Assembly: GCA_903854335.1 (NCBI GenBank)
Contig: CAINVY010000003.1
Coordinates: 1 to 64,000 of the forward strand
Origin: an uncultured Candidatus Peregrinibacteria bacterium
GTDB taxonomy: Bacteria; Patescibacteriota; Gracilibacteria; Peribacterales; Peribacteraceae
Direction: 5' to 3'
DNA: 64,000 nt
Both the position numbers and the translations under genes were made by a program. The notes beneath the pieces were generated by a model, which had not been told where the DNA came from, searched no databases, and was given only the letters and a program-made list of their open reading frames with translations. Below are positions 1 through 64,000 of this stretch, in pieces (positions within the stretch are counted from its first letter, which is position 1; the number at the start of each line of letters is the position of its first letter).

Positions 1-3000
1 GTAGGTCGATGGTGAAGAGGGGGTCGTTGTCAGGTTAACTGTTGTGGTGATGAACTTCGTACTCGTCGTGAGTGTTGTGCTCGTATGAGCGGCGTCATGC
101 ATGTACATGGGCCAGGGCAGGGGAGAGGTGGCCGATGAGTTTTGGAGGTCCCAATAGCTCAAGTAAGACACGGCCGTCCCACTAGTTAATCTATAGTCAG
201 ACCAAACCATCGCCAATTTGCCATTGTTGCCAAAATTTCCAATAGCGGGCGTACCCCCATCCCAATAGGATGTGGGTTTTGGGAAACCAGATATTTCCTG
301 TGTCGTCCTCCCATCGAAGGCATGGAGACCGAACATGTAAGTGTAGTAAGGACTCGTAGGAGTCATGGTCACAACATCTGCTATTCCATCGTTGTTGACA
401 TCTGCGAGAGCGGGAGCGGGAGGTCCATTAGTCATCGAAAGGACATTGTCCGTAACAGTATGAGGAGGCGTGAAGCTTAATGGCCAATTCGGGACCAGAG
501 TTCCATCGCCATGCCAAGCGTACATATGAAAGACGCCATCTCCTTTGGTCACTTGTACAACAACACTTGGCTTTCCGCTTCCGTCGATATCTCCGATGGC
601 AGGAAATCCGGAAACAGAATCTTTGCCCAACGTCTGCTTAGGCCATCCGGGAACAGCTGTCCCATTTCCGAGAAATGCCAACACCGTTCCACTTCCACTC
701 GATTGAATAATTTCCATTTTTCCATCTCCGTTAATATCACCCAGGACAGGCGGCTTGAGCCATAGGTCTTTGCTCTCTATTGGCCAACCAGGAAGTATTT
801 CGCCACTCGCACTGAGAACGGTAAGACGAACGACACCTGTTTTTGTCGGGTAATCATACACTGGATTCTCAATGACAATTTCCTTCTTCTTATCTCCCAC
901 AACATCACCGACAGCGAACGTCGTTCGAAACTGTCCATTATCTCCAGAGCTCTGCACTGGAACGCTCGACGGCCATCCATGCAAAGATTGTCCAGAGCCA
1001 TTGAAGACTTCAACGGGAAACGATCCATTACCGAAATCAATTTCCCTATCAGCTGCAATGAGATCGTTTTTCCCATCCCCAAGTAGATCCGAAACGGCAA
1101 GCCATCCGGCAGGCGCAGTAGTGTTGATTGGCCAACCACGCAGTGCTGTCCCGTCACCGTGGAATGCGAGAATATGTCCTTTTGTGCTATTGACGATAAT
1201 TTCATCCTTTCCATTGCCATCGAGATCGCCCGTGGTCCAACTGATAAAACACGGCCACGAATCATAACATTCATTCGTAAGCGTTTTTGGCCAGTTCGGA
1301 AGTTCATTCCCATTGATATCCCAAACATCAATGATATTCGTCCAAGTGGGAATATCCTCATGAATGGAAATAATTTCCTTTGCCGCATCGCCGGTCACAT
1401 CCGCGACCGCCCACTGGGCATACTTCACTGACGGTGGCCAATAAGCGAATTCCCCCTCAAGCGATTTCGGCCATCCTGTACGAATTGTGGGATCCACGGG
1501 AAGATGCACATCATTGGAAACGGTATAGGACTGGCCATTCTGCATCGTCACCGTGAGCGTAAATGTATACTGATCCGGTGTGACACCCGTCGGATCCCAT
1601 ACCCCCAGTACACCCTCAACCGTCTGCGTTCCACCATTCGTAAGAGTAAGAGAAGGACTGGAAAGGGAAGTCCCATCGCTGTGAAATATGTTGATGGCGT
1701 AATGAGAGAGCGTCGGGCAAAGAACAGCCCCCTTAAAGACGATCGGAACTCCGTTTGCGACTTCGGGATTATTTACACCAAGTTCAACTGATGGAAACTG
1801 AAATAGCGCATCATTCTGCAGAGTGTAGTAACCCAGATCCTCATAGACAACGGAAGAGCTGTTCACAGAACGCAAGCGCAATGCATATGCCCCACCGGGT
1901 AGAGTGGAGAGATCCCATGTCCCCAGTAGATCATTCGTTACAGGAGATGAAGAAGTCTGAATCGTCGTCCAGGAGAGATCTTTTTCCATATCACTTCCTA
2001 CATCAGACAATTGCGTCACCGATGACGCAGGCAGAGGCGCAAACTCGAGCGTGTAGTGATCGAATCCCGCTCCGTTTGCCGTGCCAATAACAGGTATGGA
2101 ACTTGCGTGAATGAAGTGCTCAAAATCTGGAGATTTCAATCTGGCCTGAAGACTGGACGTAAACGCCGTTGAGAAAATGGAATCGGTGAGAGGACTTGTG
2201 ATCCGAGCAGCGAGTGGCTGAGTAATAGTCAGTGCCTGCAAAGCATTGATGCGTCCAAAACCAGAATATGCATTGAAGCCAGCGACGTTGCTGCCGCTCG
2301 GATTGATATGATCAGCACTCTTGCGAATCACTTGTCGCACCTGCTCCGGAGTGTAGTCAGGATGGATTGAGAGAATGAGCGCCGCGAGTCCCGCCACATG
2401 GGGAGCCGCCATGCTCGTCCCCCCCATTCTCATGTAGTGTGAATTTATCTCATATTGGTTCATGGCAGAAACGGCACCTGCAGCCTTCAATGAGAGAATG
2501 GAGTAGTAGGGTGCATTAACATCTTCTGGCTCACTCTCACCTCCACCCGGACCAGCCACATCGATCTTCGGACCGTAGTTGGAAAACCATGCTTTGATGT
2601 CTGTGTGATCCGTGGCAGCAACAGTGATCACATTGGGAAAACCTGCCGGTTCAATGCCAAACATCGCATTGCCAACATCGAGATTGCTATTGGCCGCCGC
2701 TGCCACCACCGTCACGCCTTTCACATCATGTGCATAATTTACGGCATCGGCAAGAGGCTGAACCTGTACCATGGAGACGGGAGCTCCGGTACCCAAACTC
2801 ATATTGATGACTTTCGCTCCGTGATCCGCTGCAAAAATAATACCCTGTGCAATATCATCGAAAAAGCCGCTTCCAAAGTAATTGAGGACTTTGACGGGCA
2901 TGATCTTTGCTTTTGGAGCCACGCCAATAATGCCGATACCGTTATTTCCTACTGCCGCAATCGTTCCCGCCAAGTGCGAGCCATGACCATAGTCATCTTG

Positions 3001-4035
3001 AATATTATTGGTATCGGAAACGAAGTTCCAACCGTTACAATCTCCTGCAAACATGGCATCTCCATTTCCTCCGTTTCCACACAGGGGATTTTGCCAAACG
3101 TTTCCTGCAATATCTTCATGTGAGGTATCCAATCCTGTATCAAGGACAGCAACGACGACGCCAGACCCCTGAGAGAGATCCCACGCTCCACTTGCCGAAA
3201 TTTTCTTAAGACCCCAGAGATCTTCGTAACTTTGGCCCCATGCGCCGGACGAGCCGTAGTAAGGATCATTCGGCACCATCATGGCGTGTGCGATCACATT
3301 GGGTTCCACGGATTCCACCGATGGATCCTTGCGCAATTGTTCGATCAAGGACTCCGTTCCTGCGCTGTCGAGCCCCGGCACCGTAAACTTCGCATAGCGT
3401 TCAAGAACGCCTCCAGCACTCTTCTTCCGATTGTAGAAGAGCTTCTCCCCGTGTGCCCCATGATGGCTGCCCATGGCTTGACTGAATATGGTGTCTCCAA
3501 TACTGAACGTAGAAGCCGCATCTGCATCCGCTTTGTTCTTGAACTTCACGATAATCTGACCTGGAGCAAAATCAGATGAAAGTGCTGCACTGCCGGTCAG
3601 GGATGTTCCTTCCTTTTGTGAGGAGGGAAGGTGCACGATTTCCGGGTTAAAAGAATTGAGTGATGCGCGCTGAGAAAGAATAACGGACGGGCCCTGCTGC
3701 AAAGATTCCGACGATGAAGAATCGGAAGGAGCTGCCGAAGATACATCTGAGCTGGTAACACTCGATGACGAGGAAAGCACAAAGCCAGTCTGTGTAGACA
3801 ATGCGATAGATGAGACCGATGAAAACGTGCCGTTTCCGCTCTGCGGAGAACTCTGATTCAACTGCGAACCGGTTCCAGAAATGTCCGAGGAAGATGCACT
3901 GGAATCACTGACATCCTGTGCGGTGAATCGAAACGTTCCCAACTGTGTTCTGAAAAGAAGACACAGCGCGAGAATACTTAGACCCACAATGAATATGAGG
4001 CTAATGCGTCGCCGAAAATGAGGACGGATAATCAT
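1..4035 (-). CDS. Subtilisin-like (S8) exported serine protease with FG-GAP/VCBS repeats, partial
   Basis: The frame is open from an ATG at 4035 to the left edge of the window (at least 1345 residues). It has no stop here, so the ORF track omits it. The N-terminus is a signal anchor ('LIFIVGLSILALCLLF', about residues 13-28), followed by a Ser/Thr-rich linker and a propeptide-like segment ('FAPGQIIVKFKNKADA'). The S8 catalytic domain shows Asp in 'VAVLDTGLDTSHED' (near residue 298), His in 'GHGSHLAGT' (near 352) and Ser in 'GGTSMAAPHVAGL' (near 539). After it come about eight FG-GAP/VCBS-type units with Ca-binding-like loops such as 'GDLDGNGKDEIIV' and 'GDINGDGKMEII', each ending in a 'GWP/NWP' turn, then a Thr-rich stretch. 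Inferred role: a cell-surface or secreted protease with a beta-propeller adhesion domain. The C-terminus lies outside the window. I checked the frame at both ends and at the active-site Ser. Confidence 0.93.
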   Translation of the reverse strand, partial: MIIRPHFRRRISLIFIVGLSILALCLLFRTQLGTFRFTAQDVSDSSASSSDISGTGSQLNQSSPQSGNGTFSSVSSIALSTQTGFVLSSSSSVTSSDVSSAAPSDSSSSESLQQGPSVILSQRASLNSFNPEIVHLPSSQKEGTSLTGSAALSSDFAPGQIIVKFKNKADADAASTFSIGDTIFSQAMGSHHGAHGEKLFYNRKKSAGGVLERYAKFTVPGLDSAGTESLIEQLRKDPSVESVEPNVIAHAMMVPNDPYYGSSGAWGQSYEDLWGLKKISASGAWDLSQGSGVVVAVLDTGLDTSHEDIAGNVWQNPLCGNGGNGDAMFAGDCNGWNFVSDTNNIQDDYGHGSHLAGTIAAVGNNGIGIIGVAPKAKIMPVKVLNYFGSGFFDDIAQGIIFAADHGAKVINMSLGTGAPVSMVQVQPLADAVNYAHDVKGVTVVAAAANSNLDVGNAMFGIEPAGFPNVITVAATDHTDIKAWFSNYGPKIDVAGPGGGESEPEDVNAPYYSILSLKAAGAVSAMNQYEINSHYMRMGGTSMAAPHVAGLAALILSIHPDYTPEQVRQVIRKSADHINPSGSNVAGFNAYSGFGRINALQALTITQPLAARITSPLTDSIFSTAFTSSLQARLKSPDFEHFIHASSIPVIGTANGAGFDHYTLEFAPLPASSVTQLSDVGSDMEKDLSWTTIQTSSSPVTNDLLGTWDLSTLPGGAYALRLRSVNSSSVVYEDLGYYTLQNDALFQFPSVELGVNNPEVANGVPIVFKGAVLCPTLSHYAINIFHSDGTSLSSPSLTLTNGGTQTVEGVLGVWDPTGVTPDQYTFTLTVTMQNGQSYTVSNDVHLPVDPTIRTGWPKSLEGEFAYWPPSVKYAQWAVADVTGDAAKEIISIHEDIPTWTNIIDVWDINGNELPNWPKTLTNECYDSWPCFISWTTGDLDGNGKDEIIVNSTKGHILAFHGDGTALRGWPINTTAPAGWLAVSDLLGDGKNDLIAADREIDFGNGSFPVEVFNGSGQSLHGWPSSVPVQSSGDNGQFRTTFAVGDVVGDKKKEIVIENPVYDYPTKTGVVRLTVLSASGEILPGWPIESKDLWLKPPVLGDINGDGKMEIIQSSGSGTVLAFLGNGTAVPGWPKQTLGKDSVSGFPAIGDIDGSGKPSVVVQVTKGDGVFHMYAWHGDGTLVPNWPLSFTPPHTVTDNVLSMTNGPPAPALADVNNDGIADVVTMTPTSPYYTYMFGLHAFDGRTTQEISGFPKPTSYWDGGTPAIGNFGNNGKLAMVWSDYRLTSGTAVSYLSYWDLQNSSATSPLPWPMYMHDAAHTSTTLTTSTKFITTTVNLTTTPSSPSTY

Positions 4036-4051
4036 GTGTATTTTTCCAGCT

Positions 4052-4080
4052 ATTGTATCATATTTTTCCATTGTTTACAA
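4052..4080 (-). promoter_or_regulatory. Sigma-70-type promoter for the S8 protease gene
   Basis: On the minus strand, -35 TTGTAA (4080-4075) and -10 TACAAT (4057-4052) are 17 bp apart. The -10 ends 17 bp before the ATG at 4035, so the leader would be only about 10 nt. No strong Shine-Dalgarno sequence is seen. Confidence 0.55.
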
Positions 4081-4198
4081 CCTCTATCCTTTAGTTTTCA
4101 CTCAGGAGAAGCCACGAGTTTTCCGCTTCATGAAGCAAAATTTAATGTATTACAATTCCAAAGCGCTAAAGAGGGGAGTGCTCATTACCAAAAAACAT

Positions 4199-5125
4199 TC
4201 ACTTCCCATGAAATTTCCGGTGCACCTCCCTCAGCTGGGGGTTGGTGACATGCGTGTAGATCTGCGTCGTGGAGAGATCCTTGTGTCCGAGGAGTTCTTG
4301 AACACTGCGCAAATCCGCACCATTACGAAGAAGATCGGTCGCAAAGGAATGTCGCAATGTATGCGGAGACGGACTCGTGACAATCCCGGCCGCTCGCGCG
4401 TATTTTTTTACTAAGTTGTAAATCGAAATACGCGATAAGCGAAATTCCTCGCCGGGAGGCATCACCTGTACCGCTGCTGCGTGATTGCGGATAAAGAGAG
4501 GAGCGAGATGATCCAACCGACACTCAAGGGAATCCTTGATTGCAGCAACGGCCTCATCGGAAAGGAAAACCACTCGCAGCTTACTGCGCTTTCCCCGCAC
4601 AGAAATCTCGCGTGTCTGAAAATTCAAATCCAAACGATTGAGAGATCGCAGCTCCGCCAAGCGCAGACCGGTGGAGAAGAAGAGTTCAAGGATTGCCTTG
4701 TCGCGCTTCCCTTCCTTCGTAGAGGTATCCGGCGCCTTCAAAAGCCGATTCAAATCCTCCTTGAAGAGTACTTTTACCTTTCGCTGCTCCTCCTTGAAGC
4801 GTTTCACGCGATCCGGTGGATACACGTCCATTTCTTCCTCTTGAACCAAATAGCGGAGAAACGCACGAAGAACAGTGAGATGGTGATTTTTCGTGCGAAT
4901 TGCGAGCTCCTTGCCATTGCGCGCTTTGTAATCCTGCAGTTTTCCTTTGTAGGCACGAACGGTTTCTTTACTTATGTCCGCCACATCCGAAAGAGGGGAT
5001 AGTGTCAAAAAAAGTTCCAAGGACTGTGAATAGTTGCTCAATGTAAGCGGGGATTTATTTTCTTCCGCGCGGAGAAATAAAAGGTACCTGTCGATAGCCT
5101 GCGTAAGGGGGGAGTGAGAAGGCAT
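4199..5125 (-). CDS. xerC: Xer-family tyrosine site-specific recombinase
   Basis: This is a 308-residue tyrosine recombinase of normal XerC/XerD/XerA length. The N-terminal SAM-like core-binding domain covers about residues 5-95. The catalytic domain carries Arg in 'STGLRLAELRSL', a beta-hairpin Lys region ('VRGKRSKLRVV'), 'HTLRHSFATDLL', the 'LLGHKDLSTTQIYTHV' block with its GH, and the nucleophile Tyr near residue 291. Family role: resolves chromosome dimers at dif. A dif-like site lies 10 bp upstream of the start codon, as in single-recombinase systems such as XerS/difSL. No second Xer gene is seen in this window. XerC versus XerD cannot be decided from sequence alone; a sole XerA/XerS-like enzyme is equally possible. 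Confidence 0.9.
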   Translation of the reverse strand: MPSHSPLTQAIDRYLLFLRAEENKSPLTLSNYSQSLELFLTLSPLSDVADISKETVRAYKGKLQDYKARNGKELAIRTKNHHLTVLRAFLRYLVQEEEMDVYPPDRVKRFKEEQRKVKVLFKEDLNRLLKAPDTSTKEGKRDKAILELFFSTGLRLAELRSLNRLDLNFQTREISVRGKRSKLRVVFLSDEAVAAIKDSLECRLDHLAPLFIRNHAAAVQVMPPGEEFRLSRISIYNLVKKYARAAGIVTSPSPHTLRHSFATDLLRNGADLRSVQELLGHKDLSTTQIYTHVTNPQLREVHRKFHGK

Positions 5126-5134
5126 AGATCAATT

Positions 5135-5162
5135 TGTTAACATAATGCATTTTATGTTAACT
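5135..5162. other. dif: Putative dif recombination site
   Basis: The site has 11-6-11 architecture: left arm TGTTAACATAA, spacer TGCATT, right arm TTATGTTAACT. The inner 10 bp of the arms are perfect inverted repeats. The right arm matches the classical XerD-binding arm of E. coli dif (TTATGTTAAAT) at 10 of 11 positions. It lies between the xer start codon (5125) and an AT-rich intergenic region. A further half-site-like GGTAAACATAA at 5173-5183 matches the left arm at 9 of 11 positions and could bind another recombinase protomer or help autoregulate xer. Confidence 0.8.
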
Positions 5163-5549
5163 ACTGAATAGAGGTAAACATAATACGGTCTCAATAGTAG
5201 CAAAACAGCCCATAGATGCAAAAATTCCGGCTTTCCCTACTGTGTGCAGAGGGTGTGGATAACTTTGTTTTTGAGCATATTGAGGATGCTAGGCCTAATA
5301 TCCTCAAAATCACCTTCACGGAGACGCGAGTTAAATATCCCCAGGCTATGTCACCCCATTTACCATGAAATTTTAGATACGTTTTAAACGACGACTCCCC
5401 TCTCATGTTTAGAATTCTGCGGAATCCTCTACGTCATCATTTTTAGATTTTTTTGATGAATGAGAAACAACATATTTCACGAATGAATGTCTTTTTATAC
5501 AAAATTGCTTTCTGAAATATTTTAAATATACTGTCCAACTTTCTCTGCA
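5163..5549. other. AT-rich intergenic region with one perfect DnaA box
   Basis: This is a gene-free stretch of about 390 bp between dif and the YdcF-like gene, clearly more AT-rich than the flanking genes. It contains TGTGGATAA at 5254-5262, the complement of the DnaA-box consensus TTATCCACA. I see only this one perfect box, so I do not call an origin. The 71-codon minus-strand ORF listed at 5191-5406 has no recognisable features. Confidence 0.5.
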
Positions 5550-6188
5550 TTAGGATTGCACCTTAAGAGGACCGAAATAGGGCGCCAAGACCTCATAGAT
5601 CATCCCCAAGACCTCTCGTGGAATACTCCATTCCTCAAGGGGTGAGGAAGAGGCGTGAGAGGCGGGGAACGTCTGGATCTTCCAGTGACTCCGCCAAGCA
5701 AGGAACGTAATCCTGGCCAGGTGATAGTCGTCGCTGATGGCAACGATCGACGCACACGACCCCGTGAGCGGTTTCGTAAATGCAATATTCTCCTCCGTCG
5801 ATCGGGAGCGGCTCTCCAGAATCAAATCCCCCGGCTTCACCCCGTCAGAAATCGCCTCTCTGCGCATCACTTCCGCCTCCGAAAGCCGCATCCCCTCCCC
5901 TTTTCCTCCCGTCAGAAAGATCTTCTTCAGGCTGCCGCGTTTGTAGAGGTCCGCAGCGGTCATCACGCGACGACGGATCGCGGGTCCGGGCTGAGAAGCG
6001 ATAACACGACCGCTGCCATTGCGAAGCGGCTGCACCGCCGCACCGAAGACGACGCCGCAATCGGCGGGAAAACGCGCATCGCCTCGCATGGACGAGAGCA
6101 CGAAAACAAGGGAGAGGACCACGATCCCCACCACCGTAACAATGAGGATGAATGACAGCCGAACGAAAAATCGCAGCAATCGTTTCAT
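5550..6188 (-). CDS. YdcF/SanA-like DUF218 membrane-anchored protein
   Basis: A 212-residue protein with an N-terminal membrane anchor ('LSFILIVTVVGIVVLSLVFVL') and a DUF218 domain. Visible family blocks are 'CGVVFGAAV' at the domain start, 'RRVMTAADLYKRG', 'KIFLTGGKGEG', 'SEAEVMRREAISDGV', 'LILESRSRSTEENI' and 'IVAISDDYHLARITFLA'. Family members (ElyC, SanA, YdcF) are linked to envelope integrity and peptidoglycan or lipid-carrier metabolism, but no reaction is firmly established. I chose the ATG at 6188 over the ORF-track start at 6248 because it overlaps the upstream stop as ATGA, indicating translational coupling, and begins just before the anchor. Confidence 0.8.
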   Translation of the reverse strand: MKRLLRFFVRLSFILIVTVVGIVVLSLVFVLSSMRGDARFPADCGVVFGAAVQPLRNGSGRVIASQPGPAIRRRVMTAADLYKRGSLKKIFLTGGKGEGMRLSEAEVMRREAISDGVKPGDLILESRSRSTEENIAFTKPLTGSCASIVAISDDYHLARITFLAWRSHWKIQTFPASHASSSPLEEWSIPREVLGMIYEVLAPYFGPLKVQS

Positions 6189-7768
6189 TGCACGCTGATT
6201 GAAATATTGGAAGGAATCGACGGTAGCTTGGAATTCCACGGAGGCCAAAGACCAATGGAAACTTTTTCCACTTCGGGAAGATTCTTGATGATACGCAACG
6301 CATCCGTGCGAGATATGCCAGTGATCTTCTCGCGAATGCTCTCATCGTACCGTGCCCCGGCGAGCGTGAGTGGATCGAAGACGAATTCCTGCGTGGCAGA
6401 AAGTTCGGCCGTGATCTTGATCCAGGAGAGATCGTCGGCGTAGTCAAAGACACTCACATCGAGGTTCTTCAGATCCACCGATCCTTCGATAAGCCGCTCA
6501 TTTTCCGCAATGTGAGACCGCAGATCCATACCAAGAACATCAAGAATCGGCTTCGCATCGTACATAAACATCTTGTACGTCAGTGCTCCTTGCACCGTCA
6601 CGGACGTCACGGGCTGACCAATCAGATTCGTGGGAAGGAAGAATCCCGTGAGCGTCGACTTCACGAGTTGATCGTTGGTGAAAAGACGCAATTGGCCGGT
6701 CCCCGTGGCATTCTTCGTATCCACGATTTTCTGAATCTGCCCGATCGCCTGCGCGGTAAGCTCCTGCTCAAGACGCCTCTGCGCGTTGTCGATGTCGGTT
6801 TTCTGAAGCACGGAACGATACGCCGTCGTCCCACCAGTGGCAGGAACGCGATTCTCCGCATACAGCGTCACACGATCCACTTCGCTGAGTGCGGGAAAGT
6901 CCCATCGGACCCCCGCAGGAACATTTCCCCGATCACCGATGATTTCGTCGTAGACATCCACCGTCTCAGCTTGGGCAAGTACCGACGTGCTGCCGCTGCC
7001 GGGAACGACGACACCATTCTGTATACGAAAGACCATTCCTGCTTGGTTCCTCAGGCGCGTCCCCTTCTTGAGTGAAACCACATCGGGAGTTTTATTGATA
7101 ATCGTCATCGGAACCTGCGCGTTCGTTCCGATGAATTGCTTGCCAACCTGGTTGGACGAGTAGGCCCCGTGTACCGTAACGATCAAGGGGATGAGGGGCA
7201 TCGTTTGGACGTGCGACGGAGGCCGCTCCAGAGAACCGGACGATACGAGAATGAAATTCATCGTTTCCTGCAGCATGTTTCCGCGCGGAGAAATCCGAAC
7301 GGTGGCGGACGGAAGAAGGCGAAAGACAACGAAAAGGAAGAGGAAGACGCTCAACGAGAGAAGCACGAGGATGCGAACTTTCGGAAGAGAGAGGAGACCC
7401 ATGCCCTGCAATCGCGATCGCCATTTCTGACGCCAATGCTGCGGAGAGAAAACAAGAAGAGATTCGTCGAGCTGCGGATGGCCCGCGAGAACTTCGCGAA
7501 GAACGGCGACCTGATCCACCACAGAAATCCCCACGTTTCGAGCGGCAGAAGCCAGAATGTGACGATGCGTCGCGAGCCGAAATCTGTGAGACAACTTCGC
7601 GCATGCACGAAGAAATTCCTTTCCGTGCTCCGATTGCATCAATAAATGCGAATCCTGGGGAGAGAGAACAACCAAAATGCCTTCATCGATCTGCTCGATG
7701 CGTTTTTGGAAGCCACTCCACGACTCCTCCTCCCTACGGAAGAGCACCTGCAAAGTCTCTTGAGGCAT
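6185..7768 (-). CDS. Single-pass membrane protein with baseplate-J-like domain
   Basis: A 527-residue protein. About 125 cytoplasmic N-terminal residues precede one membrane segment ('VRILVLLSLSVFLFLFVVFRLL', about residues 128-149), and the rest is probably extracytoplasmic. The segment 'PDVVSLKKGTRLRNQAGMVFRI' through 'IGDRGNVPAGVRWDFPAL' resembles the gp47/baseplate-J-like domain annotated in many CPR genomes. No phage genes are adjacent, so I read this as a lineage-specific envelope protein, not a prophage remnant. It is translationally coupled to the downstream YdcF-like gene. Function unknown. Confidence 0.65.
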   Translation of the reverse strand: MPQETLQVLFRREEESWSGFQKRIEQIDEGILVVLSPQDSHLLMQSEHGKEFLRACAKLSHRFRLATHRHILASAARNVGISVVDQVAVLREVLAGHPQLDESLLVFSPQHWRQKWRSRLQGMGLLSLPKVRILVLLSLSVFLFLFVVFRLLPSATVRISPRGNMLQETMNFILVSSGSLERPPSHVQTMPLIPLIVTVHGAYSSNQVGKQFIGTNAQVPMTIINKTPDVVSLKKGTRLRNQAGMVFRIQNGVVVPGSGSTSVLAQAETVDVYDEIIGDRGNVPAGVRWDFPALSEVDRVTLYAENRVPATGGTTAYRSVLQKTDIDNAQRRLEQELTAQAIGQIQKIVDTKNATGTGQLRLFTNDQLVKSTLTGFFLPTNLIGQPVTSVTVQGALTYKMFMYDAKPILDVLGMDLRSHIAENERLIEGSVDLKNLDVSVFDYADDLSWIKITAELSATQEFVFDPLTLAGARYDESIREKITGISRTDALRIIKNLPEVEKVSIGLWPPWNSKLPSIPSNISISVQ

Positions 7769-7800
7769 GGATCAGATGGTACCGAGAGGAAGTCGCGCCG

Positions 7801-8997
7801 TCACGCTTCGAGAGCCTTGAGGGAGGGAAATTTTTTCCCTGCGATGAATTCCAACATGGCACCGCCGCCCGTGCTCACGAACGTGTAGGCGGAGAGTTTG
7901 TACTTGTACCGAATGTGAAAATCGATGGTATCGCCGCCGCCGATCAAAGTGATTGCCCCTTTCTTGGTCGCGGCCGCCACCGCTTCGGCGATGCGCTTCG
8001 TGCCATGTGAGAAACGATTGACCTCGTAGAGTCCGAGCGGCCCGTTCCAAGCGATCGTTCCGGCCTTCGCAATGATTTTGCAATACCGCTCAATGGACAC
8101 TTTCCCCACATCGAAAATGCTCATGTCTCCTTCGATATTCTCCACGGGCAAGTCGACTTTTTCGGCATGCGCCGTCGGGGATGCCCCCAACACCACATCT
8201 CTCGGAATCACCACATCTGCATTCTTCGCCTTCTTCCCCTCAAGCATGATCTCTTGCGCCTGCTCCAGATACGCTTTTTCATATTTGGACTTGCCTACGT
8301 CAAACCCGCGCGCTGCGATAAAGGTATTTGCGATGCATCCACCGAGCAGAATCGCATCGCCTTTCTCGAGAAAGTTCTCAATCACGGGAACCTTCGTCTC
8401 CATCTTGGCTCCGCTCACGATGAGCACGAGCGGACGCTTGGGGTTGTGCAAAACCTTGGAGAGATTTTCCACCTCTTTCTGCAATTGCAATCCCATGAAG
8501 GCCGGCCGCAGCTTGGCCAACGCGACCATCGAGGCATGTTTGCGATGACAGTTCGTAAACGCATCATTCACATACACGTCTCCCAACTGCGCGAGCTCCT
8601 TGGCAAAAAGCGGATCGTTCGTCTCCTCGCCGGGATCGAAGCGCAGGTTTTCGAGGAAGAGCACCTCGCCGGGCTTGAGAGCTTTCGCCATCTTCTGCGT
8701 CTCCTTTCCCACGCACGAGGACGCAAACCGTACCTTACGACCGAGGAACTTCTGGAGAATCGGTCGAATCGGCTTCTGACTGAACATGGGAACGCGCTTG
8801 CCCTTGGGACGACCCTGATGGCTCAGGATGATAAGGGAAGCCCCCTTCTTCAAAATGAACTCCATCGTCGGAAGCAACGCCTCAATGCGCTCGGTATCCA
8901 TAACCTTCCCTTTTTCCATCGGTACGTCGAAACCGGCACGCAGGAGGACTCTCTTTCCCTCGAGTCGCGCCTTATCAAGAGTGCGATAGGCTTTCAT
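7801..8997 (-). CDS. pgk: Phosphoglycerate kinase
   Basis: A full-length enzyme of 398 residues, catalysing 1,3-bisphosphoglycerate + ADP to 3-phosphoglycerate + ATP in glycolysis. Visible blocks: 'LLRAGFDVPMEKG' (substrate Asp/Arg loop), 'IILSHQGRPKG', 'VYVNDAFTNCHRKHAS', 'LVLIVSGAKMETKV', 'ILLGGCIANTF', 'IAWNGPLGLYE' and the nucleotide-binding 'LIGGGDTIDF'. The C-terminal 'VSTGGGAMLEFIAG' block is intact. It is divergent from the downstream sugar-phosphate transferase across about 65 bp. A possible weak -10 (TAGACT) lies just upstream on the minus strand. Confidence 0.97.
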   Translation of the reverse strand: MKAYRTLDKARLEGKRVLLRAGFDVPMEKGKVMDTERIEALLPTMEFILKKGASLIILSHQGRPKGKRVPMFSQKPIRPILQKFLGRKVRFASSCVGKETQKMAKALKPGEVLFLENLRFDPGEETNDPLFAKELAQLGDVYVNDAFTNCHRKHASMVALAKLRPAFMGLQLQKEVENLSKVLHNPKRPLVLIVSGAKMETKVPVIENFLEKGDAILLGGCIANTFIAARGFDVGKSKYEKAYLEQAQEIMLEGKKAKNADVVIPRDVVLGASPTAHAEKVDLPVENIEGDMSIFDVGKVSIERYCKIIAKAGTIAWNGPLGLYEVNRFSHGTKRIAEAVAAATKKGAITLIGGGDTIDFHIRYKYKLSAYTFVSTGGGAMLEFIAGKKFPSLKALEA

Positions 8998-9062
8998 GCA
9001 CGGAGTCTATCGCCGCTCACAACGCGGCACAAATGATTCTGTGTCTGGTAGAGTATTGTCCA

Positions 9063-10112
9063 ATGACGCCCCTCGTCCTCCTTCCCCTGCTCGCGCTCGC
9101 TGTCTCGGTCGCACTCTTTGGCACATCGCTCCTCCTCTTCCCGCGCCTCGGCCTCCTCGACTTCCCCGAGCGCTACGGTCTCACGCGCGGTCGCATCCCC
9201 TACCCCACCGGAATCGTTGCCATCCTGCTCTTCCTCGCGTTCTACATTGCACTGACTCCGCACAGCTTCAAGTCGCTCAGTACCTCGCTTGCCATCCTCA
9301 TCCTCGGCATCTTCTGCTTTCGTGACGATCGCAATCCCCTCCCCCCGTTGCTGCGCATCGCCGTTCAGGTGCTGGTCTCGATTCTCGTCTTCCTCGGCGG
9401 AGCGCAAATCTTCTCCTTCACCAACCCGCTGCAAGGAATCGTCGGAGGACCGGTCTTCATCCTGAATCACTGGCTCGTCACCATCCCCTTCTTCGGGCCT
9501 CTCTCCATTGTCTCCGCTCTCTTCACGGTCTTCTGGCTTGGGCTGACGATTAACGCGCTGAATTGGTTCGACGGGATACCCGGACAAGTGTCGCTGCTCT
9601 CGACCATCGGGTTTTTGACGATCGGCTTTCTCTCGCTCAGCGCACGCGTGCACCAACCGTCCCTGGCTCTGCTGGCCTTCGTGCTCGCCGGTATCAGTTT
9701 CGGTTGTCTCTGCTTCGATTTTCCGCCTCCGCGCATGCTCACGGGCGACACAGGCGCAATGTTCTTCGGGCTCATGCTCGGCCTCCTCACGATCTACTCG
9801 GGCGGTAAAGTGGCGACAGCCTTTCTTGTTCTCGGCGTTCCCCTCTTCGATCTCATCCTCGTCATCGGTCGAAGAATCCGCAAGGGCTCGAGTATCTTTC
9901 GCGGCAATGCGCAGGATGAGCACCTGCACCATCGGTTGCTGCGTCGCGGGTGGCGTCCGCGCTCGGTCATCTTCCTCACCGCCGCAATCGGCGCGGTCTT
10001 CGGCATCTCGGCGCTCTTCTTCTCCACACGAGAGAAGTTCCTCGCAGCGATCCTCCTCTTCCTCTTCATGTTGATGCTCTCCGTATACTCGTCACCCAAG
10101 AGACGCTCCTGA
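9063..10112 (+). CDS. WecA/MraY-family polyprenyl-phosphate sugar-1-phosphate transferase
   Basis: A polytopic membrane enzyme (about 349 residues, roughly 9-10 hydrophobic segments) of glycosyltransferase family 4. Diagnostic loops are 'NALNWFDGIPGQ' (metal/phosphate-binding Asp), 'MLTGDTGAMFFGLMLG' and the cytoplasmic 'QDEHLHHRLLRRG'. The family transfers a sugar-1-phosphate from UDP-sugar to undecaprenyl phosphate. The HLHHR motif points to the WecA/TagO side rather than MraY, so the likely role is starting a cell-surface polysaccharide. The ORF track starts at 9033. I prefer the ATG at 9063, directly before the first membrane segment, but the start is uncertain. Confidence 0.87.
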   Translation: MTPLVLLPLLALAVSVALFGTSLLLFPRLGLLDFPERYGLTRGRIPYPTGIVAILLFLAFYIALTPHSFKSLSTSLAILILGIFCFRDDRNPLPPLLRIAVQVLVSILVFLGGAQIFSFTNPLQGIVGGPVFILNHWLVTIPFFGPLSIVSALFTVFWLGLTINALNWFDGIPGQVSLLSTIGFLTIGFLSLSARVHQPSLALLAFVLAGISFGCLCFDFPPPRMLTGDTGAMFFGLMLGLLTIYSGGKVATAFLVLGVPLFDLILVIGRRIRKGSSIFRGNAQDEHLHHRLLRRGWRPRSVIFLTAAIGAVFGISALFFSTREKFLAAILLFLFMLMLSVYSSPKRRS

Positions 10113-10118
10113 TCTCGC

Positions 10119-10445
10119 ATGCCCCGCTATCACCTCATCGTCTACGTGCCAATCGCGGCTGCCGACACAGTGCGAAGTGCCCTCGCGGAAGTCGGCGCCG
10201 GCACCATCGGAAACTACGACCACTGCTCATTCTCCTCGCGGGGAATCGGCAGGTTCCGCCCTCTCAAAGGAGCAAAGCCCGCACTCGGTAACATTGGACA
10301 CATCGAAGAAGTGGAAGAGGAACGGATCGAGGCCGTGATCGAAACGAAATCCGAAGCACAGCTTCGACACGCACTTGAAGACATCCGTGCCGCGCATCCC
10401 TACGAGGAACCGGCGATTCATGTGCTACCAATGATAGAACGATGA
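10119..10445 (+). CDS. NIF3 C-terminal-like (YqfO insert) small protein
   Basis: A 108-residue protein. It resembles the ferredoxin-like/CutA-like insert domain of NIF3/YqfO proteins as a stand-alone unit: 'YHLIVYVPIAAADTVRSALAEVGAG' at the N-terminus, 'GNYDHCSFSSRGIGRFRP' in the middle and 'DIRAAHPYEEPAIHVLPM' near the end. 'HPYEEPA' is typical of this family. No biochemical role is established for the free-standing domain. It starts 6 bp after the sugar-phosphate transferase stop and overlaps the next gene by ATGA. Confidence 0.75.
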   Translation: MPRYHLIVYVPIAAADTVRSALAEVGAGTIGNYDHCSFSSRGIGRFRPLKGAKPALGNIGHIEEVEEERIEAVIETKSEAQLRHALEDIRAAHPYEEPAIHVLPMIER

Positions 10446-10996
10446 AGACGATCGTAATTTTTCACGGCATCCAAGGCCATGCGGAGGAAAATTGGTTTCC
10501 GTGGCTGAAACGGCAACTCGAAGCGAAAAAGCATCGCGTCATTGTGCCGAATTTTCCGCACCCAGAAGCGCCAATTATTGATGAATGGCTGAACGCGTTT
10601 AAGACATTCGAACCTCTCGTAAATGACGATGCGATGTTCATCGGTCACAGCCTCGGAGCGGCGTTCGTCCTGCGCCTTCTCGAGCAAGCCACGCATCCGA
10701 TCGCAACAGCAGTTCTCGTTGCTCCCGTCTGGGGCATTGCCGGCAATGCGTTCGACCCGCTCATGGCGACATTTACGCAGAACCCGTACGAATGGGATGT
10801 CATTCGAAGTCACTGTCACAACTTCTCTATCGTGCACTCGAATGACGATCCCTATCTCCAACTCGCCAACACACAGGAGCTTGCCAAGCATCTCTCGACA
10901 GACGTGACCGTCATTGAGAATGGCGGCCACTTCAACGCTGCTTCGGGCTTCACTTCATTCCCACAGCTCCTCAACATCGTAGAAGAGCACATGTGA
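10442..10996 (+). CDS. RBBP9/YdeN-type alpha/beta hydrolase
   Basis: A 184-residue serine hydrolase. The N-terminus 'TIVIFHGIQGHAEENWFPWLKRQLE' carries the oxyanion-hole region, 'MFIGHSLGAAFVLRLLE' gives the GHSLG nucleophile elbow, Asp is in 'VHSNDDPYLQL' and His in 'ENGGHFNAASGF'. The family substrate is unknown; related proteins hydrolyse small esters in vitro. It overlaps the NIF3-C-like gene by 4 bp (ATGA), making a short co-directional unit with the upstream sugar-phosphate transferase. Confidence 0.85.
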   Translation: MKTIVIFHGIQGHAEENWFPWLKRQLEAKKHRVIVPNFPHPEAPIIDEWLNAFKTFEPLVNDDAMFIGHSLGAAFVLRLLEQATHPIATAVLVAPVWGIAGNAFDPLMATFTQNPYEWDVIRSHCHNFSIVHSNDDPYLQLANTQELAKHLSTDVTVIENGGHFNAASGFTSFPQLLNIVEEHM

Positions 10997-11021
10997 AATC
11001 TTCGGAATCCTCAATCCCTTC

Positions 11022-12467
11022 TCACTTCTCGAACTTCATCGGTGTGGAGACGAATGCCCCGGGCTGCACCTCCACGATCACCGTCCTGTGCGAAAGCGGA
11101 AGCATTTTCACCTGCGCGACGCCATTCTTGAAATCGGATACGGAGAGTGTATCGGGGCGATACTGCGCATCGCCGTACGATGTTCGCAGATAGAGCTTCC
11201 CGTCGAAGGAAGGATGAGCAACGACCTGTCCATTATCATCAAGGAGCGTGATGGTGATCGTTTCCCACTGCTGTCCATTGAAGGAACTCGCATGATCGAT
11301 CTGCATCGCTGAGAAGGCAGCGGATGCCGTAGACTGCGAAGATGACGAAGACACAACGGACGGTGCGGCAGGAAGCACCACATCCTCCGTGCCCGCAACG
11401 ATTCCCGCAACGCTCGCAGCAATGCTGGAGGAGGAAACCGACGAGGCCATGGCAACAGAGGTGATTCCTCTCTTAGCCAACAGTGCCGCCTTGCGCTGAG
11501 CCACCAAATCCGTGGAGCTGACAGTCGAAGAAGGTGTGTTCAAGACGACCGTTGTCGGCTCCGCCAGATTCGCTTGAACAAACACCATGGGATTCACGGT
11601 ATTGGCATATCCGTTCGCCTGGAATATCTTCGAATCGATTGCCTGCGAAGAACTCATTCCCGCGAGTCTCGCCTGCATGCCGGTAAAGGGCCAATACGGA
11701 TGGAATGGAACGGTCTTGCCATCGATTCCAATATCGCGGTCGATCTGGAAGTGGAGGTGCGGACCCGTCGCATCACCGGTCTGCCCGGAAAGCCCGATCA
11801 GCTGCGTCTTACGCACGATATCTCCTTCCTGCACGTCCGTTTCACTCATGTGAGCATAACAAGAGTAGAGCACCGTCGTCTTTCCGGGATTCAACGGATC
11901 TGGGACATGGGGATGACGAATGACGATGTATTTGCCGAAGCCCGAGGAATCATTCCCCACCTCCGTCACGATGCCATTCGCAATTGATTGGATGGGCGTT
12001 CCCACGGGAACGCGGATATCCACGCCCGGATGGACGCCGGATCCCTCGGCACCCGTCGCATACGAGCCCATGTACCCGACAGAGTAATACGAGTTCGAAC
12101 CATTCACCTGTTCCTTCGCACTGTTATAGGAGGGAAGAGGGATGAGAAGATCAGTGGGAACTTCGGAAAAGAGATGCACCTGAGCATTGCCCCCGTACGT
12201 AGACCAACGCGAATAATCGGGAACACGCGCAACCGGTGGGACTGTCCCCGTGTAGACGATCAGACTATCATCGGTCTGACCGAGAACGGACTTCCAGAAC
12301 ACTTGCCACCCATGCTGCCCCATCATATTGCCCGTCACGAAAGCGAAGACCGAAATTACGGCTACCCAGAAGGTCGCTCTCTGCGACAGATACTGGAGAG
12401 GATGCAGCTCCCTCTTCTTATGGAGGGGACGCAATTTGAACTTCCGGTTTTTTGACAGTTTTTTCAT
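11022..12467 (-). CDS. Membrane-anchored M23 metallopeptidase (LytM-like)
   Basis: A 481-residue protein with a basic N-terminus, one membrane anchor ('FWVAVISVFAFVTGNMMG', about residues 33-50) and an extracytoplasmic M23 domain. Zinc-site motifs: 'GSGVHPGVDIRVPVGTPI' (HxxxD), 'YSCYAHMSE' and 'TGPHLHFQID' (HxH). Family role: cleavage of peptidoglycan cross-bridges or stem peptides during growth or division. A Ser/Ala-rich linker and a C-terminal beta-rich domain of about 80 residues follow. It is divergent from the TsaE-HD gene with only 40 bp between the start codons. Confidence 0.9.
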   Translation of the reverse strand: MKKLSKNRKFKLRPLHKKRELHPLQYLSQRATFWVAVISVFAFVTGNMMGQHGWQVFWKSVLGQTDDSLIVYTGTVPPVARVPDYSRWSTYGGNAQVHLFSEVPTDLLIPLPSYNSAKEQVNGSNSYYSVGYMGSYATGAEGSGVHPGVDIRVPVGTPIQSIANGIVTEVGNDSSGFGKYIVIRHPHVPDPLNPGKTTVLYSCYAHMSETDVQEGDIVRKTQLIGLSGQTGDATGPHLHFQIDRDIGIDGKTVPFHPYWPFTGMQARLAGMSSSQAIDSKIFQANGYANTVNPMVFVQANLAEPTTVVLNTPSSTVSSTDLVAQRKAALLAKRGITSVAMASSVSSSSIAASVAGIVAGTEDVVLPAAPSVVSSSSSQSTASAAFSAMQIDHASSFNGQQWETITITLLDDNGQVVAHPSFDGKLYLRTSYGDAQYRPDTLSVSDFKNGVAQVKMLPLSHRTVIVEVQPGAFVSTPMKFEK

Positions 12468-12485
12468 ATGTGTTTTGTTACCATC

Positions 12486-12514
12486 ATAATATCATTATTA
12501 GCATGTTATGTCAA
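12486..12514 (-). promoter_or_regulatory. Sigma-70-type promoter for the M23 peptidase
   Basis: On the minus strand, a perfect -35 TTGACA (12514-12509), a 17-bp spacer and -10 TATTAT (12491-12486), 18 bp before the ATG. The -35 overlaps the ATG of the divergent TsaE-HD gene at 12508, so RNA polymerase here and transcription of the other gene probably interfere. Confidence 0.7.
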
Positions 12515-13524
12515 TTACTGATTCCTACCAAATATCGCTACTCAATCCCGAAAACACGATAACTTCGGGAGCATCCCTCGCAAAGACCCTATACGCCTTC
12601 CCAGTAGATATTCTTCTGTCCGGAGATCTTGGAACAGGAAAGACAACTCTGCTGAGAGGATTTGCGAAGGCGCTTTCCATAGAAGACTCCATCGTCAGTC
12701 CCACATTTGCCCTCGAACAAAGGTACGAAACTCCCTACGGAGAAATGGCACACATCGATCTCTATCGTCTCACAACACTGCAAGCGCGAGATCTTCTCCA
12801 TGCCTCGGAGGAACACTGCGCCATTCGCTGCATTGAGTGGCCGCAGCGTCTCGACCTTCCCCTCCCGGAATGTTTCCCGCAGAGCATCGCGATTACCCTC
12901 GAAGAAGAAGGTGACGGCCGCCTCCTCTCCGTCGACTTCCGGGACATTCCTTTCCCATCCGACGATGAGATTGCGACATGGCGCCACGAATGCATGGTTC
13001 CCTCGGGAGTCGCGAAGCACTGCGATGCTGTTGCGGCATTCATTCAAAACGTCATCATCCCCTCGATGAAGACACAGCACCGCATCGTTCGACCTCAGAT
13101 GCTGCGCGCGGCAGCGATGACGCACGATCTCCTACGCTTCCTCGACTTCAAAAACCAAGCCTTCGCGATCACGCACACAGAGGAGCAGGAACAACGCTGG
13201 GCTCAATTGCGCGAATCCTACGACGGTCTCTCCCACGAGAGCGCCTGCGAACGATTCCTTTCGGAGCGCGGATTCGCCACCCTCGGGCGCGTCGTGGGGA
13301 CACACGGGCTCGCTCTCCCCTCTCACGAACGCGTCACGATCGAACAGAAGATCCTCTTCTACGCCGACAAGCGCGTGAAGATGGACTCCGTCGTCTCTCT
13401 CGACGAACGTTTTGCGGATTTTCGTGCTCGCTATGACGAGGGGAAAGCTTCTGAGGAATCCGCACGATGGTACGAAGAAGCGAAGGAGCTCGAGAAAGAG
13501 CTCTTCCCGCACGGATGTCCCTGA
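12508..13524 (+). CDS. tsaE: TsaE-like ATPase fused to an HD-domain hydrolase
   Basis: 338 residues in two parts. Residues 1 to about 140 are TsaE (YjeE): Walker A 'LSGDLGTGKTTLLRG', the family block 'VSPTFALEQRYE' and 'MAHIDLYRL'. TsaE is the ATPase of the TsaBDE complex that makes t6A37 on tRNAs reading ANN codons. Residues about 165-338 are an HD domain: His in 'VAKHCDAVAAF', the HD pair in 'AMTHDLLRFLDF', His in 'VVGTHGLAL' and Asp in 'FYADKRVKM', the layout of a metal-dependent phosphohydrolase. Bacterial TsaE is normally about 150 residues and stands alone. No Shine-Dalgarno sequence precedes the ATG at 12508, so the transcript may be nearly leaderless. Confidence 0.85.
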   Translation: MSITDSYQISLLNPENTITSGASLAKTLYAFPVDILLSGDLGTGKTTLLRGFAKALSIEDSIVSPTFALEQRYETPYGEMAHIDLYRLTTLQARDLLHASEEHCAIRCIEWPQRLDLPLPECFPQSIAITLEEEGDGRLLSVDFRDIPFPSDDEIATWRHECMVPSGVAKHCDAVAAFIQNVIIPSMKTQHRIVRPQMLRAAAMTHDLLRFLDFKNQAFAITHTEEQEQRWAQLRESYDGLSHESACERFLSERGFATLGRVVGTHGLALPSHERVTIEQKILFYADKRVKMDSVVSLDERFADFRARYDEGKASEESARWYEEAKELEKELFPHGCP

Positions 13525-13536
13525 CTTTCTCTCTGC

Positions 13537-14100
13537 TTAGAGCCGCCAGGGGATGAGCTGTTGATACAGAATCGAGAGAACAGTCTGAAGTCCACCTCTT
13601 ACAATGAAAGGGCTGAGAACAAGAAATAGAAGTGCGAGCGACACACCCCCAATCACCAAGTATTCACGCAAAGTCAGAGCTTTCTTCTTTGAGGAAAAGA
13701 TCACATCGCGATTCGTCATCACTCTCAGTGATCGAACAAACAACATTCCCTTCGTGAGAAGAAGAACCGCCGCACTGAAGACCATCGTAAGGATCGCCGC
13801 AGTCCCCTCCCTCGCGACGAAGCCGGAAAAAGGACTCAGAATGACAACGAAAAGAAGTCCGATCGAGAAGAGGAGTGCATCGTTCAAAAAAAGTCTCGCA
13901 ACGGAATCGCGTGAACGTGCTCGAGCACGCGCCACGGTGAATGCCGCCGCGAGAAAAAGCAGCGACACCCCGAAGTTCGTCAGAGATGCGAGAATGAAGA
14001 GCACGACGAACACTCCGGCATGGAACGCATAGAGATCACTCCATCGAACAAGTGAGGCGCGCTGCAGTTGGCTCTGTCTTGTCATGGTTGTTTCGTACAC
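13537..14100 (-). CDS. Polytopic membrane protein of unknown function
   Basis: 187 residues with about five hydrophobic segments, including 'FHAGVFVVLFILASLTNFGVSLLFLA', 'FSIGLLFVVILSPFSGFVA', 'AAILTMVFSAAVLLLTKGMLFV' and 'YLVIGGVSLALLFLVLSPFIV'. Between them lie short Arg/Lys-rich loops. I recognise no family. It is convergent with the TsaE-HD gene (12 bp between the stops) and lies after rarA on the same strand, about 45 bp from the rarA stop. Confidence 0.7.
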   Translation of the reverse strand: MYETTMTRQSQLQRASLVRWSDLYAFHAGVFVVLFILASLTNFGVSLLFLAAAFTVARARARSRDSVARLFLNDALLFSIGLLFVVILSPFSGFVAREGTAAILTMVFSAAVLLLTKGMLFVRSLRVMTNRDVIFSSKKKALTLREYLVIGGVSLALLFLVLSPFIVRGGLQTVLSILYQQLIPWRL

Positions 14101-14145
14101 TATAACATTTTGTTGCTTATCTGTCCATGTTTTCAGAATACCGTA

Positions 14146-15447
14146 TTAGCGAAGGATTTTGCGTATTTTTGCTATTCTCTCCCTCACTTCCTTCTCAAAA
14201 CCACGATCTGATGGCTCGTAGACGTCTTCCGGCTCCATCCCGATCGGGAAGTACGACGCACGCACAACGGCCCCTTCGCTCTCGTGAGGATACTGATACC
14301 CGACGTGGTACCCCTGTTCCCGCATCGCCTTCACGGGAGCGTTGCGAAGGTGATAGGGAACTTCCAGTGAGGGGGCCAAGCGAATTCGCTCCTTCGTTCG
14401 ATCCTTGGCGCACGTCACGGAGTTACTCTTGGGGGCCTGGCTCAGGTACACGCATGCGTGAGCGAGGAAAAATTCCCCCTCCGGCAATCCGACAAGCTCG
14501 AAGGCCTGCCATGCAGACACCACGATCTGGAGCGCACGCGGATCGGCGTTCCCCACATCCTCACTCGCGAAGATCGCCATGCGACGAAAAAGAAACCTCG
14601 GATCTTCCCCGCTCTCGATCATCTTAAAGAGCCACACGAGCGCCGCGTCGACGTCGCTCCCGCGCATCGTTTTGATGAATGCCGAGATCGTATCGTAGTG
14701 ATCCTCGCGATCGGAGTCGTAGCGTTTGGAACGTTCACTGAAGAGCTTGCGTGCATCATCAAGAGAAATCTTCTTCCCCACCGTCATCACCGTCAGCTCC
14801 AGAGCATTGAGCGCGATGCGCGCATCTCCGTTGCTCACGGTAGCGATGTGCTCGATCGCCTCGCGGGCGAGGGAGACCTTTCCTCCAAATCCCCTCTCAT
14901 CCACAATCGCTCGCTCCAAAATAAGGGAAAGATTCTCCAAGCTGAGAGGCTTGAGCAAATAGACCTGCGACCGCGACACGAGCGCGGCGTTCACGTCGAA
15001 GTAGGGATTCTGCGTCGTCGCCCCGATCAGCGTCACCACCCCGTTCTCAACAAATGGAAGAAGTGCATCCTGCTGGGCAGTATTGAATCGATGAATTTCG
15101 TCCACGAAGAGAACTGTGCGCGTCTTGAATGTCTCTCGCATGCGCCTCGCTTCTTCGCAAACCTCCTTGAGTTCCTTCACCCCGCTCGTCACCGCATTGA
15201 GTCGTACAAAGGTCGCCTCCGTAGAAGCCGCAATAACATGCGCCAGCGCGGTCTTGCCCGTCCCGGGAGGTCCGGCGAGAATGATAGAGCGAAGCTGATC
15301 GTGCTCGATCGCATTACGCAGCGCCGTCCCCTCCCCCACAATCGCTTCTTGCCCTACGAATTCCGCGAGGCTGCGCGGCCGCATCCGATAGGCCAGAGGT
15401 TCTGTTGTAGCCGCGTTTGAAACGGGCGCACGTGCCATGGGAACCAT
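14146..15447 (-). CDS. rarA: Replication-associated recombination protein A (RarA/MgsA)
   Basis: A full-length AAA+ ATPase of 433 residues. Visible are 'RPRSLAEFVGQEAIVG', Walker A 'ILAGPPGTGKTALAHVIA', Walker B 'TVLFVDEIHRFN', sensor 1 'LIGATTQNPYFDVNAAL' and the C-terminal MgsA block 'SGEDPRFLFRRMAIFASEDVGNADP'. The tail has 'LAPSLEVPYHLRNAPVKAMREQGYHVGYQYPHE', typical of the tetramerisation domain. Family role: acts at stalled replication forks together with SSB and recombination factors. Confidence 0.95.
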   Translation of the reverse strand: MVPMARAPVSNAATTEPLAYRMRPRSLAEFVGQEAIVGEGTALRNAIEHDQLRSIILAGPPGTGKTALAHVIAASTEATFVRLNAVTSGVKELKEVCEEARRMRETFKTRTVLFVDEIHRFNTAQQDALLPFVENGVVTLIGATTQNPYFDVNAALVSRSQVYLLKPLSLENLSLILERAIVDERGFGGKVSLAREAIEHIATVSNGDARIALNALELTVMTVGKKISLDDARKLFSERSKRYDSDREDHYDTISAFIKTMRGSDVDAALVWLFKMIESGEDPRFLFRRMAIFASEDVGNADPRALQIVVSAWQAFELVGLPEGEFFLAHACVYLSQAPKSNSVTCAKDRTKERIRLAPSLEVPYHLRNAPVKAMREQGYHVGYQYPHESEGAVVRASYFPIGMEPEDVYEPSDRGFEKEVRERIAKIRKILR

Positions 15448-15476
15448 CGTAGCGCGAAAAGAAGAGGGGCGTCAGA

Positions 15477-16436
15477 TCAATGCGTCATATTTTTCGCGAC
15501 CTGATGTGCGAAGCAACCACGCAATGCCTCTTCGGCAGCATCCACCAGTGCACGGAGAAAAGCACCGTCTCGCGTCGACGGAAGCGTGGAAAGTTTATCT
15601 CCCTCCCCCAGGGAAAACACCTCGAAAGGCACACCGAGAGCCAACGCGGCAATCGCGCCGTGATAACGCGCAGTGTAGACCTGACCGCACGAGGCAACAG
15701 CTTGAGCAAGATCTCTCAGGTTTCGCACGGGACGAAAGACCGCACGCGGAAGAAGAAACTGCAGTCTTTGAGAAAAAACGATCTCGCGCGGATCATCGGG
15801 ATGGAGCGAAAGGATAATGGCTGGCTTACCCGAGGCCTCTGCACGCTCCTGCGCCTGGTGGAAAAACTCTTCCGTCGCATTGAAGCGGGGAATAATGGCG
15901 AAATGCTCGGGCGACACTGACAAATTCAGATCCTGCAGAAGCGAAAATACGGGATCGAATCCCTCCGAAACGAGAAGATTCTTGACGAGGGACTTCGCGC
16001 GCGAGAGGGACGAGGCATCGCGCACGGAGAAGAACGAAGCATGTCGAAAAGCGCTCCGCGCAAGCATCTCTCCCACTCTCGTACGGAATGGCCCCACTCC
16101 CTGGAACGCAAAGTACACGGGCTTGCCAAAGAAACCGGCGACCTTCGCGTGCAGCCACCAGAGCACACACGCGTGTACCGACTCTATATCCGTGAAAAGC
16201 GTGCCACCCCCGAACACCACGGCATCGCAAGACTTGAATGCACGGACCGTTCGCCACCAGGGCCGAAGGAATGATCGAATCCCGCATGGCAATCGGGGTA
16301 CGTCCGTGCCCCTGGGCGCAGCCGAAACGATCTGCCACTCTTCGCCTGCAAACCGCGAGAGGAAGTACGCAAGAAGAGCCTCATCTCCGAGGTTCCCGAC
16401 ACCATAGTTTCCCACAAGTAAAAGCCGCATACGCAC
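15477..16436 (-). CDS. csaB: CsaB-like polysaccharide pyruvyl transferase
   Basis: A 319-residue protein starting 'MRMRLLLVGNYGVGNLGDEALLAYFLSRF', the characteristic N-terminus of the pyruvyltransferase family. Later blocks are 'CDAVVFGGGTLFTDI', 'YFAFQGVGPFRTRVGE', 'FFSVRDASSLSRAKSL' and 'VYTARYHGAIAALALGVPF'. CsaB adds a ketal-linked pyruvate to a secondary cell-wall polysaccharide; in several bacteria this anchors SLH-domain S-layer proteins. Here it suggests an S-layer or pyruvylated surface glycan, although no SLH protein is visible in the window. The start could also be the second Met at 16430. Confidence 0.85.
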   Translation of the reverse strand: MRMRLLLVGNYGVGNLGDEALLAYFLSRFAGEEWQIVSAAPRGTDVPRLPCGIRSFLRPWWRTVRAFKSCDAVVFGGGTLFTDIESVHACVLWWLHAKVAGFFGKPVYFAFQGVGPFRTRVGEMLARSAFRHASFFSVRDASSLSRAKSLVKNLLVSEGFDPVFSLLQDLNLSVSPEHFAIIPRFNATEEFFHQAQERAEASGKPAIILSLHPDDPREIVFSQRLQFLLPRAVFRPVRNLRDLAQAVASCGQVYTARYHGAIAALALGVPFEVFSLGEGDKLSTLPSTRDGAFLRALVDAAEEALRGCFAHQVAKNMTH

Positions 16437-16463
16437 AGTATACGCACCTTTCGTTCCATGTCT

Positions 16464-16913
16464 TCAGGCCTCCGTCGCCACTTCCGCCTCCGGTTGGACA
16501 GCCGCCTCCTCCGCTACGGGAGGTTCCGGCGCCTGTACAGCCACCGCAAACTCATCGGCGCCCGTGAATCGCTCGCTGAGTCTCGCGGACTTCCCTCTCC
16601 TGCCGCGAAGGAAGGAGAGCTTCGCGCGACGCACCTTCGCGACCTTCTTCACTTCGATCTTCTCAATGACCGGTGATTGCAGGGGGAATACTCTCTCCAC
16701 GCCAATACCGGATGCAATGCGTCGCACCGTAAACGACACGTCCGTCGCAGTGTGTCCGCGATGAATGGCGATGATCAATCCTTCGAAAATCTGCACGCGC
16801 TCCTTCTCCCCTTCCTTGATCCGCTCGTGCACACGAACGGTATATCCCGGAGCGAGCGGGGGGTGCTTCTTTGTGAAGCGGGTTGCCTGATCGTGGAGAA
16901 TGAGAGAGGGCAC
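16464..16913 (-). CDS. rplS: 50S ribosomal protein L19 with C-terminal extension
   Basis: 149 residues; L19 is usually about 115. The core is clear: 'PPLAPGYTVRVHERIKEGEKERVQIFEGLIIA', 'SFTVRRIASGIGVERVFPLQSP' and 'KVAKVRRAKLSFLRGRRGKSARL'. L19 sits at the 30S-50S interface near the L14 bridge. The last 35 or so residues are Ala/Glu/Pro/Val-rich with no known domain, probably a disordered lineage-specific tail. A small stem, AAGCCA-TTT-TGGCTT, lies between the upstream winged-helix gene and this one. It has no proper T-tract, so I leave it uncalled. Confidence 0.94.
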   Translation of the reverse strand: MPSLILHDQATRFTKKHPPLAPGYTVRVHERIKEGEKERVQIFEGLIIAIHRGHTATDVSFTVRRIASGIGVERVFPLQSPVIEKIEVKKVAKVRRAKLSFLRGRRGKSARLSERFTGADEFAVAVQAPEPPVAEEAAVQPEAEVATEA

Positions 16914-16984
16914 TGCAGAACTTGAAAGCCGATGGAGACTACAGAACGCCTCTCCCCCTGTAAAGCCAAAATGGCTTCCTCAGC

Positions 16985-17581
16985 TCATTCTCGGGCTTCT
17001 TCTATTTGCGCCTGCATGGTGTTGTGCACGATGAAATTGCGCGGATCGTTGAGGATTTCCAGGATGAAGCGGTCGCGCAGGCTCAAGCGATAGAGAAAGT
17101 CTGCTTCCGAGAAGATACTGTACTTCACGTCTTTGAGCGTTGAATCCTGCGCCAGGAGCGCCTCCAGCAATTCCTTCTTCACCACGCCGACGATGAGAAG
17201 ATCGACCTTACTCTCCGTCCCCGTGAACGTTCCTGCGAGGAGGATTAGCTGAACATTCGGCAGCTTCTTGAGGCTGGCAATCACCGGACTCTCCGTCTGG
17301 ATCTCCTTAGAGAAAATACTGCGCAATTCCGCAAAGAGAGGAAACTCCGAATCCACACGGTAGTACTTCTTGCGGTTCTTGTGACGCGACTTCACTAGTC
17401 CGATACGACGAAGGTTTTCCAATTCTCTGCGAATGGAGTTGATCTGCTCTCCGAGCAAACGTGTCAGCTCTCGAATGAAAAATTCCTCTTCCGAATGGAG
17501 GAGAAAAGTGGACAAAAGCTTCACTCTTGTCTGAGAACTAAACAGCGCTTTAAGTGTCACTGAGGACATGTTCACAAACAT
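16985..17581 (-). CDS. Winged-helix DNA-binding protein with degenerate nucleotidyltransferase-like domain
   Basis: 198 residues. The N-terminal 90 or so form a winged helix-turn-helix ('FIRELTRLLGEQINSIRRELENLRRIGLVKS', then 'NRKKYYRVD' in the wing). The C-terminal half ('NVQLILLAGTFTGTESKVDLLIVGVVKKELLE') resembles a minimal nucleotidyltransferase fold of the kind seen in transcription regulators, without an intact GS/DxD catalytic pair. Probably a transcription factor; its targets are unknown. A strong AGGAGG stands 11 nt before the ATG at 17581, inside the palindrome AGGAGGTCTCCT, which could partly mask the ribosome site. The inner Met (17569) is an alternative start. Confidence 0.7.
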   Translation of the reverse strand: MFVNMSSVTLKALFSSQTRVKLLSTFLLHSEEEFFIRELTRLLGEQINSIRRELENLRRIGLVKSRHKNRKKYYRVDSEFPLFAELRSIFSKEIQTESPVIASLKKLPNVQLILLAGTFTGTESKVDLLIVGVVKKELLEALLAQDSTLKDVKYSIFSEADFLYRLSLRDRFILEILNDPRNFIVHNTMQAQIEEARE

Positions 17582-17806
17582 TACTCAGGAGACCTCCTAT
17601 AGTGCAAGAAAGTTATTCAAAACTGTGTACATCTTTCTTGTTCAGAGTATTTGGCTAATATAAGAGCAGTTATGTGATAAATTCATTGAAATTTTGCATT
17701 CTTTGATCACAATTTGTACTCGCCTTTATGAAAATATATTGTCTAGATTAATATCCTTCGGTTTGAGAGAGCTATTCCCTTCTCTCGAAAGCCCTTCTGG
17801 CGATTG

Positions 17807-17812
17807 TATAAT
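17807..17812 (+). promoter_or_regulatory. Probable -10 element of the VirB6-like operon
   Basis: A perfect TATAAT lies 27 bp before the chosen ATG at 17840. No good -35 is visible at 16-18 bp. The ORF-track TTG start at 17804 overlaps this box, which argues for the later ATG. Confidence 0.45.
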
Positions 17813-17839
17813 GAACAGAAATATGGTATCCTGATCAGA

Positions 17840-19825
17840 ATGTCTCGAAGAAAAACATCCCTCATCGCCGGAGCAGTTCTGCTTCTCATCTGCACCTTCT
17901 TCTCGAAGATGCATGGTGATTCCCTGGGTATCGATATTGCTCATGCTCAAGGAGTCGCCAATCCCTCTCTGGATAGCGTCGTAAGTGGCATTGCGTGGAT
18001 GGCGGGAGTGGCCATCACCTTCATGAATTTCCTCATGTGGGCGATCTTCGTGATGCTGGATCTTCTGCTCGATCCCAATTTGATCTTCGGACTGACGGGA
18101 GGCAGCTCCGGCGACCTCATCGACATCCTCCATACCATTTGGCAGCTCTCGAGGGATCTGGTGAATATCACCTTCATCTTCGTATTGATCGGCGCTGCGA
18201 TTATGACCATTGTGAAAGCGGATACGGCGATCCTCAGCGGGAAGAACATCGCCAAATTCATCATTGCCCTCGTCCTCGTCAACTTCTCCTGGTTCATCCC
18301 ACAGGTGATCTTCGATATTTCGCAAGTCGTGACGGCAACGGTCTACGACATCCCTTCCATGCTCTCAAACGGCGACAGTAAGAAAATATGCACCGTGAAG
18401 GATGACCAAGGAAACGAACAGCCCTGCGAAGTCATCCAGGAGGTGCGATTCCTCGATAAAACGAATGGCCTCACGAACGGCCAAACGACCAACGACGGCA
18501 AAGGATCGTGGAAGTGCCCCATCGCCGGGCTCGTCTGCTACCGCTACAAATCCTTCGATGAGGATACGGAAACGGGCATGCCCTCCAAGATCATGAACGG
18601 ACTCGTGATCAACTACGCGAACCTCCGCAATCTCACCAGCCCCTCGACGATGAACGGCCCCGCGCCCGTCGGCATCACGGCCACCATCACATTCCTCATC
18701 AAGATGTTGGTGGTCCTCGCCATCCACATCGCGTTGTTCTTCCCGATGCTGGCGATGGCCATCGCGTTCCTCATCCGCATTCCGATCCTCTGGATCACGA
18801 TGGCCTTCATGCCATTCGTGGCGATCGGGTACGTGATGGGTCCGCAGCTCAAAGCCTTCGACTCCAAGGGGATCATCGAAGGGCTGAGCAAAACATTCCT
18901 GAGTGCTGCGTTTTTGCCGGCGATCGTCGGTGTTCCGCTCTCCATAGGATTCATCCTCGTTAACGCGGGCATGAGTCAAAATCCCCCCGCCGCCCTCACC
19001 ATGATTCTCAACGGCAGTGCTGGTACTGGAGGAAGCTCCGGCATTTCGGATTCGTTCCCGCTCATCGCCGGCGTGAGCGACCTCTGGCAGCTTTTCTGGC
19101 TCTTCATGACGCTCGGCATCATGTGGGTCGGCGTCTTCGCGGCGCTTGAGCAACAGAAGATCACGAGCAGCTTCACGAACGGCTTGAAGAAGGGCGGAGA
19201 AGGCCTCGGGAAGTTCGCCCTCAATGTACCGTTGAGCATTCCGTTCATTCCCGCTCCGTCCAAAGCAGGAGGCGGCATGATGTCATTCAATAAGCTGCGA
19301 ACGAAAACGAGACAACTCGAAGGAGATGCGGAGCGCGGAGATCTCTTCGATAGTAGCGGGGATAAATCCTCATCGGAGCACATCTCGAAAGCCATCGGAG
19401 AGCTACCGGAACAATCCAAAAAGAAGTTCGAAGGCGACCTCAAAATCACGATTAGAAAAGACTTGAAACCCCAAGAGAAGGTAGACGAATTGAGAAAGAT
19501 ATTCACACGAGAATACAGCAATGTTCCTGGCTATGACTCGAGCATCATCTCAGCTGCAACTGATAATAAGAAGTTCCTGGATGCCATCGCAGATCAGTTC
19601 CCGGACCTCGAATCCGAACTCAACAAGCTCGAAAGCGACGCGCGAAACTACACGCCGCCGGCTACCACGCCGACTCCGGCAGCAGCACCCGCGGCAACTC
19701 CCGCTCCCACGGCTCCTGCTGCCCCTGCGGCGCCCGTGACACCTCCGACACCAACGACGCCTGCCGCTCCCCCGCTGACCCCACCGACAACGCCCCCCAC
19801 TCCTAGACCAGCAACAACCCCATGA
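17840..19825 (+). CDS. VirB6/TrbL-like polytopic membrane protein
   Basis: 661 residues from ATG 17840. A signal-peptide-like N-terminus ('TSLIAGAVLLLICTFFS', then 'AHAQ') is followed by about seven to eight membrane segments. They include 'ITFIFVLIGAAIMTIVKA', 'IAKFIIALVLVNFSWFIPQVI', 'TFLIKMLVVLAIHIALFFPMLAMAIAFLI' and 'LWQLFWLFMTLGIMWVGVFAALEQQ', with a periplasmic loop between. This resembles the TrbL/VirB6 type IV secretion component that CPR genomes carry, but no conserved catalytic residue can be checked. The last 200 residues are soluble, ending in a Pro/Ala/Thr-rich tail. It overlaps the next gene by ATGA. A VirB2/TrbC-like pilin gene sits far away at 63.2 kb. Confidence 0.6.
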   Translation: MSRRKTSLIAGAVLLLICTFFSKMHGDSLGIDIAHAQGVANPSLDSVVSGIAWMAGVAITFMNFLMWAIFVMLDLLLDPNLIFGLTGGSSGDLIDILHTIWQLSRDLVNITFIFVLIGAAIMTIVKADTAILSGKNIAKFIIALVLVNFSWFIPQVIFDISQVVTATVYDIPSMLSNGDSKKICTVKDDQGNEQPCEVIQEVRFLDKTNGLTNGQTTNDGKGSWKCPIAGLVCYRYKSFDEDTETGMPSKIMNGLVINYANLRNLTSPSTMNGPAPVGITATITFLIKMLVVLAIHIALFFPMLAMAIAFLIRIPILWITMAFMPFVAIGYVMGPQLKAFDSKGIIEGLSKTFLSAAFLPAIVGVPLSIGFILVNAGMSQNPPAALTMILNGSAGTGGSSGISDSFPLIAGVSDLWQLFWLFMTLGIMWVGVFAALEQQKITSSFTNGLKKGGEGLGKFALNVPLSIPFIPAPSKAGGGMMSFNKLRTKTRQLEGDAERGDLFDSSGDKSSSEHISKAIGELPEQSKKKFEGDLKITIRKDLKPQEKVDELRKIFTREYSNVPGYDSSIISAATDNKKFLDAIADQFPDLESELNKLESDARNYTPPATTPTPAAAPAATPAPTAPAAPAAPVTPPTPTTPAAPPLTPPTTPPTPRPATTP

Positions 19826-21156
19826 CGACCTTCGAGACTCCGCCGCCTATTCAAATTCCGACGGATACATCCGCCAATTTCCCCTCGCCTCACGCAAAGC
19901 TGCTGTTTGAGGCGAATACTGCAGCTAACGACCTGAATCAGCAAGGGAAGGACGTATCGGACGATCATCTCTCGCCTCATGCGAAATTTTTATTGGAAAG
20001 CAGAAATGCAGCCATCAGCATGAACCAAGATCGCTTGGAAATGCTCGCGACCATGCCCGACAATGCGGACAACGAAGCTCTGCGCAGAGCGACGTACATG
20101 AACATCTACCGCAAATGCAACGACATCATCGCCCTCCAGGTGACGGGCGAAGAGTGGCAGAAGTATCTGCAGTCCGGCACGCAGCTGATCGAAGAGATGA
20201 AATCGTCGAGGATGCAGAGTCAAATCCTGAGCGCGCGGAGCAATGCCCTGAAAAACATTCTCTCACTCACGAAGCCTCCCGCCGCGGGGAAGATCCCCAC
20301 GTTTGACTCGACGCGCTTCGTGATGACCGTCGAAGGGGAGCTGCTCGCTGCCAGAGAAACACTCACGGTACTGACCGACGAATCCCAGAAGCAAGCCATC
20401 GAGAATGAGATCTCCTACCTTCAGAACATCCTGACAGGATTCAACCTCCCCGCAAACGAAGAAACCATCAAGAGGTTCGACCTCCAGGGCAAAGCCAGAC
20501 CCGATGAGAAGCGCGGTGAGTGGAGGAAGACGGGAAAGAGATTGGCGCAGCTGGGCGCAATCCTCGGCACAGGAACGATCTTCTTCGGCACGCTCGCCAC
20601 GACGGTCTTCTCGGAATCAGGCTATCCGCAAGCAGCCGGCATCTGGGGCGTGCTCTTCGCGCTCAGTCTCTGGGGACCCAATTTCTCGAAAACCAAAGTG
20701 GAGAAAATCCAACAGGAGATGCAATTCACGAAAGAAGAAGGATTCAACAGCGTTGTGAGCGAACTGAGATTTATGCAGGAGAGAGACTTCCAGGATTTCT
20801 CCTCCGATCACCGCGGGAAGCTCACCGAAGTCGCGGAGAAACTTATGGCAAATCGCCCGGCGGCGACGAAGGCGATCCGCACACTGCTCGACGAAAAGAA
20901 AGGGGCAAAGACGGAAGAGAAGAAGACCGAGGCACGAGAGAAATTGCGTTCTCTCCTCGGCGACGATCCCGAGACGCAGAAACTCCTGAATAACGAGCAG
21001 AAATTCATCGCCTTCGCGTTGCCGATCCTCGATCACGCGAAGAGTCCGGAGGCACAGCAAGTCCTTCTGACGTACCTCTCGGATGCGATGCCACCTACTG
21101 AAAAAGACCTGTCACACGAGCCACCACCGACACAGATCAGTCTTCCTTCTTCTTGA
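19822..21156 (+). CDS. Unknown protein with two membrane segments and an N-terminal duplication
   Basis: 444 residues, coupled by ATGA to the VirB6-like gene. The N-terminus contains the same motif twice: 'SPHAKLLFEANTAANDLN' (about residue 22) and 'SPHAKFLLESRNAAISMN' (about residue 51), suggesting a repeated binding helix. A long helical region follows, then two hydrophobic segments ('LGAILGTGTIFFGTLATTVF' and 'AAGIWGVLFALSLWG') and a charged helical C-terminus. I recognise no family. Position and coupling suggest it works with the VirB6-like membrane protein. Its 3' end overlaps the convergent infB stop by 20 bp. Confidence 0.7.
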   Translation: MTTFETPPPIQIPTDTSANFPSPHAKLLFEANTAANDLNQQGKDVSDDHLSPHAKFLLESRNAAISMNQDRLEMLATMPDNADNEALRRATYMNIYRKCNDIIALQVTGEEWQKYLQSGTQLIEEMKSSRMQSQILSARSNALKNILSLTKPPAAGKIPTFDSTRFVMTVEGELLAARETLTVLTDESQKQAIENEISYLQNILTGFNLPANEETIKRFDLQGKARPDEKRGEWRKTGKRLAQLGAILGTGTIFFGTLATTVFSESGYPQAAGIWGVLFALSLWGPNFSKTKVEKIQQEMQFTKEEGFNSVVSELRFMQERDFQDFSSDHRGKLTEVAEKLMANRPAATKAIRTLLDEKKGAKTEEKKTEAREKLRSLLGDDPETQKLLNNEQKFIAFALPILDHAKSPEAQQVLLTYLSDAMPPTEKDLSHEPPPTQISLPSS

Positions 21157-23383
21157 ATTCCCTGACGTAGCCTTCGAGGATGTCACCCTCTTCCACGGGA
21201 ATGGCGATTTCGACGCGCATGCCGCACTCGCTCCCCTCCTTGGCTTCCTTGATATCCTTATCGACGTGCTTCAATGACACGATGCGCCCGACGGAAAGCT
21301 GTGCGCCCGCACGCATCAAGCGGAACGGCACGCGCTTGATGAAACCATCGGTGACTTTGCCTCCGATGATCTGCTCGGACTTCTTGCGCAGGAACACGGC
21401 TTTGACTTCGAGATGACCGATGATCTTCTCCTCTTCTTCCGGTTCGATGAGCCCCTTGAGGAGAGCCTCCACCTCGTCGAGGAGATCGTAGAGCACGGCG
21501 TACTGTCGCACGCGCACGCCCTCGCGATCCGCCGTCTTCTGCACCTCAGACGGAACGATGACATTGAATGCGAGGACAACCCCGTCACTCGAAGCGGCCA
21601 TCATCACATCGCTCTCCGACACCGCGCCGATCCCTCCGTGAATCACCTTCACGCTCACGCTTTCACCGGTATGGGAGCGCTTCGCGAGGGCTTCGCGGAT
21701 GGCTTCCAGAGATCCCTGCGCATCCGTCTTGAGCACGACTTTAAGCTGCACCACCTTCCCCTCGCTCAAACGACTCACGAGATCCGCGAAGGTGTGCTTC
21801 TGCACCTTGCCTGCTTGCACCGCAAGGGCGGAAAGCAGCACACGCGCATCCTTTTCGTTTGAGACGACCTGCAAGATGTCTCCGACCTTCGGGACGGCAT
21901 TCAATCCCGAAACGCGCGCCGCACCTGAGGGAGGGATGTTTTCGAGACGTTTGCCATGCGGATCGATCATCGCCTTCACGCGGCCCATCGCCTCGCCACA
22001 GACGCAGATATCACCGACGCGCAGCGTGCCTGCATTGACGACGACCGTCGCGAGAGATCCGAGCGACGAATCCAAGTGGCTCTCGATGACCGTCGCGACA
22101 GCCGAACGATTCGGATTCGCCCTCACATTATTGAGATCCGCGAGGAGGAGAATGTGATCGAGCAACTCGGGAAGTCCCTGCTTCGTCTTCGCGGAAGTCA
22201 AAACAACCGGCGTCTGTCCTCCCCACTCCTCCGGCTGCAACCCCTGTGCGGAAAGCTCTCCCTTCACGCGGTCGGGATCCGAACGCTCCTTGTCGGCTTT
22301 TGTGATGGCGACGATGATCGGCACTTCGGCGTCTTTGGCATGATTGATCGCTTCAATCGTCGTGGTCTTCACACCCTCCTCCGCCGAAACGACCAGGATC
22401 ACGATGTCCGTCACCTGCGCGCCACGCGCTCGCATGGCCGTAAACGCCTCATGCCCGGGAGTATCGAGGAACGTGATCTTGCGCGGCGGGTTGCCGTGTT
22501 CGACCTGATACGCACCGATGTGCTGCGTAATGCCTCCCGCTTCCTGCCCCACGACATCCGTCTCACGGATCGCATCGAGCAAAGCCGTCTTCCCGTGATC
22601 GACGTGTCCCATCACGACAACGATGGGAGGACGTGGCTGGAGATTCTCCGGCTCGTCCTTGAGGAGTTCTTTGAGGTTTTTGCTAAAGAGATCTTCCGCC
22701 TTCGCCGTGCGCTGCTCTCGCTGAACAACGATGCCAAACTCCGTCCCCACGATCGCCGCGGTGTCGAAGTCAACCGACTGGGTGATCGTCGCCATGACGC
22801 CGTTGCTCATAAGCGTCGCAATCACCTTCGGGACCTGCACGCCGAGCTTCTCGGCAAGCTCCTTCACCGTGATGGAATCCGGGAGCATTACTGTTCCCTC
22901 CTTCTTCTTAATCTGCACCTGCTGCTGCGTACCAGGCAAACGATTCAAACGGGCATCGGAGAGAATCCTTTGCTCACGCAGATGCTCCTCCTTCTCTTCC
23001 TTCGTAAGCTTCTCGAGCTTCTTCTCCTCCTGACGAATCGCGGATTTCGGCACATCGTCGAGCGTCAGCTTCCTCAGCACATTGAGTGACTCCGCATGGG
23101 TCGGCGACTGATCGAGCGTCATGACCGCAGGGGCGGCGGCTTCCTGTTCGGCGTGCTTCGGCGCTTCGCCTTCCCCTTCTTCCTCATCCACGACCAACTG
23201 GCCGATGGTATCGATATTGACGGTGAGTCCGTATTTGACGGCCAAGAAACGCACGATGCCCTTCGCAAGGGAATCGGGAATTTCGCGGTCGGTTGCCTTC
23301 ACGCCGAAATTTACCTGCAGAAGCTCCTTGCGGAGCTGCTGTCCGGTCATGCCCAATGCTTTTGCCACCTGTACAAGGCGCAT
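21137..23383 (-). CDS. infB: Translation initiation factor IF-2
   Basis: 748 residues. IF-2 is the GTPase that brings initiator tRNA to the 30S subunit and promotes subunit joining. An IF2-N-like helical domain starts the protein ('[22 protein letters not shown]'), a charged linker follows, and a second IF2-N module contains '[30 protein letters not shown]'. The G domain starts near residue 255: G1 '[14 protein letters not shown]', G2 '[11 protein letters not shown]', G3 '[10 protein letters not shown]', G4 'AITKADK' (Thr in place of the usual Asn) and a G5 region '[12 protein letters not shown]'. Domains II, III and C2 follow. The usual neighbour rbfA is absent here; nrnA precedes infB directly on the same strand. 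Confidence 0.97.
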
Positions 23384-23449
23384 GTGAAACAGGAAAAAAG
23401 CCAGACGCAGTCTATCAGACTTCCGGAAGCGACAAAGCGAAAAACCTCA

Positions 23450-24784
23450 TCATCCATGCACTACACCCGCATCCGTGTTCCCCGTCGTGAGATCGTGGAT
23501 GATGTCGCGCTCCATCTGTGGAGCGTGGACAGGCGGCAAAGAAGCTGCAACTGGTTTAACCGAAGGCGTGACTGCCTGCGGCACCGAAGGTGCGATGGGC
23601 GAACTCTGTGTTTGCTCTTGGGTCTGTCGCTGACGCGCCATCCCCTCTTTCAATTTCTGGACGCACTCCAGTACCTGAAGCTGGAAGTTCCCGTAGGAAC
23701 GGACGCGAAATCCCGCTGCGCGCGCATGACCGCCGCCACCGTACGTCTGCGCGGCGAGCAGAGACGAATCGATGGATGCGGATGACCGCAGACTCGCCTT
23801 GAGCCCGCCACCCTCCACCTCCGTGAAGAGCACGTGGATATCAGCGTTGGGCACCGTCGAAATGAGTTCATCGAGAATGCCGTGTGTCTCCTGCGATGCG
23901 GCTCCCATCTCCTGCAAATCCTCCTTCCCGACCGACGACCACACAATGCCGGCCGCCTCATCCATCTGGATACGATTGAGCGCCCTGCCCCAGATCTTCA
24001 GCGTCGAGAGCGGCTTCGTCTTGTACACGAACTGAACGATCTCCTGCTGGCGCGCGCCATGATCGACGAGCTCCGCGGCGATTTCGAGTGAACGGGGCGT
24101 CGTATTTGGATTCTGGAAACTGCGTGTGTCGGTGATGATCCCGGTGAGGAGCAAGGTGGCCATGTCCGGCGTCAATTTCTCGCGCCACTCAGGCACCTGC
24201 GTAAACCACGAATAGAGGACTTCCGTTGCACTCGAAGCGTTGGGGTCGATGAGCTGCAACTGACCGTAGCGCTGATTGCTGATGTGGTGATCGATATTGA
24301 GGATCGGCACTTCATTGAAGAGATCGACATGATCGGTGTAGAGGGATCCGAGAAGCGCGAGATCCGCGGTGTCCACGACGACGATCAGATCAAATGCCTT
24401 CTCCCCTTCCCCAAACGAGATGTCGCTCGCCTTCACCTTCCCCCTCCTCGGAACCACGATAATGTTCACGCGCCGTTCCTCCACGGTGTAGCGCAGCTTG
24501 TCGATCTCCACGCCGTCCTCGACATTCACCGTGATGACGAAATTCTGACTCTCGGCAATCCCCCGCTCCAACTTCTCAAATCCCGGGAGAAACTTCAGCG
24601 ATTCTGGGGGCGTATCCGGACAGACGACCGTCACATCTTTGCCAAGCGCAGTGAAAAGCTCGTAGCAAGCCAGTGCGCTCGAAAGTCCATCCGGATCCAC
24701 ATTCGCATGCGGGATCACGAGAATGCGTTGGCGCTCTTGGATCGCCTGGAGTGCGGCCGCGATGTCGGGAGAGGAGAGACTCAT
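23450..24784 (-). CDS. nrnA: DHH-family phosphoesterase (NrnA-type nanoRNase/pAp phosphatase)
   Basis: 444 residues. The DHH domain shows 'LVIPHANVDPDGLSSALACYEL' (normally HxxxDxDxxG), 'LIVVVDTADLALLG' and the name-giving 'NIDHHISNQRYG'. The DHHA1 domain carries 'VEGGGLKASLRSS' and 'YGGGGHARAAGFRV'. NrnA enzymes degrade 2-5-nt RNAs and dephosphorylate pAp. The last 60 or so residues are a Gln/Pro/Ser-rich tail not typical of the family. It lies directly upstream of infB, a common order (infB-rbfA-nrnA in many bacteria, here without rbfA). A good promoter stands 18 bp upstream. Confidence 0.9.
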   Translation of the reverse strand: MSLSSPDIAAALQAIQERQRILVIPHANVDPDGLSSALACYELFTALGKDVTVVCPDTPPESLKFLPGFEKLERGIAESQNFVITVNVEDGVEIDKLRYTVEERRVNIIVVPRRGKVKASDISFGEGEKAFDLIVVVDTADLALLGSLYTDHVDLFNEVPILNIDHHISNQRYGQLQLIDPNASSATEVLYSWFTQVPEWREKLTPDMATLLLTGIITDTRSFQNPNTTPRSLEIAAELVDHGARQQEIVQFVYKTKPLSTLKIWGRALNRIQMDEAAGIVWSSVGKEDLQEMGAASQETHGILDELISTVPNADIHVLFTEVEGGGLKASLRSSASIDSSLLAAQTYGGGGHARAAGFRVRSYGNFQLQVLECVQKLKEGMARQRQTQEQTQSSPIAPSVPQAVTPSVKPVAASLPPVHAPQMERDIIHDLTTGNTDAGVVHG

Positions 24785-24801
24785 AGGATTCTTGAACTTC
24801 T

Positions 24802-24830
24802 ATTGTAACATAATCTTGACATATTATCAA
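24802..24830 (-). promoter_or_regulatory. Sigma-70-type promoter for nrnA-infB
   Basis: On the minus strand, -35 TTGATA (24830-24825), a 17-bp spacer and -10 TACAAT (24807-24802). The -10 ends 17 bp before the nrnA ATG, giving a leader of about 10 nt. Confidence 0.65.
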
Positions 24831-24844
24831 TACATGATATTTCG

Positions 24845-24943
24845 ATGGATACTTACAAAGAAGGGGTTATGGAAGCACAAGAAGATCGCGCCGTCCACTA
24901 CTCCACATACGATAAATGGACTGATGCAAGCGTGTCATGGTGA
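24845..24943 (+). CDS. Possible 32-residue peptide ORF
   Basis: ATG to TGA, starting 'MDTYKEGVMEAQEDRAV' and ending 'TDASVSW'; too short for the ORF track. A TTGACA (24816-24821) followed 16 bp later by a weak TATTTC could drive it divergently from nrnA. There is no Shine-Dalgarno sequence and no known family. The composition is protein-like, but chance cannot be excluded. Confidence 0.25.
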   Translation: MDTYKEGVMEAQEDRAVHYSTYDKWTDASVSW

Positions 24944-25004
24944 GGTGCTCGCGCCTAAGCCTTCGTGGCTTTTTGCTAAACAAAAAGCACCTCAGGCTGA
25001 CACG
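24931..25004. repeat. Imperfect inverted repeat, about 74 bp
   Basis: The outer arms CGTGTCA/TGACACG enclose GAGGTGCT/AGCACCTC and an inner TTTTTG/CAAAAA pair. It could fold into a long interrupted hairpin on either strand. It lies in the roughly 400-bp gene-free gap between nrnA and the polysaccharide deacetylase. The role is unknown; it may be a bidirectional transcription barrier or a MITE-like remnant. Confidence 0.5.
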
Positions 25005-25040
25005 GAAAGAAACTGAAGGAGGATACGAGCCACAGCCTGC

Positions 25041-25104
25041 CCTGAGCCTGACGAAGGGAACCATAACGCTTGCTGCAGCGTGTCGACCCTTCGACAGGCT
25101 CAGG
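25041..25104. repeat. Inverted repeat of the CCTTCGACAGGCTCAGG type
   Basis: CCTGAGCCTGACGAAGGG (25041-25058) and CCCTTCGACAGGCTCAGG (25087-25104) are reverse complements at 17 of 18 positions around a 28-bp loop. Similar CTTCGACAGGCTCAGG palindromes occur as dispersed repeats in many bacterial genomes (general knowledge). The minus-strand 94-codon ORF at 24867-25151 is only a translation of these repeats. The remaining gap to 25190 shows no gene. Confidence 0.7.
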
Positions 25105-25190
25105 AAACACGCTTTTTCCAAAACCTCTTCCCCGTCAGCTGACGCAAGCATATCTCAATGGAGATACAGATATCCCATCAATCTACGATG

Positions 25191-26192
25191 CTACTTCCCA
25201 AGCAATGCAGCAATCGTCCGCTCGCCGATCATTGCCATCTCGCGCAGACGGCGAAGAGTGAAGATGTGTGAAGGCGACTGCCATGATCCCGTCATCGTCG
25301 TCACCGCGGCGGTGAATCCGGCTTTACGCACGATGGACAGTGTATCGGACGTGTAGCGTCCGGAAGGATAAGCGAAAGACGTCACGTTGACACCGAACCT
25401 GCGCTCCAAGTCTGTCTTACTCCCGACAATCTGTCGTGTCTGCTCCTTAATGGATAGCGTGCGCAAATCGAGATGATCGAGTGTGTGTGCGCCAATTTCC
25501 ACGAGTCCGGTCGCAACCATTTCCTGAATCTGCGCCTCGGTCAGGTAATCGCTCTTCCCAATGAAATCATTAATCACAAACAACGTCGCATGCACCTGGT
25601 ACTTCATCAGCAGAGGATACGCATCAGTGTAGAAATCCTCGTACCCGTCGTCGAACGTAAGAACGAGCGGCCTGGAAACCTTGAGAGAACCGGTGAGCAT
25701 CGCAGGGATGTCGCGAACAAAGAGCGTGTGAAAACCGTTCTTCTGCAATGTCACCAATTGTTCTTCGAAGATCGTCGGCGTGACGGCCAGACGCACACGC
25801 AATGCATCCTTGGGATTTCGCACCACTTCCAGGTAGTGATACATGAAAATGGGAATACGAACAGAACCGGGTTCCGGGCGTGCGGAAGAGAGTGACGCGT
25901 GCTCGTAAGGATAATTGATAAGAATGCCGCTTGCTGCGGAAACATGCGAAGCGCTGCTTGCCAAGAGGGTAACGACACTCTGAGCGCTTGAGGAGAGAGA
26001 CGAGCCGGAGGAGATAGCAGGCAAAGAAGGTACGGCAACAAGGGAGCCCGTGGCGGCATTCCAATTTTGGAGAGACGCTTGCGAATGTCCGCTTTTCGGG
26101 AAAAAGAAGAACACCGTAAGACACAGTGCAACGGCAAGGACAAGCAAACCGGTGAGCACTCTGCGCGTCGAAAAATGACTACCTCCTTTCAT
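25191..26192 (-). CDS. Membrane-anchored polysaccharide deacetylase (NodB/CE4)
   Basis: 333 residues. An N-terminal signal anchor ('RRVLTGLLVLAVALCLTVFFFF', about residues 9-30) and a Ser/Ala-rich linker lead to a CE4 domain. Motif 1 is 'PLVLTFDDGYEDFYTDAYPLL' (TFDDG), motif 2 'LVEIGAHTLDHLDLRTLS' (H-x3-H metal ligands) and motif 3 the 'FAYPSGRYTSDTLSIVRKAGF' block. The family removes N-acetyl groups from peptidoglycan or other surface glycans; the substrate here cannot be read. It is transcribed away from tRNA-Pro, and nothing suggests an operon partner. Confidence 0.9.
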   Translation of the reverse strand: MKGGSHFSTRRVLTGLLVLAVALCLTVFFFFPKSGHSQASLQNWNAATGSLVAVPSLPAISSGSSLSSSAQSVVTLLASSASHVSAASGILINYPYEHASLSSARPEPGSVRIPIFMYHYLEVVRNPKDALRVRLAVTPTIFEEQLVTLQKNGFHTLFVRDIPAMLTGSLKVSRPLVLTFDDGYEDFYTDAYPLLMKYQVHATLFVINDFIGKSDYLTEAQIQEMVATGLVEIGAHTLDHLDLRTLSIKEQTRQIVGSKTDLERRFGVNVTSFAYPSGRYTSDTLSIVRKAGFTAAVTTMTGSWQSPSHIFTLRRLREMAMIGERTIAALLGK

Positions 26193-26302
26193 TGCGCATA
26201 CTCAATCAGTTCGCCTCGAGAACCGCAAGTAAGGAAGGTTCGCAAATTGGCTTAACCGATGCCCTCGATACAAGACGCACATGTGTGTAGAATCTCTCCA
26301 CT

Positions 26303-26379
26303 CGGGACGTAGCTCAGTTGGCTAGAGCGCTTGCATGGGGTGCAAGAGGTCGCAGGTTCAAGTCCTGTCGTCCCGACCA
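26303..26379 (+). tRNA. tRNA-Pro(GGG)
   Basis: A 77-nt cloverleaf with acceptor CGGGACG/CGTCCCG, discriminator A and an encoded CCA end. The anticodon stem CTTGC/GCAAG closes the loop ATGGGGT, giving anticodon GGG. The T-loop is GTTCAAGTC. A TAGAAT box at 26288-26293 could be its -10. It is convergent with eno, 19 bp from the eno stop. Confidence 0.95.
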
Positions 26380-26398
26380 AACATCTCAATCTCGCAGA

Positions 26399-27673
26399 CT
26401 AAAACGGCGACACATACGCCGCCCTCTCCCCCAATTCTTCCTCGATCCTCAGGAGCTGATTGTATTTACAAACCCGATCGGTGCGGCTCGTTGCACCCGT
26501 TTTGATCTGACCTGTCCCAAGACCAACAACTAAATCGGCAATCGAAGAATCCTCCGTCTCTCCAGAACGATGGGAAACCACCGCAGAGAAACCCGCATCG
26601 TGCGCCATTTCCACCGCGTCAACGGTTTCCGAGACCGTCCCGATCTGATTGAGTTTGATGAGAATGGAATTCGCAGATTTCTCGGCAATGCCTCGCTTCA
26701 GACGCTCGACATTCGTGACGAAAAGATCATCGCCAACAATCTGAATCTTCTTCCCAAGCCTCTCCGTGAGGTTCATCCATCCATCCCAATCGTCCTCAGA
26801 CATGCCATCCTCAAGCGAAACAAGAGGATATTTGTCAGCCCAATGTTCGTAGAATTCCACAAGCTCCGTGCTCGTGTAAGACTTCTTCTCTCTACTAAGC
26901 ACATACGACCCCTGATCAAAGAACTCACTCGCTGCACTGTCGATGGCGATGGAAACATCCTTGCCCGGCCGATACCCCGCTGATTCGATGCCGGCAATGA
27001 TGACATCCATCACCTTCGCGTTGCTTTCAAGATTCGGTCCAAAAGCCCCTTCAAATCCCACATTGATATTGAATCCCTCCTTCTTGAGCACCTGTGAAAC
27101 GGAATGGTAGATTTCATCTCCCCAGCGAAGCGCTTCAGAGAACGTCGGCGCTCCGATCGGCATTACCATGAACTCCTGGAAGTCCGCGCTATCGTCGGCA
27201 TGCTTACCTCCTTCCAGGACAAGCACCATAGGCACAGGCATGGAGAGTGCGCGCTTCTTTGATAGGAGATTGTGGAAATACATGTAAAGCGGCTGGCTCT
27301 GGCTTTCAGAAACTGCGCGAGCAAAAGCAAGAGAGACGCCGAGTGTCGCGTTCGCACCCAGCTGTGCCTTGTTAGTCGTCCCATCGAGCTTGATGAGCGC
27401 TGCGTCCAGAGAACGCTGGTCGAATTCCTTTCCAATCAAGGCTTCAGCAATGACAACATTGACGTTTCCAACAGCCTTCGTGACACCCTTCCCAAAGAAC
27501 TTCTTCGGATCGCCGTCGCGCAATTCCACAGCTTCATACTTCCCTGTCGAAGCTCCGGAAGGAACTGCCGCTCTGCCTAAGGAGCCGTCGGAAAGAACGC
27601 AGTCGACTTCGACCGTGGGCGTTCCGCGAGAATCGAGGATCTGTCGGGCGTGGAGTGTTTGGATGGTGGTCAT
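26399..27673 (-). CDS. eno: Enolase
   Basis: 424 residues from the chosen ATG; converts 2-phosphoglycerate to phosphoenolpyruvate. Visible: N-terminal '[19 protein letters not shown]', mobile loop '[19 protein letters not shown]', '[24 protein letters not shown]', metal ligands in '[15 protein letters not shown]' and '[12 protein letters not shown]', Lys in '[13 protein letters not shown]' and '[18 protein letters not shown]'. The ORF-track start (GTG at 27691) adds six residues; I prefer ATG 27673, which matches the usual enolase N-terminus and length. A TATGAT just upstream is a possible -10. Confidence 0.97.
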
Positions 27674-27723
27674 GGAAAATGAGGAAGCCACCGCATCATA
27701 GCAGACTTCATCGATTCCAAGAT

Positions 27724-28800
27724 TTACGCGTTCGCCTTACGTCTCTTCGCCCGCTGGTGCAGCACGCCCACGTAGAGACCGACGAGCGAGAGCAGAAGAA
27801 CATCCGTCTCAGACCCTGCGGATGGGAGTCTCGTAGGTTTGGAACTCGAAGAGGAAGACACAAAGATCGAAGACGCAGAGGAAGAGGAAGAGGAAACGAT
27901 CCGAAGCGACGAGGAAGAAGATGAGACGACTGCAGGCGCGGAGGAAGAAGAGGATGAGACGACTGCAGGCGCGGAGGAAGAAGAGGATGAGACGCTCGAG
28001 TGCACAGAGGAAGGCAGAGATGAAACGATCAGGGGCACAGAAGAAGAGGAAGATGAAACAATCGCATGCGAGGAGGAGGATAGAAACGAGACAATCAAGG
28101 GAGCCGCACTCGAGGAGACGGACGAAAGGGCGCTTCCCGTCTGCGTCAGAGTCCCCTCCTCGAACTGACGGATCTTTTGGCGCCACAATTCCTCTTCGGG
28201 ATTCGAAGAGTACGCGAGGTATTTTCCCGAAGACGATTCCTGCCCCGGCGTAACGCCCGTGATATTCCACCACGTACCGTGCCAGACGACCGCTGCGATC
28301 TTCCGATCCTCATGGAACGCGGTGGCCGCGACGGCGAGAGCGAGGTAGGGAACGAAGATGAGGAGAAGGAACACGATTCTCGGCACAACGCGGCGCACGA
28401 CGCTGAAGCAGAAGAGGATGATCAAAAGGAAAGAAACGAAGACGAAGGGAAGCGACCACGCGAAGGTCAGCACGGCTAGCACCACAGACAGGAACGCAAA
28501 ACGCAACGTCAACGATGCCAGCAGGAGCCAGAGGACAGCGACGACGGCGGGGAGAAAGTGTAAGGCGCGAAATTCATAATCGGCGCGATTGTTCTTGAGG
28601 AGCGGGTAGAGCACCGCCGGATAAATGAGTGTTATGACAAAGAGGATGAGCCACGGGAGAATCCCGGGAGGAAGGTGCGGGAGCGTAGAAAGGACGAAGC
28701 CCGTCGCAACGGTGACAATCCCGAGAAGGACGATCAGAAGGGTCTCCGTCAAATGCTTCAGCGGCATAGGAGGGGCATTGTTCTTCTTCGCCGCACGCAT
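27724..28800 (-). CDS. Polytopic membrane protein with Ser-rich repeats and LPxxG-like C-terminal signal
   Basis: 358 residues. The N-terminal 180 or so hold five to six membrane segments ('[18 protein letters not shown]', '[22 protein letters not shown]' and others). An extracytoplasmic region of about 140 residues then contains tandem Ser-run units such as '[11 protein letters not shown]'; two adjacent units are nearly identical DNA copies. The end resembles a cell-wall sorting signal: 'LPSAGSE', a hydrophobic segment ('[14 protein letters not shown]') and a basic tail ('[11 protein letters not shown]'). The family is unknown. A sortase substrate would normally have LPxTG, so Ala at that position is unusual; it may be a simple membrane anchor. 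Confidence 0.7.
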
Positions 28801-28840
28801 GTCAACTTAACTTTAGCATCCGAATACAGGATGGATTCGC

Positions 28841-29272
28841 TCAATGCGCACGCTTCTTGGGAAGGTAGCGCTCACGGGGGTCATGGGAGTGTTCCTTGGG
28901 CAACACACGATAGTGCCGCGCGCGGAATTGTTGCACTTGGAAGAACAGGTACAGTGCGGCTCCAAGGCCCCAGAGCACCCAGAAAAAACGCATGGCGAGA
29001 AATTGAATGCCTTCGACGCGACACACGATAAAGAGGAAACCGATGATCGCAAACCAGAACGCCGTCGAGCTCCAGGAACGGCTCAATTTCTTCGTCACGG
29101 CATTCGTAATGCGCCTCCTCCAGAAGCGAATCACGAAAGAGAAAACGAACAGCGCACCGCACAGCACAAGCAAACCTGTCATCGTGCCGTATGTAGCACC
29201 GCCGGGATTCACGGCGAAGAAATATCGGAGATAGGGACGAATCGTACGGAGGAATTGGAGGAAAATGCGCAT
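28841..29272 (-). CDS. Small polytopic membrane protein of unknown function
   Basis: 143 residues with about three hydrophobic segments ('MTGLLVLCGALFVFSFVIRFW', 'FWFAIIGFLFIVCRV', 'FFWVLWGLGAALYLFFQV') and a basic C-terminus ('RERYLPKKRAH'). No family recognised. It is 14 bp downstream of another small membrane-protein gene on the same strand, probably one transcript with lgt. Confidence 0.65.
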   Translation of the reverse strand: MRIFLQFLRTIRPYLRYFFAVNPGGATYGTMTGLLVLCGALFVFSFVIRFWRRRITNAVTKKLSRSWSSTAFWFAIIGFLFIVCRVEGIQFLAMRFFWVLWGLGAALYLFFQVQQFRARHYRVLPKEHSHDPRERYLPKKRAH

Positions 29273-29286
29273 AAAAGTGAGTGGAA

Positions 29287-29682
29287 CTACAGATTGGGAA
29301 CGGAGACGGGAACAGATGTTTCTTCGGTAGTTGGAGGAAGAACGATAGGATCTTCCTCATCATCCTCTTCATCAGCGAGCAATACCTCATCGTTGAGGAT
29401 TTTGAGGATTTCCTCAGCCGTGTTCTGGAGAGAGCGCTGCTTGATCGTTTGTGAGGGGCGGATGAGGAGGTAGAGGAAGAAACCGACCACGGGAAGACAC
29501 GCGACGAGGAGGATGGAAGCGAGTTGGTACAAGAAGGAGCGAGTGCGAAGGATGATGTCTCGCGTCACAAAGCAGACCAGATAGACGGCGATCACACCGA
29601 AGAAAAGGAGCGAGCCCTGAATCAGACGTAAAATGGGATCTGCGGAGAAGAAGGAAAGCCACTGTTGGAAGAGGGGTGTCAT
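29287..29682 (-). CDS. Small membrane protein with acidic C-terminal tail
   Basis: 131 residues. Two membrane segments ('LIQGSLLFFGVIAVYLVCFV', 'LASILLVACLPVVGFFLYLLI') are followed by a 'RPSQTIKQRSLQ' segment and a strongly acidic tail ('LLADEEDDEEDPIVLPP'). No enzyme motif. It overlaps the lgt stop by ATGA, so it is translationally coupled to lgt and may affect lipoprotein processing; that is inference from position. Confidence 0.65.
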   Translation of the reverse strand: MTPLFQQWLSFFSADPILRLIQGSLLFFGVIAVYLVCFVTRDIILRTRSFLYQLASILLVACLPVVGFFLYLLIRPSQTIKQRSLQNTAEEILKILNDEVLLADEEDDEEDPIVLPPTTEETSVPVSVPNL

Positions 29683-30638
29683 AGATAGGGGTAACGGCGT
29701 CGGTGATCGACAATGTAAACGATTGTCCCGAGGAGCGCGAGGAGGGCGAGGAGTTGGCTGAAGCGGAACTCAAACGTCTCGAGATTGAGGAACGGACGAG
29801 CGATCAAATACCCGCCTGCCAGCAGAAGAACGCTGAATTCGTAGAGAAAGGAGAACTTCTTTGATAGTTTCTGCTCGAACGCGGCGAAGAATCCCAAGCT
29901 GAGAAACAAGCCCACGAGCAAGACGAAATCCATGTCATTCGCAAAGACGGGAATGCCGAAATCGCCACGGTAGTTCTCCAGGAAAAATGTCGCAAGTGTG
30001 GCACAGACGATTCCCGCGAGTGTCTCCGTCCCGACCCTCTTCGCTTTCTTACGAATAATGAGGAGAACAAAGGTGAGGAAGAAATAGAACAGCGCGTAGT
30101 AGAGCTGAACCGGATGGATCGGAACCGAGTAGCGCACGTTCATGGCGTCGAACGTAACGCCCCAGAAGACGTTGGTCGGCCTGCCGTAGGCATGCCCGGA
30201 AAAGAACGCGCCAACCCAATCGAAGACAAGACCAAGAGTGGTCGCCGGCAGCAGCGCATCCAGCCATTGCAGGAACGTCGATCGATGACCGCGTGTGGCG
30301 AAAAAGAGCACGACGGCAATGCCCAGAGCGCCTCCGATAAAGCTAAATCCCCCGTCGGACAGGACGATGATGCGGAAAGGATCTTTGAGGTACGCCTGGT
30401 AATCAATGAGCATCGCGCTGAGCCGTCCGCCCAAGAAGAACGCAAGGATGTACCACACACCGTGCTCACGAAAATGCTGGAGAGAGAGATTCGCGCTCGC
30501 GGCAAGCCGGAAGAAGAGATCCGTCGAAAACCAGAGCCCCAGAAGCACGAACAGGAGTCGCGTCCAGAGGATGAGAGAACCGATCTGGAAAGCTTGAAAC
30601 ATCCTGGAGATCCTAGCAGAGACCGCCACCTCCCCCAA
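29679..30638 (-). CDS. lgt: Prolipoprotein diacylglyceryl transferase
   Basis: A polytopic protein of up to 319 residues. The Lgt family moves diacylglycerol from phosphatidylglycerol to the lipobox Cys of prolipoproteins. Visible: 'LSDGGFSFIGGALGIAVVLFF' (in place of the usual HGGL block), 'DWVGAFFSGHAYGRPTN' (signature GRxGN region) and 'SVPIHPVQLYYALFYF' (HPxQLYE-like). The divergence from the classical His-Gly-Gly block makes exact activity less certain. The start may be the Met at 30602 directly before the first membrane segment. A lipobox protein (47.9 kb) in this window would be a substrate. Confidence 0.8.
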   Translation of the reverse strand: MGEVAVSARISRMFQAFQIGSLILWTRLLFVLLGLWFSTDLFFRLAASANLSLQHFREHGVWYILAFFLGGRLSAMLIDYQAYLKDPFRIIVLSDGGFSFIGGALGIAVVLFFATRGHRSTFLQWLDALLPATTLGLVFDWVGAFFSGHAYGRPTNVFWGVTFDAMNVRYSVPIHPVQLYYALFYFFLTFVLLIIRKKAKRVGTETLAGIVCATLATFFLENYRGDFGIPVFANDMDFVLLVGLFLSLGFFAAFEQKLSKKFSFLYEFSVLLLAGGYLIARPFLNLETFEFRFSQLLALLALLGTIVYIVDHRRRYPYL

Positions 30639-30653
30639 CCCCTCCGCAACTGA

Positions 30654-32465
<1,812 letters not shown>

Positions 32466-32509
32466 GACAAAAGAGTATCAGACGGTGGCGCGACGGGAAA
32501 GCTCCCGCC

Positions 32510-33961
32510 TCAGACCACGCCCAATTCCTGCTCGATGGCACGCACCTCGCGCAGGAGTTGCGGATCGTTCTGCATCTTCTCATCGATCTTCTCGACGGCA
32601 TTCATGACCGTCGTGTGGTCGCGGCCGGAGAAGAGCTCCCCAATACGCACGAAGCTCACACGCAGATGTTTCTTCCCGAGAAACATCGCGATCTGGCGCG
32701 GCAGGAGGATCTCGCGGACGCGCGAAGCCCCGATCATGTCCTGCACCGACACCGAGTAGTAGCGGCTGACGCATTCGATCACATCCTGAAACGTGGGCGC
32801 GCGCTTCGGCGTGGACTCGAAGCCGACGGGCGGCTCCTCGACCAGTGGGTCCTTATTAAGCTTGCGCATGATCTCCGCGATCCCCCGCACCGTCGGCATG
32901 CGCTGCTCCAATTCGTAGAGCGCGACCGCCTGCATGAGGATGCCTTCGAGTTCGCGCACGCTGCGCGTCGCGTGCTCCGCAATGAATTGCAGCACGGTCA
33001 TATCCAGGAAAATCTGGTACTCGCTCGCCTTCTCCGTGAGAATCGCGATCCTCGTCTCGTAGTCCGGCTCGGACACGTCCGCGATCATGCCGCGCTCGAA
33101 ACGCGACACCAATCGATCCTCGAGCTTGAGCTCCTGCGGCGGTCGATCGGCGGAGATGATGATCTGCTTGCGGTCTTCATAGAGTGCATTGAACGTGTGA
33201 AAGAATTCTTCCTGGGTGCGTTCCGTGCGCGCAAGGAACTGGACATCGTCGATGATGAGCACGTCGACAAGTCGGTAGCGACGTCGAAACTGCTCCATCT
33301 TCTGATGCTGAATCGCCTCAATCACCTGATTCGTGAAGTCCTCCGTCGTGGTGTAGACCACGGTCGCCTTGGGCATCTGCTTGAGGATCGCGTTGCCCGT
33401 CGCCTGGAGGAGATGCGTCTTGCCGAGTCCCACGCCTCCGTAGAGGAAGAGCGGGTTGTACTTCCCTCCCGGCTGCATCGCCACGGACTGGCTGGCCGCC
33501 TGCGCGAGACGGTTATTCGCCCCCACCACAAAATTATCGAACGAGTACCGAGGATTGAGGACCTTGCTCACAATGCCCTCCGCGAGCATCACTTCTGCGC
33601 GTCCCGGTAACTTCCGGCGCCTCGGCTCGGGAAAAAGCGTGAGAATATCCACCGAACGCTCGTGATTGTCCTTCAGGCCGACATCGACTTTGTAGACGAT
33701 CTGATGCACGGACGGATCGATATCCTGCACGACGGCAAGCGTGAGCGCTCTGTAGTGCTCCATGTGCCAGGAGAGAAACATCGGCAGCGGAAGACCGATG
33801 ACGAGCGTCCCCGCATCCAACCCGAGAACCGCCGTATCCTTGAACCACGTGATGAACTGACTGCGTTGGAGCTTGGGCGCGATCGCGCTAAGGATCTCGA
33901 TCCAAAGATCGCGAAGCTTCGTGTCCGTGGACGCGCCGGCAGCGAGTGCCATGGTCGGCAT
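32510..33961 (-). CDS. dnaA: Chromosomal replication initiator DnaA
   Basis: 483 residues, all four domains. Domain I (about residues 14-95) contains 'SQFITWFKDT'. The AAA+ domain III has Walker A 'LYGGVGLGKTHLLQATGN', Walker B 'DVLIIDDVQFLA' and 'DRLVSRFERGMIADV'. Domain IV ends with the DnaA-box-binding signature 'SGRDHTTVMNAVEKI'. Domain II is short. It is flanked by thrS and rseP rather than dnaN/recF, so this is not the classical origin-type neighbourhood. Two DnaA-box-like sequences lie about 1.1 kb upstream, at the 5' end of rseP. Confidence 0.97.
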   Translation of the reverse strand: MPTMALAAGASTDTKLRDLWIEILSAIAPKLQRSQFITWFKDTAVLGLDAGTLVIGLPLPMFLSWHMEHYRALTLAVVQDIDPSVHQIVYKVDVGLKDNHERSVDILTLFPEPRRRKLPGRAEVMLAEGIVSKVLNPRYSFDNFVVGANNRLAQAASQSVAMQPGGKYNPLFLYGGVGLGKTHLLQATGNAILKQMPKATVVYTTTEDFTNQVIEAIQHQKMEQFRRRYRLVDVLIIDDVQFLARTERTQEEFFHTFNALYEDRKQIIISADRPPQELKLEDRLVSRFERGMIADVSEPDYETRIAILTEKASEYQIFLDMTVLQFIAEHATRSVRELEGILMQAVALYELEQRMPTVRGIAEIMRKLNKDPLVEEPPVGFESTPKRAPTFQDVIECVSRYYSVSVQDMIGASRVREILLPRQIAMFLGKKHLRVSFVRIGELFSGRDHTTVMNAVEKIDEKMQNDPQLLREVRAIEQELGVV

Positions 33962-33962
33962 G

Positions 33963-35129
33963 TCAGAAGAGTCGGAGAATATCGTGGTACGTCACGATAG
34001 TGATGAGGAGGAGGATGACGACGAAGCCGATGAGATTCGTGGTCATCTCCAATCGCTGATCCGCGGGCTTGCGACGAACGGCCTCAAGGAGAACGAAGAA
34101 GAGCCGTCCCCCATCGAGCGCGGGAATCGGCAAAATATTGAGGATGGCGATGCTGAGACTGAGTGTGGCGAGGAGGCGCAGATACGTCATGAAGCCAAGC
34201 TGGACGGAACGATGCGTGTACTCCGCGATCCCGATGATGCCGGTGATACCCTCGGGCACCCGACCCGACGTGAAGAGCGATTGCGCCAGCTGTCCAAGCC
34301 CCCACACGGTCTGAACCGTGAGCACCCAACCCTCGCGCAGCGCCAACACCGATCCGGTTAAAGGCGACCTCAAGGGAGCGGACAAATCGCGCGGATACGC
34401 CTGCAGTTCAACGCCGGTGCGTCCGTCAACGAGAGGAATCTGCACACTCACTTCCGTCTTGAGATCCTTTCCGCTGAGCACCGTGTAGGTCACGGCACTC
34501 TTCCCCGCCTGAAGGGGAGCGACGTCCTCCGGACTCGTCACCGCCTTGCCATCCACCTTGAGCAACATGCTCGGCGTGGGAAGGTTTACCGCAGCCGCAC
34601 CCTGCCCCGGCAGAGCCTTATCGATAATGATGCCAGGAATCATGTGCACTTCTCCGACCTTTGCCGCCGATTCCAAATCGGCATAGGAGAGGTAGGTCGG
34701 GATCCAATGCCCCAAGGAAAAACCAAACGTAAAGATGATGAATGCGAAGAGAAAGTTCATCGCGACTCCGGCAACGAGGATGACAACACGAGATGAAATG
34801 GGTGCTGCCATAAAGCTCCCGCGCGCATGGCGCTCCTTCTCCGTCTCGGCATTCTCCCCCTTCAAACGAACGAATCCTCCGAAGGGAATCCAATTAAGTG
34901 AGAATTTCGTCTTCTGCCAGACAAAGAGCTTCTTGGCACGGGGGGGCAATCCGAAACCAAATTCCTCCACCACCACTCCCGCCTGACGCGCCGCAAAGAA
35001 ATGACCGCACTCGTGAATGAGGACGAGCACGGAAATCAGAACAAGAAACGCCAGCGCAGAGATCAAGATGCTGAGCAAGGGTGTGATGTTAGCGTGGCGG
35101 TGGATAACTAAAAAGTTTTCCACACGCAT
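33963..35129 (-). CDS. rseP: Site-2 protease, M50 family (RseP-like)
   Basis: 388 residues. An intramembrane zinc metalloprotease: HExxH in 'VLIHECGHFFAARQAGV' within the first membrane region, a PDZ-like middle ('PSMLLKVDGKAVTSPEDVAPLQAGK') and the second metal motif 'ILNILPIPALDGGRLFFVLLEA' near the C-terminus. 'FGFGLPPRAKKL' and 'SLNWIPFGGFVRLKGE' are typical family blocks. Family role: the second cleavage of anti-sigma factors or clearing of signal-peptide remnants; no anti-sigma gene is visible nearby. Its stop is 1 bp from the dnaA start codon, so they are likely co-transcribed. Confidence 0.93.
   Translation of the reverse strand: MRVENFLVIHRHANITPLLSILISALAFLVLISVLVLIHECGHFFAARQAGVVVEEFGFGLPPRAKKLFVWQKTKFSLNWIPFGGFVRLKGENAETEKERHARGSFMAAPISSRVVILVAGVAMNFLFAFIIFTFGFSLGHWIPTYLSYADLESAAKVGEVHMIPGIIIDKALPGQGAAAVNLPTPSMLLKVDGKAVTSPEDVAPLQAGKSAVTYTVLSGKDLKTEVSVQIPLVDGRTGVELQAYPRDLSAPLRSPLTGSVLALREGWVLTVQTVWGLGQLAQSLFTSGRVPEGITGIIGIAEYTHRSVQLGFMTYLRLLATLSLSIAILNILPIPALDGGRLFFVLLEAVRRKPADQRLEMTTNLIGFVVILLLITIVTYHDILRLF
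35099..35124. other. Pair of near-consensus DnaA boxes
   Basis: GGTGGATAA (35099-35107, complement of TTATCCACC, 8 of 9 match to consensus) and TTTTCCACA (35116-35124, 8 of 9) lie in opposite orientations at the 5' end of rseP, upstream of dnaA. They may allow DnaA autoregulation. Two imperfect boxes are not enough to claim an origin. Confidence 0.35.
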
Positions 35130-35217
35130 AATCTATTGCGCCCCGATGGGAAAAAGTTCGATTTGCACGGACGTGAAACGTCCACGACTTTTGTCAGAAA
35201 TCTTTCACCTTCCCCAC

Positions 35218-35862
35218 TCAACCGTGAGCCAAAACCAACCCCTGCACCACCCGGACTCCTGCTTTCTTCAAGGTCATCGCACACTCTTCGAGTGTCGCAC
35301 CGGTGGTCGAAACATCGTCGACGAGAATGACGGATGCAGGAAGCTGTACACCGGAGTGGACACGGAAACTGCCACGCAGAGCCGCTAGCCGATCCTGTCG
35401 CTTCCTCCTCACTTGCGAGCCCGTCGGACACACGCGACGGAGGAGTTCCACCGCCTTCCATCCCCTCTCCCTCGCGACGAATGCCGCGAGCATCTGCGAC
35501 TGATTGAACCCCCGCGAAAACTTCCGCGACCAGTGGAGCGGAACCGGGCAGAGGACGGGCTCGTCCTTCGTATCGAGCAATGTCGATGCGCCGATCAGCA
35601 CCGCCGCAAGCTCCTCCCCCATTGCGCGAATGCGACGATACTTAAACGTTGCGATGGCGCGACGCAGCAGCGGGCTCTCGCGGTAATTCGTCCCCGCGAC
35701 GATACGATCGAGAAAACGCAATCCGAGCTGTCGCAGCACCTGTGTGTCCAGGATCTCCGGTTGTGATACGAGCCCAAGCCGCTCCGAGGCGGTCATCCAT
35801 TCCCCCTCCGTGCCTCTCAAAGACCGCCTGGGGAAAAGATAGTCGAGAAGTGCATTCCACAT
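35218..35862 (-). CDS. comF: ComF-family phosphoribosyltransferase-like protein
   Basis: 214 residues. Typical ComF blocks: N-terminal 'ALLDYLFPRR', 'FKYRRIRAMGEELAAVL', 'DEPVLCPVPLHWSRKFSRGFNQSQMLA', 'RKRQDRLAALRGSF' and the PRPP-binding 'SVILVDDVSTTGATLEECA'. The zinc-finger Cys pairs usual at the N-terminus of ComF are missing. Family members are linked to DNA uptake in competent bacteria; in CPR they often accompany other competence and pilus genes, none adjacent here. It is separated from tRNA-Val by about 195 bp in which I see no gene. Confidence 0.88.
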   Translation of the reverse strand: MWNALLDYLFPRRSLRGTEGEWMTASERLGLVSQPEILDTQVLRQLGLRFLDRIVAGTNYRESPLLRRAIATFKYRRIRAMGEELAAVLIGASTLLDTKDEPVLCPVPLHWSRKFSRGFNQSQMLAAFVARERGWKAVELLRRVCPTGSQVRRKRQDRLAALRGSFRVHSGVQLPASVILVDDVSTTGATLEECAMTLKKAGVRVVQGLVLAHG

Positions 35863-36057
35863 GAGTACAGTCTACCGCTTCCCAAGAACAGGCAGAGTTG
35901 ATAAACTCTCGCGGCTTTCGGGCAATGAGCTTCCGACTTCGCTCCACATTGCGGAGCTACGCCGGACAGGCAGCTGGAAGTGCAGTCGCTTAGCGAATGC
36001 ACAGAATAGCCGCCACTGTGGCGCGTTGCCCCTCGCTCCTTCAACCCCCAATAACCC

Positions 36058-36134
36058 GGGCAATTAGCTCAGCTGGCTAGAGCGCCACATTGACATTGTG
36101 GAGGTCACTGGTTCAAGTCCAGTATTGCCCACCA
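36058..36134 (+). tRNA. tRNA-Val(GAC), insertion target of the mobile element
   Basis: A 77-nt cloverleaf: acceptor GGGCAAT/ATTGCCC, discriminator A, encoded CCA. The anticodon stem CCACA/TGTGG holds the loop TTGACAT, giving anticodon GAC. Its last 10 bases (TTGCCCACCA, 36125-36134) recur at 44902-44911. The stop codon of the convergent serine recombinase lies inside the T-arm of this gene. Confidence 0.95.
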
Positions 36135-37801
36135 GATCTCTTCTTCTTTCCGAAGACATCCTCAATATCCTCTTTGGTTAGCCCCTTTGTGGTTCTACCC
36201 TTTTTCGGTAGGCTCGCGAACTTCTCAGGTACAAATCGGAAATAATACTGCACGGTGATATCCCACTTCGTTCGCTTCCCACCTGTTTCCCTTGGAGTTC
36301 GATCGAGTTCGACGCGGTCAATAAACAGATCAATCAGAATCTTCTTCTGTTTTCGACCTAGCTTGTCCAAATTGTATTTCACCGTCTTCGCTGCGCTCCT
36401 CAGTCCTTCGATCTCCTGTTCTTGTAGACCTGCCACTAGAAGCTCCTTCCCGATATCCTCGATTCGCCCTTCGATACGGTCAACCTCCTGCTGAACCGCC
36501 GCAGTCTTCTCGCTCGCCCTCTCGGCTCCATAAACACCATTGTCATATCCTTCCTCAATACGCTCCATTTTCAACTCCAGATTTGCCTTCTTTTCTCTCA
36601 ATTTCAGCAATTCCTCATCCATATCCTCCAAGCGGCTTTTTCCGTAGCGCTCATAATTGAAATACTCGCGGATGAACACTTCCGGATTCTTCAACGCCAA
36701 TTTCACCCGCCCCCATGCAGCTTCTTCAAGAGGTTCGGTTGGAACCTCGAAAACGGGATACTGCTTTCCATCCTTCTCAAACTGCTTCCTTCGGTAACTC
36801 CTCCCCCCCTTCATGCGGGGCTTGCCGGAGAACTTGGGGTGATGTGGCAAGGAAACATCATAGATCTTCCCTGAGAGCAGATACGTATGATCCGTCGCTG
36901 TCTTTGCCTTTCGGGTAGTGCGCTTCTCCTGAGCCAGATTCCATGTCATTTCCGTGATGCAGGGAGGTATGGCAACGATCGTCCATTCCTCTTCCGGCAA
37001 CGCGTTTCCTTCCTCATCTTTCGTTACCGCCGCAAACTCTCCTCGATAAAGAGAGTTTTGGATCATGTCTTCAATATGATGCACCGTCCATTTCCCTGCC
37101 CCCTTGCGTTTGTAGTACGCACTCTGTGGTACCCCCATATCGTTGAGCCGTGTCGCGATCTGTCCATATCCCATGTCCTCATATACGTACCAATGAAAGA
37201 TCTTCTGAACCCGCTCCCTCTCTTTTGGGATGATCTCTAACTGCGTCCCTTTCCCGGAAGGATTCTTGATAGGCTTATACCCGTAAGGGATGCGCGTGCC
37301 GGTGTAGTTGCCCATCTCTGCGGATGCCACAATTCCCGAACGTGTTCGGCTCTTGATGAGTTCTCGCTCAAATTGAGCAATGGCACCGAAAATCTGAAAA
37401 ATGAGATTCCCAATGGCTCCATTGAAGTTGATATTCTCCTGGAGAGATATGAAGCTGCATCCCGCCTTCTGCATACGCTCGAAAACCTCCAGCAAGTGCT
37501 TCAAGCTGCGCGAGAGACGGTCAATCTTCCACACGAGTACCGCGTCGAACTTCTTCTCGTCTACGGCCTTCAAAAGTTTTTGCAAACCAGCCCTCTCAAC
37601 CTCCGATCCCGTGTGCACGTCCTCAAAGATCCACTCCTGTTTTGTCTCAAGATTGAGGGCTTTGTTTTGCTCCACATACTCTAAAAGGCGCTTCCGCTGC
37701 GATTCCAGACCATAACCGTCCATTTTCTGTTCCTGAGTAGAAACACGAATGTAAATGGCAACGCGCCGCTTCCTAGCCATGTCTTGTGATTGAATCTCCA
37801 T
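36113..37801 (-). CDS. Large serine recombinase (integrase)
   Basis: 562 residues. The catalytic resolvase domain starts 'AIYIRVSTQEQKMDGYGLESQ' (nucleophile Ser21), with 'DAVLVWKIDRLSRSLKHLLEVFERMQ' and 'QIFGAIAQFERELIKSRTRSG'. A recombinase domain ('PYGYKPI', 'IFHWYVYEDMGYGQIATRLNDMG') and a coiled-coil region (about 410-470) follow. The zinc-ribbon position ('YLLSGKIYDVSLPHHPKFSG') has no CxxC pairs, which is unusual for the family. The last residues ('GGQYWT') and the TGA are encoded by the tRNA-Val 3' end. Start: ATG 37801 or the Met at 37780 (MARKRR), closer to typical relatives. Confidence 0.93.
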   Translation of the reverse strand: MEIQSQDMARKRRVAIYIRVSTQEQKMDGYGLESQRKRLLEYVEQNKALNLETKQEWIFEDVHTGSEVERAGLQKLLKAVDEKKFDAVLVWKIDRLSRSLKHLLEVFERMQKAGCSFISLQENINFNGAIGNLIFQIFGAIAQFERELIKSRTRSGIVASAEMGNYTGTRIPYGYKPIKNPSGKGTQLEIIPKERERVQKIFHWYVYEDMGYGQIATRLNDMGVPQSAYYKRKGAGKWTVHHIEDMIQNSLYRGEFAAVTKDEEGNALPEEEWTIVAIPPCITEMTWNLAQEKRTTRKAKTATDHTYLLSGKIYDVSLPHHPKFSGKPRMKGGRSYRRKQFEKDGKQYPVFEVPTEPLEEAAWGRVKLALKNPEVFIREYFNYERYGKSRLEDMDEELLKLREKKANLELKMERIEEGYDNGVYGAERASEKTAAVQQEVDRIEGRIEDIGKELLVAGLQEQEIEGLRSAAKTVKYNLDKLGRKQKKILIDLFIDRVELDRTPRETGGKRTKWDITVQYYFRFVPEKFASLPKKGRTTKGLTKEDIEDVFGKKKRSGGQYWT

Positions 37802-37845
37802 GACTAGATTCTACCCTTCGTACATGAGTAATCCAATTAGGCATG

Positions 37846-38109
37846 TTATGCCTTTGTTTTCTTCAATCCATTGAATAAACCTACATATTGCATTGCCTGC
37901 GCAATCTCAAAAAGATACCCTTTAGGATTCTCCTCTGGGTAGAGATATTCAAAACGAAATATGTTTCCGTGCGAGGTCGTATATGATCCCCCATTTTGCT
38001 CATCGAAGGCTTCTTCTTTGGCGAACCCCTTGTTGCGCTGATCGTGAGTCTTCTGGATAACAGAAGCTCCGTTCCGACGCCGAGGATGAAGCAGCCTGCT
38101 TGAAATCCC
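37846..38109 (-). pseudogene. Open frame without start codon, probable gene remnant
   Basis: An 87-codon frame between TAG and TAA, absent from the ORF track because it lacks ATG/GTG/TTG at its 5' end. The translation looks like real protein: 'SVIQKTHDQRNKGFAKEEAF', 'NIFRFEYLYPEENPKGYLF', 'EIAQAMQYVGLFNGLKKTKA'. The overlapping 83-codon ATG ORF (37881-38132) uses another frame, so a frameshift joining the two is possible. It is the last frame before the recombinase gene on the same strand. No family recognised. Confidence 0.4.
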
Positions 38110-38383
38110 CTATTATAGAGCGGAACTTGCATTTTATGTAAATAGTGTCCCCAGTGTACTCTGAGGATAGAGGAGCACTGTTTTTTGCTGTGCGTAGAAC
38201 AAAAAGTCGAAATGAAGAACGTGTTGACGGAGATGCCTTCTGACTTGGATCATTTTTTCATAAAAATGAAAAGGACGAAAAGTAACATGCCAAATACGAT
38301 CGACAACGCCGCCGCGCCTGCGATCAAAGTTGAAACAAGAACCGCTGACCTTTCGTTTCGGAGAAAGGGCGGTATGCTTTCCT

Positions 38384-38507
38384 CGATCCCATCGTTGTAG
38401 GCGTATTCGCTTACGACCCGGCTTACCCGCAAATCAGAGCAAAAAGGGGCATCCTGCCTCTGGTCATCGCTCTGATAGGCGGGAAACCGCTTACAACGAT
38501 GGGATCG
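38384..38507. repeat. Large imperfect palindrome (cruciform or structured RNA)
   Basis: The outer 16-bp arms are perfect: CGATCCCATCGTTGTA (38384-38399) pairs with 38492-38507. Inside, CCCGC (38426-38430) pairs with GCGGG (38479-38483), ATCAGAGC (38433-38440) with GCTCTGAT (38469-38476), and an apical 7-bp stem closes a TCC loop (38445-38461). It lies about 45 bp upstream of the first cargo gene start. Candidates are a leader RNA, an attenuator, a MITE or a replication/nicking hairpin. Confidence 0.7.
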
Positions 38508-38551
38508 CCATGCGGGGTGTCCCTTCTTGTGCGATTTCTTCTCTCATCGTT

Positions 38552-39532
38552 ATGAAAAATATGCGATTCCTCTCATGGATACTGATCCCAACATTCTGCT
38601 TTTCTATCTTTGAGGCAACTGCCGCGCAGCCGCAAAATATGACCAAACTGACGCCTCAACAGAGAGTTGCCCTTCGTAAGTCCTTGCGACTACAAAGGCA
38701 CTCAGGCTCACCTGTAACTCAACAATCATCGGCATCCTCCGTTTCCAGTTCTTCATCGTCTTCGGTGCAGTCCATGTTTCTTCCCTACTGTAAGAAATCA
38801 AGTGATGCACAGTGGAACTGCAACGATTGGTCTGCGTGTTCTTATCACGAAGGTGATGAACTAGCATGGCCTCCCACACAACCGACATGGACGCAGACTG
38901 GCTACTGCTATCCCGCCGACGGCAGCACATGTCGTGGTCGCATTAGCCCCAATGTCCGAAACTGCACGCCAACTACCGATGAACAACAAGCTCAAGATGC
39001 TCAGCAGCAACAACAGACACAGCAATACAATCAACAACAAGCAGCGCAGCAACTGCAACAGTTACAGCTCGATACACAGCACAATTACAAGACCATGACA
39101 GACAATCTCACGAAGATGAACAGCCAGCTTCCTTCGTTCGAGGGGGCAACTTCATTGGAGCTATTTTCCGTTGTCAACAAGTACACGGATGAAGTATCGA
39201 AAATGAAAGTGTACGTCGATGCCATCTACCAGTTGCAACTGTCAGACCAACCTGCGATCAACAGCATCGTCGATGCTACCAATACACTCGTCGATCAGTT
39301 CAATACCATTGCCGGATCCGCAGCCGATCTCCAATTACAACAAGTCCAGGAAGAGAATCAGCAACTAGAGCAGCAGCAACCGCAACAGCAGCAATCGCAA
39401 ATTGACCAGCAGCTACAGGCGCAGAAGCACAAGCAGGATTGCGCCAACCTACGAACATTTCTTTTCGCTCGTTATGGTGCCTTTGGATCGTCAGAAACAA
39501 TGGATCGTTACCACCAGGCTGGTTGTCCATAG
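38552..39532 (+). CDS. Secreted Ser/Gln-rich protein with TSP1-like Cys module
   Basis: 326 residues from ATG 38552. The ORF-track start at 38330 would translate through the palindrome. Signal peptide 'MRFLSWILIPTFCFSIFEATAA', then a Ser-rich linker. Next comes a Cys module 'CKKSSDAQWNCNDWSACSYH' continuing to 'GYCYPADGSTCRGRI', resembling a thrombospondin type-1 repeat (WSxC). A long Gln-rich coiled-coil region and a C-terminal 'CANLRTFLFARYG' segment follow. Probably exported to the surface. It is followed 27 bp later by the metalloprotease-like gene. A function in adhesion or host contact is conjecture. No known family. Confidence 0.65.
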   Translation: MKNMRFLSWILIPTFCFSIFEATAAQPQNMTKLTPQQRVALRKSLRLQRHSGSPVTQQSSASSVSSSSSSSVQSMFLPYCKKSSDAQWNCNDWSACSYHEGDELAWPPTQPTWTQTGYCYPADGSTCRGRISPNVRNCTPTTDEQQAQDAQQQQQTQQYNQQQAAQQLQQLQLDTQHNYKTMTDNLTKMNSQLPSFEGATSLELFSVVNKYTDEVSKMKVYVDAIYQLQLSDQPAINSIVDATNTLVDQFNTIAGSAADLQLQQVQEENQQLEQQQPQQQQSQIDQQLQAQKHKQDCANLRTFLFARYGAFGSSETMDRYHQAGCP

Positions 39533-39559
39533 GGATGTCTCAACTCCGATCTCGGCACT

Positions 39560-41152
39560 ATGCTATCTGGACAAAACCAAAGGCTGAGACCGAGCGACAT
39601 TCGTCAGATGTTGGAAGAAATACAGCGACGATTGCCCGAGAGACCCACGGCAGTCGATGAGCCTTTCGTCGTACCGGAACGTTTGATGAAATCATCATGG
39701 GTCAGTTCCTCCAATATCTCGTTGCCATCGAAATCGCTACAAGAAATCGCGAACCTCATGGCTGCATATCTTGGAATCATCACGCCGGTAGAGGTTAGAT
39801 ACGTGAACACATCCTTCGGAACAGCAGGAACATATCGCGTCTTGGGTCACTCGTACCGAGTCATAGAAGTGGCAGCAACGAACTCGGATTTCAATGTCGA
39901 TCAGATCCTCGCAACACTCGCGCACGAATCGACTCACCACTACCTTCATGAGCACAAAGTACAAGTTACTGAGATCATGACGGATCTCACCGCTGTGTAT
40001 CTCGGATTCGGTGAACTGTTGTATCGAGGTTACAAGACAGTTGAGCGGTACAGATCACGAACGAAGGTGGGCTACATTCAATGGCAAGATGTCAAACTCG
40101 CAGTACAGATGGCGGTGGAAATGAGGGGATGGAATATCCCTTTGCGACCATGCCCATTCTGCAAGAGTCACATTCGCCATAACATAGAGCAGTGTCCTCA
40201 CTGTCATCGTATTCTACGAGAACATGTAGAGCGGAAGGAAACGGTACCGCAAGCACCGCCGCATCGACAGAAGCGCCGACACATCACGTTCCTGAAAGAC
40301 AACTTTGCGTACTGGTTATCGAAAATATGGGATCATTTTTTATACATCGAACTTGCGGCAATGGGGCTGCTCGTTCTCCTCGGTTTGTATTTGGCTCACA
40401 ACCAGTCACTTCGCCAATCCTCCGATGTTCCTCTTCCTGTGGTCACGGAAGCCGTGAAGCAAAGTGAAGATGGGTTCGGTTCTCAGCCAAGAGAATATGG
40501 AAACATATTTCAGTCCGTTGGCTCTGCTCTCGCAAGCAATGTGCAGAGCGTCGCGACATTTCAGGGTACGAAACTCGACTACTTGGGAAGAACCGTAAAC
40601 GAATACAAATACGACAATGCGGATCTGGACATAGCTCTGTTCCAACAAAAATGGGATGCACTCAAGAGCGAATACGACCTGCTCCGAGTAGACCTTGAGA
40701 ATGGGAATGTGCAGGATCGAACGAATGTCCTCAACTCCTTCAAGACCGATCTCTTCTTTTGCGCCAACGAACTTTGGGACAGAGCCTATGAAAACGACCA
40801 GATCGAAACGATCTCACAATTACAAACGGATCTCTCCACAATCATCCATAGCCCTCCTTTCGCTCGGTATTTGCAGGAATCACAGCTCTCACAACCCGCT
40901 TTCGATGTGCTCAGTGGCATGACTGATTCCATTGGATTCCTGAGAACAAAGTATTCCCTGAATCTTCTGGAACGTAATTTACAAACGTGCCGCTCCAATC
41001 CAGATTGTTCCGATGAGAAGCAACTCGTGGATCATTTCAATCAGCTCCTGCCTGACTACAACTCGAACATCAACGATGCTTCTACGATGTTCTCCCAGTT
41101 CATGAAATTGGTGGATGTGTATCTCCTCTTCCCCGGGCAAAATACTCTTTAG
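39560..41152 (+). CDS. Membrane-anchored HExxH metallopeptidase-like protein with zinc ribbon
   Basis: 530 residues. N-terminal domain with a gluzincin-type site: 'ILATLAHESTHHYLHEHKVQ' (HExxH near residue 122) and a downstream 'VTEIMTDLTAVYLGFGELL' helix that could give the third ligand. Then a zinc ribbon ('CPFCKSHIRHNIEQCPHC', about 197-214), one membrane segment ('FLYIELAAMGLLVLLGLYLA', about 260-280) and about 240 residues of helical, probably extracytoplasmic sequence. No signal peptide, so the peptidase domain is expected inside the cell. Family not identified; the shape recalls minigluzincins of toxin and mobile-element contexts. Confidence 0.65.
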   Translation: MLSGQNQRLRPSDIRQMLEEIQRRLPERPTAVDEPFVVPERLMKSSWVSSSNISLPSKSLQEIANLMAAYLGIITPVEVRYVNTSFGTAGTYRVLGHSYRVIEVAATNSDFNVDQILATLAHESTHHYLHEHKVQVTEIMTDLTAVYLGFGELLYRGYKTVERYRSRTKVGYIQWQDVKLAVQMAVEMRGWNIPLRPCPFCKSHIRHNIEQCPHCHRILREHVERKETVPQAPPHRQKRRHITFLKDNFAYWLSKIWDHFLYIELAAMGLLVLLGLYLAHNQSLRQSSDVPLPVVTEAVKQSEDGFGSQPREYGNIFQSVGSALASNVQSVATFQGTKLDYLGRTVNEYKYDNADLDIALFQQKWDALKSEYDLLRVDLENGNVQDRTNVLNSFKTDLFFCANELWDRAYENDQIETISQLQTDLSTIIHSPPFARYLQESQLSQPAFDVLSGMTDSIGFLRTKYSLNLLERNLQTCRSNPDCSDEKQLVDHFNQLLPDYNSNINDASTMFSQFMKLVDVYLLFPGQNTL

Positions 41153-41205
41153 ACAACGAACGAACCGGATGTTCGCTTGAATAGCAACAACTCACTGGCC
41201 GGACA

Positions 41206-41421
41206 GTGACTTTCTCATCGCCAATCCAACGACTTGACCGAACTAGGACTATAGAAATCAACTACCAAACGGCCAGCAGAAGGCAAATGCTCCACGCAAT
41301 CCTGCCTTTCAAATTAGCACTCATCAACTACCGAGATGCTCTTCTGAGAATGAAAGACATGCTCGAATGTAAAGCGGAGATGGATTCGCAGAAAAGTTTG
41401 CAGATGTCGTTGTTCGAGTGA
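41206..41421 (+). CDS. Small protein ending in a beta-clamp-binding-like peptide
   Basis: 71 residues from a GTG at 41206 (an inner ATG at 41290 is possible). Mostly helical and charged; the C-terminus is 'SLQMSLFE', matching the clamp-binding consensus QLxLF as QMSLF. A terminal position is typical for functional clamp motifs. It precedes the HD gene by 11 bp on the same strand. Nothing else recognisable. Possibly binds the DnaN clamp to alter replication or repair; inferred from the motif only. Confidence 0.5.
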   Translation: MTFSSPIQRLDRTRTIEINYQTASRRQMLHAILPFKLALINYRDALLRMKDMLECKAEMDSQKSLQMSLFE

Positions 41422-41432
41422 TAGTGTGAGGC

Positions 41433-42197
41433 ATGAAAGCCAACTCACTCACCCCTCGTCTCCGCGACGCGCTAGCAATGGCGACGCGGGTTCATGCTGA
41501 CATGAAACGAAAGGTTGATGGGCAACCGTATATCGTCCATCCTCTCGCGGTCTTCAAATGGCTCCAGGAGCGGGACGCAGATGAGGACACACAGATCGCA
41601 GGCCTCCTGCACGACGTGCTGGAAGACGCACCGTCAGAGAAGAGAGAGACATACCGTAAGGAAATCGAGGAAACGTTCGGCTCCGGCGTTCTTGCGCTTG
41701 TGGAGAGCGTTACAGAGGAGGACAAGAGTCTTTCGTGGCGGGAACGGAAGGAGCGCTATCTTGAACGCCTCAAGGGCGCTGAACGCCCGTCTCTCCTTAT
41801 CGCGTGCGCCGATCTCATTCACAACACCCAGAGCCTCCAGACGAGCCTTGCGACGGAAGGAGAAGCCGTCTGGAGCAAGCTGAACGCGCCGAAGCAACAG
41901 CAACTCTGGGTCATTGTCCAGACTATGGAATTGCTAACCGAGAAGTTGGGAGGAAGGTACACACTTCCACTCCGTCCGTGTATTCCTGCTATCTCGATGC
42001 ACCCTCCACGAACAGAGTGCCTCTGGTTCAATTATGACGACCCCTGGGACGGCACAGAAGTGACATGTCCGGTGTGCGAATGGAAAGGCGTCGTCCGGGA
42101 CGGAGACATGTCCACCTACGACACGCTGCTCGATTTCTCCTGCCCCGTCTGTGAGGAGATCCTTGTTATCGTGCGATTCCCTAATCGAGAGGTATGA
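41433..42197 (+). CDS. HD-domain hydrolase of the RelA/SpoT-MESH1 type with C-terminal zinc ribbon
   Basis: 254 residues. The N-terminal 170 match the HD hydrolase half of RelA/SpoT proteins: 'ALAMATRVHADMKRKVDGQPYIVHPLAV', 'DEDTQIAGLLHDVLEDAP' (HD pair) and 'LIACADLIHNTQSL'. This layout is shared with small alarmone hydrolases and MESH1, which remove pyrophosphate from (p)ppGpp or dephosphorylate NADPH. No synthetase domain. The C-terminal 55 residues hold two Cys pairs ('CPVCEWKG' and 'CPVCEEIL'), an added zinc ribbon. On a mobile element it could control host alarmone levels or act as an antitoxin; no synthetase toxin is adjacent. Confidence 0.8.
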   Translation: MKANSLTPRLRDALAMATRVHADMKRKVDGQPYIVHPLAVFKWLQERDADEDTQIAGLLHDVLEDAPSEKRETYRKEIEETFGSGVLALVESVTEEDKSLSWRERKERYLERLKGAERPSLLIACADLIHNTQSLQTSLATEGEAVWSKLNAPKQQQLWVIVQTMELLTEKLGGRYTLPLRPCIPAISMHPPRTECLWFNYDDPWDGTEVTCPVCEWKGVVRDGDMSTYDTLLDFSCPVCEEILVIVRFPNREV

Positions 42198-42204
42198 TTC
42201 CATC

Positions 42205-42540
42205 ATGCAAAATACTGACGACCAAGTTTCGGTATCGAGAGAGGGAAACAATATTTTCATTCGCATTGACGAAACAATTACCCTTCACGAGATGGTTGGT
42301 ATGAAGAAAGTTGATCCCCATCGAAAGGGACGCAAGAAGGTATTGCAAGAACAGAAGATTGGTGACGACTTTCACCGTAAATCAAAATCTTGGCGAAAAC
42401 TTGAACGTGTCATCGACCGAGAGAATAACAGGTACAAGGAAACGGTGACCGACTCCTCAGGAAAGGTCCTACTTTCCTGCGACGAGCCTCTCAGCGAACA
42501 CAGAGAGCATGGTAATGCGAAGAATATACATTCTCAGTAA
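42205..42540 (+). CDS. Small protein of a mobile-element-associated type
   Basis: 111 residues from ATG 42205, 7 bp after the HD gene stop; the ORF-track start at 42151 overlaps that gene. Blocks: 'REGNNIFIRIDETITLHEMV', 'RKLERVIDRENNRYKETVTD' and 'GKVLLSCDEPLSEHREHGNA'. I have seen 'RVID...NRYKE.VTD...EPLSEH..HG.A' type small proteins in varied bacterial genomes from memory, with no known function. No membrane or metal motif. Probably in the same transcript as the HD gene. Confidence 0.65.
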   Translation: MQNTDDQVSVSREGNNIFIRIDETITLHEMVGMKKVDPHRKGRKKVLQEQKIGDDFHRKSKSWRKLERVIDRENNRYKETVTDSSGKVLLSCDEPLSEHREHGNAKNIHSQ

Positions 42541-42589
42541 GAGGATCATTTCCACGAGGTCGTTGTTCCAATTCGGTTCTGGGTGTAAT

Positions 42590-42615
42590 TTGACAACTGC
42601 CTTTGGCACTATACT
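42590..42615 (+). promoter_or_regulatory. Candidate promoter for the kinase gene
   Basis: Perfect TTGACA (42590-42595) and TATACT (42610-42615), but only 14 bp apart. TACTTT two bases later gives a 16-bp spacer with a weaker -10. The short spacer may mean weak or activator-dependent transcription. It lies directly upstream of the chosen kinase ATG 42633. Confidence 0.4.
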
Positions 42616-42632
42616 TTCTTACGGGCTGGCAC

Positions 42633-44099
42633 ATGATTGGACAAACAATCAAAGGTGAACGTGGCCTCACGGTAACCATTGAACGAGAGATCGGTAACGG
42701 TAGCTTCGGCACAGTCTTTCTTGCTGAGGGAAAGGACAAACAGAACTACGCCGTAAAAGTCATTGCACCCGTAACAGACAATGCGGTGCGGCTATCTTTC
42801 CGTAAGGAGATTGAAAGTACCTTCGGATTGAAACACGAGAATCTCCTCATTCCTCTCGATGTTGGAGTTTGCTCAGTTGGATCAAATGAGGGACTCTTCA
42901 TGATCAGCGAGTATTGCGCCGGAGGAGATTTCCGCGCAGAAGTGTCGAGCTACGCTGTGGCACCACCAGCCACGGAGATAATTTCAGGAAAGTTCATGCA
43001 GATTCTTTCCGGTCTTTCAGCGCTGCATACGCGAGCGATACACAGAGACATCAAACCAGAGAACGTGCTAATCAGCGGAGGAGGAATCTTGAAACTATGC
43101 GATTGTGGGCTAGCAAAGTTTGTGGACGAGGCCACTAGAACGCTAACGTTCAAGGGAGGGGGCACGCGCGATTACATGGCACCCGAGGTATGGAAGGTGG
43201 AATCCGTGAGCCCTGCAACTGATCTATATGCAGTAGGGGTTATGATCTTCGAGGCCTTCACGGGACAAAGACCTTTCCCTACGTCAGATGTCACCCTTCT
43301 TCGTGAGATGCACATCAGTAAGACTGCGCCGAGAGCCCGTAACCTCAATGCGAAGGTGCCGATGCACATTGATGGAGTAATTGCCAAACTGCTCTTGAAG
43401 AACCCACGAGACCGCTTTCAGACCGCTCAAGAAGTCATGGATGCTATGCGCGAGCCTCCTCCTGCGACTACTCAGGCCTCCTCCCTTGCTGAGCGGATGC
43501 GCCGCCATAAAGATGCAGAAGAGCAAAAACGCACGGAACGTGAACGTGCTACGGAAGAGCGGCAAAGAGAAGAGGCTCGTAGCGTCGATCATGAGCAAGG
43601 AGTAATCAATCTCATTGATGGTGTGGTTGAGCAGGTCAACGCGCAATCACCAGACGTTCGCATCACGAAGCAGGTTTCCCATGGAGGAGGTGCAATCTAT
43701 GGTTTTGGCAATCGCTCGCTACACGTCGAGTTTTTTGCCAAGGGCGCAATGTTGAAGCCAGACCCACGAGCGCCTGGGCTTGCCGAGGAATTGAAGAAGC
43801 GCCACGTCACGCACGGTGGGAACCTGAGCATTGTGGAGAATGGCGAATTACGGGAAGGATGGAACATAGCTCTCATAACGCCTCCTGATACACCTGCCGA
43901 GTGGAAGATCGTTGAGACCCGTATGTCTCCATTTACTGGCCGAAGGTATAACTACGAACCTACACCAACAGATGCCCCCACGTTCGCAAAGAACCTCGCC
44001 TATCACTTTATGAAATCGATGCACACCCATAACTTGAAAGACCAACCTCTGACAAGAGAAGAAGTAGAAATGGTGCTGACTCACCTGATTCCTGAATAA
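42633..44099 (+). CDS. Eukaryotic-like Ser/Thr protein kinase with unique C-terminal domain
   Basis: 488 residues from ATG 42633. Kinase domain about residues 14-275: Gly loop 'IGNGSFGTV' (21-28), Lys42 in 'YAVKVI', catalytic loop 'AIHRDIKPENVLI', metal motif 'CDCGLAKF' (DCG in place of DFG) and 'DYMAPEVW'. All residues needed for catalysis are present. No membrane segment and no PASTA repeats, unlike PknB-type kinases. A charged helix (about 285-330) joins a roughly 150-residue C-terminal domain of unknown type with 'SHGGGAIYGFGNRSLHVEFF'. Soluble kinases on mobile elements can act in anti-phage defence (Stk2 is a known case); here that is only a hypothesis. Confidence 0.88.
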   Translation: MIGQTIKGERGLTVTIEREIGNGSFGTVFLAEGKDKQNYAVKVIAPVTDNAVRLSFRKEIESTFGLKHENLLIPLDVGVCSVGSNEGLFMISEYCAGGDFRAEVSSYAVAPPATEIISGKFMQILSGLSALHTRAIHRDIKPENVLISGGGILKLCDCGLAKFVDEATRTLTFKGGGTRDYMAPEVWKVESVSPATDLYAVGVMIFEAFTGQRPFPTSDVTLLREMHISKTAPRARNLNAKVPMHIDGVIAKLLLKNPRDRFQTAQEVMDAMREPPPATTQASSLAERMRRHKDAEEQKRTERERATEERQREEARSVDHEQGVINLIDGVVEQVNAQSPDVRITKQVSHGGGAIYGFGNRSLHVEFFAKGAMLKPDPRAPGLAEELKKRHVTHGGNLSIVENGELREGWNIALITPPDTPAEWKIVETRMSPFTGRRYNYEPTPTDAPTFAKNLAYHFMKSMHTHNLKDQPLTREEVEMVLTHLIPE

Positions 44100-44132
44100 G
44101 TACGATTCAGCGAGTGGCTCTATGAAGATGGT

Positions 44133-44714
44133 TCATCGATGTTGTCTGAGATACCGAAGGATTTGCTCATGGGCTTCTTTGATTGGGAGCTTCTCATTGA
44201 AACGAAACTGTTGATTGAGTTGCTGTGACTTCTGCTCAGATAGTCCAACAAAATCAGCAAGTACCCGCAGTGCTGCGATTTTGTCCCACAATTTGATTTC
44301 ATGAACCTCAATCTCTTCCTCCCCGGCAACGCGACGTACTTTGATGGACGCTATCGCACGTCTAGTACGTTCGGGAAGTGCGCTCACCGGCTTCATTCGA
44401 GGAGTCGCTCCATCGAAGTCCATAATGTCACCAATATCGCTGAATCCGACACTGGCAAGTTCTGCAACAACATGTGCTAGATCCACCTTCGCTTTCTCCA
44501 GTTCCGGCTTCCGTAGCTCCTCGATTTTCGCCAAAACCTCAGCATTTCTCAGCAACCTACTTGCTTGCACCTCCAACGAATGGTCTTCACCGTGATAACC
44601 CGCCGCCCTTGCTGCTCCCTTTCCATTCGCAGATTTGGCGTATTCACAAGCGAAGCGAAGCTGCCGCATCGTAAGTGTATGTTTGTTGCCTCCAGAGTTC
44701 TTGGACTTACTCAT
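44133..44714 (-). CDS. terS: Phage terminase small subunit (TerS)
   Basis: 193 residues. The N-terminal helix-turn-helix 'LTMRQLRFACEYAKSANGKGAARAAGYH' and 'ASRLLRNAEVLAKIEELRKP' match the Terminase_2/TerS family, followed by 'SFGFSDIGDIMDFDG'-like sequence (here 'SVGFSDIGDIMDF'). TerS recognises pac/cos sites on viral DNA and loads it on the large terminase. No terL follows; the gene stands at the right end of the element. A lone TerS beside an integrase recalls PICI/SaPI satellites that redirect helper-phage packaging. Confidence 0.85.
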   Translation of the reverse strand: MSKSKNSGGNKHTLTMRQLRFACEYAKSANGKGAARAAGYHGEDHSLEVQASRLLRNAEVLAKIEELRKPELEKAKVDLAHVVAELASVGFSDIGDIMDFDGATPRMKPVSALPERTRRAIASIKVRRVAGEEEIEVHEIKLWDKIAALRVLADFVGLSEQKSQQLNQQFRFNEKLPIKEAHEQILRYLRQHR

Positions 44715-44946
44715 AGACTCAATACGAAACAGGGATTTCTACCCCTCCACTCGCCCTAGTAATTCCGGAAAGAGTCAGTGGCTTCCTGATCTCCTTCGCT
44801 ACGACCCGAAAACTGCCTCCCGTTTTTGCCTTTTCCTCAGGCGAAAGACGCTCGTGCACCAGGGAGAGCGAACAAAGGAAGAAATTGTACCCGCCGTACG
44901 GTTGCCCACCAAATTGGAATCGCGAGGTCGAGAATGGTGCGCGACC
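44715..44946. other. Right flank of the element with an open minus-strand frame
   Basis: The interval between terS and the next gene. On the minus strand the frame stays open after the 44947 gene's TAA and reads to a TGA about 9 bp before terS, with protein-like sequence ('RLSPEEKAKTGGSFRVVAKE', 'EIRKPLTLSGITRASGG'). No good start codon except GTG. It spans the right core repeat, so a real gene across it would argue against that boundary. I treat it as undecided. Confidence 0.3.
44902..44911. other. Putative attR core
   Basis: TTGCCCACCA repeats the last 10 bases of tRNA-Val (36125-36134). It lies 188 bp beyond the terS start and 36 bp before the next gene stop. Flanking bases differ from the tRNA copy on both sides, as expected for left and right junctions. 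Confidence 0.5.
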
Positions 44947-46242
44947 TTAAGAGCCAAGCACGGAAGCGGCAGCGTCGGTTTTTTGTCCGAACGCCTCGGA
45001 GACGAGCGCTGCGTGCGCATCCATATCACCGAAATCATCCTCACACTGGCTCATAAGGAACGGATCCTGCTTCGCCAATTCAACGACGGTTGGAAGCTGA
45101 GCGGGAGGCCACAATTCAACGCTCGCGGTATTCGCAAACCATTCGGCAACCTGCTGCCTCGCTTTTTCCACCTCATCTTTATTAAATCCCTCCGTATCAA
45201 AATTATCGATGAACGCGTTGACGACGCGCTTCCCCTCGTCGAAATCCATCTGTTCCACCTGATCAAGCTTACCGGCGTCATATTTGGCGGGACGATAGGA
45301 CAGAAGCAGCTTGATCGCCTTCGCATCGGAAGAGAGCGCGGGCTGGAGGTGCGGAGAGATGAGTTTTCCGTCTTTCATGCGAAGCATGATGGTTTTCGCA
45401 CCGGTGCGGCCGTGAGTTACCAAGCGTTCCTTTGTATAGCGAATGGCATCTTCGTCTGAAGCCTGACCAATGAATTCCGATTCGAGAATCGTTCCCGCGT
45501 GGCCTCCGGGTCGATCAAGAGTATTCTTTGCGTTTTCTTCGGCCTGTTTCGCCATCGCGGCATACAGCAATGTCATGATGCCGTGGCCTCTGTACCCAAA
45601 CGCTTTGCCGTAATTATCTTGCATGAACTTATCGTCGGCACTTCCAGTGTACTGCAAGTAGGTGATGGCTTTATCGCTGCCCTTGAGGGGGATGGTGGAA
45701 AAGTGATGGATTCCGACCACATTGCGATCTTTTTCCAATCCATAAATCACATCGAAACATCCTTTTGGTCCGCGGCGTTGAGCCTGGTCTCCCAATCTTT
45801 CTCGAACGAGAGCATTCGGCTCTCTTTCGTTGGGATCCGGAAAGAGATGCTTGAAGAGTTCGAGACCTTGTCCGAGTACACCCGGAGCCTGCTCCTCGGG
45901 ATCATTGCCAACGAGAACGACTTCATGAACAAAGCGACGTGCTTCCTCTATGCGCCTCCGTTCTTTCTCATGGCCGATGTGTTCGTCGCCAACATTCAAC
46001 GTGTAGAGACCCTCCTTGAAAGTTGATGGCGGAGCGTCAGTCACCTTCCAATCTTTATTTGGTTCATCTTCGGATTCCGGTTGCGTCGCGGTAGCCTCGA
46101 AATTTGTATGAATATATGATTTCCCACCGACAAGCGCTCTGCGTAGGGCAGCACGGCTCTGCATGCGCTCCTGTGATAAACCCGATCCTTTAATCGGACG
46201 CGGTGAGACATCAGGACTGGTGGGTATATTTGTATTTGTCAT
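44947..46242 (-). CDS. Unknown protein with GNAT-like acetyltransferase motif
   Basis: 431 residues from ATG 46242 (the ORF-track start at 46314 lies within the promoter). The middle contains 'AFGYRGHGIMTLLYAAMAKQAEENA', similar to the acetyl-CoA-binding motif A of GNAT enzymes (Q/RxxGxG/A). It follows 'FDVIYGLEKDRNVVGIHHFST', which could be the preceding strands. The N-terminal 100 residues look disordered; the C-terminal 150 are helical. No family assigned with certainty. Divergent from the next gene across a 100-bp AT-rich region with good promoters both ways. Confidence 0.65.
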   Translation of the reverse strand: MTNTNIPTSPDVSPRPIKGSGLSQERMQSRAALRRALVGGKSYIHTNFEATATQPESEDEPNKDWKVTDAPPSTFKEGLYTLNVGDEHIGHEKERRRIEEARRFVHEVVLVGNDPEEQAPGVLGQGLELFKHLFPDPNEREPNALVRERLGDQAQRRGPKGCFDVIYGLEKDRNVVGIHHFSTIPLKGSDKAITYLQYTGSADDKFMQDNYGKAFGYRGHGIMTLLYAAMAKQAEENAKNTLDRPGGHAGTILESEFIGQASDEDAIRYTKERLVTHGRTGAKTIMLRMKDGKLISPHLQPALSSDAKAIKLLLSYRPAKYDAGKLDQVEQMDFDEGKRVVNAFIDNFDTEGFNKDEVEKARQQVAEWFANTASVELWPPAQLPTVVELAKQDPFLMSQCEDDFGDMDAHAALVSEAFGQKTDAAASVLGS

Positions 46243-46271
46243 AAATATTTTGGTATGTGAATAATATACAC

Positions 46272-46299
46272 ATTGTACATGTTTTTTGTTAATAGTCAA
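46272..46299 (-). promoter_or_regulatory. Promoter for the GNAT-like gene
   Basis: On the minus strand, -35 TTGACT (46299-46294), a 16-bp spacer and -10 TACAAT (46277-46272), 29 bp before the ATG at 46242. Confidence 0.6.
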
Positions 46300-46308
46300 T
46301 GTTAATAA

Positions 46309-46336
46309 TTGCATAGTATGTATTTTATGTTATAAT
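46309..46336 (+). promoter_or_regulatory. Extended -10 promoter giving a leaderless transcript
   Basis: TTGCAT (46309-46314), 16 bp, then TGTTATAAT with an extended TGn and perfect -10 (46331-46336). The ATG of the downstream gene is at 46343, where transcription should start, so the mRNA would have no 5' leader. Confidence 0.65.
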
Positions 46337-46342
46337 GACATT

Positions 46343-47215
46343 ATGAAACAAAATGAGGTTCCGCCCAATAATGAGCAACCTGCGGACAAAAAGGATGTCG
46401 GAATCGAATCCTTTGTCCCACAGGACAGTATAAAGGGGAAACTCCGACATCTTCTTTCACATACAACAGAAATGCACGAGACCACTCAAGCTCATGGAGA
46501 AGCGCATCGCAATACCCCTCCTCCGATGGCTGAAGCTCTGCAGAAGCCAAGGAGCATTGCCGACATGCCTTCGCCAAAACATGTATCAGAGGAAGTTTTG
46601 GTGGAGAGCTTCGGGAAACAGATGCTCACTCAATTCAAAGAAGTGGGAGGTTTGTACAAACAAATATGGGAGAATCCTTCATTGCTGAAGAATGCGCTGT
46701 TCGAGCTCGCTCGCGATTGTGTCTTGTTCCCACGAAGCTTGTACAGAGCGTGGCGCTCGAAGAAGACGAATGTTGACCCTGCAGAGACACTGAAAGAGAG
46801 CGCATCGCTTGCGTTGACCACAAGTGAATTTACATCGATACCCGGAACATACGCAGGAGTATGTCTGCTCAGCGGAGTATGTTCCATTCCTCAGGTCGTC
46901 GGGACAGTCGGCTCGGCTCTGGGCAATTACTTTGGTGCAGTGATCGGCTACGCCCTTTCCTATCTCCTCCTCTCGAGACGCGTAAAAGGGTATTCGAATA
47001 AACAATCATTCATTGATTCTACGAAGGTTTTTCGAGACTGTCTTCCTCCCGCGCTTGCACTCTACGTCGCAGATGCCCCCTTGATCCTAGCTCTTACGAG
47101 TCTTGGACTGCCTGCGATGGCAGCAGCGGCCGTTGTCCAGGTATTGGGAATGATTCTCTTCCTTGGTGTGGCAAAGGTATCCTCAAACAAAGCGGCTGAT
47201 GCGGCAGTGAAATAA
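46343..47215 (+). CDS. Membrane protein of unknown function
   Basis: 290 residues from ATG 46343, placed by the promoter above. A charged N-terminal half is followed by two or three hydrophobic stretches: 'VCLLSGVCSIPQVVGTVGSALGNYFGAVIGYALSYLLL' and 'AMAAAAVVQVLGMILFLGVAKV'. The segment 'LARDCVLFPRSLYRAWRSKKTNVDPAETLKESASL' links them. No known family. The style (acidic, Pro-rich N-terminus) matches the divergent GNAT-like gene. Confidence 0.65.
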   Translation: MKQNEVPPNNEQPADKKDVGIESFVPQDSIKGKLRHLLSHTTEMHETTQAHGEAHRNTPPPMAEALQKPRSIADMPSPKHVSEEVLVESFGKQMLTQFKEVGGLYKQIWENPSLLKNALFELARDCVLFPRSLYRAWRSKKTNVDPAETLKESASLALTTSEFTSIPGTYAGVCLLSGVCSIPQVVGTVGSALGNYFGAVIGYALSYLLLSRRVKGYSNKQSFIDSTKVFRDCLPPALALYVADAPLILALTSLGLPAMAAAAVVQVLGMILFLGVAKVSSNKAADAAVK

Positions 47216-47280
47216 GAGGAATTTGCGAGTCAGGGTTCTCAGGTATAGCATTCGCCGCTCATTCGATTCCACCAATCTCT

Positions 47281-47535
47281 ATGGGCAACGGTCGATATAT
47301 CCTTGATCAAGCAGATCTTATTTCCGACACTCCGGATCTCCTTGCAGTGATGAACCGAAGAGCGGAAGAAGAGGGATCCTTCAATGTTACAGTGAGAGAA
47401 AGTGGACCATTTGCTGATCTTGAAAGTGTGCGCAAGGCCATCACTCTCCGTTGCTACAGAGTGCTTGATGTAGCTGAGGGTAGATATCTTTCCATCGAAG
47501 AGATTGGGAAAGAAGAAGAGCGAAACCCAAATTAG
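47281..47535 (+). CDS. Small hypothetical protein
   Basis: 84 residues, ATG start; 'ADLISDTPDLLAVMNRRAEEE', 'GPFADLESVRKAITLRCYRV' and 'EGRYLSIEEIGKEEE' look like a small folded protein with two helices and strands. No family, membrane segment or metal motif. No clear Shine-Dalgarno sequence. Confidence 0.5.
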   Translation: MGNGRYILDQADLISDTPDLLAVMNRRAEEEGSFNVTVRESGPFADLESVRKAITLRCYRVLDVAEGRYLSIEEIGKEEERNPN

Positions 47536-47879
47536 TACTAGCACGCTCCAGGACGGCCAGCATTTAAACAACACGAAGGATTCTTGTCCATAGCATGTGC
47601 ATTCCTGCCCTTTCCACCGGAAAGGGACCGTCGAAATTCTGGTTTCCCTCTTTCGCGCTTCCACAACGAGAGAAATAACAAGTTTGATTTTCCGCAAAGT
47701 AAGTCATCTGTGCGCCCAAGCTCGAAGATGTATTTCTTGATACAACTGGCCTTTCAATTAATGAAGATGAAAGATGAGAGATTCTCGTGGTCCAGAGAAC
47801 AACAACTCGGTCCGATCGAACCAGATTATTCCGCTTATATCCGTGCAAAATACGGTCGTACCTGTTACCGTGACATGAC
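47536..47879. other. Gene-free interval
   Basis: 344 bp between the small hypothetical gene and the lipoprotein gene. Overlapping ORF-track entries in both strands look like chance frames. I see no RNA, repeat or clear terminator. Confidence 0.4.
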
Positions 47880-48623
47880 ATGCATCACACAAGCTTCACC
47901 AAAATCGCATCCTTCTCCTGCTTGGTTCTCCTCGCGGCATGTTCACCGAAGTTCCAAGTCGTCTTTCCGCTATCGGCTCAATCGTCGAGTAGCACGATGA
48001 AAGCCTCTTCATCTTCCGCACATACTGCATCATCAGCTTTCTCTTCGGCCTCCTCTCTCCCGGCAAGCGTCCTCATCAATGTTCCGTTTCAAGACCAAGC
48101 CCCCCTCAATAATTGGGATGCAGTTCATGAGCAATCGTGCGAAGAGGCCTCGATGATCCTCGTCGATTATTTCCTCAACGGCAAAACGATTACGCCGAAT
48201 CAGATGGAAGTACAGATCTCCGGTGCCATCAGCTTCGAGACACAGCATGGATACAAGCAGGACGTAACCGTCGAGCAGCTGAAGCAAATCGCGGCGGATG
48301 TATACGGCTTGCAGGGAACAGTACTAAGTGATGTCAGTATCCTCTCGCTCAAGCAGCAACTCGCGAAAGGGCATCCCGTCATCCTTCCGCTCGCGGGGAG
48401 AATGCTGAAGAATCCCTACTTCAGCGGAGACGGACCTTGGTATCACATGCTCGTCGTGATCGGTTATGACGGGACATCCTTCATCACCAATGACGTGGGA
48501 ACGAAGCGTGGCGCGCAGTACCACTATCCCTACGACACACTCATCACCGCGATTCACGATTGGGTCGGCGCAGATGACATGATTGCGACGGGCCCCAAGA
48601 GAATGCTTGTCCTCTCGAAGTAA
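47880..48623 (+). CDS. Lipoprotein with C39-like papain-fold peptidase domain
   Basis: 247 residues. Signal peptide with lipobox 'FSCLVLLAACS' (Cys21), a Ser/Ala-rich linker, then a C39_2-type domain: 'INVPFQDQAPLNNWDAVHEQSCEEASMILVDYFL' with the nucleophile Cys, 'LKQQLAKGHPVILPLAGRM' and His in 'GPWYHMLVVIGYDGTSFITND'. Family members are cysteine peptidases or papain-like proteins on the cell surface. It would be lipidated by Lgt and act outside the membrane. No peptide substrate or transporter gene is adjacent. Confidence 0.82.
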   Translation: MHHTSFTKIASFSCLVLLAACSPKFQVVFPLSAQSSSSTMKASSSSAHTASSAFSSASSLPASVLINVPFQDQAPLNNWDAVHEQSCEEASMILVDYFLNGKTITPNQMEVQISGAISFETQHGYKQDVTVEQLKQIAADVYGLQGTVLSDVSILSLKQQLAKGHPVILPLAGRMLKNPYFSGDGPWYHMLVVIGYDGTSFITNDVGTKRGAQYHYPYDTLITAIHDWVGADDMIATGPKRMLVLSK

Positions 48624-48709
48624 AAGGGCTGAAGGGATCAACATGGACATCCTAAAAAAATGTTAGATATTTATTGACATCATATTTCAATGCACGCAAA
48701 GTCCGCGAA

Positions 48710-48726
48710 AGTCTCATTTTGAGACT
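48710..48726. other. Short perfect hairpin
   Basis: AGTCTCA-TTT-TGAGACT, a 7-bp stem about 90 bp after the lipoprotein stop. No T-tract follows on the plus strand, so terminator function is unsure. The rest of 48624-48902 shows a TTGACA at 48674-48679 without a matching -10. Confidence 0.35.
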
Positions 48727-48902
48727 CCTACGTTCCCCCTCGATCCATAGACTGGACGAGTGAAATCAGGGGCTACGAAGGAAAGGGCAACGCTCCGGGA
48801 TATGTGCTGCTCTGCACGATATGTAATTTCGACAACATTCTTCTGTTATTTGCAACTTTCAAGAGGAGCGGAACTCTCGAATTTCTGCTACAATATACGG
48901 AT

Positions 48903-49379
48903 TTGAACACACAAACTCCAACACCTCGGCTCCAATGGGAAGCACCGACGTTCACACCGCACGAACGTTCCACGCGCTGGTATGTGATCGCGCTGATCTT
49001 CGCCGCACTCCTTGCCGGCTACGGCATCTGGGCGGGAGATTGGACATTCGTCGTCGCCATCATCCTCATCGCGTGCTCGTACTTCATCACACGCAAGAGC
49101 ACGGCCCGCCTACATCGCATTCTCCTCCAAGACGACGGCATCGATTTCGATGGAACGTTCACATCCTGGAAAGACTGCGAGGACTTCTGGCTCATGCAGT
49201 TCCCGACCTACACGGAACTCACGATTCGTAAGAAGAAAGGGCTGGATCGAGAACTCCTCATACAGACCGCGGATCTCGACCCGCAAATCATCCGCGAAAC
49301 AATCAAAGCGTTTCTGCCAGAGCGTTCCGACGGCAACGAGCGATTCATCGATATGTTGATTCGTTTACTGAAGATCTGA
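48903..49379 (+). CDS. Small two-span membrane protein with cytoplasmic domain
   Basis: 158 residues from TTG 48903. The ORF track starts at GTG 48804, but a TACAAT box at 48889-48894 lies between them, so I prefer the later start; this is uncertain. Two membrane segments ('WYVIALIFAALLAGYGIWAG', 'WTFVVAIILIACSYFIT') and a C-terminal 'RILLQDDGIDFDGTFTSWKDCEDFWLMQ' domain resembling a bacterial PH-like fold. It is followed 1 bp later by the 1590-residue gene, hence probably co-translated with it. Confidence 0.6.
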   Translation: MNTQTPTPRLQWEAPTFTPHERSTRWYVIALIFAALLAGYGIWAGDWTFVVAIILIACSYFITRKSTARLHRILLQDDGIDFDGTFTSWKDCEDFWLMQFPTYTELTIRKKKGLDRELLIQTADLDPQIIRETIKAFLPERSDGNERFIDMLIRLLKI

Positions 49380-49380
49380 C

Positions 49381-52300
49381 ATGGACACCATCCTCTCCCC
49401 TTTCGGCTTTGCGCGATCGCTGCCCGAGCGCGAGCGTCGGGAACTCTTCGTGAGCAATCCCGGCTCTGCGAGCTCCTCCGGTGATCCAGAGAAAAAAGCA
49501 GAGCGGCAACGAGGACGTGATAGAAAGAACACCATCGTGAGGGAAATGGCCGACGCGTACGGCGAGATTTTGAAAGCGGCAGTCCCCGAATCCACTCCGC
49601 AGATGAGCGCACTGATCGCCGATACCGACCTCGCGGAGAGAGTGGGATTCGACCAAGACGACGCGGCCAGAGAAGCTGCTCGCTTGCTGAACATTCCGAT
49701 GGGAAGCGACGGGCCATGGCGCAGTGCCGTTACGAGTAAAATTACGCCGTGGGAAACGCAAAGCATTGAGAGAGAGATCCGCACGAGGAGCGAGGATTAC
49801 ATGCGCTCGACCCTCGCCGATCCCACACAGGCGTGCAACGTCGAACGGGAACTGCGCGAGCAAATCAATCGCGGGACATTTCTCGGGGAAGCATTGGAGC
49901 GTCGCGTGATGCTCAAGGTGGGGGCAGAGGAACGTCTTTTGTCCCAGGACGATCAACGAGCGCTCGAGACAACCTTCGGCGAACTGCAGAAAACGGCTGA
50001 TCAGATCAATAGAGGGAACGTCGCCTTGCTCCTCTCGGGAACGAAAGAAAGTATCGCAAGCCTGACTGAAAAAATTGAACCTCAGGATCTCCGTGAGAAA
50101 GTCGCACACATTCTCGAGACAAATCCCACGGACGGATGGGCAATCTCCATCGCACTGAATCTCGAGGAATCCATCGCGGATCCTCTGCAGCGGTTGCGCA
50201 TGCAACAGTTGCTTGTCGAGACGATGAACGCTCTCACAAAATCAGAGAATTTCGGAGCGACGAAGCGTGACGAATCATCGAGAAGCTGGAGCGAATGGCG
50301 ACGCAAATACATCGCCACGCTTGAAGAGCGAAGCACGACGCTGCGCGAGCACATCGAGACCGCCCTCGAACAGCGCTCCATTAAATTCCTCCAAGCCGAT
50401 AACGACCGGCTCAAGACGTTCGTGACCACACTTGGGATTGACCCCTCGCAGTGGGATACGGGGAAGTCCGCAAGCACAGCCCCTCTGGCGGAAGAAGCGT
50501 GTTTCAAGAGATACGGCGTGAGCCTGAGCGGGGTCGGGAAGTTCTTTACGGATCGCACGCAAGCAATCGAGGACGCTGCGTCGGACCTCGATCCCAGAGA
50601 CACATCGACCTTCGCCGACCGTGCGCAATCGCTTGGCAAACTCCTCGCCGATCTCGAGAAGGAAAACAACTGTTTCGATCCGTCCGACGCCGAACACTTC
50701 CTCGTGGAACAGCGACAGGAACAGGAAGATACGGAACAGTGGGCCTATCGCATCGGCACCCGCCTCAACGAAGCGCTCTCCACCGATCAGGCGCAGCGCG
50801 CGGCCATCACTCCCCTGCTCAAGCAGATCCACGGCAACGAAGATCCCTGGCAAGACCTCACGCTGCTGCGCGCGCATCTGGGAAAGTATGCCGCGACCAA
50901 GGGAGACAAGGCGAGACTCGCCGCACTCAGAAAAGATTTCCCTCAATGCATCACACCCTCGCAATTCAGCGAAACGGAGCGCGATCAATTGGAAGCGATG
51001 CTCAGCCTCATCGCGGAGCGACGCAGCAGCGCGATCCGATCGGGAACCAAACTCGTCGATGCATACGAGAAGACGAGACAGTCATCCCCCGAAATGGATG
51101 CCATCAGCAGAGGGCAGGAAGAGACGAAGCTGCGTATCCAGAGTCTCCTCGGCACGATCATCGAAGACACCAAAGACACACCCGTCTTCCACACGCTGAA
51201 GCTCAAACATCGTCTCACGCAGAGGGTGGGAGTTATCGAGGGCAATGTCATTCGCGCGTCGGCTGCCGCAGACATGTCCGCAAGGGAGCCGGAAGAAAGC
51301 AGGCGCGCGCAATTCGAAGCGGAAGCGAAGGACTGTTGGGCCAAGGCTCAGACGGAATCGCAATCGCTCCAGAGTGTGGCCGACGGCATCCGCGAAACGT
51401 CCAAGAACATCCTGGAAGAGGAAATCCCAAGCGATAGGGACGGATTCTACAGTTACGAGGATCGGAGGATTCACATCCGCAGGAGCCTAGATCCCGCAAT
51501 GCGCGCATCCGTCATCAAGCACGAGAAGGGCCACGCCGTCCTGCATCAGCTGCGCCGATCCGGCCTCCTCCCCTTCCTGCTCATTTCCGAAGAGAAGGAA
51601 CTGTCGGACGCGGGCGGCAAGGGCGACGAACACTTCTGGGAGATGCTGGAGAGTCTCTCCGGCTACTACCAGATCTCGCGATGCGAGGAGAAGTTCCGCG
51701 CCGCGGCGGTGCGTGAATACGGACAGGATGCTGCAGCCGTGGAGGCGCGCACGAGAGACCTGCGCAGGGAATTCCTCCTCGAAGAATTCGAAATCCACTT
51801 CGCCGAGTGGCAAGAATCGAAGACAAGACCCGCTCCCCGCACAGCCGAGGAGCAGACGGAACGAGATCTCTTCGCGATGAAGGAAGCTGCGCATGGCTCG
51901 CGCAAGCCAAATCAAACGACCGACGTGCCAGACGACCTCGGTATCGAACTCGCGAGTGCATCGAACCCACTCATCGATCCCGAGGATGCGGAAGAGGGAT
52001 CAGAACCTGAACACGTAGCCACATCAGAGCAAGAAGGCATACCAAACATCAAACAAGAAATCATTGATACGCAGCGCATGATGAAAATCATCACATCGTT
52101 TCAATCCGCGTATCATGACGACCCCGAATCGCAAACATTCCTCTCAAACATCGCTCCAGACGTACATATTTGTGAAGGAAAGCTCAGTGATCTAGAGAAG
52201 CGTTTGTACGAAAAAGGAGGAGATCCTGAGGCAGATCAGAAGTACACCTCTGATGTAAGAAAACTCTCGGGAGCCGTAACTATACTCCATGATCGCGTTA

Positions 52301-54153
52301 AGAAGCGGGATAATAACTATATGGATATCTCCGGCCGCGCACGGAAGACGAAGGCGCCGGGATTCTTCGATCGCATCCGTTTCATGAGCATTCGCGACAT
52401 CATGAAGCTCTACAAGGATACGGTGGAAGACTTCAAGACGATCTGGGGACGAAACCAGGAACGACTGCTCCAAGACGTGGGCGGCGTGCTCAATGATGCC
52501 CTAACGAAAGCAGGTGGCAAACTGCCTGTGGTCGGCAATCGCTACTTCGCAAAACTGCGCGGCTACCACGAGCGACGCTACGCCGGTGCAGAATTGGACT
52601 CGGTCGAGAAGTGGAAGAAATCCATGGAACGCTGGGACAGCCACGAAATCCTCGATACCATCTCTCATTCCGGAAACCTCGATCAAATCCGCGGCGCCAT
52701 CGAAATGCTCTGCGACCGCGGAGAAATGGATTGGAATGATCGCGGCGTCTGGAACACGCTTCGCAGAATCTCAAACTTCAACATGCCCTTCGAAGCGTGC
52801 GAGAGAGACGACGTGCTGAGGGATATCTGGCTTCGACGCATCGTGTCGGATATCTGGAAGGATAAAGAACTCTTCTACAAGTGGCGCACGAATAACGACT
52901 CCCAGACAAACAGCCATAAGCAGAAATTCATCCAAACCGTCGACCAATTCAGCAACGTGAACGGGGGTCTCTCCGGCAGTCTCGAGAGACAATTGACACT
53001 CTATTCGGACTGGAAGGACGCATCGGACAGGGCCGGCCATCACCTCCCCTTCCCCGACGAAGTGAAACCGCACCTCTACGAGCAAATCATCGAGTACTCC
53101 ATCAAGAACGGAAAAATGACCATGGAACAGAAGATGTACTACCTCGTGCAAGGCGTCGCGTCGGGCCTGCTCTCCGTCGAGCGTCTGCGCGCTCTCGCCG
53201 GACAGAACGGCGGCATCATCAACTACTTCCCGTACATCGAATACTTTTACTGCAAGAACAACACCCTGCCCGAGATCAAGAAAATCGCGGCTTCCCTCAA
53301 AGAGAAGAAAACAGCGGACAACCCCAATGCCGAATTCAAACCAGGCCTAAAAACAACCTTGTGGCTCCACTACAAAGTGGCACGCGAGGAGGCCGTTCGC
53401 GCCCGTCTCTCCAAGGGTTCTGCACGCTCCTCGGACTCGGGTGTCACCATGGACCACGAGGATATCCCCTTCTTCATCACGCAAATGGACTACAAGGAAA
53501 TGGATAACATGGCGGGCATCGTTTCTGGAAAACGGCAAAAAGTTACACCGGAAGGGTGGAAGAACGCCTACGTCGGATTCAACTCGAAATTCAGAGTGTT
53601 TGCGAACTGCGCGCTCCTCGAAAAACAAGGACTGGAACGTCTCTCTCGCTCCGATACGCGCATGCTCGCTCAGAACCTCGGCGCGTACATCTACATGGAC
53701 AATATTCTGACGGGAACCGTGCAGGATAATGATTCAAGACCTGGACTCAGCGAATACCAGATGAGCACACGATCTCCATCAGGAGCAAAAAACACGGTGA
53801 CGAGGGAATACCGCGACAAGATGTGCGATTTCATCAAGAATCTTTACGATTCCGGAATACTCAAAGACATCAACTGGAAAGCTCTCGGCGTTGGACCTGA
53901 GGAGCTCCTCCCGCTTTACTCAACAGAATATCGTCGTAATCTTGCCAAAGATGATGATAAATACCATAAGCTCATCACCCAAAGGATCTTTCCCAAATTT
54001 GCCGTAGAACTCGAAAGAGTCATTTTGGAGCATAGCGACACGTTCAAAGACGTTCTGATGAACAATGAAAATAAATTCCTGAACGAAGGCGGAAGTGAAT
54101 CTCTCAACCGTGATACCGTGCAGGAGCTCGTGAAAGAAGGAAACCTGAATTAA
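49381..54153 (+). CDS. Giant 1590-residue protein with one HExxH motif
   Basis: No signal peptide and no membrane segment. The N-terminal 700 residues are mostly charged helices. An HExxH site, 'ASVIKHEKGHAVLHQL' (His714-His718), is followed by a Glu-rich helix ('FLLEEFEIHFAEW', about residue 800) that could supply the third zinc ligand. A disordered acidic linker (about 860-900) then leads to a 650-residue helical C-terminal region with 'GFFDRIRFMSIRDIMKLYKDT'. I recognise no family. The stop-start spacing to the preceding membrane-protein gene is 1 bp. Possibly a cytoplasmic metallopeptidase with a large recognition part. Confidence 0.75.
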   Translation: MDTILSPFGFARSLPERERRELFVSNPGSASSSGDPEKKAERQRGRDRKNTIVREMADAYGEILKAAVPESTPQMSALIADTDLAERVGFDQDDAAREAARLLNIPMGSDGPWRSAVTSKITPWETQSIEREIRTRSEDYMRSTLADPTQACNVERELREQINRGTFLGEALERRVMLKVGAEERLLSQDDQRALETTFGELQKTADQINRGNVALLLSGTKESIASLTEKIEPQDLREKVAHILETNPTDGWAISIALNLEESIADPLQRLRMQQLLVETMNALTKSENFGATKRDESSRSWSEWRRKYIATLEERSTTLREHIETALEQRSIKFLQADNDRLKTFVTTLGIDPSQWDTGKSASTAPLAEEACFKRYGVSLSGVGKFFTDRTQAIEDAASDLDPRDTSTFADRAQSLGKLLADLEKENNCFDPSDAEHFLVEQRQEQEDTEQWAYRIGTRLNEALSTDQAQRAAITPLLKQIHGNEDPWQDLTLLRAHLGKYAATKGDKARLAALRKDFPQCITPSQFSETERDQLEAMLSLIAERRSSAIRSGTKLVDAYEKTRQSSPEMDAISRGQEETKLRIQSLLGTIIEDTKDTPVFHTLKLKHRLTQRVGVIEGNVIRASAAADMSAREPEESRRAQFEAEAKDCWAKAQTESQSLQSVADGIRETSKNILEEEIPSDRDGFYSYEDRRIHIRRSLDPAMRASVIKHEKGHAVLHQLRRSGLLPFLLISEEKELSDAGGKGDEHFWEMLESLSGYYQISRCEEKFRAAAVREYGQDAAAVEARTRDLRREFLLEEFEIHFAEWQESKTRPAPRTAEEQTERDLFAMKEAAHGSRKPNQTTDVPDDLGIELASASNPLIDPEDAEEGSEPEHVATSEQEGIPNIKQEIIDTQRMMKIITSFQSAYHDDPESQTFLSNIAPDVHICEGKLSDLEKRLYEKGGDPEADQKYTSDVRKLSGAVTILHDRVKKRDNNYMDISGRARKTKAPGFFDRIRFMSIRDIMKLYKDTVEDFKTIWGRNQERLLQDVGGVLNDALTKAGGKLPVVGNRYFAKLRGYHERRYAGAELDSVEKWKKSMERWDSHEILDTISHSGNLDQIRGAIEMLCDRGEMDWNDRGVWNTLRRISNFNMPFEACERDDVLRDIWLRRIVSDIWKDKELFYKWRTNNDSQTNSHKQKFIQTVDQFSNVNGGLSGSLERQLTLYSDWKDASDRAGHHLPFPDEVKPHLYEQIIEYSIKNGKMTMEQKMYYLVQGVASGLLSVERLRALAGQNGGIINYFPYIEYFYCKNNTLPEIKKIAASLKEKKTADNPNAEFKPGLKTTLWLHYKVAREEAVRARLSKGSARSSDSGVTMDHEDIPFFITQMDYKEMDNMAGIVSGKRQKVTPEGWKNAYVGFNSKFRVFANCALLEKQGLERLSRSDTRMLAQNLGAYIYMDNILTGTVQDNDSRPGLSEYQMSTRSPSGAKNTVTREYRDKMCDFIKNLYDSGILKDINWKALGVGPEELLPLYSTEYRRNLAKDDDKYHKLITQRIFPKFAVELERVILEHSDTFKDVLMNNENKFLNEGGSESLNRDTVQELVKEGNLN

Positions 54154-54243
54154 TCTCACGCATTGCCGCAGAAGCAATTCCCAGGCATCCTCCAAGCGTG
54201 GACGTCTCCATTCAACGCATCGACGCTTCCCTTCCTCTCCCCC

Positions 54244-54269
54244 GCCACGGCGTTCGCGAACGCCGTGGC
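54244..54269. repeat. Perfect 26-bp palindrome upstream of dut
   Basis: GCCACGGCGTTCG followed by its exact reverse complement CGAACGCCGTGGC, ending 14 bp before the dut ATG. No T-tract, so it is not a classical terminator. A dimeric repressor operator or an mRNA hairpin at the dut ribosome site are both possible. Confidence 0.7.
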
Positions 54270-54283
54270 CCGCTACTCTCCTT

Positions 54284-54712
54284 ATGAACATTCAGATTTC
54301 CCGCGTCGATAGTGCTCTCTCACTCCCCACCTACCAGACTTCGGGAGCCGTGGGCTTCGATTTGATCACGCGGCAAACGACCGTCGTCGAGCCCGGCAAG
54401 ATCGCGCTCGTGCCCGGCAACGTCATCGTGAAGGTACCGGAAGGCTACGCGCTACTCGTCCTGCCCCGCTCTTCACTGCCGCGCAAAAAGGCCCTCATCT
54501 GCCCGCACAGTGTCGGCGTCATCGATCAGGACTACCACGGCGACAAGGACGAAATCCTCGTCCAGGTCCAGAATATCTCCGATGTCCCGGTAACGGTGGA
54601 GCGCGGTGAGCGAATCGCGCAGGGAATCTTCGTCAAGGTCGAGACGGCAAAGTGGCAGGAAGTGGAGACGCACGGTAAAGAGACGAGAGGAGGATTCGGG
54701 TCGACGGGATGA
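54284..54712 (+). CDS. dut: Deoxyuridine 5'-triphosphate nucleotidohydrolase
   Basis: 142 residues, the usual length of trimeric dUTPase (dUTP to dUMP + PPi), which keeps uracil out of DNA. The five motifs are visible: 'TSGAVGFDLIT' (I), 'LLVLPRSSLPRK' (II), 'HSVGVIDQDYHGD' (III), 'VERGERIAQGIF' (IV) and 'TRGGFGSTG' (V, the P-loop-like arm). Motif II has PRSSL in place of the common PRSGL. Confidence 0.93.
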   Translation: MNIQISRVDSALSLPTYQTSGAVGFDLITRQTTVVEPGKIALVPGNVIVKVPEGYALLVLPRSSLPRKKALICPHSVGVIDQDYHGDKDEILVQVQNISDVPVTVERGERIAQGIFVKVETAKWQEVETHGKETRGGFGSTG

Positions 54713-54723
54713 GGGCGTGATGA

Positions 54724-55150
54724 AGGACGCAGGACAGAGGAGAGAGGGATTAGGAATCCTCAATGTTCATCTTCTTGATAAGTGCATTCAGCATTCGATG
54801 AATTTCCTGACAATTCGCGGTGAGGTCGTTCAACTGAGTTTGATCAAGATAGCCAACTCCCTGGCAGAAATAGAGATGTGACATGGCTTCGATAAGTTCT
54901 CCACGCGCCTGAACATATTTGTGCATCTTATCGGGATATGTGTAACGGCCATACCCCTCGGCGATATTCGCCGCAACGGAGAGAGCGGCGCGACGTAGCT
55001 GAGAAGTCACTCCATACTGCTCCTCTTTCGGAAAACTCTTGGAGATCTGATGAACCCTCAGAGCAAGATCCATCGCTTTTTTCCAGGGTCCGAACGTCGT
55101 GAAGTCCGAATGCATAATCTACGTCCTAAGTCCTCTGCCCTCCGTCCTAC
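54724..55150. repeat. Complementary flanks around the four-helix-bundle gene
   Basis: The left flank AGGACGCAGGACAGAGGAGA (54724 onward, 24 bp) and the reverse complement of the right flank (AGGACGGAGGGCAGAGGACT) agree at 19 of 24 positions. A transcript over the gene could therefore close into a stem carrying the ORF in its loop, the architecture of a 23S rRNA intervening sequence. The right flank overlaps the ftsZ stop codon. Confidence 0.5.
54750..55115 (-). CDS. Four-helix-bundle protein (23S rRNA IVS-type)
   Basis: 121 residues with the family hallmarks: 'PWKKAMDLALRVHQISKSFPKEEQYG', 'SQLRRAALSVAANIAEGYGR' and 'ARGELIEAMSHLYF'. These proteins were first found encoded by intervening sequences in 23S rRNA genes; free copies are widespread and their role is unknown. 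The gene is flanked by complementary G/A-rich and C/T-rich stretches (54724-54747 and 55119-55150), described separately. Convergent with dut and in line with ftsZ, whose stop is 31 bp upstream. Confidence 0.88.
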   Translation of the reverse strand: MHSDFTTFGPWKKAMDLALRVHQISKSFPKEEQYGVTSQLRRAALSVAANIAEGYGRYTYPDKMHKYVQARGELIEAMSHLYFCQGVGYLDQTQLNDLTANCQEIHRMLNALIKKMNIEDS

Positions 55151-56400
55151 TTACTTAGAGGCTTCCTCATGAACGCCGGGACCTCGAGCTCCTCTTCGTC
55201 GAATTGCGGGGCATTGGTCTTCACGTTGGGATCGATCGACATGCTCTGCTGCATGCCACTGGTGCGCCCGTCGACTTTCTCCACGGAAGGCCTGGAGAAC
55301 GTGTTCTTCATGAGCCTCTGCGCAGGATTCGCCATGGCAGGCGTCGCGATGTTCTCCTTCTCCACGAACCCCGTCGCCACGACCGTCACCTTCACCTGTC
55401 CGGTGAAGGCCTCATCGATGACCGCGCCGAAGATGATGTTCGCCTCGGGCGAGGATGCCTCCGTGATGATGCGCGCGGCCTCGTCGACTTCGAACATCGA
55501 GAGGTCGTTGCCACCCGTAATATTGAAAAGGATGCCCTGCGCTCCATGGATACTCGTCTCGAGAAGGGGGCTGTCGATGGCGGCTCGTGCTGCCTCGGAG
55601 GCGCGGCTGTCTCCCGTGCCGTACCCGATGCCCATGAGCGCCGTACCCGCGTCCTGCATGATCGCCTTCACGTCTGCGAAGTCGACGTTCACGAGTCCGT
55701 GCACCGTGATGATGCTGGAAATACCGTCGATCGCGTGCTTGAGGACCTCATCGACGACCTGGAACGCCTCGGTGAGGGGGGTGGTCTTGTCGATCAGGGA
55801 GAGAATCTTGTCGTTGGGAATCGTGATGAGCGTGTCCACCTTGCCCTTGAGCGCCTCCAGCGCCTCATCAGCCTGTTTGCGGCGCTTGAAGCCCTCGAAA
55901 CTGAACGGCTTCGTGACAACGGCAACCGTGAGAATGCCCATGGAACGAGCCGCCTCCGCGATGATCGGCGTCGCTCCGCTCCCCGTGCCGCCTCCGAGTC
56001 CCGCAGTGATGAAGAGCATGTCCGTACCTTCGAGCGTGTCCTTGATCTCCTCCAAGCTCTCCTCGGCAGCCCTCTTCCCAATGTCGGGATTCGCTCCCGC
56101 ACCGAGCCCCTTCGTGGTGCCGCGCCCGATCGTGATCTTCTTCGGAGCCGGATTGTGGTAGAGCGCCTGAATATCGGTATTGACTGCGATGAACTCCACG
56201 CCCTGCACCTTCTCATGAATCATCCTCGCGACGGCGTTGCCGCCTGATCCGCCAGCACCGAGAACGCGAATGGACGCGCCGGGCAACATCTCGGGACGCA
56301 CTTCGCGCGTTCCGGTGTCGTCATCCGGTCTGGGTATGCCACTATTTCCGGCAGAGCCGGAAGACCTGGGGCCGAAAATGGAGCGGAACGCGTCTGACAT
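55147..56400 (-). CDS. ftsZ: Cell division protein FtsZ
   Basis: 417 residues. Tubulin-like GTPase that forms the Z ring. Visible: 'IRVLGAGGSGGNAVARMI', 'VEFIAVNTDIQALYHN', the tubulin signature 'AGLGGGTGSGATPIIAE', 'VAVVTKPFSFEG', 'IPNDKILSLIDKTTPLTEAF' and the T7 synergy loop 'VNVDFADVKAIMQDAGTALMGIG'. The variable linker ends in the conserved tail 'LEVPAFMRKPLSK', which binds FtsA and other partners. It lies 36 bp after ftsA on the same strand. Confidence 0.98.
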   Translation of the reverse strand: MSDAFRSIFGPRSSGSAGNSGIPRPDDDTGTREVRPEMLPGASIRVLGAGGSGGNAVARMIHEKVQGVEFIAVNTDIQALYHNPAPKKITIGRGTTKGLGAGANPDIGKRAAEESLEEIKDTLEGTDMLFITAGLGGGTGSGATPIIAEAARSMGILTVAVVTKPFSFEGFKRRKQADEALEALKGKVDTLITIPNDKILSLIDKTTPLTEAFQVVDEVLKHAIDGISSIITVHGLVNVDFADVKAIMQDAGTALMGIGYGTGDSRASEAARAAIDSPLLETSIHGAQGILFNITGGNDLSMFEVDEAARIITEASSPEANIIFGAVIDEAFTGQVKVTVVATGFVEKENIATPAMANPAQRLMKNTFSRPSVEKVDGRTSGMQQSMSIDPNVKTNAPQFDEEELEVPAFMRKPLSK

Positions 56401-56436
56401 GGGAGAGGAGGGAAAAAGCGGGGGAAGAAAAAGGGA

Positions 56437-57669
56437 TCAGGGGAAGAGGCTCTTGATCCACGAGCCGACCTGTTTGACTGCACGTTTCATTTGGAAATTT
56501 CCGTGTGACACATGGTCCTCTTCGCGCATGCCCCAGACGAGCGTGCCGAGAGCCGTTGCGTACGCGGGATCGTCGACTTTCTCGATGACGCCACCGATGT
56601 CCACGGGAAAGCCCATCTGCACGGGGAGGCCGAGGACATCGCGGGCCAAGTCGAGGACGCCCGGCGCCTTCACCGCTCCTCCCGTGAGGAGGGCTCCGGC
56701 CGGGAGCATTCCGCTGCGACCGATACGCGCGAGTTCGGCTTTCACAAGCGAGAAAATCTCGTAGTAGCGCGCCTGCATGATCTCCGCCATGTACTTCTTC
56801 GAAACCGTTTGCGTGTCGACCTTGGACACCGTCGAGAGATCGATCATCTCGCGCTCGCTCATCTCCCCCGGCAATACCGATCCGAATTCGATCTTGATCT
56901 TCTCCGCCGTGTCGATGGATGTGCGAAGTCCGATCGCGATGTCGCTCGTTACGCTCTCGCCTCCCACCGGCAGACACACCGAGTGGAGAATCGTCCCCTC
57001 TTCAAACACCGCCAAGCTCGTGCAGCCCGCGCCGACATCGATGATGAGAACGCCGAGCTCCTTCTGTCGCTTCGTGAGCGTCGCCTCCGCGGCGGCGATC
57101 GTCGACGGCACGAGCGCGTCGATATCCACGCCCGCCTGGTCGATGCACTTCTCGATATTCTTCACATGCTGAATGTGTCCCGTGACGATGTGCGCCTCCA
57201 CCTCCAACCGAATGCCCGTCATGCCGAGAGGGTTCTTGATGCCGCGCTGCTCGTCGACGGCGTAGGCCTTCGGTTCGATGTGAAGAATGCGACGGTTAGC
57301 CGGAATGGAGATCGCCTGCGCGGCATCGAGCACACGCGCGATGTCCTCGAGGGTGATCTCGGCACCGGAAATGGCGATGACGCCTCGCGAATCGAAAGAC
57401 TCGATATGCGAACCGCTCATGCCCACGAACACATGGTTCACCGGCACCCCCGCCATGCGCTCCGCGTCCTCCAGGGAGGAGATGATATTGTGGATGAGCT
57501 CCTCGACATCGATCACGTGCCCCTTGCGCATGCCGAGCGACGGCGAAAGCCCGACACCGATGACACTGGGCAAACGCTGATCGGAGTCGGCTCCGTCTAC
57601 GACGGCAATAACGGTACGGATTTTGGCACTTCCGATGTCAAGACTTGCGAGTACACGTTCTTTGGGCAT
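56437..57669 (-). CDS. ftsA: Cell division protein FtsA
   Basis: 410 residues from ATG 57669 (MPKERV...); the 47 extra residues of the ORF-track form are not typical. Actin-like ATPase that tethers FtsZ to the membrane. Visible: 'VLASLDIGSAKIRTVIAVVDG', 'VNHVFVGMSGSHIESF' in the 1C domain, 'VLIIDVGAGCTSLAVFEEGTI' and 'AGALLTGGAVKAPGVLDLA'. The C-terminal amphipathic helix 'VKQVGSWIKSLFP' is the membrane-targeting end. A possible promoter (TTGCGT-18-TAGACT at 57761-57732) lies upstream. No other division genes (ftsQ, mur) are adjacent. Confidence 0.94.
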   Translation of the reverse strand: MPKERVLASLDIGSAKIRTVIAVVDGADSDQRLPSVIGVGLSPSLGMRKGHVIDVEELIHNIISSLEDAERMAGVPVNHVFVGMSGSHIESFDSRGVIAISGAEITLEDIARVLDAAQAISIPANRRILHIEPKAYAVDEQRGIKNPLGMTGIRLEVEAHIVTGHIQHVKNIEKCIDQAGVDIDALVPSTIAAAEATLTKRQKELGVLIIDVGAGCTSLAVFEEGTILHSVCLPVGGESVTSDIAIGLRTSIDTAEKIKIEFGSVLPGEMSEREMIDLSTVSKVDTQTVSKKYMAEIMQARYYEIFSLVKAELARIGRSGMLPAGALLTGGAVKAPGVLDLARDVLGLPVQMGFPVDIGGVIEKVDDPAYATALGTLVWGMREEDHVSHGNFQMKRAVKQVGSWIKSLFP

Positions 57670-57953
57670 GGATCGAGAGGGGTAACGGCAGAGATGCTCC
57701 GTCCAAAAACCCAAGGGCGGAAACGGCACCAAGTCTAAACTGGCGGAGAGAAGCCACGCAAGCCATTCATGTATATCTTTGGTGTTCAGAACGGCACGTG
57801 CTGAGCACAATTTCTATGCGAATGTTTTCCCATGTGCTCGTGATAACCCACAATATTTATTCAGAAATTATTGCACGCTTTTTAACATGAATACGTTTTG
57901 TGCACAGAAATTTTCCATTTTTAATCAGCACACGAACTGATCTCTCATCTCAA

Positions 57954-59033
57954 TTAGAACAACGCCAGCTGTTTCTCTTCCTGAGCATTCCCCTCCTCCT
58001 TTTGTACCTCCTGTTTGAAATGCGCTTTGCCGTACGGTGTGCCAAGAATCTGATCGAGACGCTTCCCGAGAGCCGGCGATTCTATTTCATTGAAGAAATC
58101 CTTCGCAGCCTGCGTCTCGACTTCATGTAGAGCCGTCTCAGCAAGAGAAATCGGCAGTGGGATATCGCACACGAGGATAGCCATGTGCTCGCAGAAGAAT
58201 GCCTGCTCCCGATCGCGCTCAAGCTTCTCCCTGATCACGGGCTTAATGTCTGAAAGATGCTCGTAAATGTTTGCGAGCGATCCAAATTGCTGGAGCAGCG
58301 TCGCGGCCCCTTTGGGCCCGATCCCATTCACGCCCGGAAGGTTGTCGGAGGCATCTCCACAGAGTCCTTTAAAGGAGGGAATCTGATCCGGCCGAACGCC
58401 GTACTTCACCTCGATCTCCTTTGGCCCCAGATATTCGGTCTGTTGATAGCCCTTGTGGGGGATCGCGATACGCACATGCTCCGTGGCCAACTGAAACGCA
58501 TCCCTGTCTCCAGTGACGATGCTCACGCGCATGCCCGCCCCCTCGGCCGCACGCGCATATGTTCCGAGAAAATCATCCGCCTCATACCGCGTATCGCTGA
58601 CGTGTCGGATGCCAAATGCATCGATCATCCGGAGAATGAGAGGGATTTGGAGGTAAAACTCGTCGGGAGTCTCCGCCCTCCCCTCCTTATATGTCGCGTT
58701 CTCCTGATGACGAAATGTCTCTTCACCGGCATCGAAACAGAAGAGGAGGTTCTGCGGCTCCTCGATCTTGAGGAGTGAAAGAAGCATGGAACCGACGCCA
58801 TACACGGCATTCGTCTGCACACCCTTCCTCGTTTGAAACGTACGCGGGATCGCATAGTACGCCCTGTACATCAGATGGTGACCGTCAATGACGACGAAGT
58901 GTTCGATGACGTAAGGGTGCCACGAAGAGGAGAAGATGGATAGTGAGAGGGGGAAGGCTATCTTTCTGTTATCCAATTTCGGGATTTCTATCTCCCAATA
59001 ATTCAAATACATGTCAATGATTACGCCCTTCAA
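57954..59033 (-). CDS. Stand-alone 5'-3' exonuclease (PolA N-terminal/FEN type) with clamp-binding tail
   Basis: Up to 359 residues. Matches the 5' nuclease domain of DNA polymerase I: 'FVVIDGHHLMYRAYYAIP', 'LLFCFDAGEETFRHQENATYKEGR', 'TRYEADDFLGTYARAAEGAG', 'VSIVTGDRDAFQL' and the helix-hairpin-helix 'FKGLCGDASDNLPGVNGIGPKGAATLL'. Acidic metal ligands are present. Polymerase and 3' exonuclease domains are absent. The last residues 'EEKQLALF' fit the beta-clamp-binding consensus QLxLF at the extreme C-terminus. Role: removing RNA primers and flaps. The first 50 residues are unusual and the start is uncertain (Met at 59012, or a later TTG). Confidence 0.88.
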   Translation of the reverse strand: MKGVIIDMYLNYWEIEIPKLDNRKIAFPLSLSIFSSSWHPYVIEHFVVIDGHHLMYRAYYAIPRTFQTRKGVQTNAVYGVGSMLLSLLKIEEPQNLLFCFDAGEETFRHQENATYKEGRAETPDEFYLQIPLILRMIDAFGIRHVSDTRYEADDFLGTYARAAEGAGMRVSIVTGDRDAFQLATEHVRIAIPHKGYQQTEYLGPKEIEVKYGVRPDQIPSFKGLCGDASDNLPGVNGIGPKGAATLLQQFGSLANIYEHLSDIKPVIREKLERDREQAFFCEHMAILVCDIPLPISLAETALHEVETQAAKDFFNEIESPALGKRLDQILGTPYGKAHFKQEVQKEEGNAQEEKQLALF

Positions 59034-59057
59034 AAAAGCTCACTTTTGCGCTATACT
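59029..59057 (+). promoter_or_regulatory. Promoter for the GT-B-like gene
   Basis: TTCAAA (59029-59034), a 17-bp spacer and TATACT (59052-59057), 22 bp before ATG 59079. The -35 overlaps the start of the divergent exonuclease ORF. Confidence 0.5.
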
Positions 59058-59078
59058 AACCGGATACATCAAACAACC

Positions 59079-59717
59079 ATGTCAGCATTTCTTCCCGCCT
59101 TCGACGACCTGATTGAGAGCAAATTCTCGATAGGATCAATCGAGCAGAAGATTCAGAATAAAACGGCGCTTCAAAAGGAACTCGGATGGCCGGTGGAACC
59201 CAAGCGACCGATGCTTTGTCTCCCCGCAGGAATGACGGAAAAGCTCGGCGGACCGCTCCTCACCGAAGTCCTTCCGGGAATCCTCTCACAGCAGATGGAA
59301 CTCCTGGTGCTTGGAAAAGGTTCGTCGACGTACGGATCAATCTTCATGCACCTCGCGCAGGAGCAGCGCTACCGCGTCCACATCATCTCGGAAAGCGAAG
59401 AGGATATGCATCGGATGTTCGCCGCCGCCGACATGGCGCTCTTCCTCAGCGATCCCACGCACATGGAGGAGCTGGAGCACTGTCTCGCCTACGGCGTCGT
59501 GCCTCTCTCCCCGACTACTCCCCTGCTCGAGGACTACAATCCGATCCAGGAAACCGGCAACGCCTTCGTCTTCGGCACACCATCGAAATGGACGGCCTTC
59601 GCGGCCATCGTCCGCGCCGTGGAAACCTACAAATTTCCGTTCGACTGGCGCACCATCGTCCGACATTGCATGGAAACCATGTTCAAGGGCGAACGCGCGA
59701 CGCTTCGCAAGAAGTGA
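59079..59717 (+). CDS. C-terminal-half glycogen/starch-synthase-like protein (GT5)
   Basis: 212 residues from ATG 59079. 'ALQKELGWPVEPKRPMLCLPAGMTEKLGGPLLTEVLPGIL', 'MELLVLGKGSSTYG' and 'MFAAADMALFLSDPTHMEE' match the C-terminal Rossmann half of GT5 glycogen synthase (the nucleotide-sugar side). 'CLAYGVVPLSPTTPLLEDYNP' follows as the usual 'GTIPIVRxTGGLxDTV' region, here degenerate. The N-terminal half with the acceptor site is missing and no gene for it is nearby. Probably catalytically altered, a sugar-nucleotide-binding or regulatory protein. Confidence 0.7.
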   Translation: MSAFLPAFDDLIESKFSIGSIEQKIQNKTALQKELGWPVEPKRPMLCLPAGMTEKLGGPLLTEVLPGILSQQMELLVLGKGSSTYGSIFMHLAQEQRYRVHIISESEEDMHRMFAAADMALFLSDPTHMEELEHCLAYGVVPLSPTTPLLEDYNPIQETGNAFVFGTPSKWTAFAAIVRAVETYKFPFDWRTIVRHCMETMFKGERATLRKK

Positions 59718-59724
59718 AACGCTC

Positions 59725-59985
59725 TCACTTCTCGATGTATCCCTCTTTCAACATGCACGCGGTGAACTTCGGCTTTGCAGTCGTATCGTAACTAGCGATT
59801 TTCATCCGCATCGCGCACTCCCTCGTCGCAGACATGTGCTGCCAGACGGGCTGGAGACGGAAGACATTCGAAATGATCACCCAGAGGAGAGCGGTGACGC
59901 AGAGCAACAGCGTGATCGAGAACGGCTGGTGAAGTTTTTCATGAAGGTGCAACATGTTCAAAACATACGCTTCTTGTTCGTTCAC
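59725..59985 (-). CDS. Small single-pass membrane protein
   Basis: 86 residues; one membrane segment ('FSITLLLCVTALLWVIISNVF', about residues 22-42) and a short extracytoplasmic tail with two Cys ('RECAMRMKIASYD', 'FTACMLKEGYIEK'). The start may instead be the Met at 59955. No known family. Confidence 0.5.
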   Translation of the reverse strand: MNEQEAYVLNMLHLHEKLHQPFSITLLLCVTALLWVIISNVFRLQPVWQHMSATRECAMRMKIASYDTTAKPKFTACMLKEGYIEK

Positions 59986-60037
59986 TCAAGTTGAGATTTC
60001 CCGGACAATGTGCGAAGTAGTTAAAAGGACACACCGA

Positions 60038-60259
60038 TCACTGTTCGTTGCCGATGAGTCCAATTTTATAGAGCTTAGCCTGCCAGTGCTTGCACAGCGC
60101 TGCGGGAACCGTCACAACAACTCTGTTCCCCTCCACTCTCAAATTGTGTTGCTCACCCTCACCGAGTCTTCGAATACCGTGCAGGCATCGAGCAGCCTCT
60201 TCGGGGGTACCGCGTTCATGAGTGGAAAGTTCGACGAGTTCCAAAGATGTCGATGGCAT
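60038..60259 (-). CDS. Small hypothetical protein
   Basis: 73 residues, ATG start. 'STSLELVELSTHERGTPEEAARCLHGIRRL' followed by 'VEGNRVVVTVPAALCKHWQAKL' looks like a compact alpha/beta protein. No family recognised. It is 81 bp downstream of the membrane protein at 60341 on the same strand, so co-transcription is likely. Confidence 0.5.
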   Translation of the reverse strand: MPSTSLELVELSTHERGTPEEAARCLHGIRRLGEGEQHNLRVEGNRVVVTVPAALCKHWQAKLYKIGLIGNEQ

Positions 60260-60340
60260 AGTGAGATCGGGGAAATTGAAGACGCGGCACTATCCCACTC
60301 GGGAAAGCCGTTGTCAAAATATGACTCGATGGAATCAAGC

Positions 60341-60958
60341 TCAACCTACGAACCAGTCCTTTCGAAAGAAGAGCGTGGCAAGAATCGTGAGGACGTACGT
60401 CCCCAAGAGAGAGAGCAGCAACACCGATCCCACTTCGACATTCAAGTCGTCGACACGTTTCTCGACTTCACGAAGCGATCTCCCCGCAAGGACCACACTG
60501 CCGCCTTTGGCCCGCACGAGAACCGCCGCGATCCGCACGGAAGGAGTCGGCTGCCAGGTGATGCGATCCTCGCCGTGTTCTGTGACGAACTGTACGACCC
60601 CATGCGGAACCACGGGAATGCTGTCGCCGAGAAGTCCCGACGATACGAGGGGAGCGCCGCTGCCGTCATACACAATCAGAAATGGAGAGAGACTTGCCCC
60701 GACATCGACGGTATCGGTCGGAAGAATGGATTTGTAACTCGCACCTTTCCCGATCTTCAAAGCCGCGTCTGCCGCCAACTGAATCTGCGGATCATTCGCC
60801 CCGATACGCAAATCATGCTGCATCACGACGTATACGAGACCCGCCATGGCACAGAGACCCGCGGCAAGCGGGACCCAGGCGATGAAAGATGAACGCAAAG
60901 AGGACATGGCGAATGGGGAAGGATCAAAACACCTCGTTCTCTCTTCCTCGATTCTCAA
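60341..60958 (-). CDS. Membrane protein with extracytoplasmic domain between two anchors
   Basis: 205 residues: an N-terminal anchor ('FIAWVPLAAGLCAMAGLVYVVM'), about 115 residues outside ('SLSPFLIVYDGSGAPLVSSG', 'VVQFVTEHGEDRITWQP', 'RIAAVLVRAKGGSVVLAGRSL') and a C-terminal anchor ('VEVGSVLLLSLLGTYVLTILATLFF'). The layout recalls sensor-type PAS/Cache folds but no histidine kinase follows. The start at 60958 overlaps the upstream stop by ATGA, supporting it over the Met at 60907. Confidence 0.6.
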   Translation of the reverse strand: MRIEEERTRCFDPSPFAMSSLRSSFIAWVPLAAGLCAMAGLVYVVMQHDLRIGANDPQIQLAADAALKIGKGASYKSILPTDTVDVGASLSPFLIVYDGSGAPLVSSGLLGDSIPVVPHGVVQFVTEHGEDRITWQPTPSVRIAAVLVRAKGGSVVLAGRSLREVEKRVDDLNVEVGSVLLLSLLGTYVLTILATLFFRKDWFVG

Positions 60959-61209
60959 AGAGGAACGGCCTTGCTTCCACTGCCAACCTTGCCTACCCCC
61001 TTATTCACATCACTACCACTCCCTCCCCTCTGCGTATCCGAAAATTGGTAGCGAGGTCTGCCATTGCTCCACCTCATCATGCCGCCTCTTGCACCGCGTT
61101 CGAAACGGTGATGCATGCCAACAATAAAGATGCATCCGACAGCGAGGGCGACGAGGACCACGCCCGAGACGAGACCGAACAAAAAGGAAGAGGTGTGAAA
61201 ATCTTTCAT
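60955..61209 (-). CDS. Small single-pass membrane protein, Gly-rich tail
   Basis: 84 residues: one membrane segment ('FLFGLVSGVVLVALAVGCIFIVGM', about residues 9-32) and a Gly/Arg/Ser-rich tail. Coupled by ATGA to the next gene, the two-anchor membrane protein. No family recognised. Confidence 0.5.
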   Translation of the reverse strand: MKDFHTSSFLFGLVSGVVLVALAVGCIFIVGMHHRFERGARGGMMRWSNGRPRYQFSDTQRGGSGSDVNKGVGKVGSGSKAVPL

Positions 61210-61266
61210 GAAGATTGGGGAAGGGATTTGATGGAAGGATACACTGCGGCCTGCAGGATTTCCAGG

Positions 61267-61343
61267 TGGTGGGTCAGGTGGGATTTGAACCCACGGCCAA
61301 TTGCTTAAGAGGCAACTGCTCTACCAGGCTGAGCTACTGACCC
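61267..61343 (-). tRNA. tRNA-Lys(CTT)
   Basis: A 77-nt minus-strand cloverleaf: acceptor GGGTCAG/CTGACCC, discriminator A, encoded CCA. The anticodon loop CTCTTAA gives CTT. The T-loop is GTTCAAATC. Upstream lies a partial copy of its own 5' end (61422-61441). Confidence 0.95.
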
Positions 61344-61421
61344 AAAGGGAACGATGAGAGAAAAATCAGGGAGAAGGATCGAGCAAGCATATTGTATTTC
61401 GCCTCGCTTTGCTCGGCGTGG

Positions 61422-61441
61422 CAGGCTGAGCTACTGACCCA
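61422..61441 (-). repeat. Duplicated 5' fragment of tRNA-Lys
   Basis: CAGGCTGAGCTACTGACCCA is an exact 20-bp copy of 61325-61344, the D-arm and acceptor 5' strand of tRNA-Lys, 97 bp away in the same orientation. The rest of the tRNA is missing, so it is a remnant rather than a gene. Confidence 0.75.
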
Positions 61442-61535
61442 ACGGGGGCACTGTACCAAGCTCGGAGTTTTATGACAATGAAGAGGATGGGATGGAATCC
61501 TCGGCATCGTCGGACTCAACGGAATCTTCAAGCCA

Positions 61536-62387
61536 TCACAGCACTTTCCTCGCATGCACCATTGCGTTCTTCATTTCGAGGAGCGCCACCGGCAAGTCAT
61601 CAAACCATCCGATCGCGGGATACGTCACCTCCCCCGCAATATCCCTCCCGCAAGAAAGATGAGCAAACTCCTCCTGCGACAACTCGCACTTCGCGAAGGT
61701 ACGGAGAATTTCTTTGAGAGGAATCACCTGCGCCCAGGAAACTCGATCAAGCGAAACAGCATCCTCAACCGACCACGCCCCCACGGAAGTCCGACGCAGT
61801 GCCTCCAGATACCCACCGCACTTGAGGAGATCTCCGAGATCGTGCGCGAGCGAACGGATGTACGTACCCGATCCACACGCGACGCGCAGGGCAAGTTTCG
61901 GATAAGAATAGGAGAGAATGTCGCACGACGTGATCTCCACTTCACGCGGCGGAATATTCACGCCCCTTCCCTGCCGCGCCTTGTGGTAGGCACGTTCGCC
62001 CCCGATGTGAATTGCGGAGTACGCGGGCGGCACCTGCTGGATCTTGCCCACGAACCGATCGGCGATCATGCACTGAATAATGATTTCATCCGGCACCATC
62101 CATCCCTTCGGAGGTTCACGTCGCTCGATCGTGCCTTCGGCGTCGTACGTCGTGCTCACCGCACCGAACAACACGCTCGCATCGTACGTCTTCGAAAGAT
62201 CGGAGAAAAGTTCCACAACCTTCAGCGCCTTCTTCCCGACCGCGAGCACCAAGAGTCCGGTCGCGAGAGGATCGAGCGTCCCCAGATGACCGATATCCTT
62301 CTCGGAAAGTTGCCGACGAACCGCCGCGACCACGTCATGGCTTGTCAGCCCCTTTGGCTTATCAACGAGGAGGAATCCGTGTCGCAT
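61536..62387 (-). CDS. truB: tRNA pseudouridine(55) synthase TruB
   Basis: 283 residues from ATG 62387 (MRHGFLLVDKPKG). TruB isomerises U55 in the T-loop of tRNAs. Visible: 'GFLLVDKPKGLTSHDVVAAVRRQL', the catalytic Asp motif 'GHLGTLDPLATGLLVLAVG', 'KTYDASVLFGAVSTTYDAEG', 'QVPPAYSAIHIGGERAYHKARQG' and the 'VACGSGTYIRSLAHDLGDLL' block. The ORF-track start at 62429 adds 14 unlikely residues. In many bacteria it is in the infB operon; here it is 38 kb from infB. Confidence 0.95.
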   Translation of the reverse strand: MRHGFLLVDKPKGLTSHDVVAAVRRQLSEKDIGHLGTLDPLATGLLVLAVGKKALKVVELFSDLSKTYDASVLFGAVSTTYDAEGTIERREPPKGWMVPDEIIIQCMIADRFVGKIQQVPPAYSAIHIGGERAYHKARQGRGVNIPPREVEITSCDILSYSYPKLALRVACGSGTYIRSLAHDLGDLLKCGGYLEALRRTSVGAWSVEDAVSLDRVSWAQVIPLKEILRTFAKCELSQEEFAHLSCGRDIAGEVTYPAIGWFDDLPVALLEMKNAMVHARKVL

Positions 62388-62500
62388 GGGCGCCACCGTA
62401 TCATGAAGAAGGCAGTGGTGCATGGTCATTCATAGAAAACTCCTTTGGCAAAAGAGACAATGGCGGCGTTTCCACCGTAACGGTACACTTCCCATCAACC

Positions 62501-63070
62501 ATGCCGCCCATGAACCTCACCTTGAGCTGGGATCTGTTCATCATCGTCTTCTTCGCCATCGTCATCACATACACATTCATCATCGGAAAAAATCAGTCGG
62601 TGCGCGTGATCATCGCCACGTACATCGCGATCGTGGGCGTGCAAGGCATCGGCAATCTCCTGCAACGCGTCGTGGGAGATACGGGAGCATCGACCATGCA
62701 GATGCTCGGCATCTCTGCAGGCTTCCCCGTCCTCTCGACAACCAAGCTCCTCCTCTTCGTCATCCTCATGATCCTGCTCACGATCCACGGAGGATTCGAC
62801 GTCCACTACGCGAAGGAATCGATCTGGGTGAACATCATCATCACGGCTCTTTGTGGATTCGCCACCGCCGGTCTGCTCCTCTGCGCGATCCTCACATACG
62901 CCGTCAATCTCCCGCTCCTCGATATCAACATGCCGCACGTCGCCACGCTCTCGCCTCTGATTATTCAAAGTCCGCTGATGCAACTGATGGTGCTCAATCA
63001 AGATCTCTGGTTCTCTCTCCCGGCACTGGTACTGATCGGCGCGGGGTTTGCGGGAAACTCTAAAGGATAA
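62501..63070 (+). CDS. Polytopic membrane protein of unknown function
   Basis: 189 residues from ATG 62501; the upstream part of the ORF-track form overlaps truB antisense. About four to five membrane segments: 'DLFIIVFFAIVITYTFIIG', 'VIIATYIAIVGVQGIGNLL', 'KLLLFVILMILLTIHGGF', 'IIITALCGFATAGLLLCAILTYAV' and 'LPALVLIGAGFAG'. The first two resemble the CvpA/colicin-V-type membrane family weakly. Function unknown. Confidence 0.65.
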   Translation: MPPMNLTLSWDLFIIVFFAIVITYTFIIGKNQSVRVIIATYIAIVGVQGIGNLLQRVVGDTGASTMQMLGISAGFPVLSTTKLLLFVILMILLTIHGGFDVHYAKESIWVNIIITALCGFATAGLLLCAILTYAVNLPLLDINMPHVATLSPLIIQSPLMQLMVLNQDLWFSLPALVLIGAGFAGNSKG

Positions 63071-63170
63071 GAGGTGAGATATTCGTCAAGGTGTTTCCCC
63101 TCTTCATCGAACACGAAACTTGCTCCTGAGCAAGGAGCGGAGTAACAATACGCGTAATTACCCCCCGCCT

Positions 63171-63560
63171 ATGTCTCTCTTCGATCGTCTCTCGCTCAAG
63201 ATCTGGACACTTATTTCCAGCGCAACTGTAGGCATTTCGGCCGCGTACGCCGACGGCCTCGGTCCTCCGCCCCCCATTCAGGGCTTACCGAGCAGCTCGC
63301 CGACGTCCTCCGATCAAATCGTGACGATCTTGGTGAACATCGTCGTCTGGGTTCTCAACTTCCTCGCCATCCTCGCCGTGATCTTCATTATCATCGGCGG
63401 CATCCGACTCATCGTCTCGCAGGGAGAAGAGCAGGCAAAGGAGAAAGCGAAGAAGACCATCCTCTACGTCGTCATCGGCTTGATCGTCGTGCTCCTCGCA
63501 CGCGTCATCGTCGGATTCTTCACGGGAGGAGCCTTCACGCAGGCATTGGGAAGCGTCTGA
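63171..63560 (+). CDS. VirB2/TrbC-like pilin
   Basis: 129 residues from ATG 63171. N-terminal signal ('WTLISSATVGISAAYA'), a Pro/Ser linker, then two membrane helices: 'TILVNIVVWVLNFLAILAVIFIIIGGIRLIVSQGEEQA' and 'TILYVVIGLIVVLLARVIVGFF'. This is the pattern of CPR TrbC/VirB2-type major pilins of type IV secretion-like systems. It may be the partner of the VirB6-like protein at 17.8 kb. A rho-independent terminator follows 21 bp after the stop. Confidence 0.68.
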   Translation: MSLFDRLSLKIWTLISSATVGISAAYADGLGPPPPIQGLPSSSPTSSDQIVTILVNIVVWVLNFLAILAVIFIIIGGIRLIVSQGEEQAKEKAKKTILYVVIGLIVVLLARVIVGFFTGGAFTQALGSV

Positions 63561-63581
63561 GCATAGTCCAAGCAATGCAAA

Positions 63582-63604
63582 AGCGCGCCTCGGGCGCGCT
63601 TTTT
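63582..63604 (+). terminator. Rho-independent terminator after the pilin gene
   Basis: Stem AGCGCGCC/GGCGCGCT (8 bp) with a TCG loop, followed by TTTTT. The clearest intrinsic terminator in the window. Confidence 0.85.
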
Positions 63605-63626
63605 CGTACGACATTTCACTATCCTC

Positions 63627-63989
63627 TCACGCCACCTCCGGCATCGATTGAAGAATCGGCACTTCCTCTTCGACTTTTTCCGTATGCGTCACATCCGTAT
63701 CTTTGATGATGATCGCATCGCTGCGCACTTCGAGAATCTGCGACACGGGGATCGGCGTCCCCCATCGAAAGAACCCCTTCGGCCAAATCCACTCCACCAT
63801 GAAGAACTGCGTATCGAACTGCACGTCTCTGCACGCGCCGACCTTCTTCCCGCTCTCGGTAATGATGGGCTGCCCGAGAAATAATCGCTTCTCCTCAAGG
63901 AGAGGAAGCAGGCGGATCCGCTCCTCGAGCGGCGCGAGGACGCTGGCATCTCGTACGATCACCCGAAGCCCCCACCGAAGAATATCCAT
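63627..63989 (-). CDS. PRC-barrel domain protein
   Basis: 120 residues. The central part 'LFLGQPIITESGKKVGACRDVQFDTQFFMVEWIW' and 'TPIPVSQILEVRSDAIIIKD' show the PRC-barrel pattern (small beta-barrel found in RimM and photosynthetic reaction centre H). The family typically mediates protein or RNA contacts. Convergent with the pilin gene. No partner domain. Confidence 0.72.
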   Translation of the reverse strand: MDILRWGLRVIVRDASVLAPLEERIRLLPLLEEKRLFLGQPIITESGKKVGACRDVQFDTQFFMVEWIWPKGFFRWGTPIPVSQILEVRSDAIIIKDTDVTHTEKVEEEVPILQSMPEVA

Positions 63990-64000
63990 GGTCGAGAGGA

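Follow-up and report, generated by a model that had tools for sequence, protein, structure and literature searches.

The window analysed here is a stretch of 64,000 nt from an uncultured Candidatus Peregrinibacteria bacterium. In it, the first-pass annotation had marked a 124-bp multi-stem palindrome (38384-38507) ahead of the presumed cargo genes of a mobile element. The locus raises the question of whether this palindrome works as DNA or as RNA, and what it does for the genes behind it. The palindrome was confirmed and greatly exceeds chance expectation. Its inverted-repeat arms, 38384-38408 and 38483-38507, are 25 nt each and 88% complementary, which bears out the inverted repeat as annotated. 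Folding energy against shuffled sequence, proposed as a check, gave the same answer: the plus-strand RNA fold of 38370-38520 reached -72.7 kcal/mol, compared with -47.5 ± 3.7 kcal/mol in dinucleotide shuffles (z = -6.8), and 0 of 200 shuffles folded as well. The minus strand of this interval also folds well (z = -6.2). The arms are not duplicated coding sequence, a possibility that the annotation had named as refuting. A TTG-started open frame (38330-39532) spans the palindrome; it was rejected as a coding reading, since indels in homologues break any shared frame.

Relatives were found by searching 74 genomes from the same family at the nucleotide level. The palindrome occurs once in its own genome (1.17 Mb, 13 contigs), and relatives in other genera match it over ~130 nt with identities of 90% (G054), 84% (G029) and 82% (G020); some further relatives retain only the 3′ half. 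Covariance models R1 and R2, built from 12 and 21 sequences, score the window copy at 139.2 and 132.6 bits, respectively. At a threshold of at least 60 bits, the models define a family of 23 members in 19 genomes. Eighteen of these genomes are Ca. Peribacteraceae, with one to three copies each; the remaining one, G437, belongs to another Patescibacteria class and carries a member at 106 bits. Weak candidates at 25-35 bits occur in G017 and G540, both possible members, and in G714, a doubtful one. An R1 search of other genomes in the class, run with stricter filters that lose weak matches, returned none above threshold. Phage and plasmid records gave chance matches only, all outside the structure. 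Viral contigs, searched with three core patterns, yielded nothing, or else partial chance matches that the models scored at ~21 bits or less.

The strand and the 5′ end of the RNA are indicated by a promoter element directly upstream:

38373-38378, plus strand: -10 box TATGCT; a gap of exactly 6 nt separates it from the initial G of the RNA.

Nineteen of 21 members carry a TANNNT hexamer at -12 to -7 relative to the outer stem P1, leaving exactly 6 nt between the hexamer and the stem. At any other distance from 0 to 39 nt, the hexamer was found in two members at most, which is the background level. The first P1 base is G in all 21 members (G38385 in the window), and the copy in G437 keeps the same spacing (TACTAT-TTCGGC-G). 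Judged from the sequence, a -10 box at this fixed spacing predicts that the transcript begins with the palindrome's first base, G38385. Such a start fixes the strand and the 5′ end, and favours an RNA over a DNA function. The RNA always lies on the sense strand relative to the downstream open reading frame (ORF). A plus-strand ATG frame of ~63 codons (38212-38402) overlaps the promoter and ends within P1; it is probably a chance occurrence.

The conserved RNA and its local helices are as follows:

38385-38541, plus strand: whole conserved leader RNA, from covariance models and homologues; predicted +1 at G38385.
38385-38398, plus strand: 5′ strand of the outer stem P1; double compensatory changes in all 10 modelled P1 pairs.
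38493-38506, plus strand: 3′ strand of P1, from arm complementarity and covariation.
38397-38414, plus strand: hairpin P2, GUAGGCG-UAUU-CGCUUAC; a local hairpin is found here in most members.
38434-38440 with 38469-38475, plus strand: P3; double changes in 6 of 7 pairs.
38446-38451 with 38455-38460, plus strand: P3a; 98% paired.
38479-38490, plus strand: hairpin P4, GCGG-GAAA-CCGC, with a GNRA tetraloop; 21 of 25 members have a GNRA with CC or CT behind it.

The annotated palindrome is present, though the conserved unit, at ~157-160 nt, exceeds it: a conserved strand beyond the interval (38515-38529) pairs back into the central hairpin. Similarly, the inner stems described as three nested elements do exist, but in the fold supported by the family P2, P3/P3a and P4 are set around a junction closed by P1. 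P2 competes with an inner extension of P1, and the minimum free energy (MFE) fold of the window RNA favours the longer P1. The P2 loop and its closing pairs often read RC-UUUY-UGY; the alignment is poor in this part and column covariation is not applicable, so that P2 is based on the local hairpin seen in most members. P3, spanning 38434-38475, encloses P3a and a conserved internal loop with near-invariant residues, AAAAA / GGUCAUC in the window and ARAAA / GGUCAA as the family form. Both modelled pairs of P4 vary on one side only, and this stem therefore rests on conservation, not covariation. One truncated copy (L033:6340-6372, in G015) holds only the promoter, P2 and the 5′ half of P3, and reflects either decay of the element or a break in the assembly.

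Pairing in homologues, another check proposed with the annotation, is kept, and it covaries across family members. For P1, P3, P3a and P4 together, 96.7% of cells were paired and double changes occurred in 17 of 25 pairs, as counted in a 21-member alignment that was fitted to the model and is biased towards it. A plain MAFFT alignment of 12 sequences gave the same pairing result. The covariation score was 0.462, compared with 0.155 in shuffles and no more than 0.060 with partners slid by 1-3 columns. There is a strong case that the palindrome encodes a conserved structured RNA.

Beyond the local stems, the family shares long-range pairing between the central hairpin and the sequence downstream of P1:

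38444-38454, plus strand: site 1, made up of the 5′ strand and the loop of P3a; forms one side of the long-range helix.
38515-38525, extending to 38529, plus strand: site 2, the 3′ side of the long-range helix; ends ~25 nt before the start codon.
38462-38464, plus strand: internal-loop GGU of P3, with GCC 38507-38509 directly after P1 as its partner.

Across both helices, 97.2% of cells were paired and 5 of 14 pairs showed double changes; the short GGU/GCC helix was paired in 95% of cells, with double changes in two of its three pairs. On every measure, 0-2 of 500 shuffles scored as high. Compensation between sites 1 and 2 takes several forms: A-U for G-C at one position (L028, L052, L081), G-C for A-U (L050, L058, L083), C-G for G-C (L083), G-C for U-G (L057), and the replacement of two A-U pairs by G-C and U-A (L084). 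A second 3′ stem, hairpin B, is formed by site 2 in many members; as a defining part it was rejected, since the window and roughly half of the family lack it.

P3a and the long-range helix share one strand, and both are conserved. For the window RNA, the site 1/site 2 duplex taken by itself is calculated at -18.9 kcal/mol compared with -6.5 kcal/mol for P3a alone. A single strand with two conserved, mutually exclusive pairings is the usual signature of a switch. Because the two helices use the same bases, the RNA looks built to switch, and we infer that it may alternate between P3a and the long-range helix. Alternatively, the long-range helix could be a stable pseudoknot that coexists with a rearranged P3 and is not an alternative state. 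No terminator follows site 2 in the window, and with no U-tract terminator downstream, the suggestion of an attenuator in the strict sense (terminator/antiterminator) finds no support here. The AUG, ~25 nt past site 2, remains unpaired in the MFE fold. Since the start codon is sequestered in neither fold, the link to translation is indirect. The 29-bit candidate in G540 (L082:4536-4679) keeps the site 1/site 2 pairing; a terminator-like stem comes next, with no sense ORF, and it may be a free-standing form of the RNA.

The genes behind the RNA were examined across the family. Of the 22 members with enough contig, 21 have an ORF on the same strand that begins no more than ~65 nt from site 2, most commonly 24-28 nt after it; the exception is L064, where the nearest long ORF lies at +194. 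In the window, two ORFs follow:

38552-39532, plus strand: first downstream gene, 326 aa; start codon 10 nt past the end of the model.
39560-41152, plus strand: second downstream ORF, 530 aa, with no confident family; possibly in one operon with the first.

The first gene most likely starts at ATG 38552, because indels in homologues break the longer frame, 38330-39532. Its product is glutamine-rich and coiled-coil-like, with an N-terminus resembling a signal peptide. No Shine-Dalgarno sequence precedes 38552; this is not special, since more than half of the window's long ORFs lack one at all plausible starts. Among 70 genomes of the family, only G014 has a homologue besides the window's own; there, too, the gene directly follows a copy of the RNA, 52% identical to that of the window.

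Elsewhere the downstream genes are diverse. Three type III restriction-modification operons of two Mod lineages follow the RNA (L026, L028, L032), as does a 1569-aa DUF4011/helicase/nuclease protein classed as PADLOC candidate system PDC-S37 (L081). Related membrane proteins, grouped by similarity and without a Pfam match, follow in L027, L029 and L030, and further down in L064; from their sequences they look like glycosyltransferases. An MBOAT acyltransferase (L066) and an SGNH/GDSL-like protein under Pfam's cut-off (L035) were also found, and the remaining genes encode lipoprotein-, signal-peptide- or membrane-type proteins. At L027:2372-5541, two tandem membrane-protein paralogues (63% identical) lie behind one RNA copy, the second with a similar N-terminus at its start as well. 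At L030:7060-7180, a 12-codon frame, MSMSSKTLSIIV, lies between the RNA and the glycosyltransferase-like gene, and its stop overlaps the next start (TAATG), which suggests either a leader peptide or coupled translation. The start ATGAGCATGAGCAG was seen again in L026 and L028, before unrelated proteins.

Comparison of the RNA with protein genes suggests exchange between genomes. The RNA of the window is ~86-90% identical to that of G054, from another genus (90% over 132 nt), while the M50 proteases of the two share only 55% protein identity. For the congeneric G014, the order is reversed, at 64% for the protease and 52% for the RNA. The downstream genes of the window and G054 are unrelated. 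This mismatch, together with the unrelated genes, suggests a leader that is passed from genome to genome and from gene to gene, and the RNA appears to be a promoter-plus-leader module moving between genera. A serine recombinase gene (36113-37801, minus strand) adjoins the window copy of the RNA. It overlaps the 3′ end of tRNA-Val (36058-36134), an arrangement typical of integration at a tRNA. A search of the genome for a second att copy of this recombinase at tRNA-Val found none, only other tRNAs. Related recombinases, of low identity, lie near only three other RNA copies (L064, L067, L068). The annotated tie to the cargo of an element was not established, as no recombinase lies in the vicinity of most related RNAs. 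Further along the window, a 1590-aa ORF (49381-54153) has only marginal matches to metallopeptidases (IrrE/M78-like).

Taken together, the palindrome is probably the DNA for a structured, cis-regulatory, riboswitch-like 5′ leader RNA, in which two pairings would set downstream expression. Of the functions suggested at first, regulatory RNA is the one favoured by the conserved strand, the promoter at fixed spacing, the covariation, and the place directly before start codons. The cis-regulatory reading is further supported because a gene family present in 2 of 70 genomes follows the RNA both times, even though the two RNAs are only 52% identical. In the proposed mechanism, a sigma-70-type promoter would start the transcript at G38385, and the first ~157 nt would fold with P1 closing a junction of P2, P3/P3a and the GNRA-capped P4. 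Once transcribed, site 2 would displace P3a and form a long-range helix of 11-15 bp with the P3a 5′ strand, beside which the short GGU/RCC helix would form. The choice between P3a and the long-range helix, made ~25 nt upstream of the AUG, would then set downstream expression, most likely at translation. A ligand or protein sensed by the P3 internal loop (ARAAA / GGUCAA) may bias this choice. Several observations count against parts of this reading. The downstream genes share no single function, and the weak G540 member, with its terminator-like hairpin and no sense ORF, fits a free-standing RNA. For the switch, the start codon is free in both folds, and the MFE prefers the longer P1 to P2. A more specific form of the leader reading, plausible though somewhat short of an even chance, is an orphan riboswitch-like class of the Candidate Phyla Radiation (CPR). 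Its signal would be a second messenger, a protein, or a cue from host or phage, and it would control movable genes for defence, surface modification and secreted proteins, being exchanged between genera separately from them.

The lack of a common downstream function, and the patchy distribution of the genes, would also be expected of a constitutive leader. Here a rigid, 5′-paired, pseudoknotted RNA would guard the mRNA from 5′-end-dependent decay or aid ribosome binding, with no switching or sensing, and so serve exchangeable genes that bring no expression signals adapted to the host. With P1 starting at the predicted +1, the 5′ end would be double-stranded. However, near-invariant residues in the P3 loop, and a strand kept for two exclusive helices, exceed the needs of a stabiliser, and we consider this explanation unlikely. 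A free-standing or processed small RNA, acting in trans or bound to protein, would have its downstream genes by coincidence. The defined 5′ end, the compact fold and the terminator-like stem in G540 suit such an RNA, but the short, fixed ORF distance in nearly all members and the co-occurrence of a gene family with the RNA do not, nor does the lack of a terminator after site 2 in the window. This makes it improbable.

Less probable again is a DNA hairpin for recombination or transposition that moves genes, such as a gene-cassette site, a single-strand transposon end or a palindromic MITE. Differing genes do follow the RNA, and the 90% identical copy in another genus, whose M50 protease is divergent, would fit transfer of this kind. 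Against it, the covarying helices vary in sequence, and G-U pairs conserved on one strand and the exactly spaced promoter also speak against the replication or nicking hairpin offered by the first-pass annotation. No tandem arrays accompany the one to three copies per genome, and no second copy was noticed at the far end of the genes. The MITE proposal fails on the genome search, which returned a single copy and no repeat family, with one to three per genome in relatives. Integron attC was rejected: the core RYYYAAC/GTTRRRY is absent from the window and several members, is a chance occurrence in P1 where present, and no cassette arrays were found among the RNA matches. A self-cleaving ribozyme heading the mRNA, suggested by the multi-helix junction, pseudoknot and conserved unpaired residues, is scarcely credible, as the 5′ end coincides with the expected transcription start and not with a cleavage product, and no Rfam ribozyme family matches.

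The RNA belongs to an apparently undescribed structured RNA family. It is the same type of object as the families of Rfam release 15, and differs in matching none of them: even at permissive thresholds, no family reaches its gathering cut-off, and the best matches are at chance level (SNORA64, 14.5 bits where 35 are required). Among the papers searched, none joined the names Peribacteria or Peregrinibacteria with a riboswitch, structured RNA or RNA motif. In a 2024 review, riboswitches appear only as tools to be engineered (PMC11665869). Little is recorded of RNA-based gene control in the CPR, and the family supplies some two dozen natural leaders whose start and structure are defined and whose position suits reporter fusions. 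If the sensing holds true, a regulon of restriction-modification, a large defence protein, glycosyltransferases, acyl-modifying enzymes and secreted proteins would point to the phage/host-cell interface, a central open question for CPR bacteria.

Among known systems, ToxI of type III toxin-antitoxin modules is likewise a pseudoknotted RNA upstream of a gene, and some members of the present family stand in a defence context. The RNA here is, however, a single unit and not a tandem repeat, with no terminator between RNA and gene, and the scans made found no ToxN-like genes downstream. The 5′ stabilising leaders of ompA and erm type have a base-paired 5′ end directly at the transcription start. 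This feature is shared, but the RNA here is much more complex, having a pseudoknot and conserved sequence. The closest likeness is to riboswitches and orphan candidates, in the 5′ UTR position, the junction with a conserved internal loop, the GNRA hairpin, the covariation, and a long-range helix that would compete with a local stem. It differs from riboswitches in having no consistent metabolic gene downstream and no visibly sequestered start codon. Based on these comparisons, we would place the palindrome in a new family of structured leader RNAs, riboswitch-like or switchable, and as a riboswitch only a candidate.
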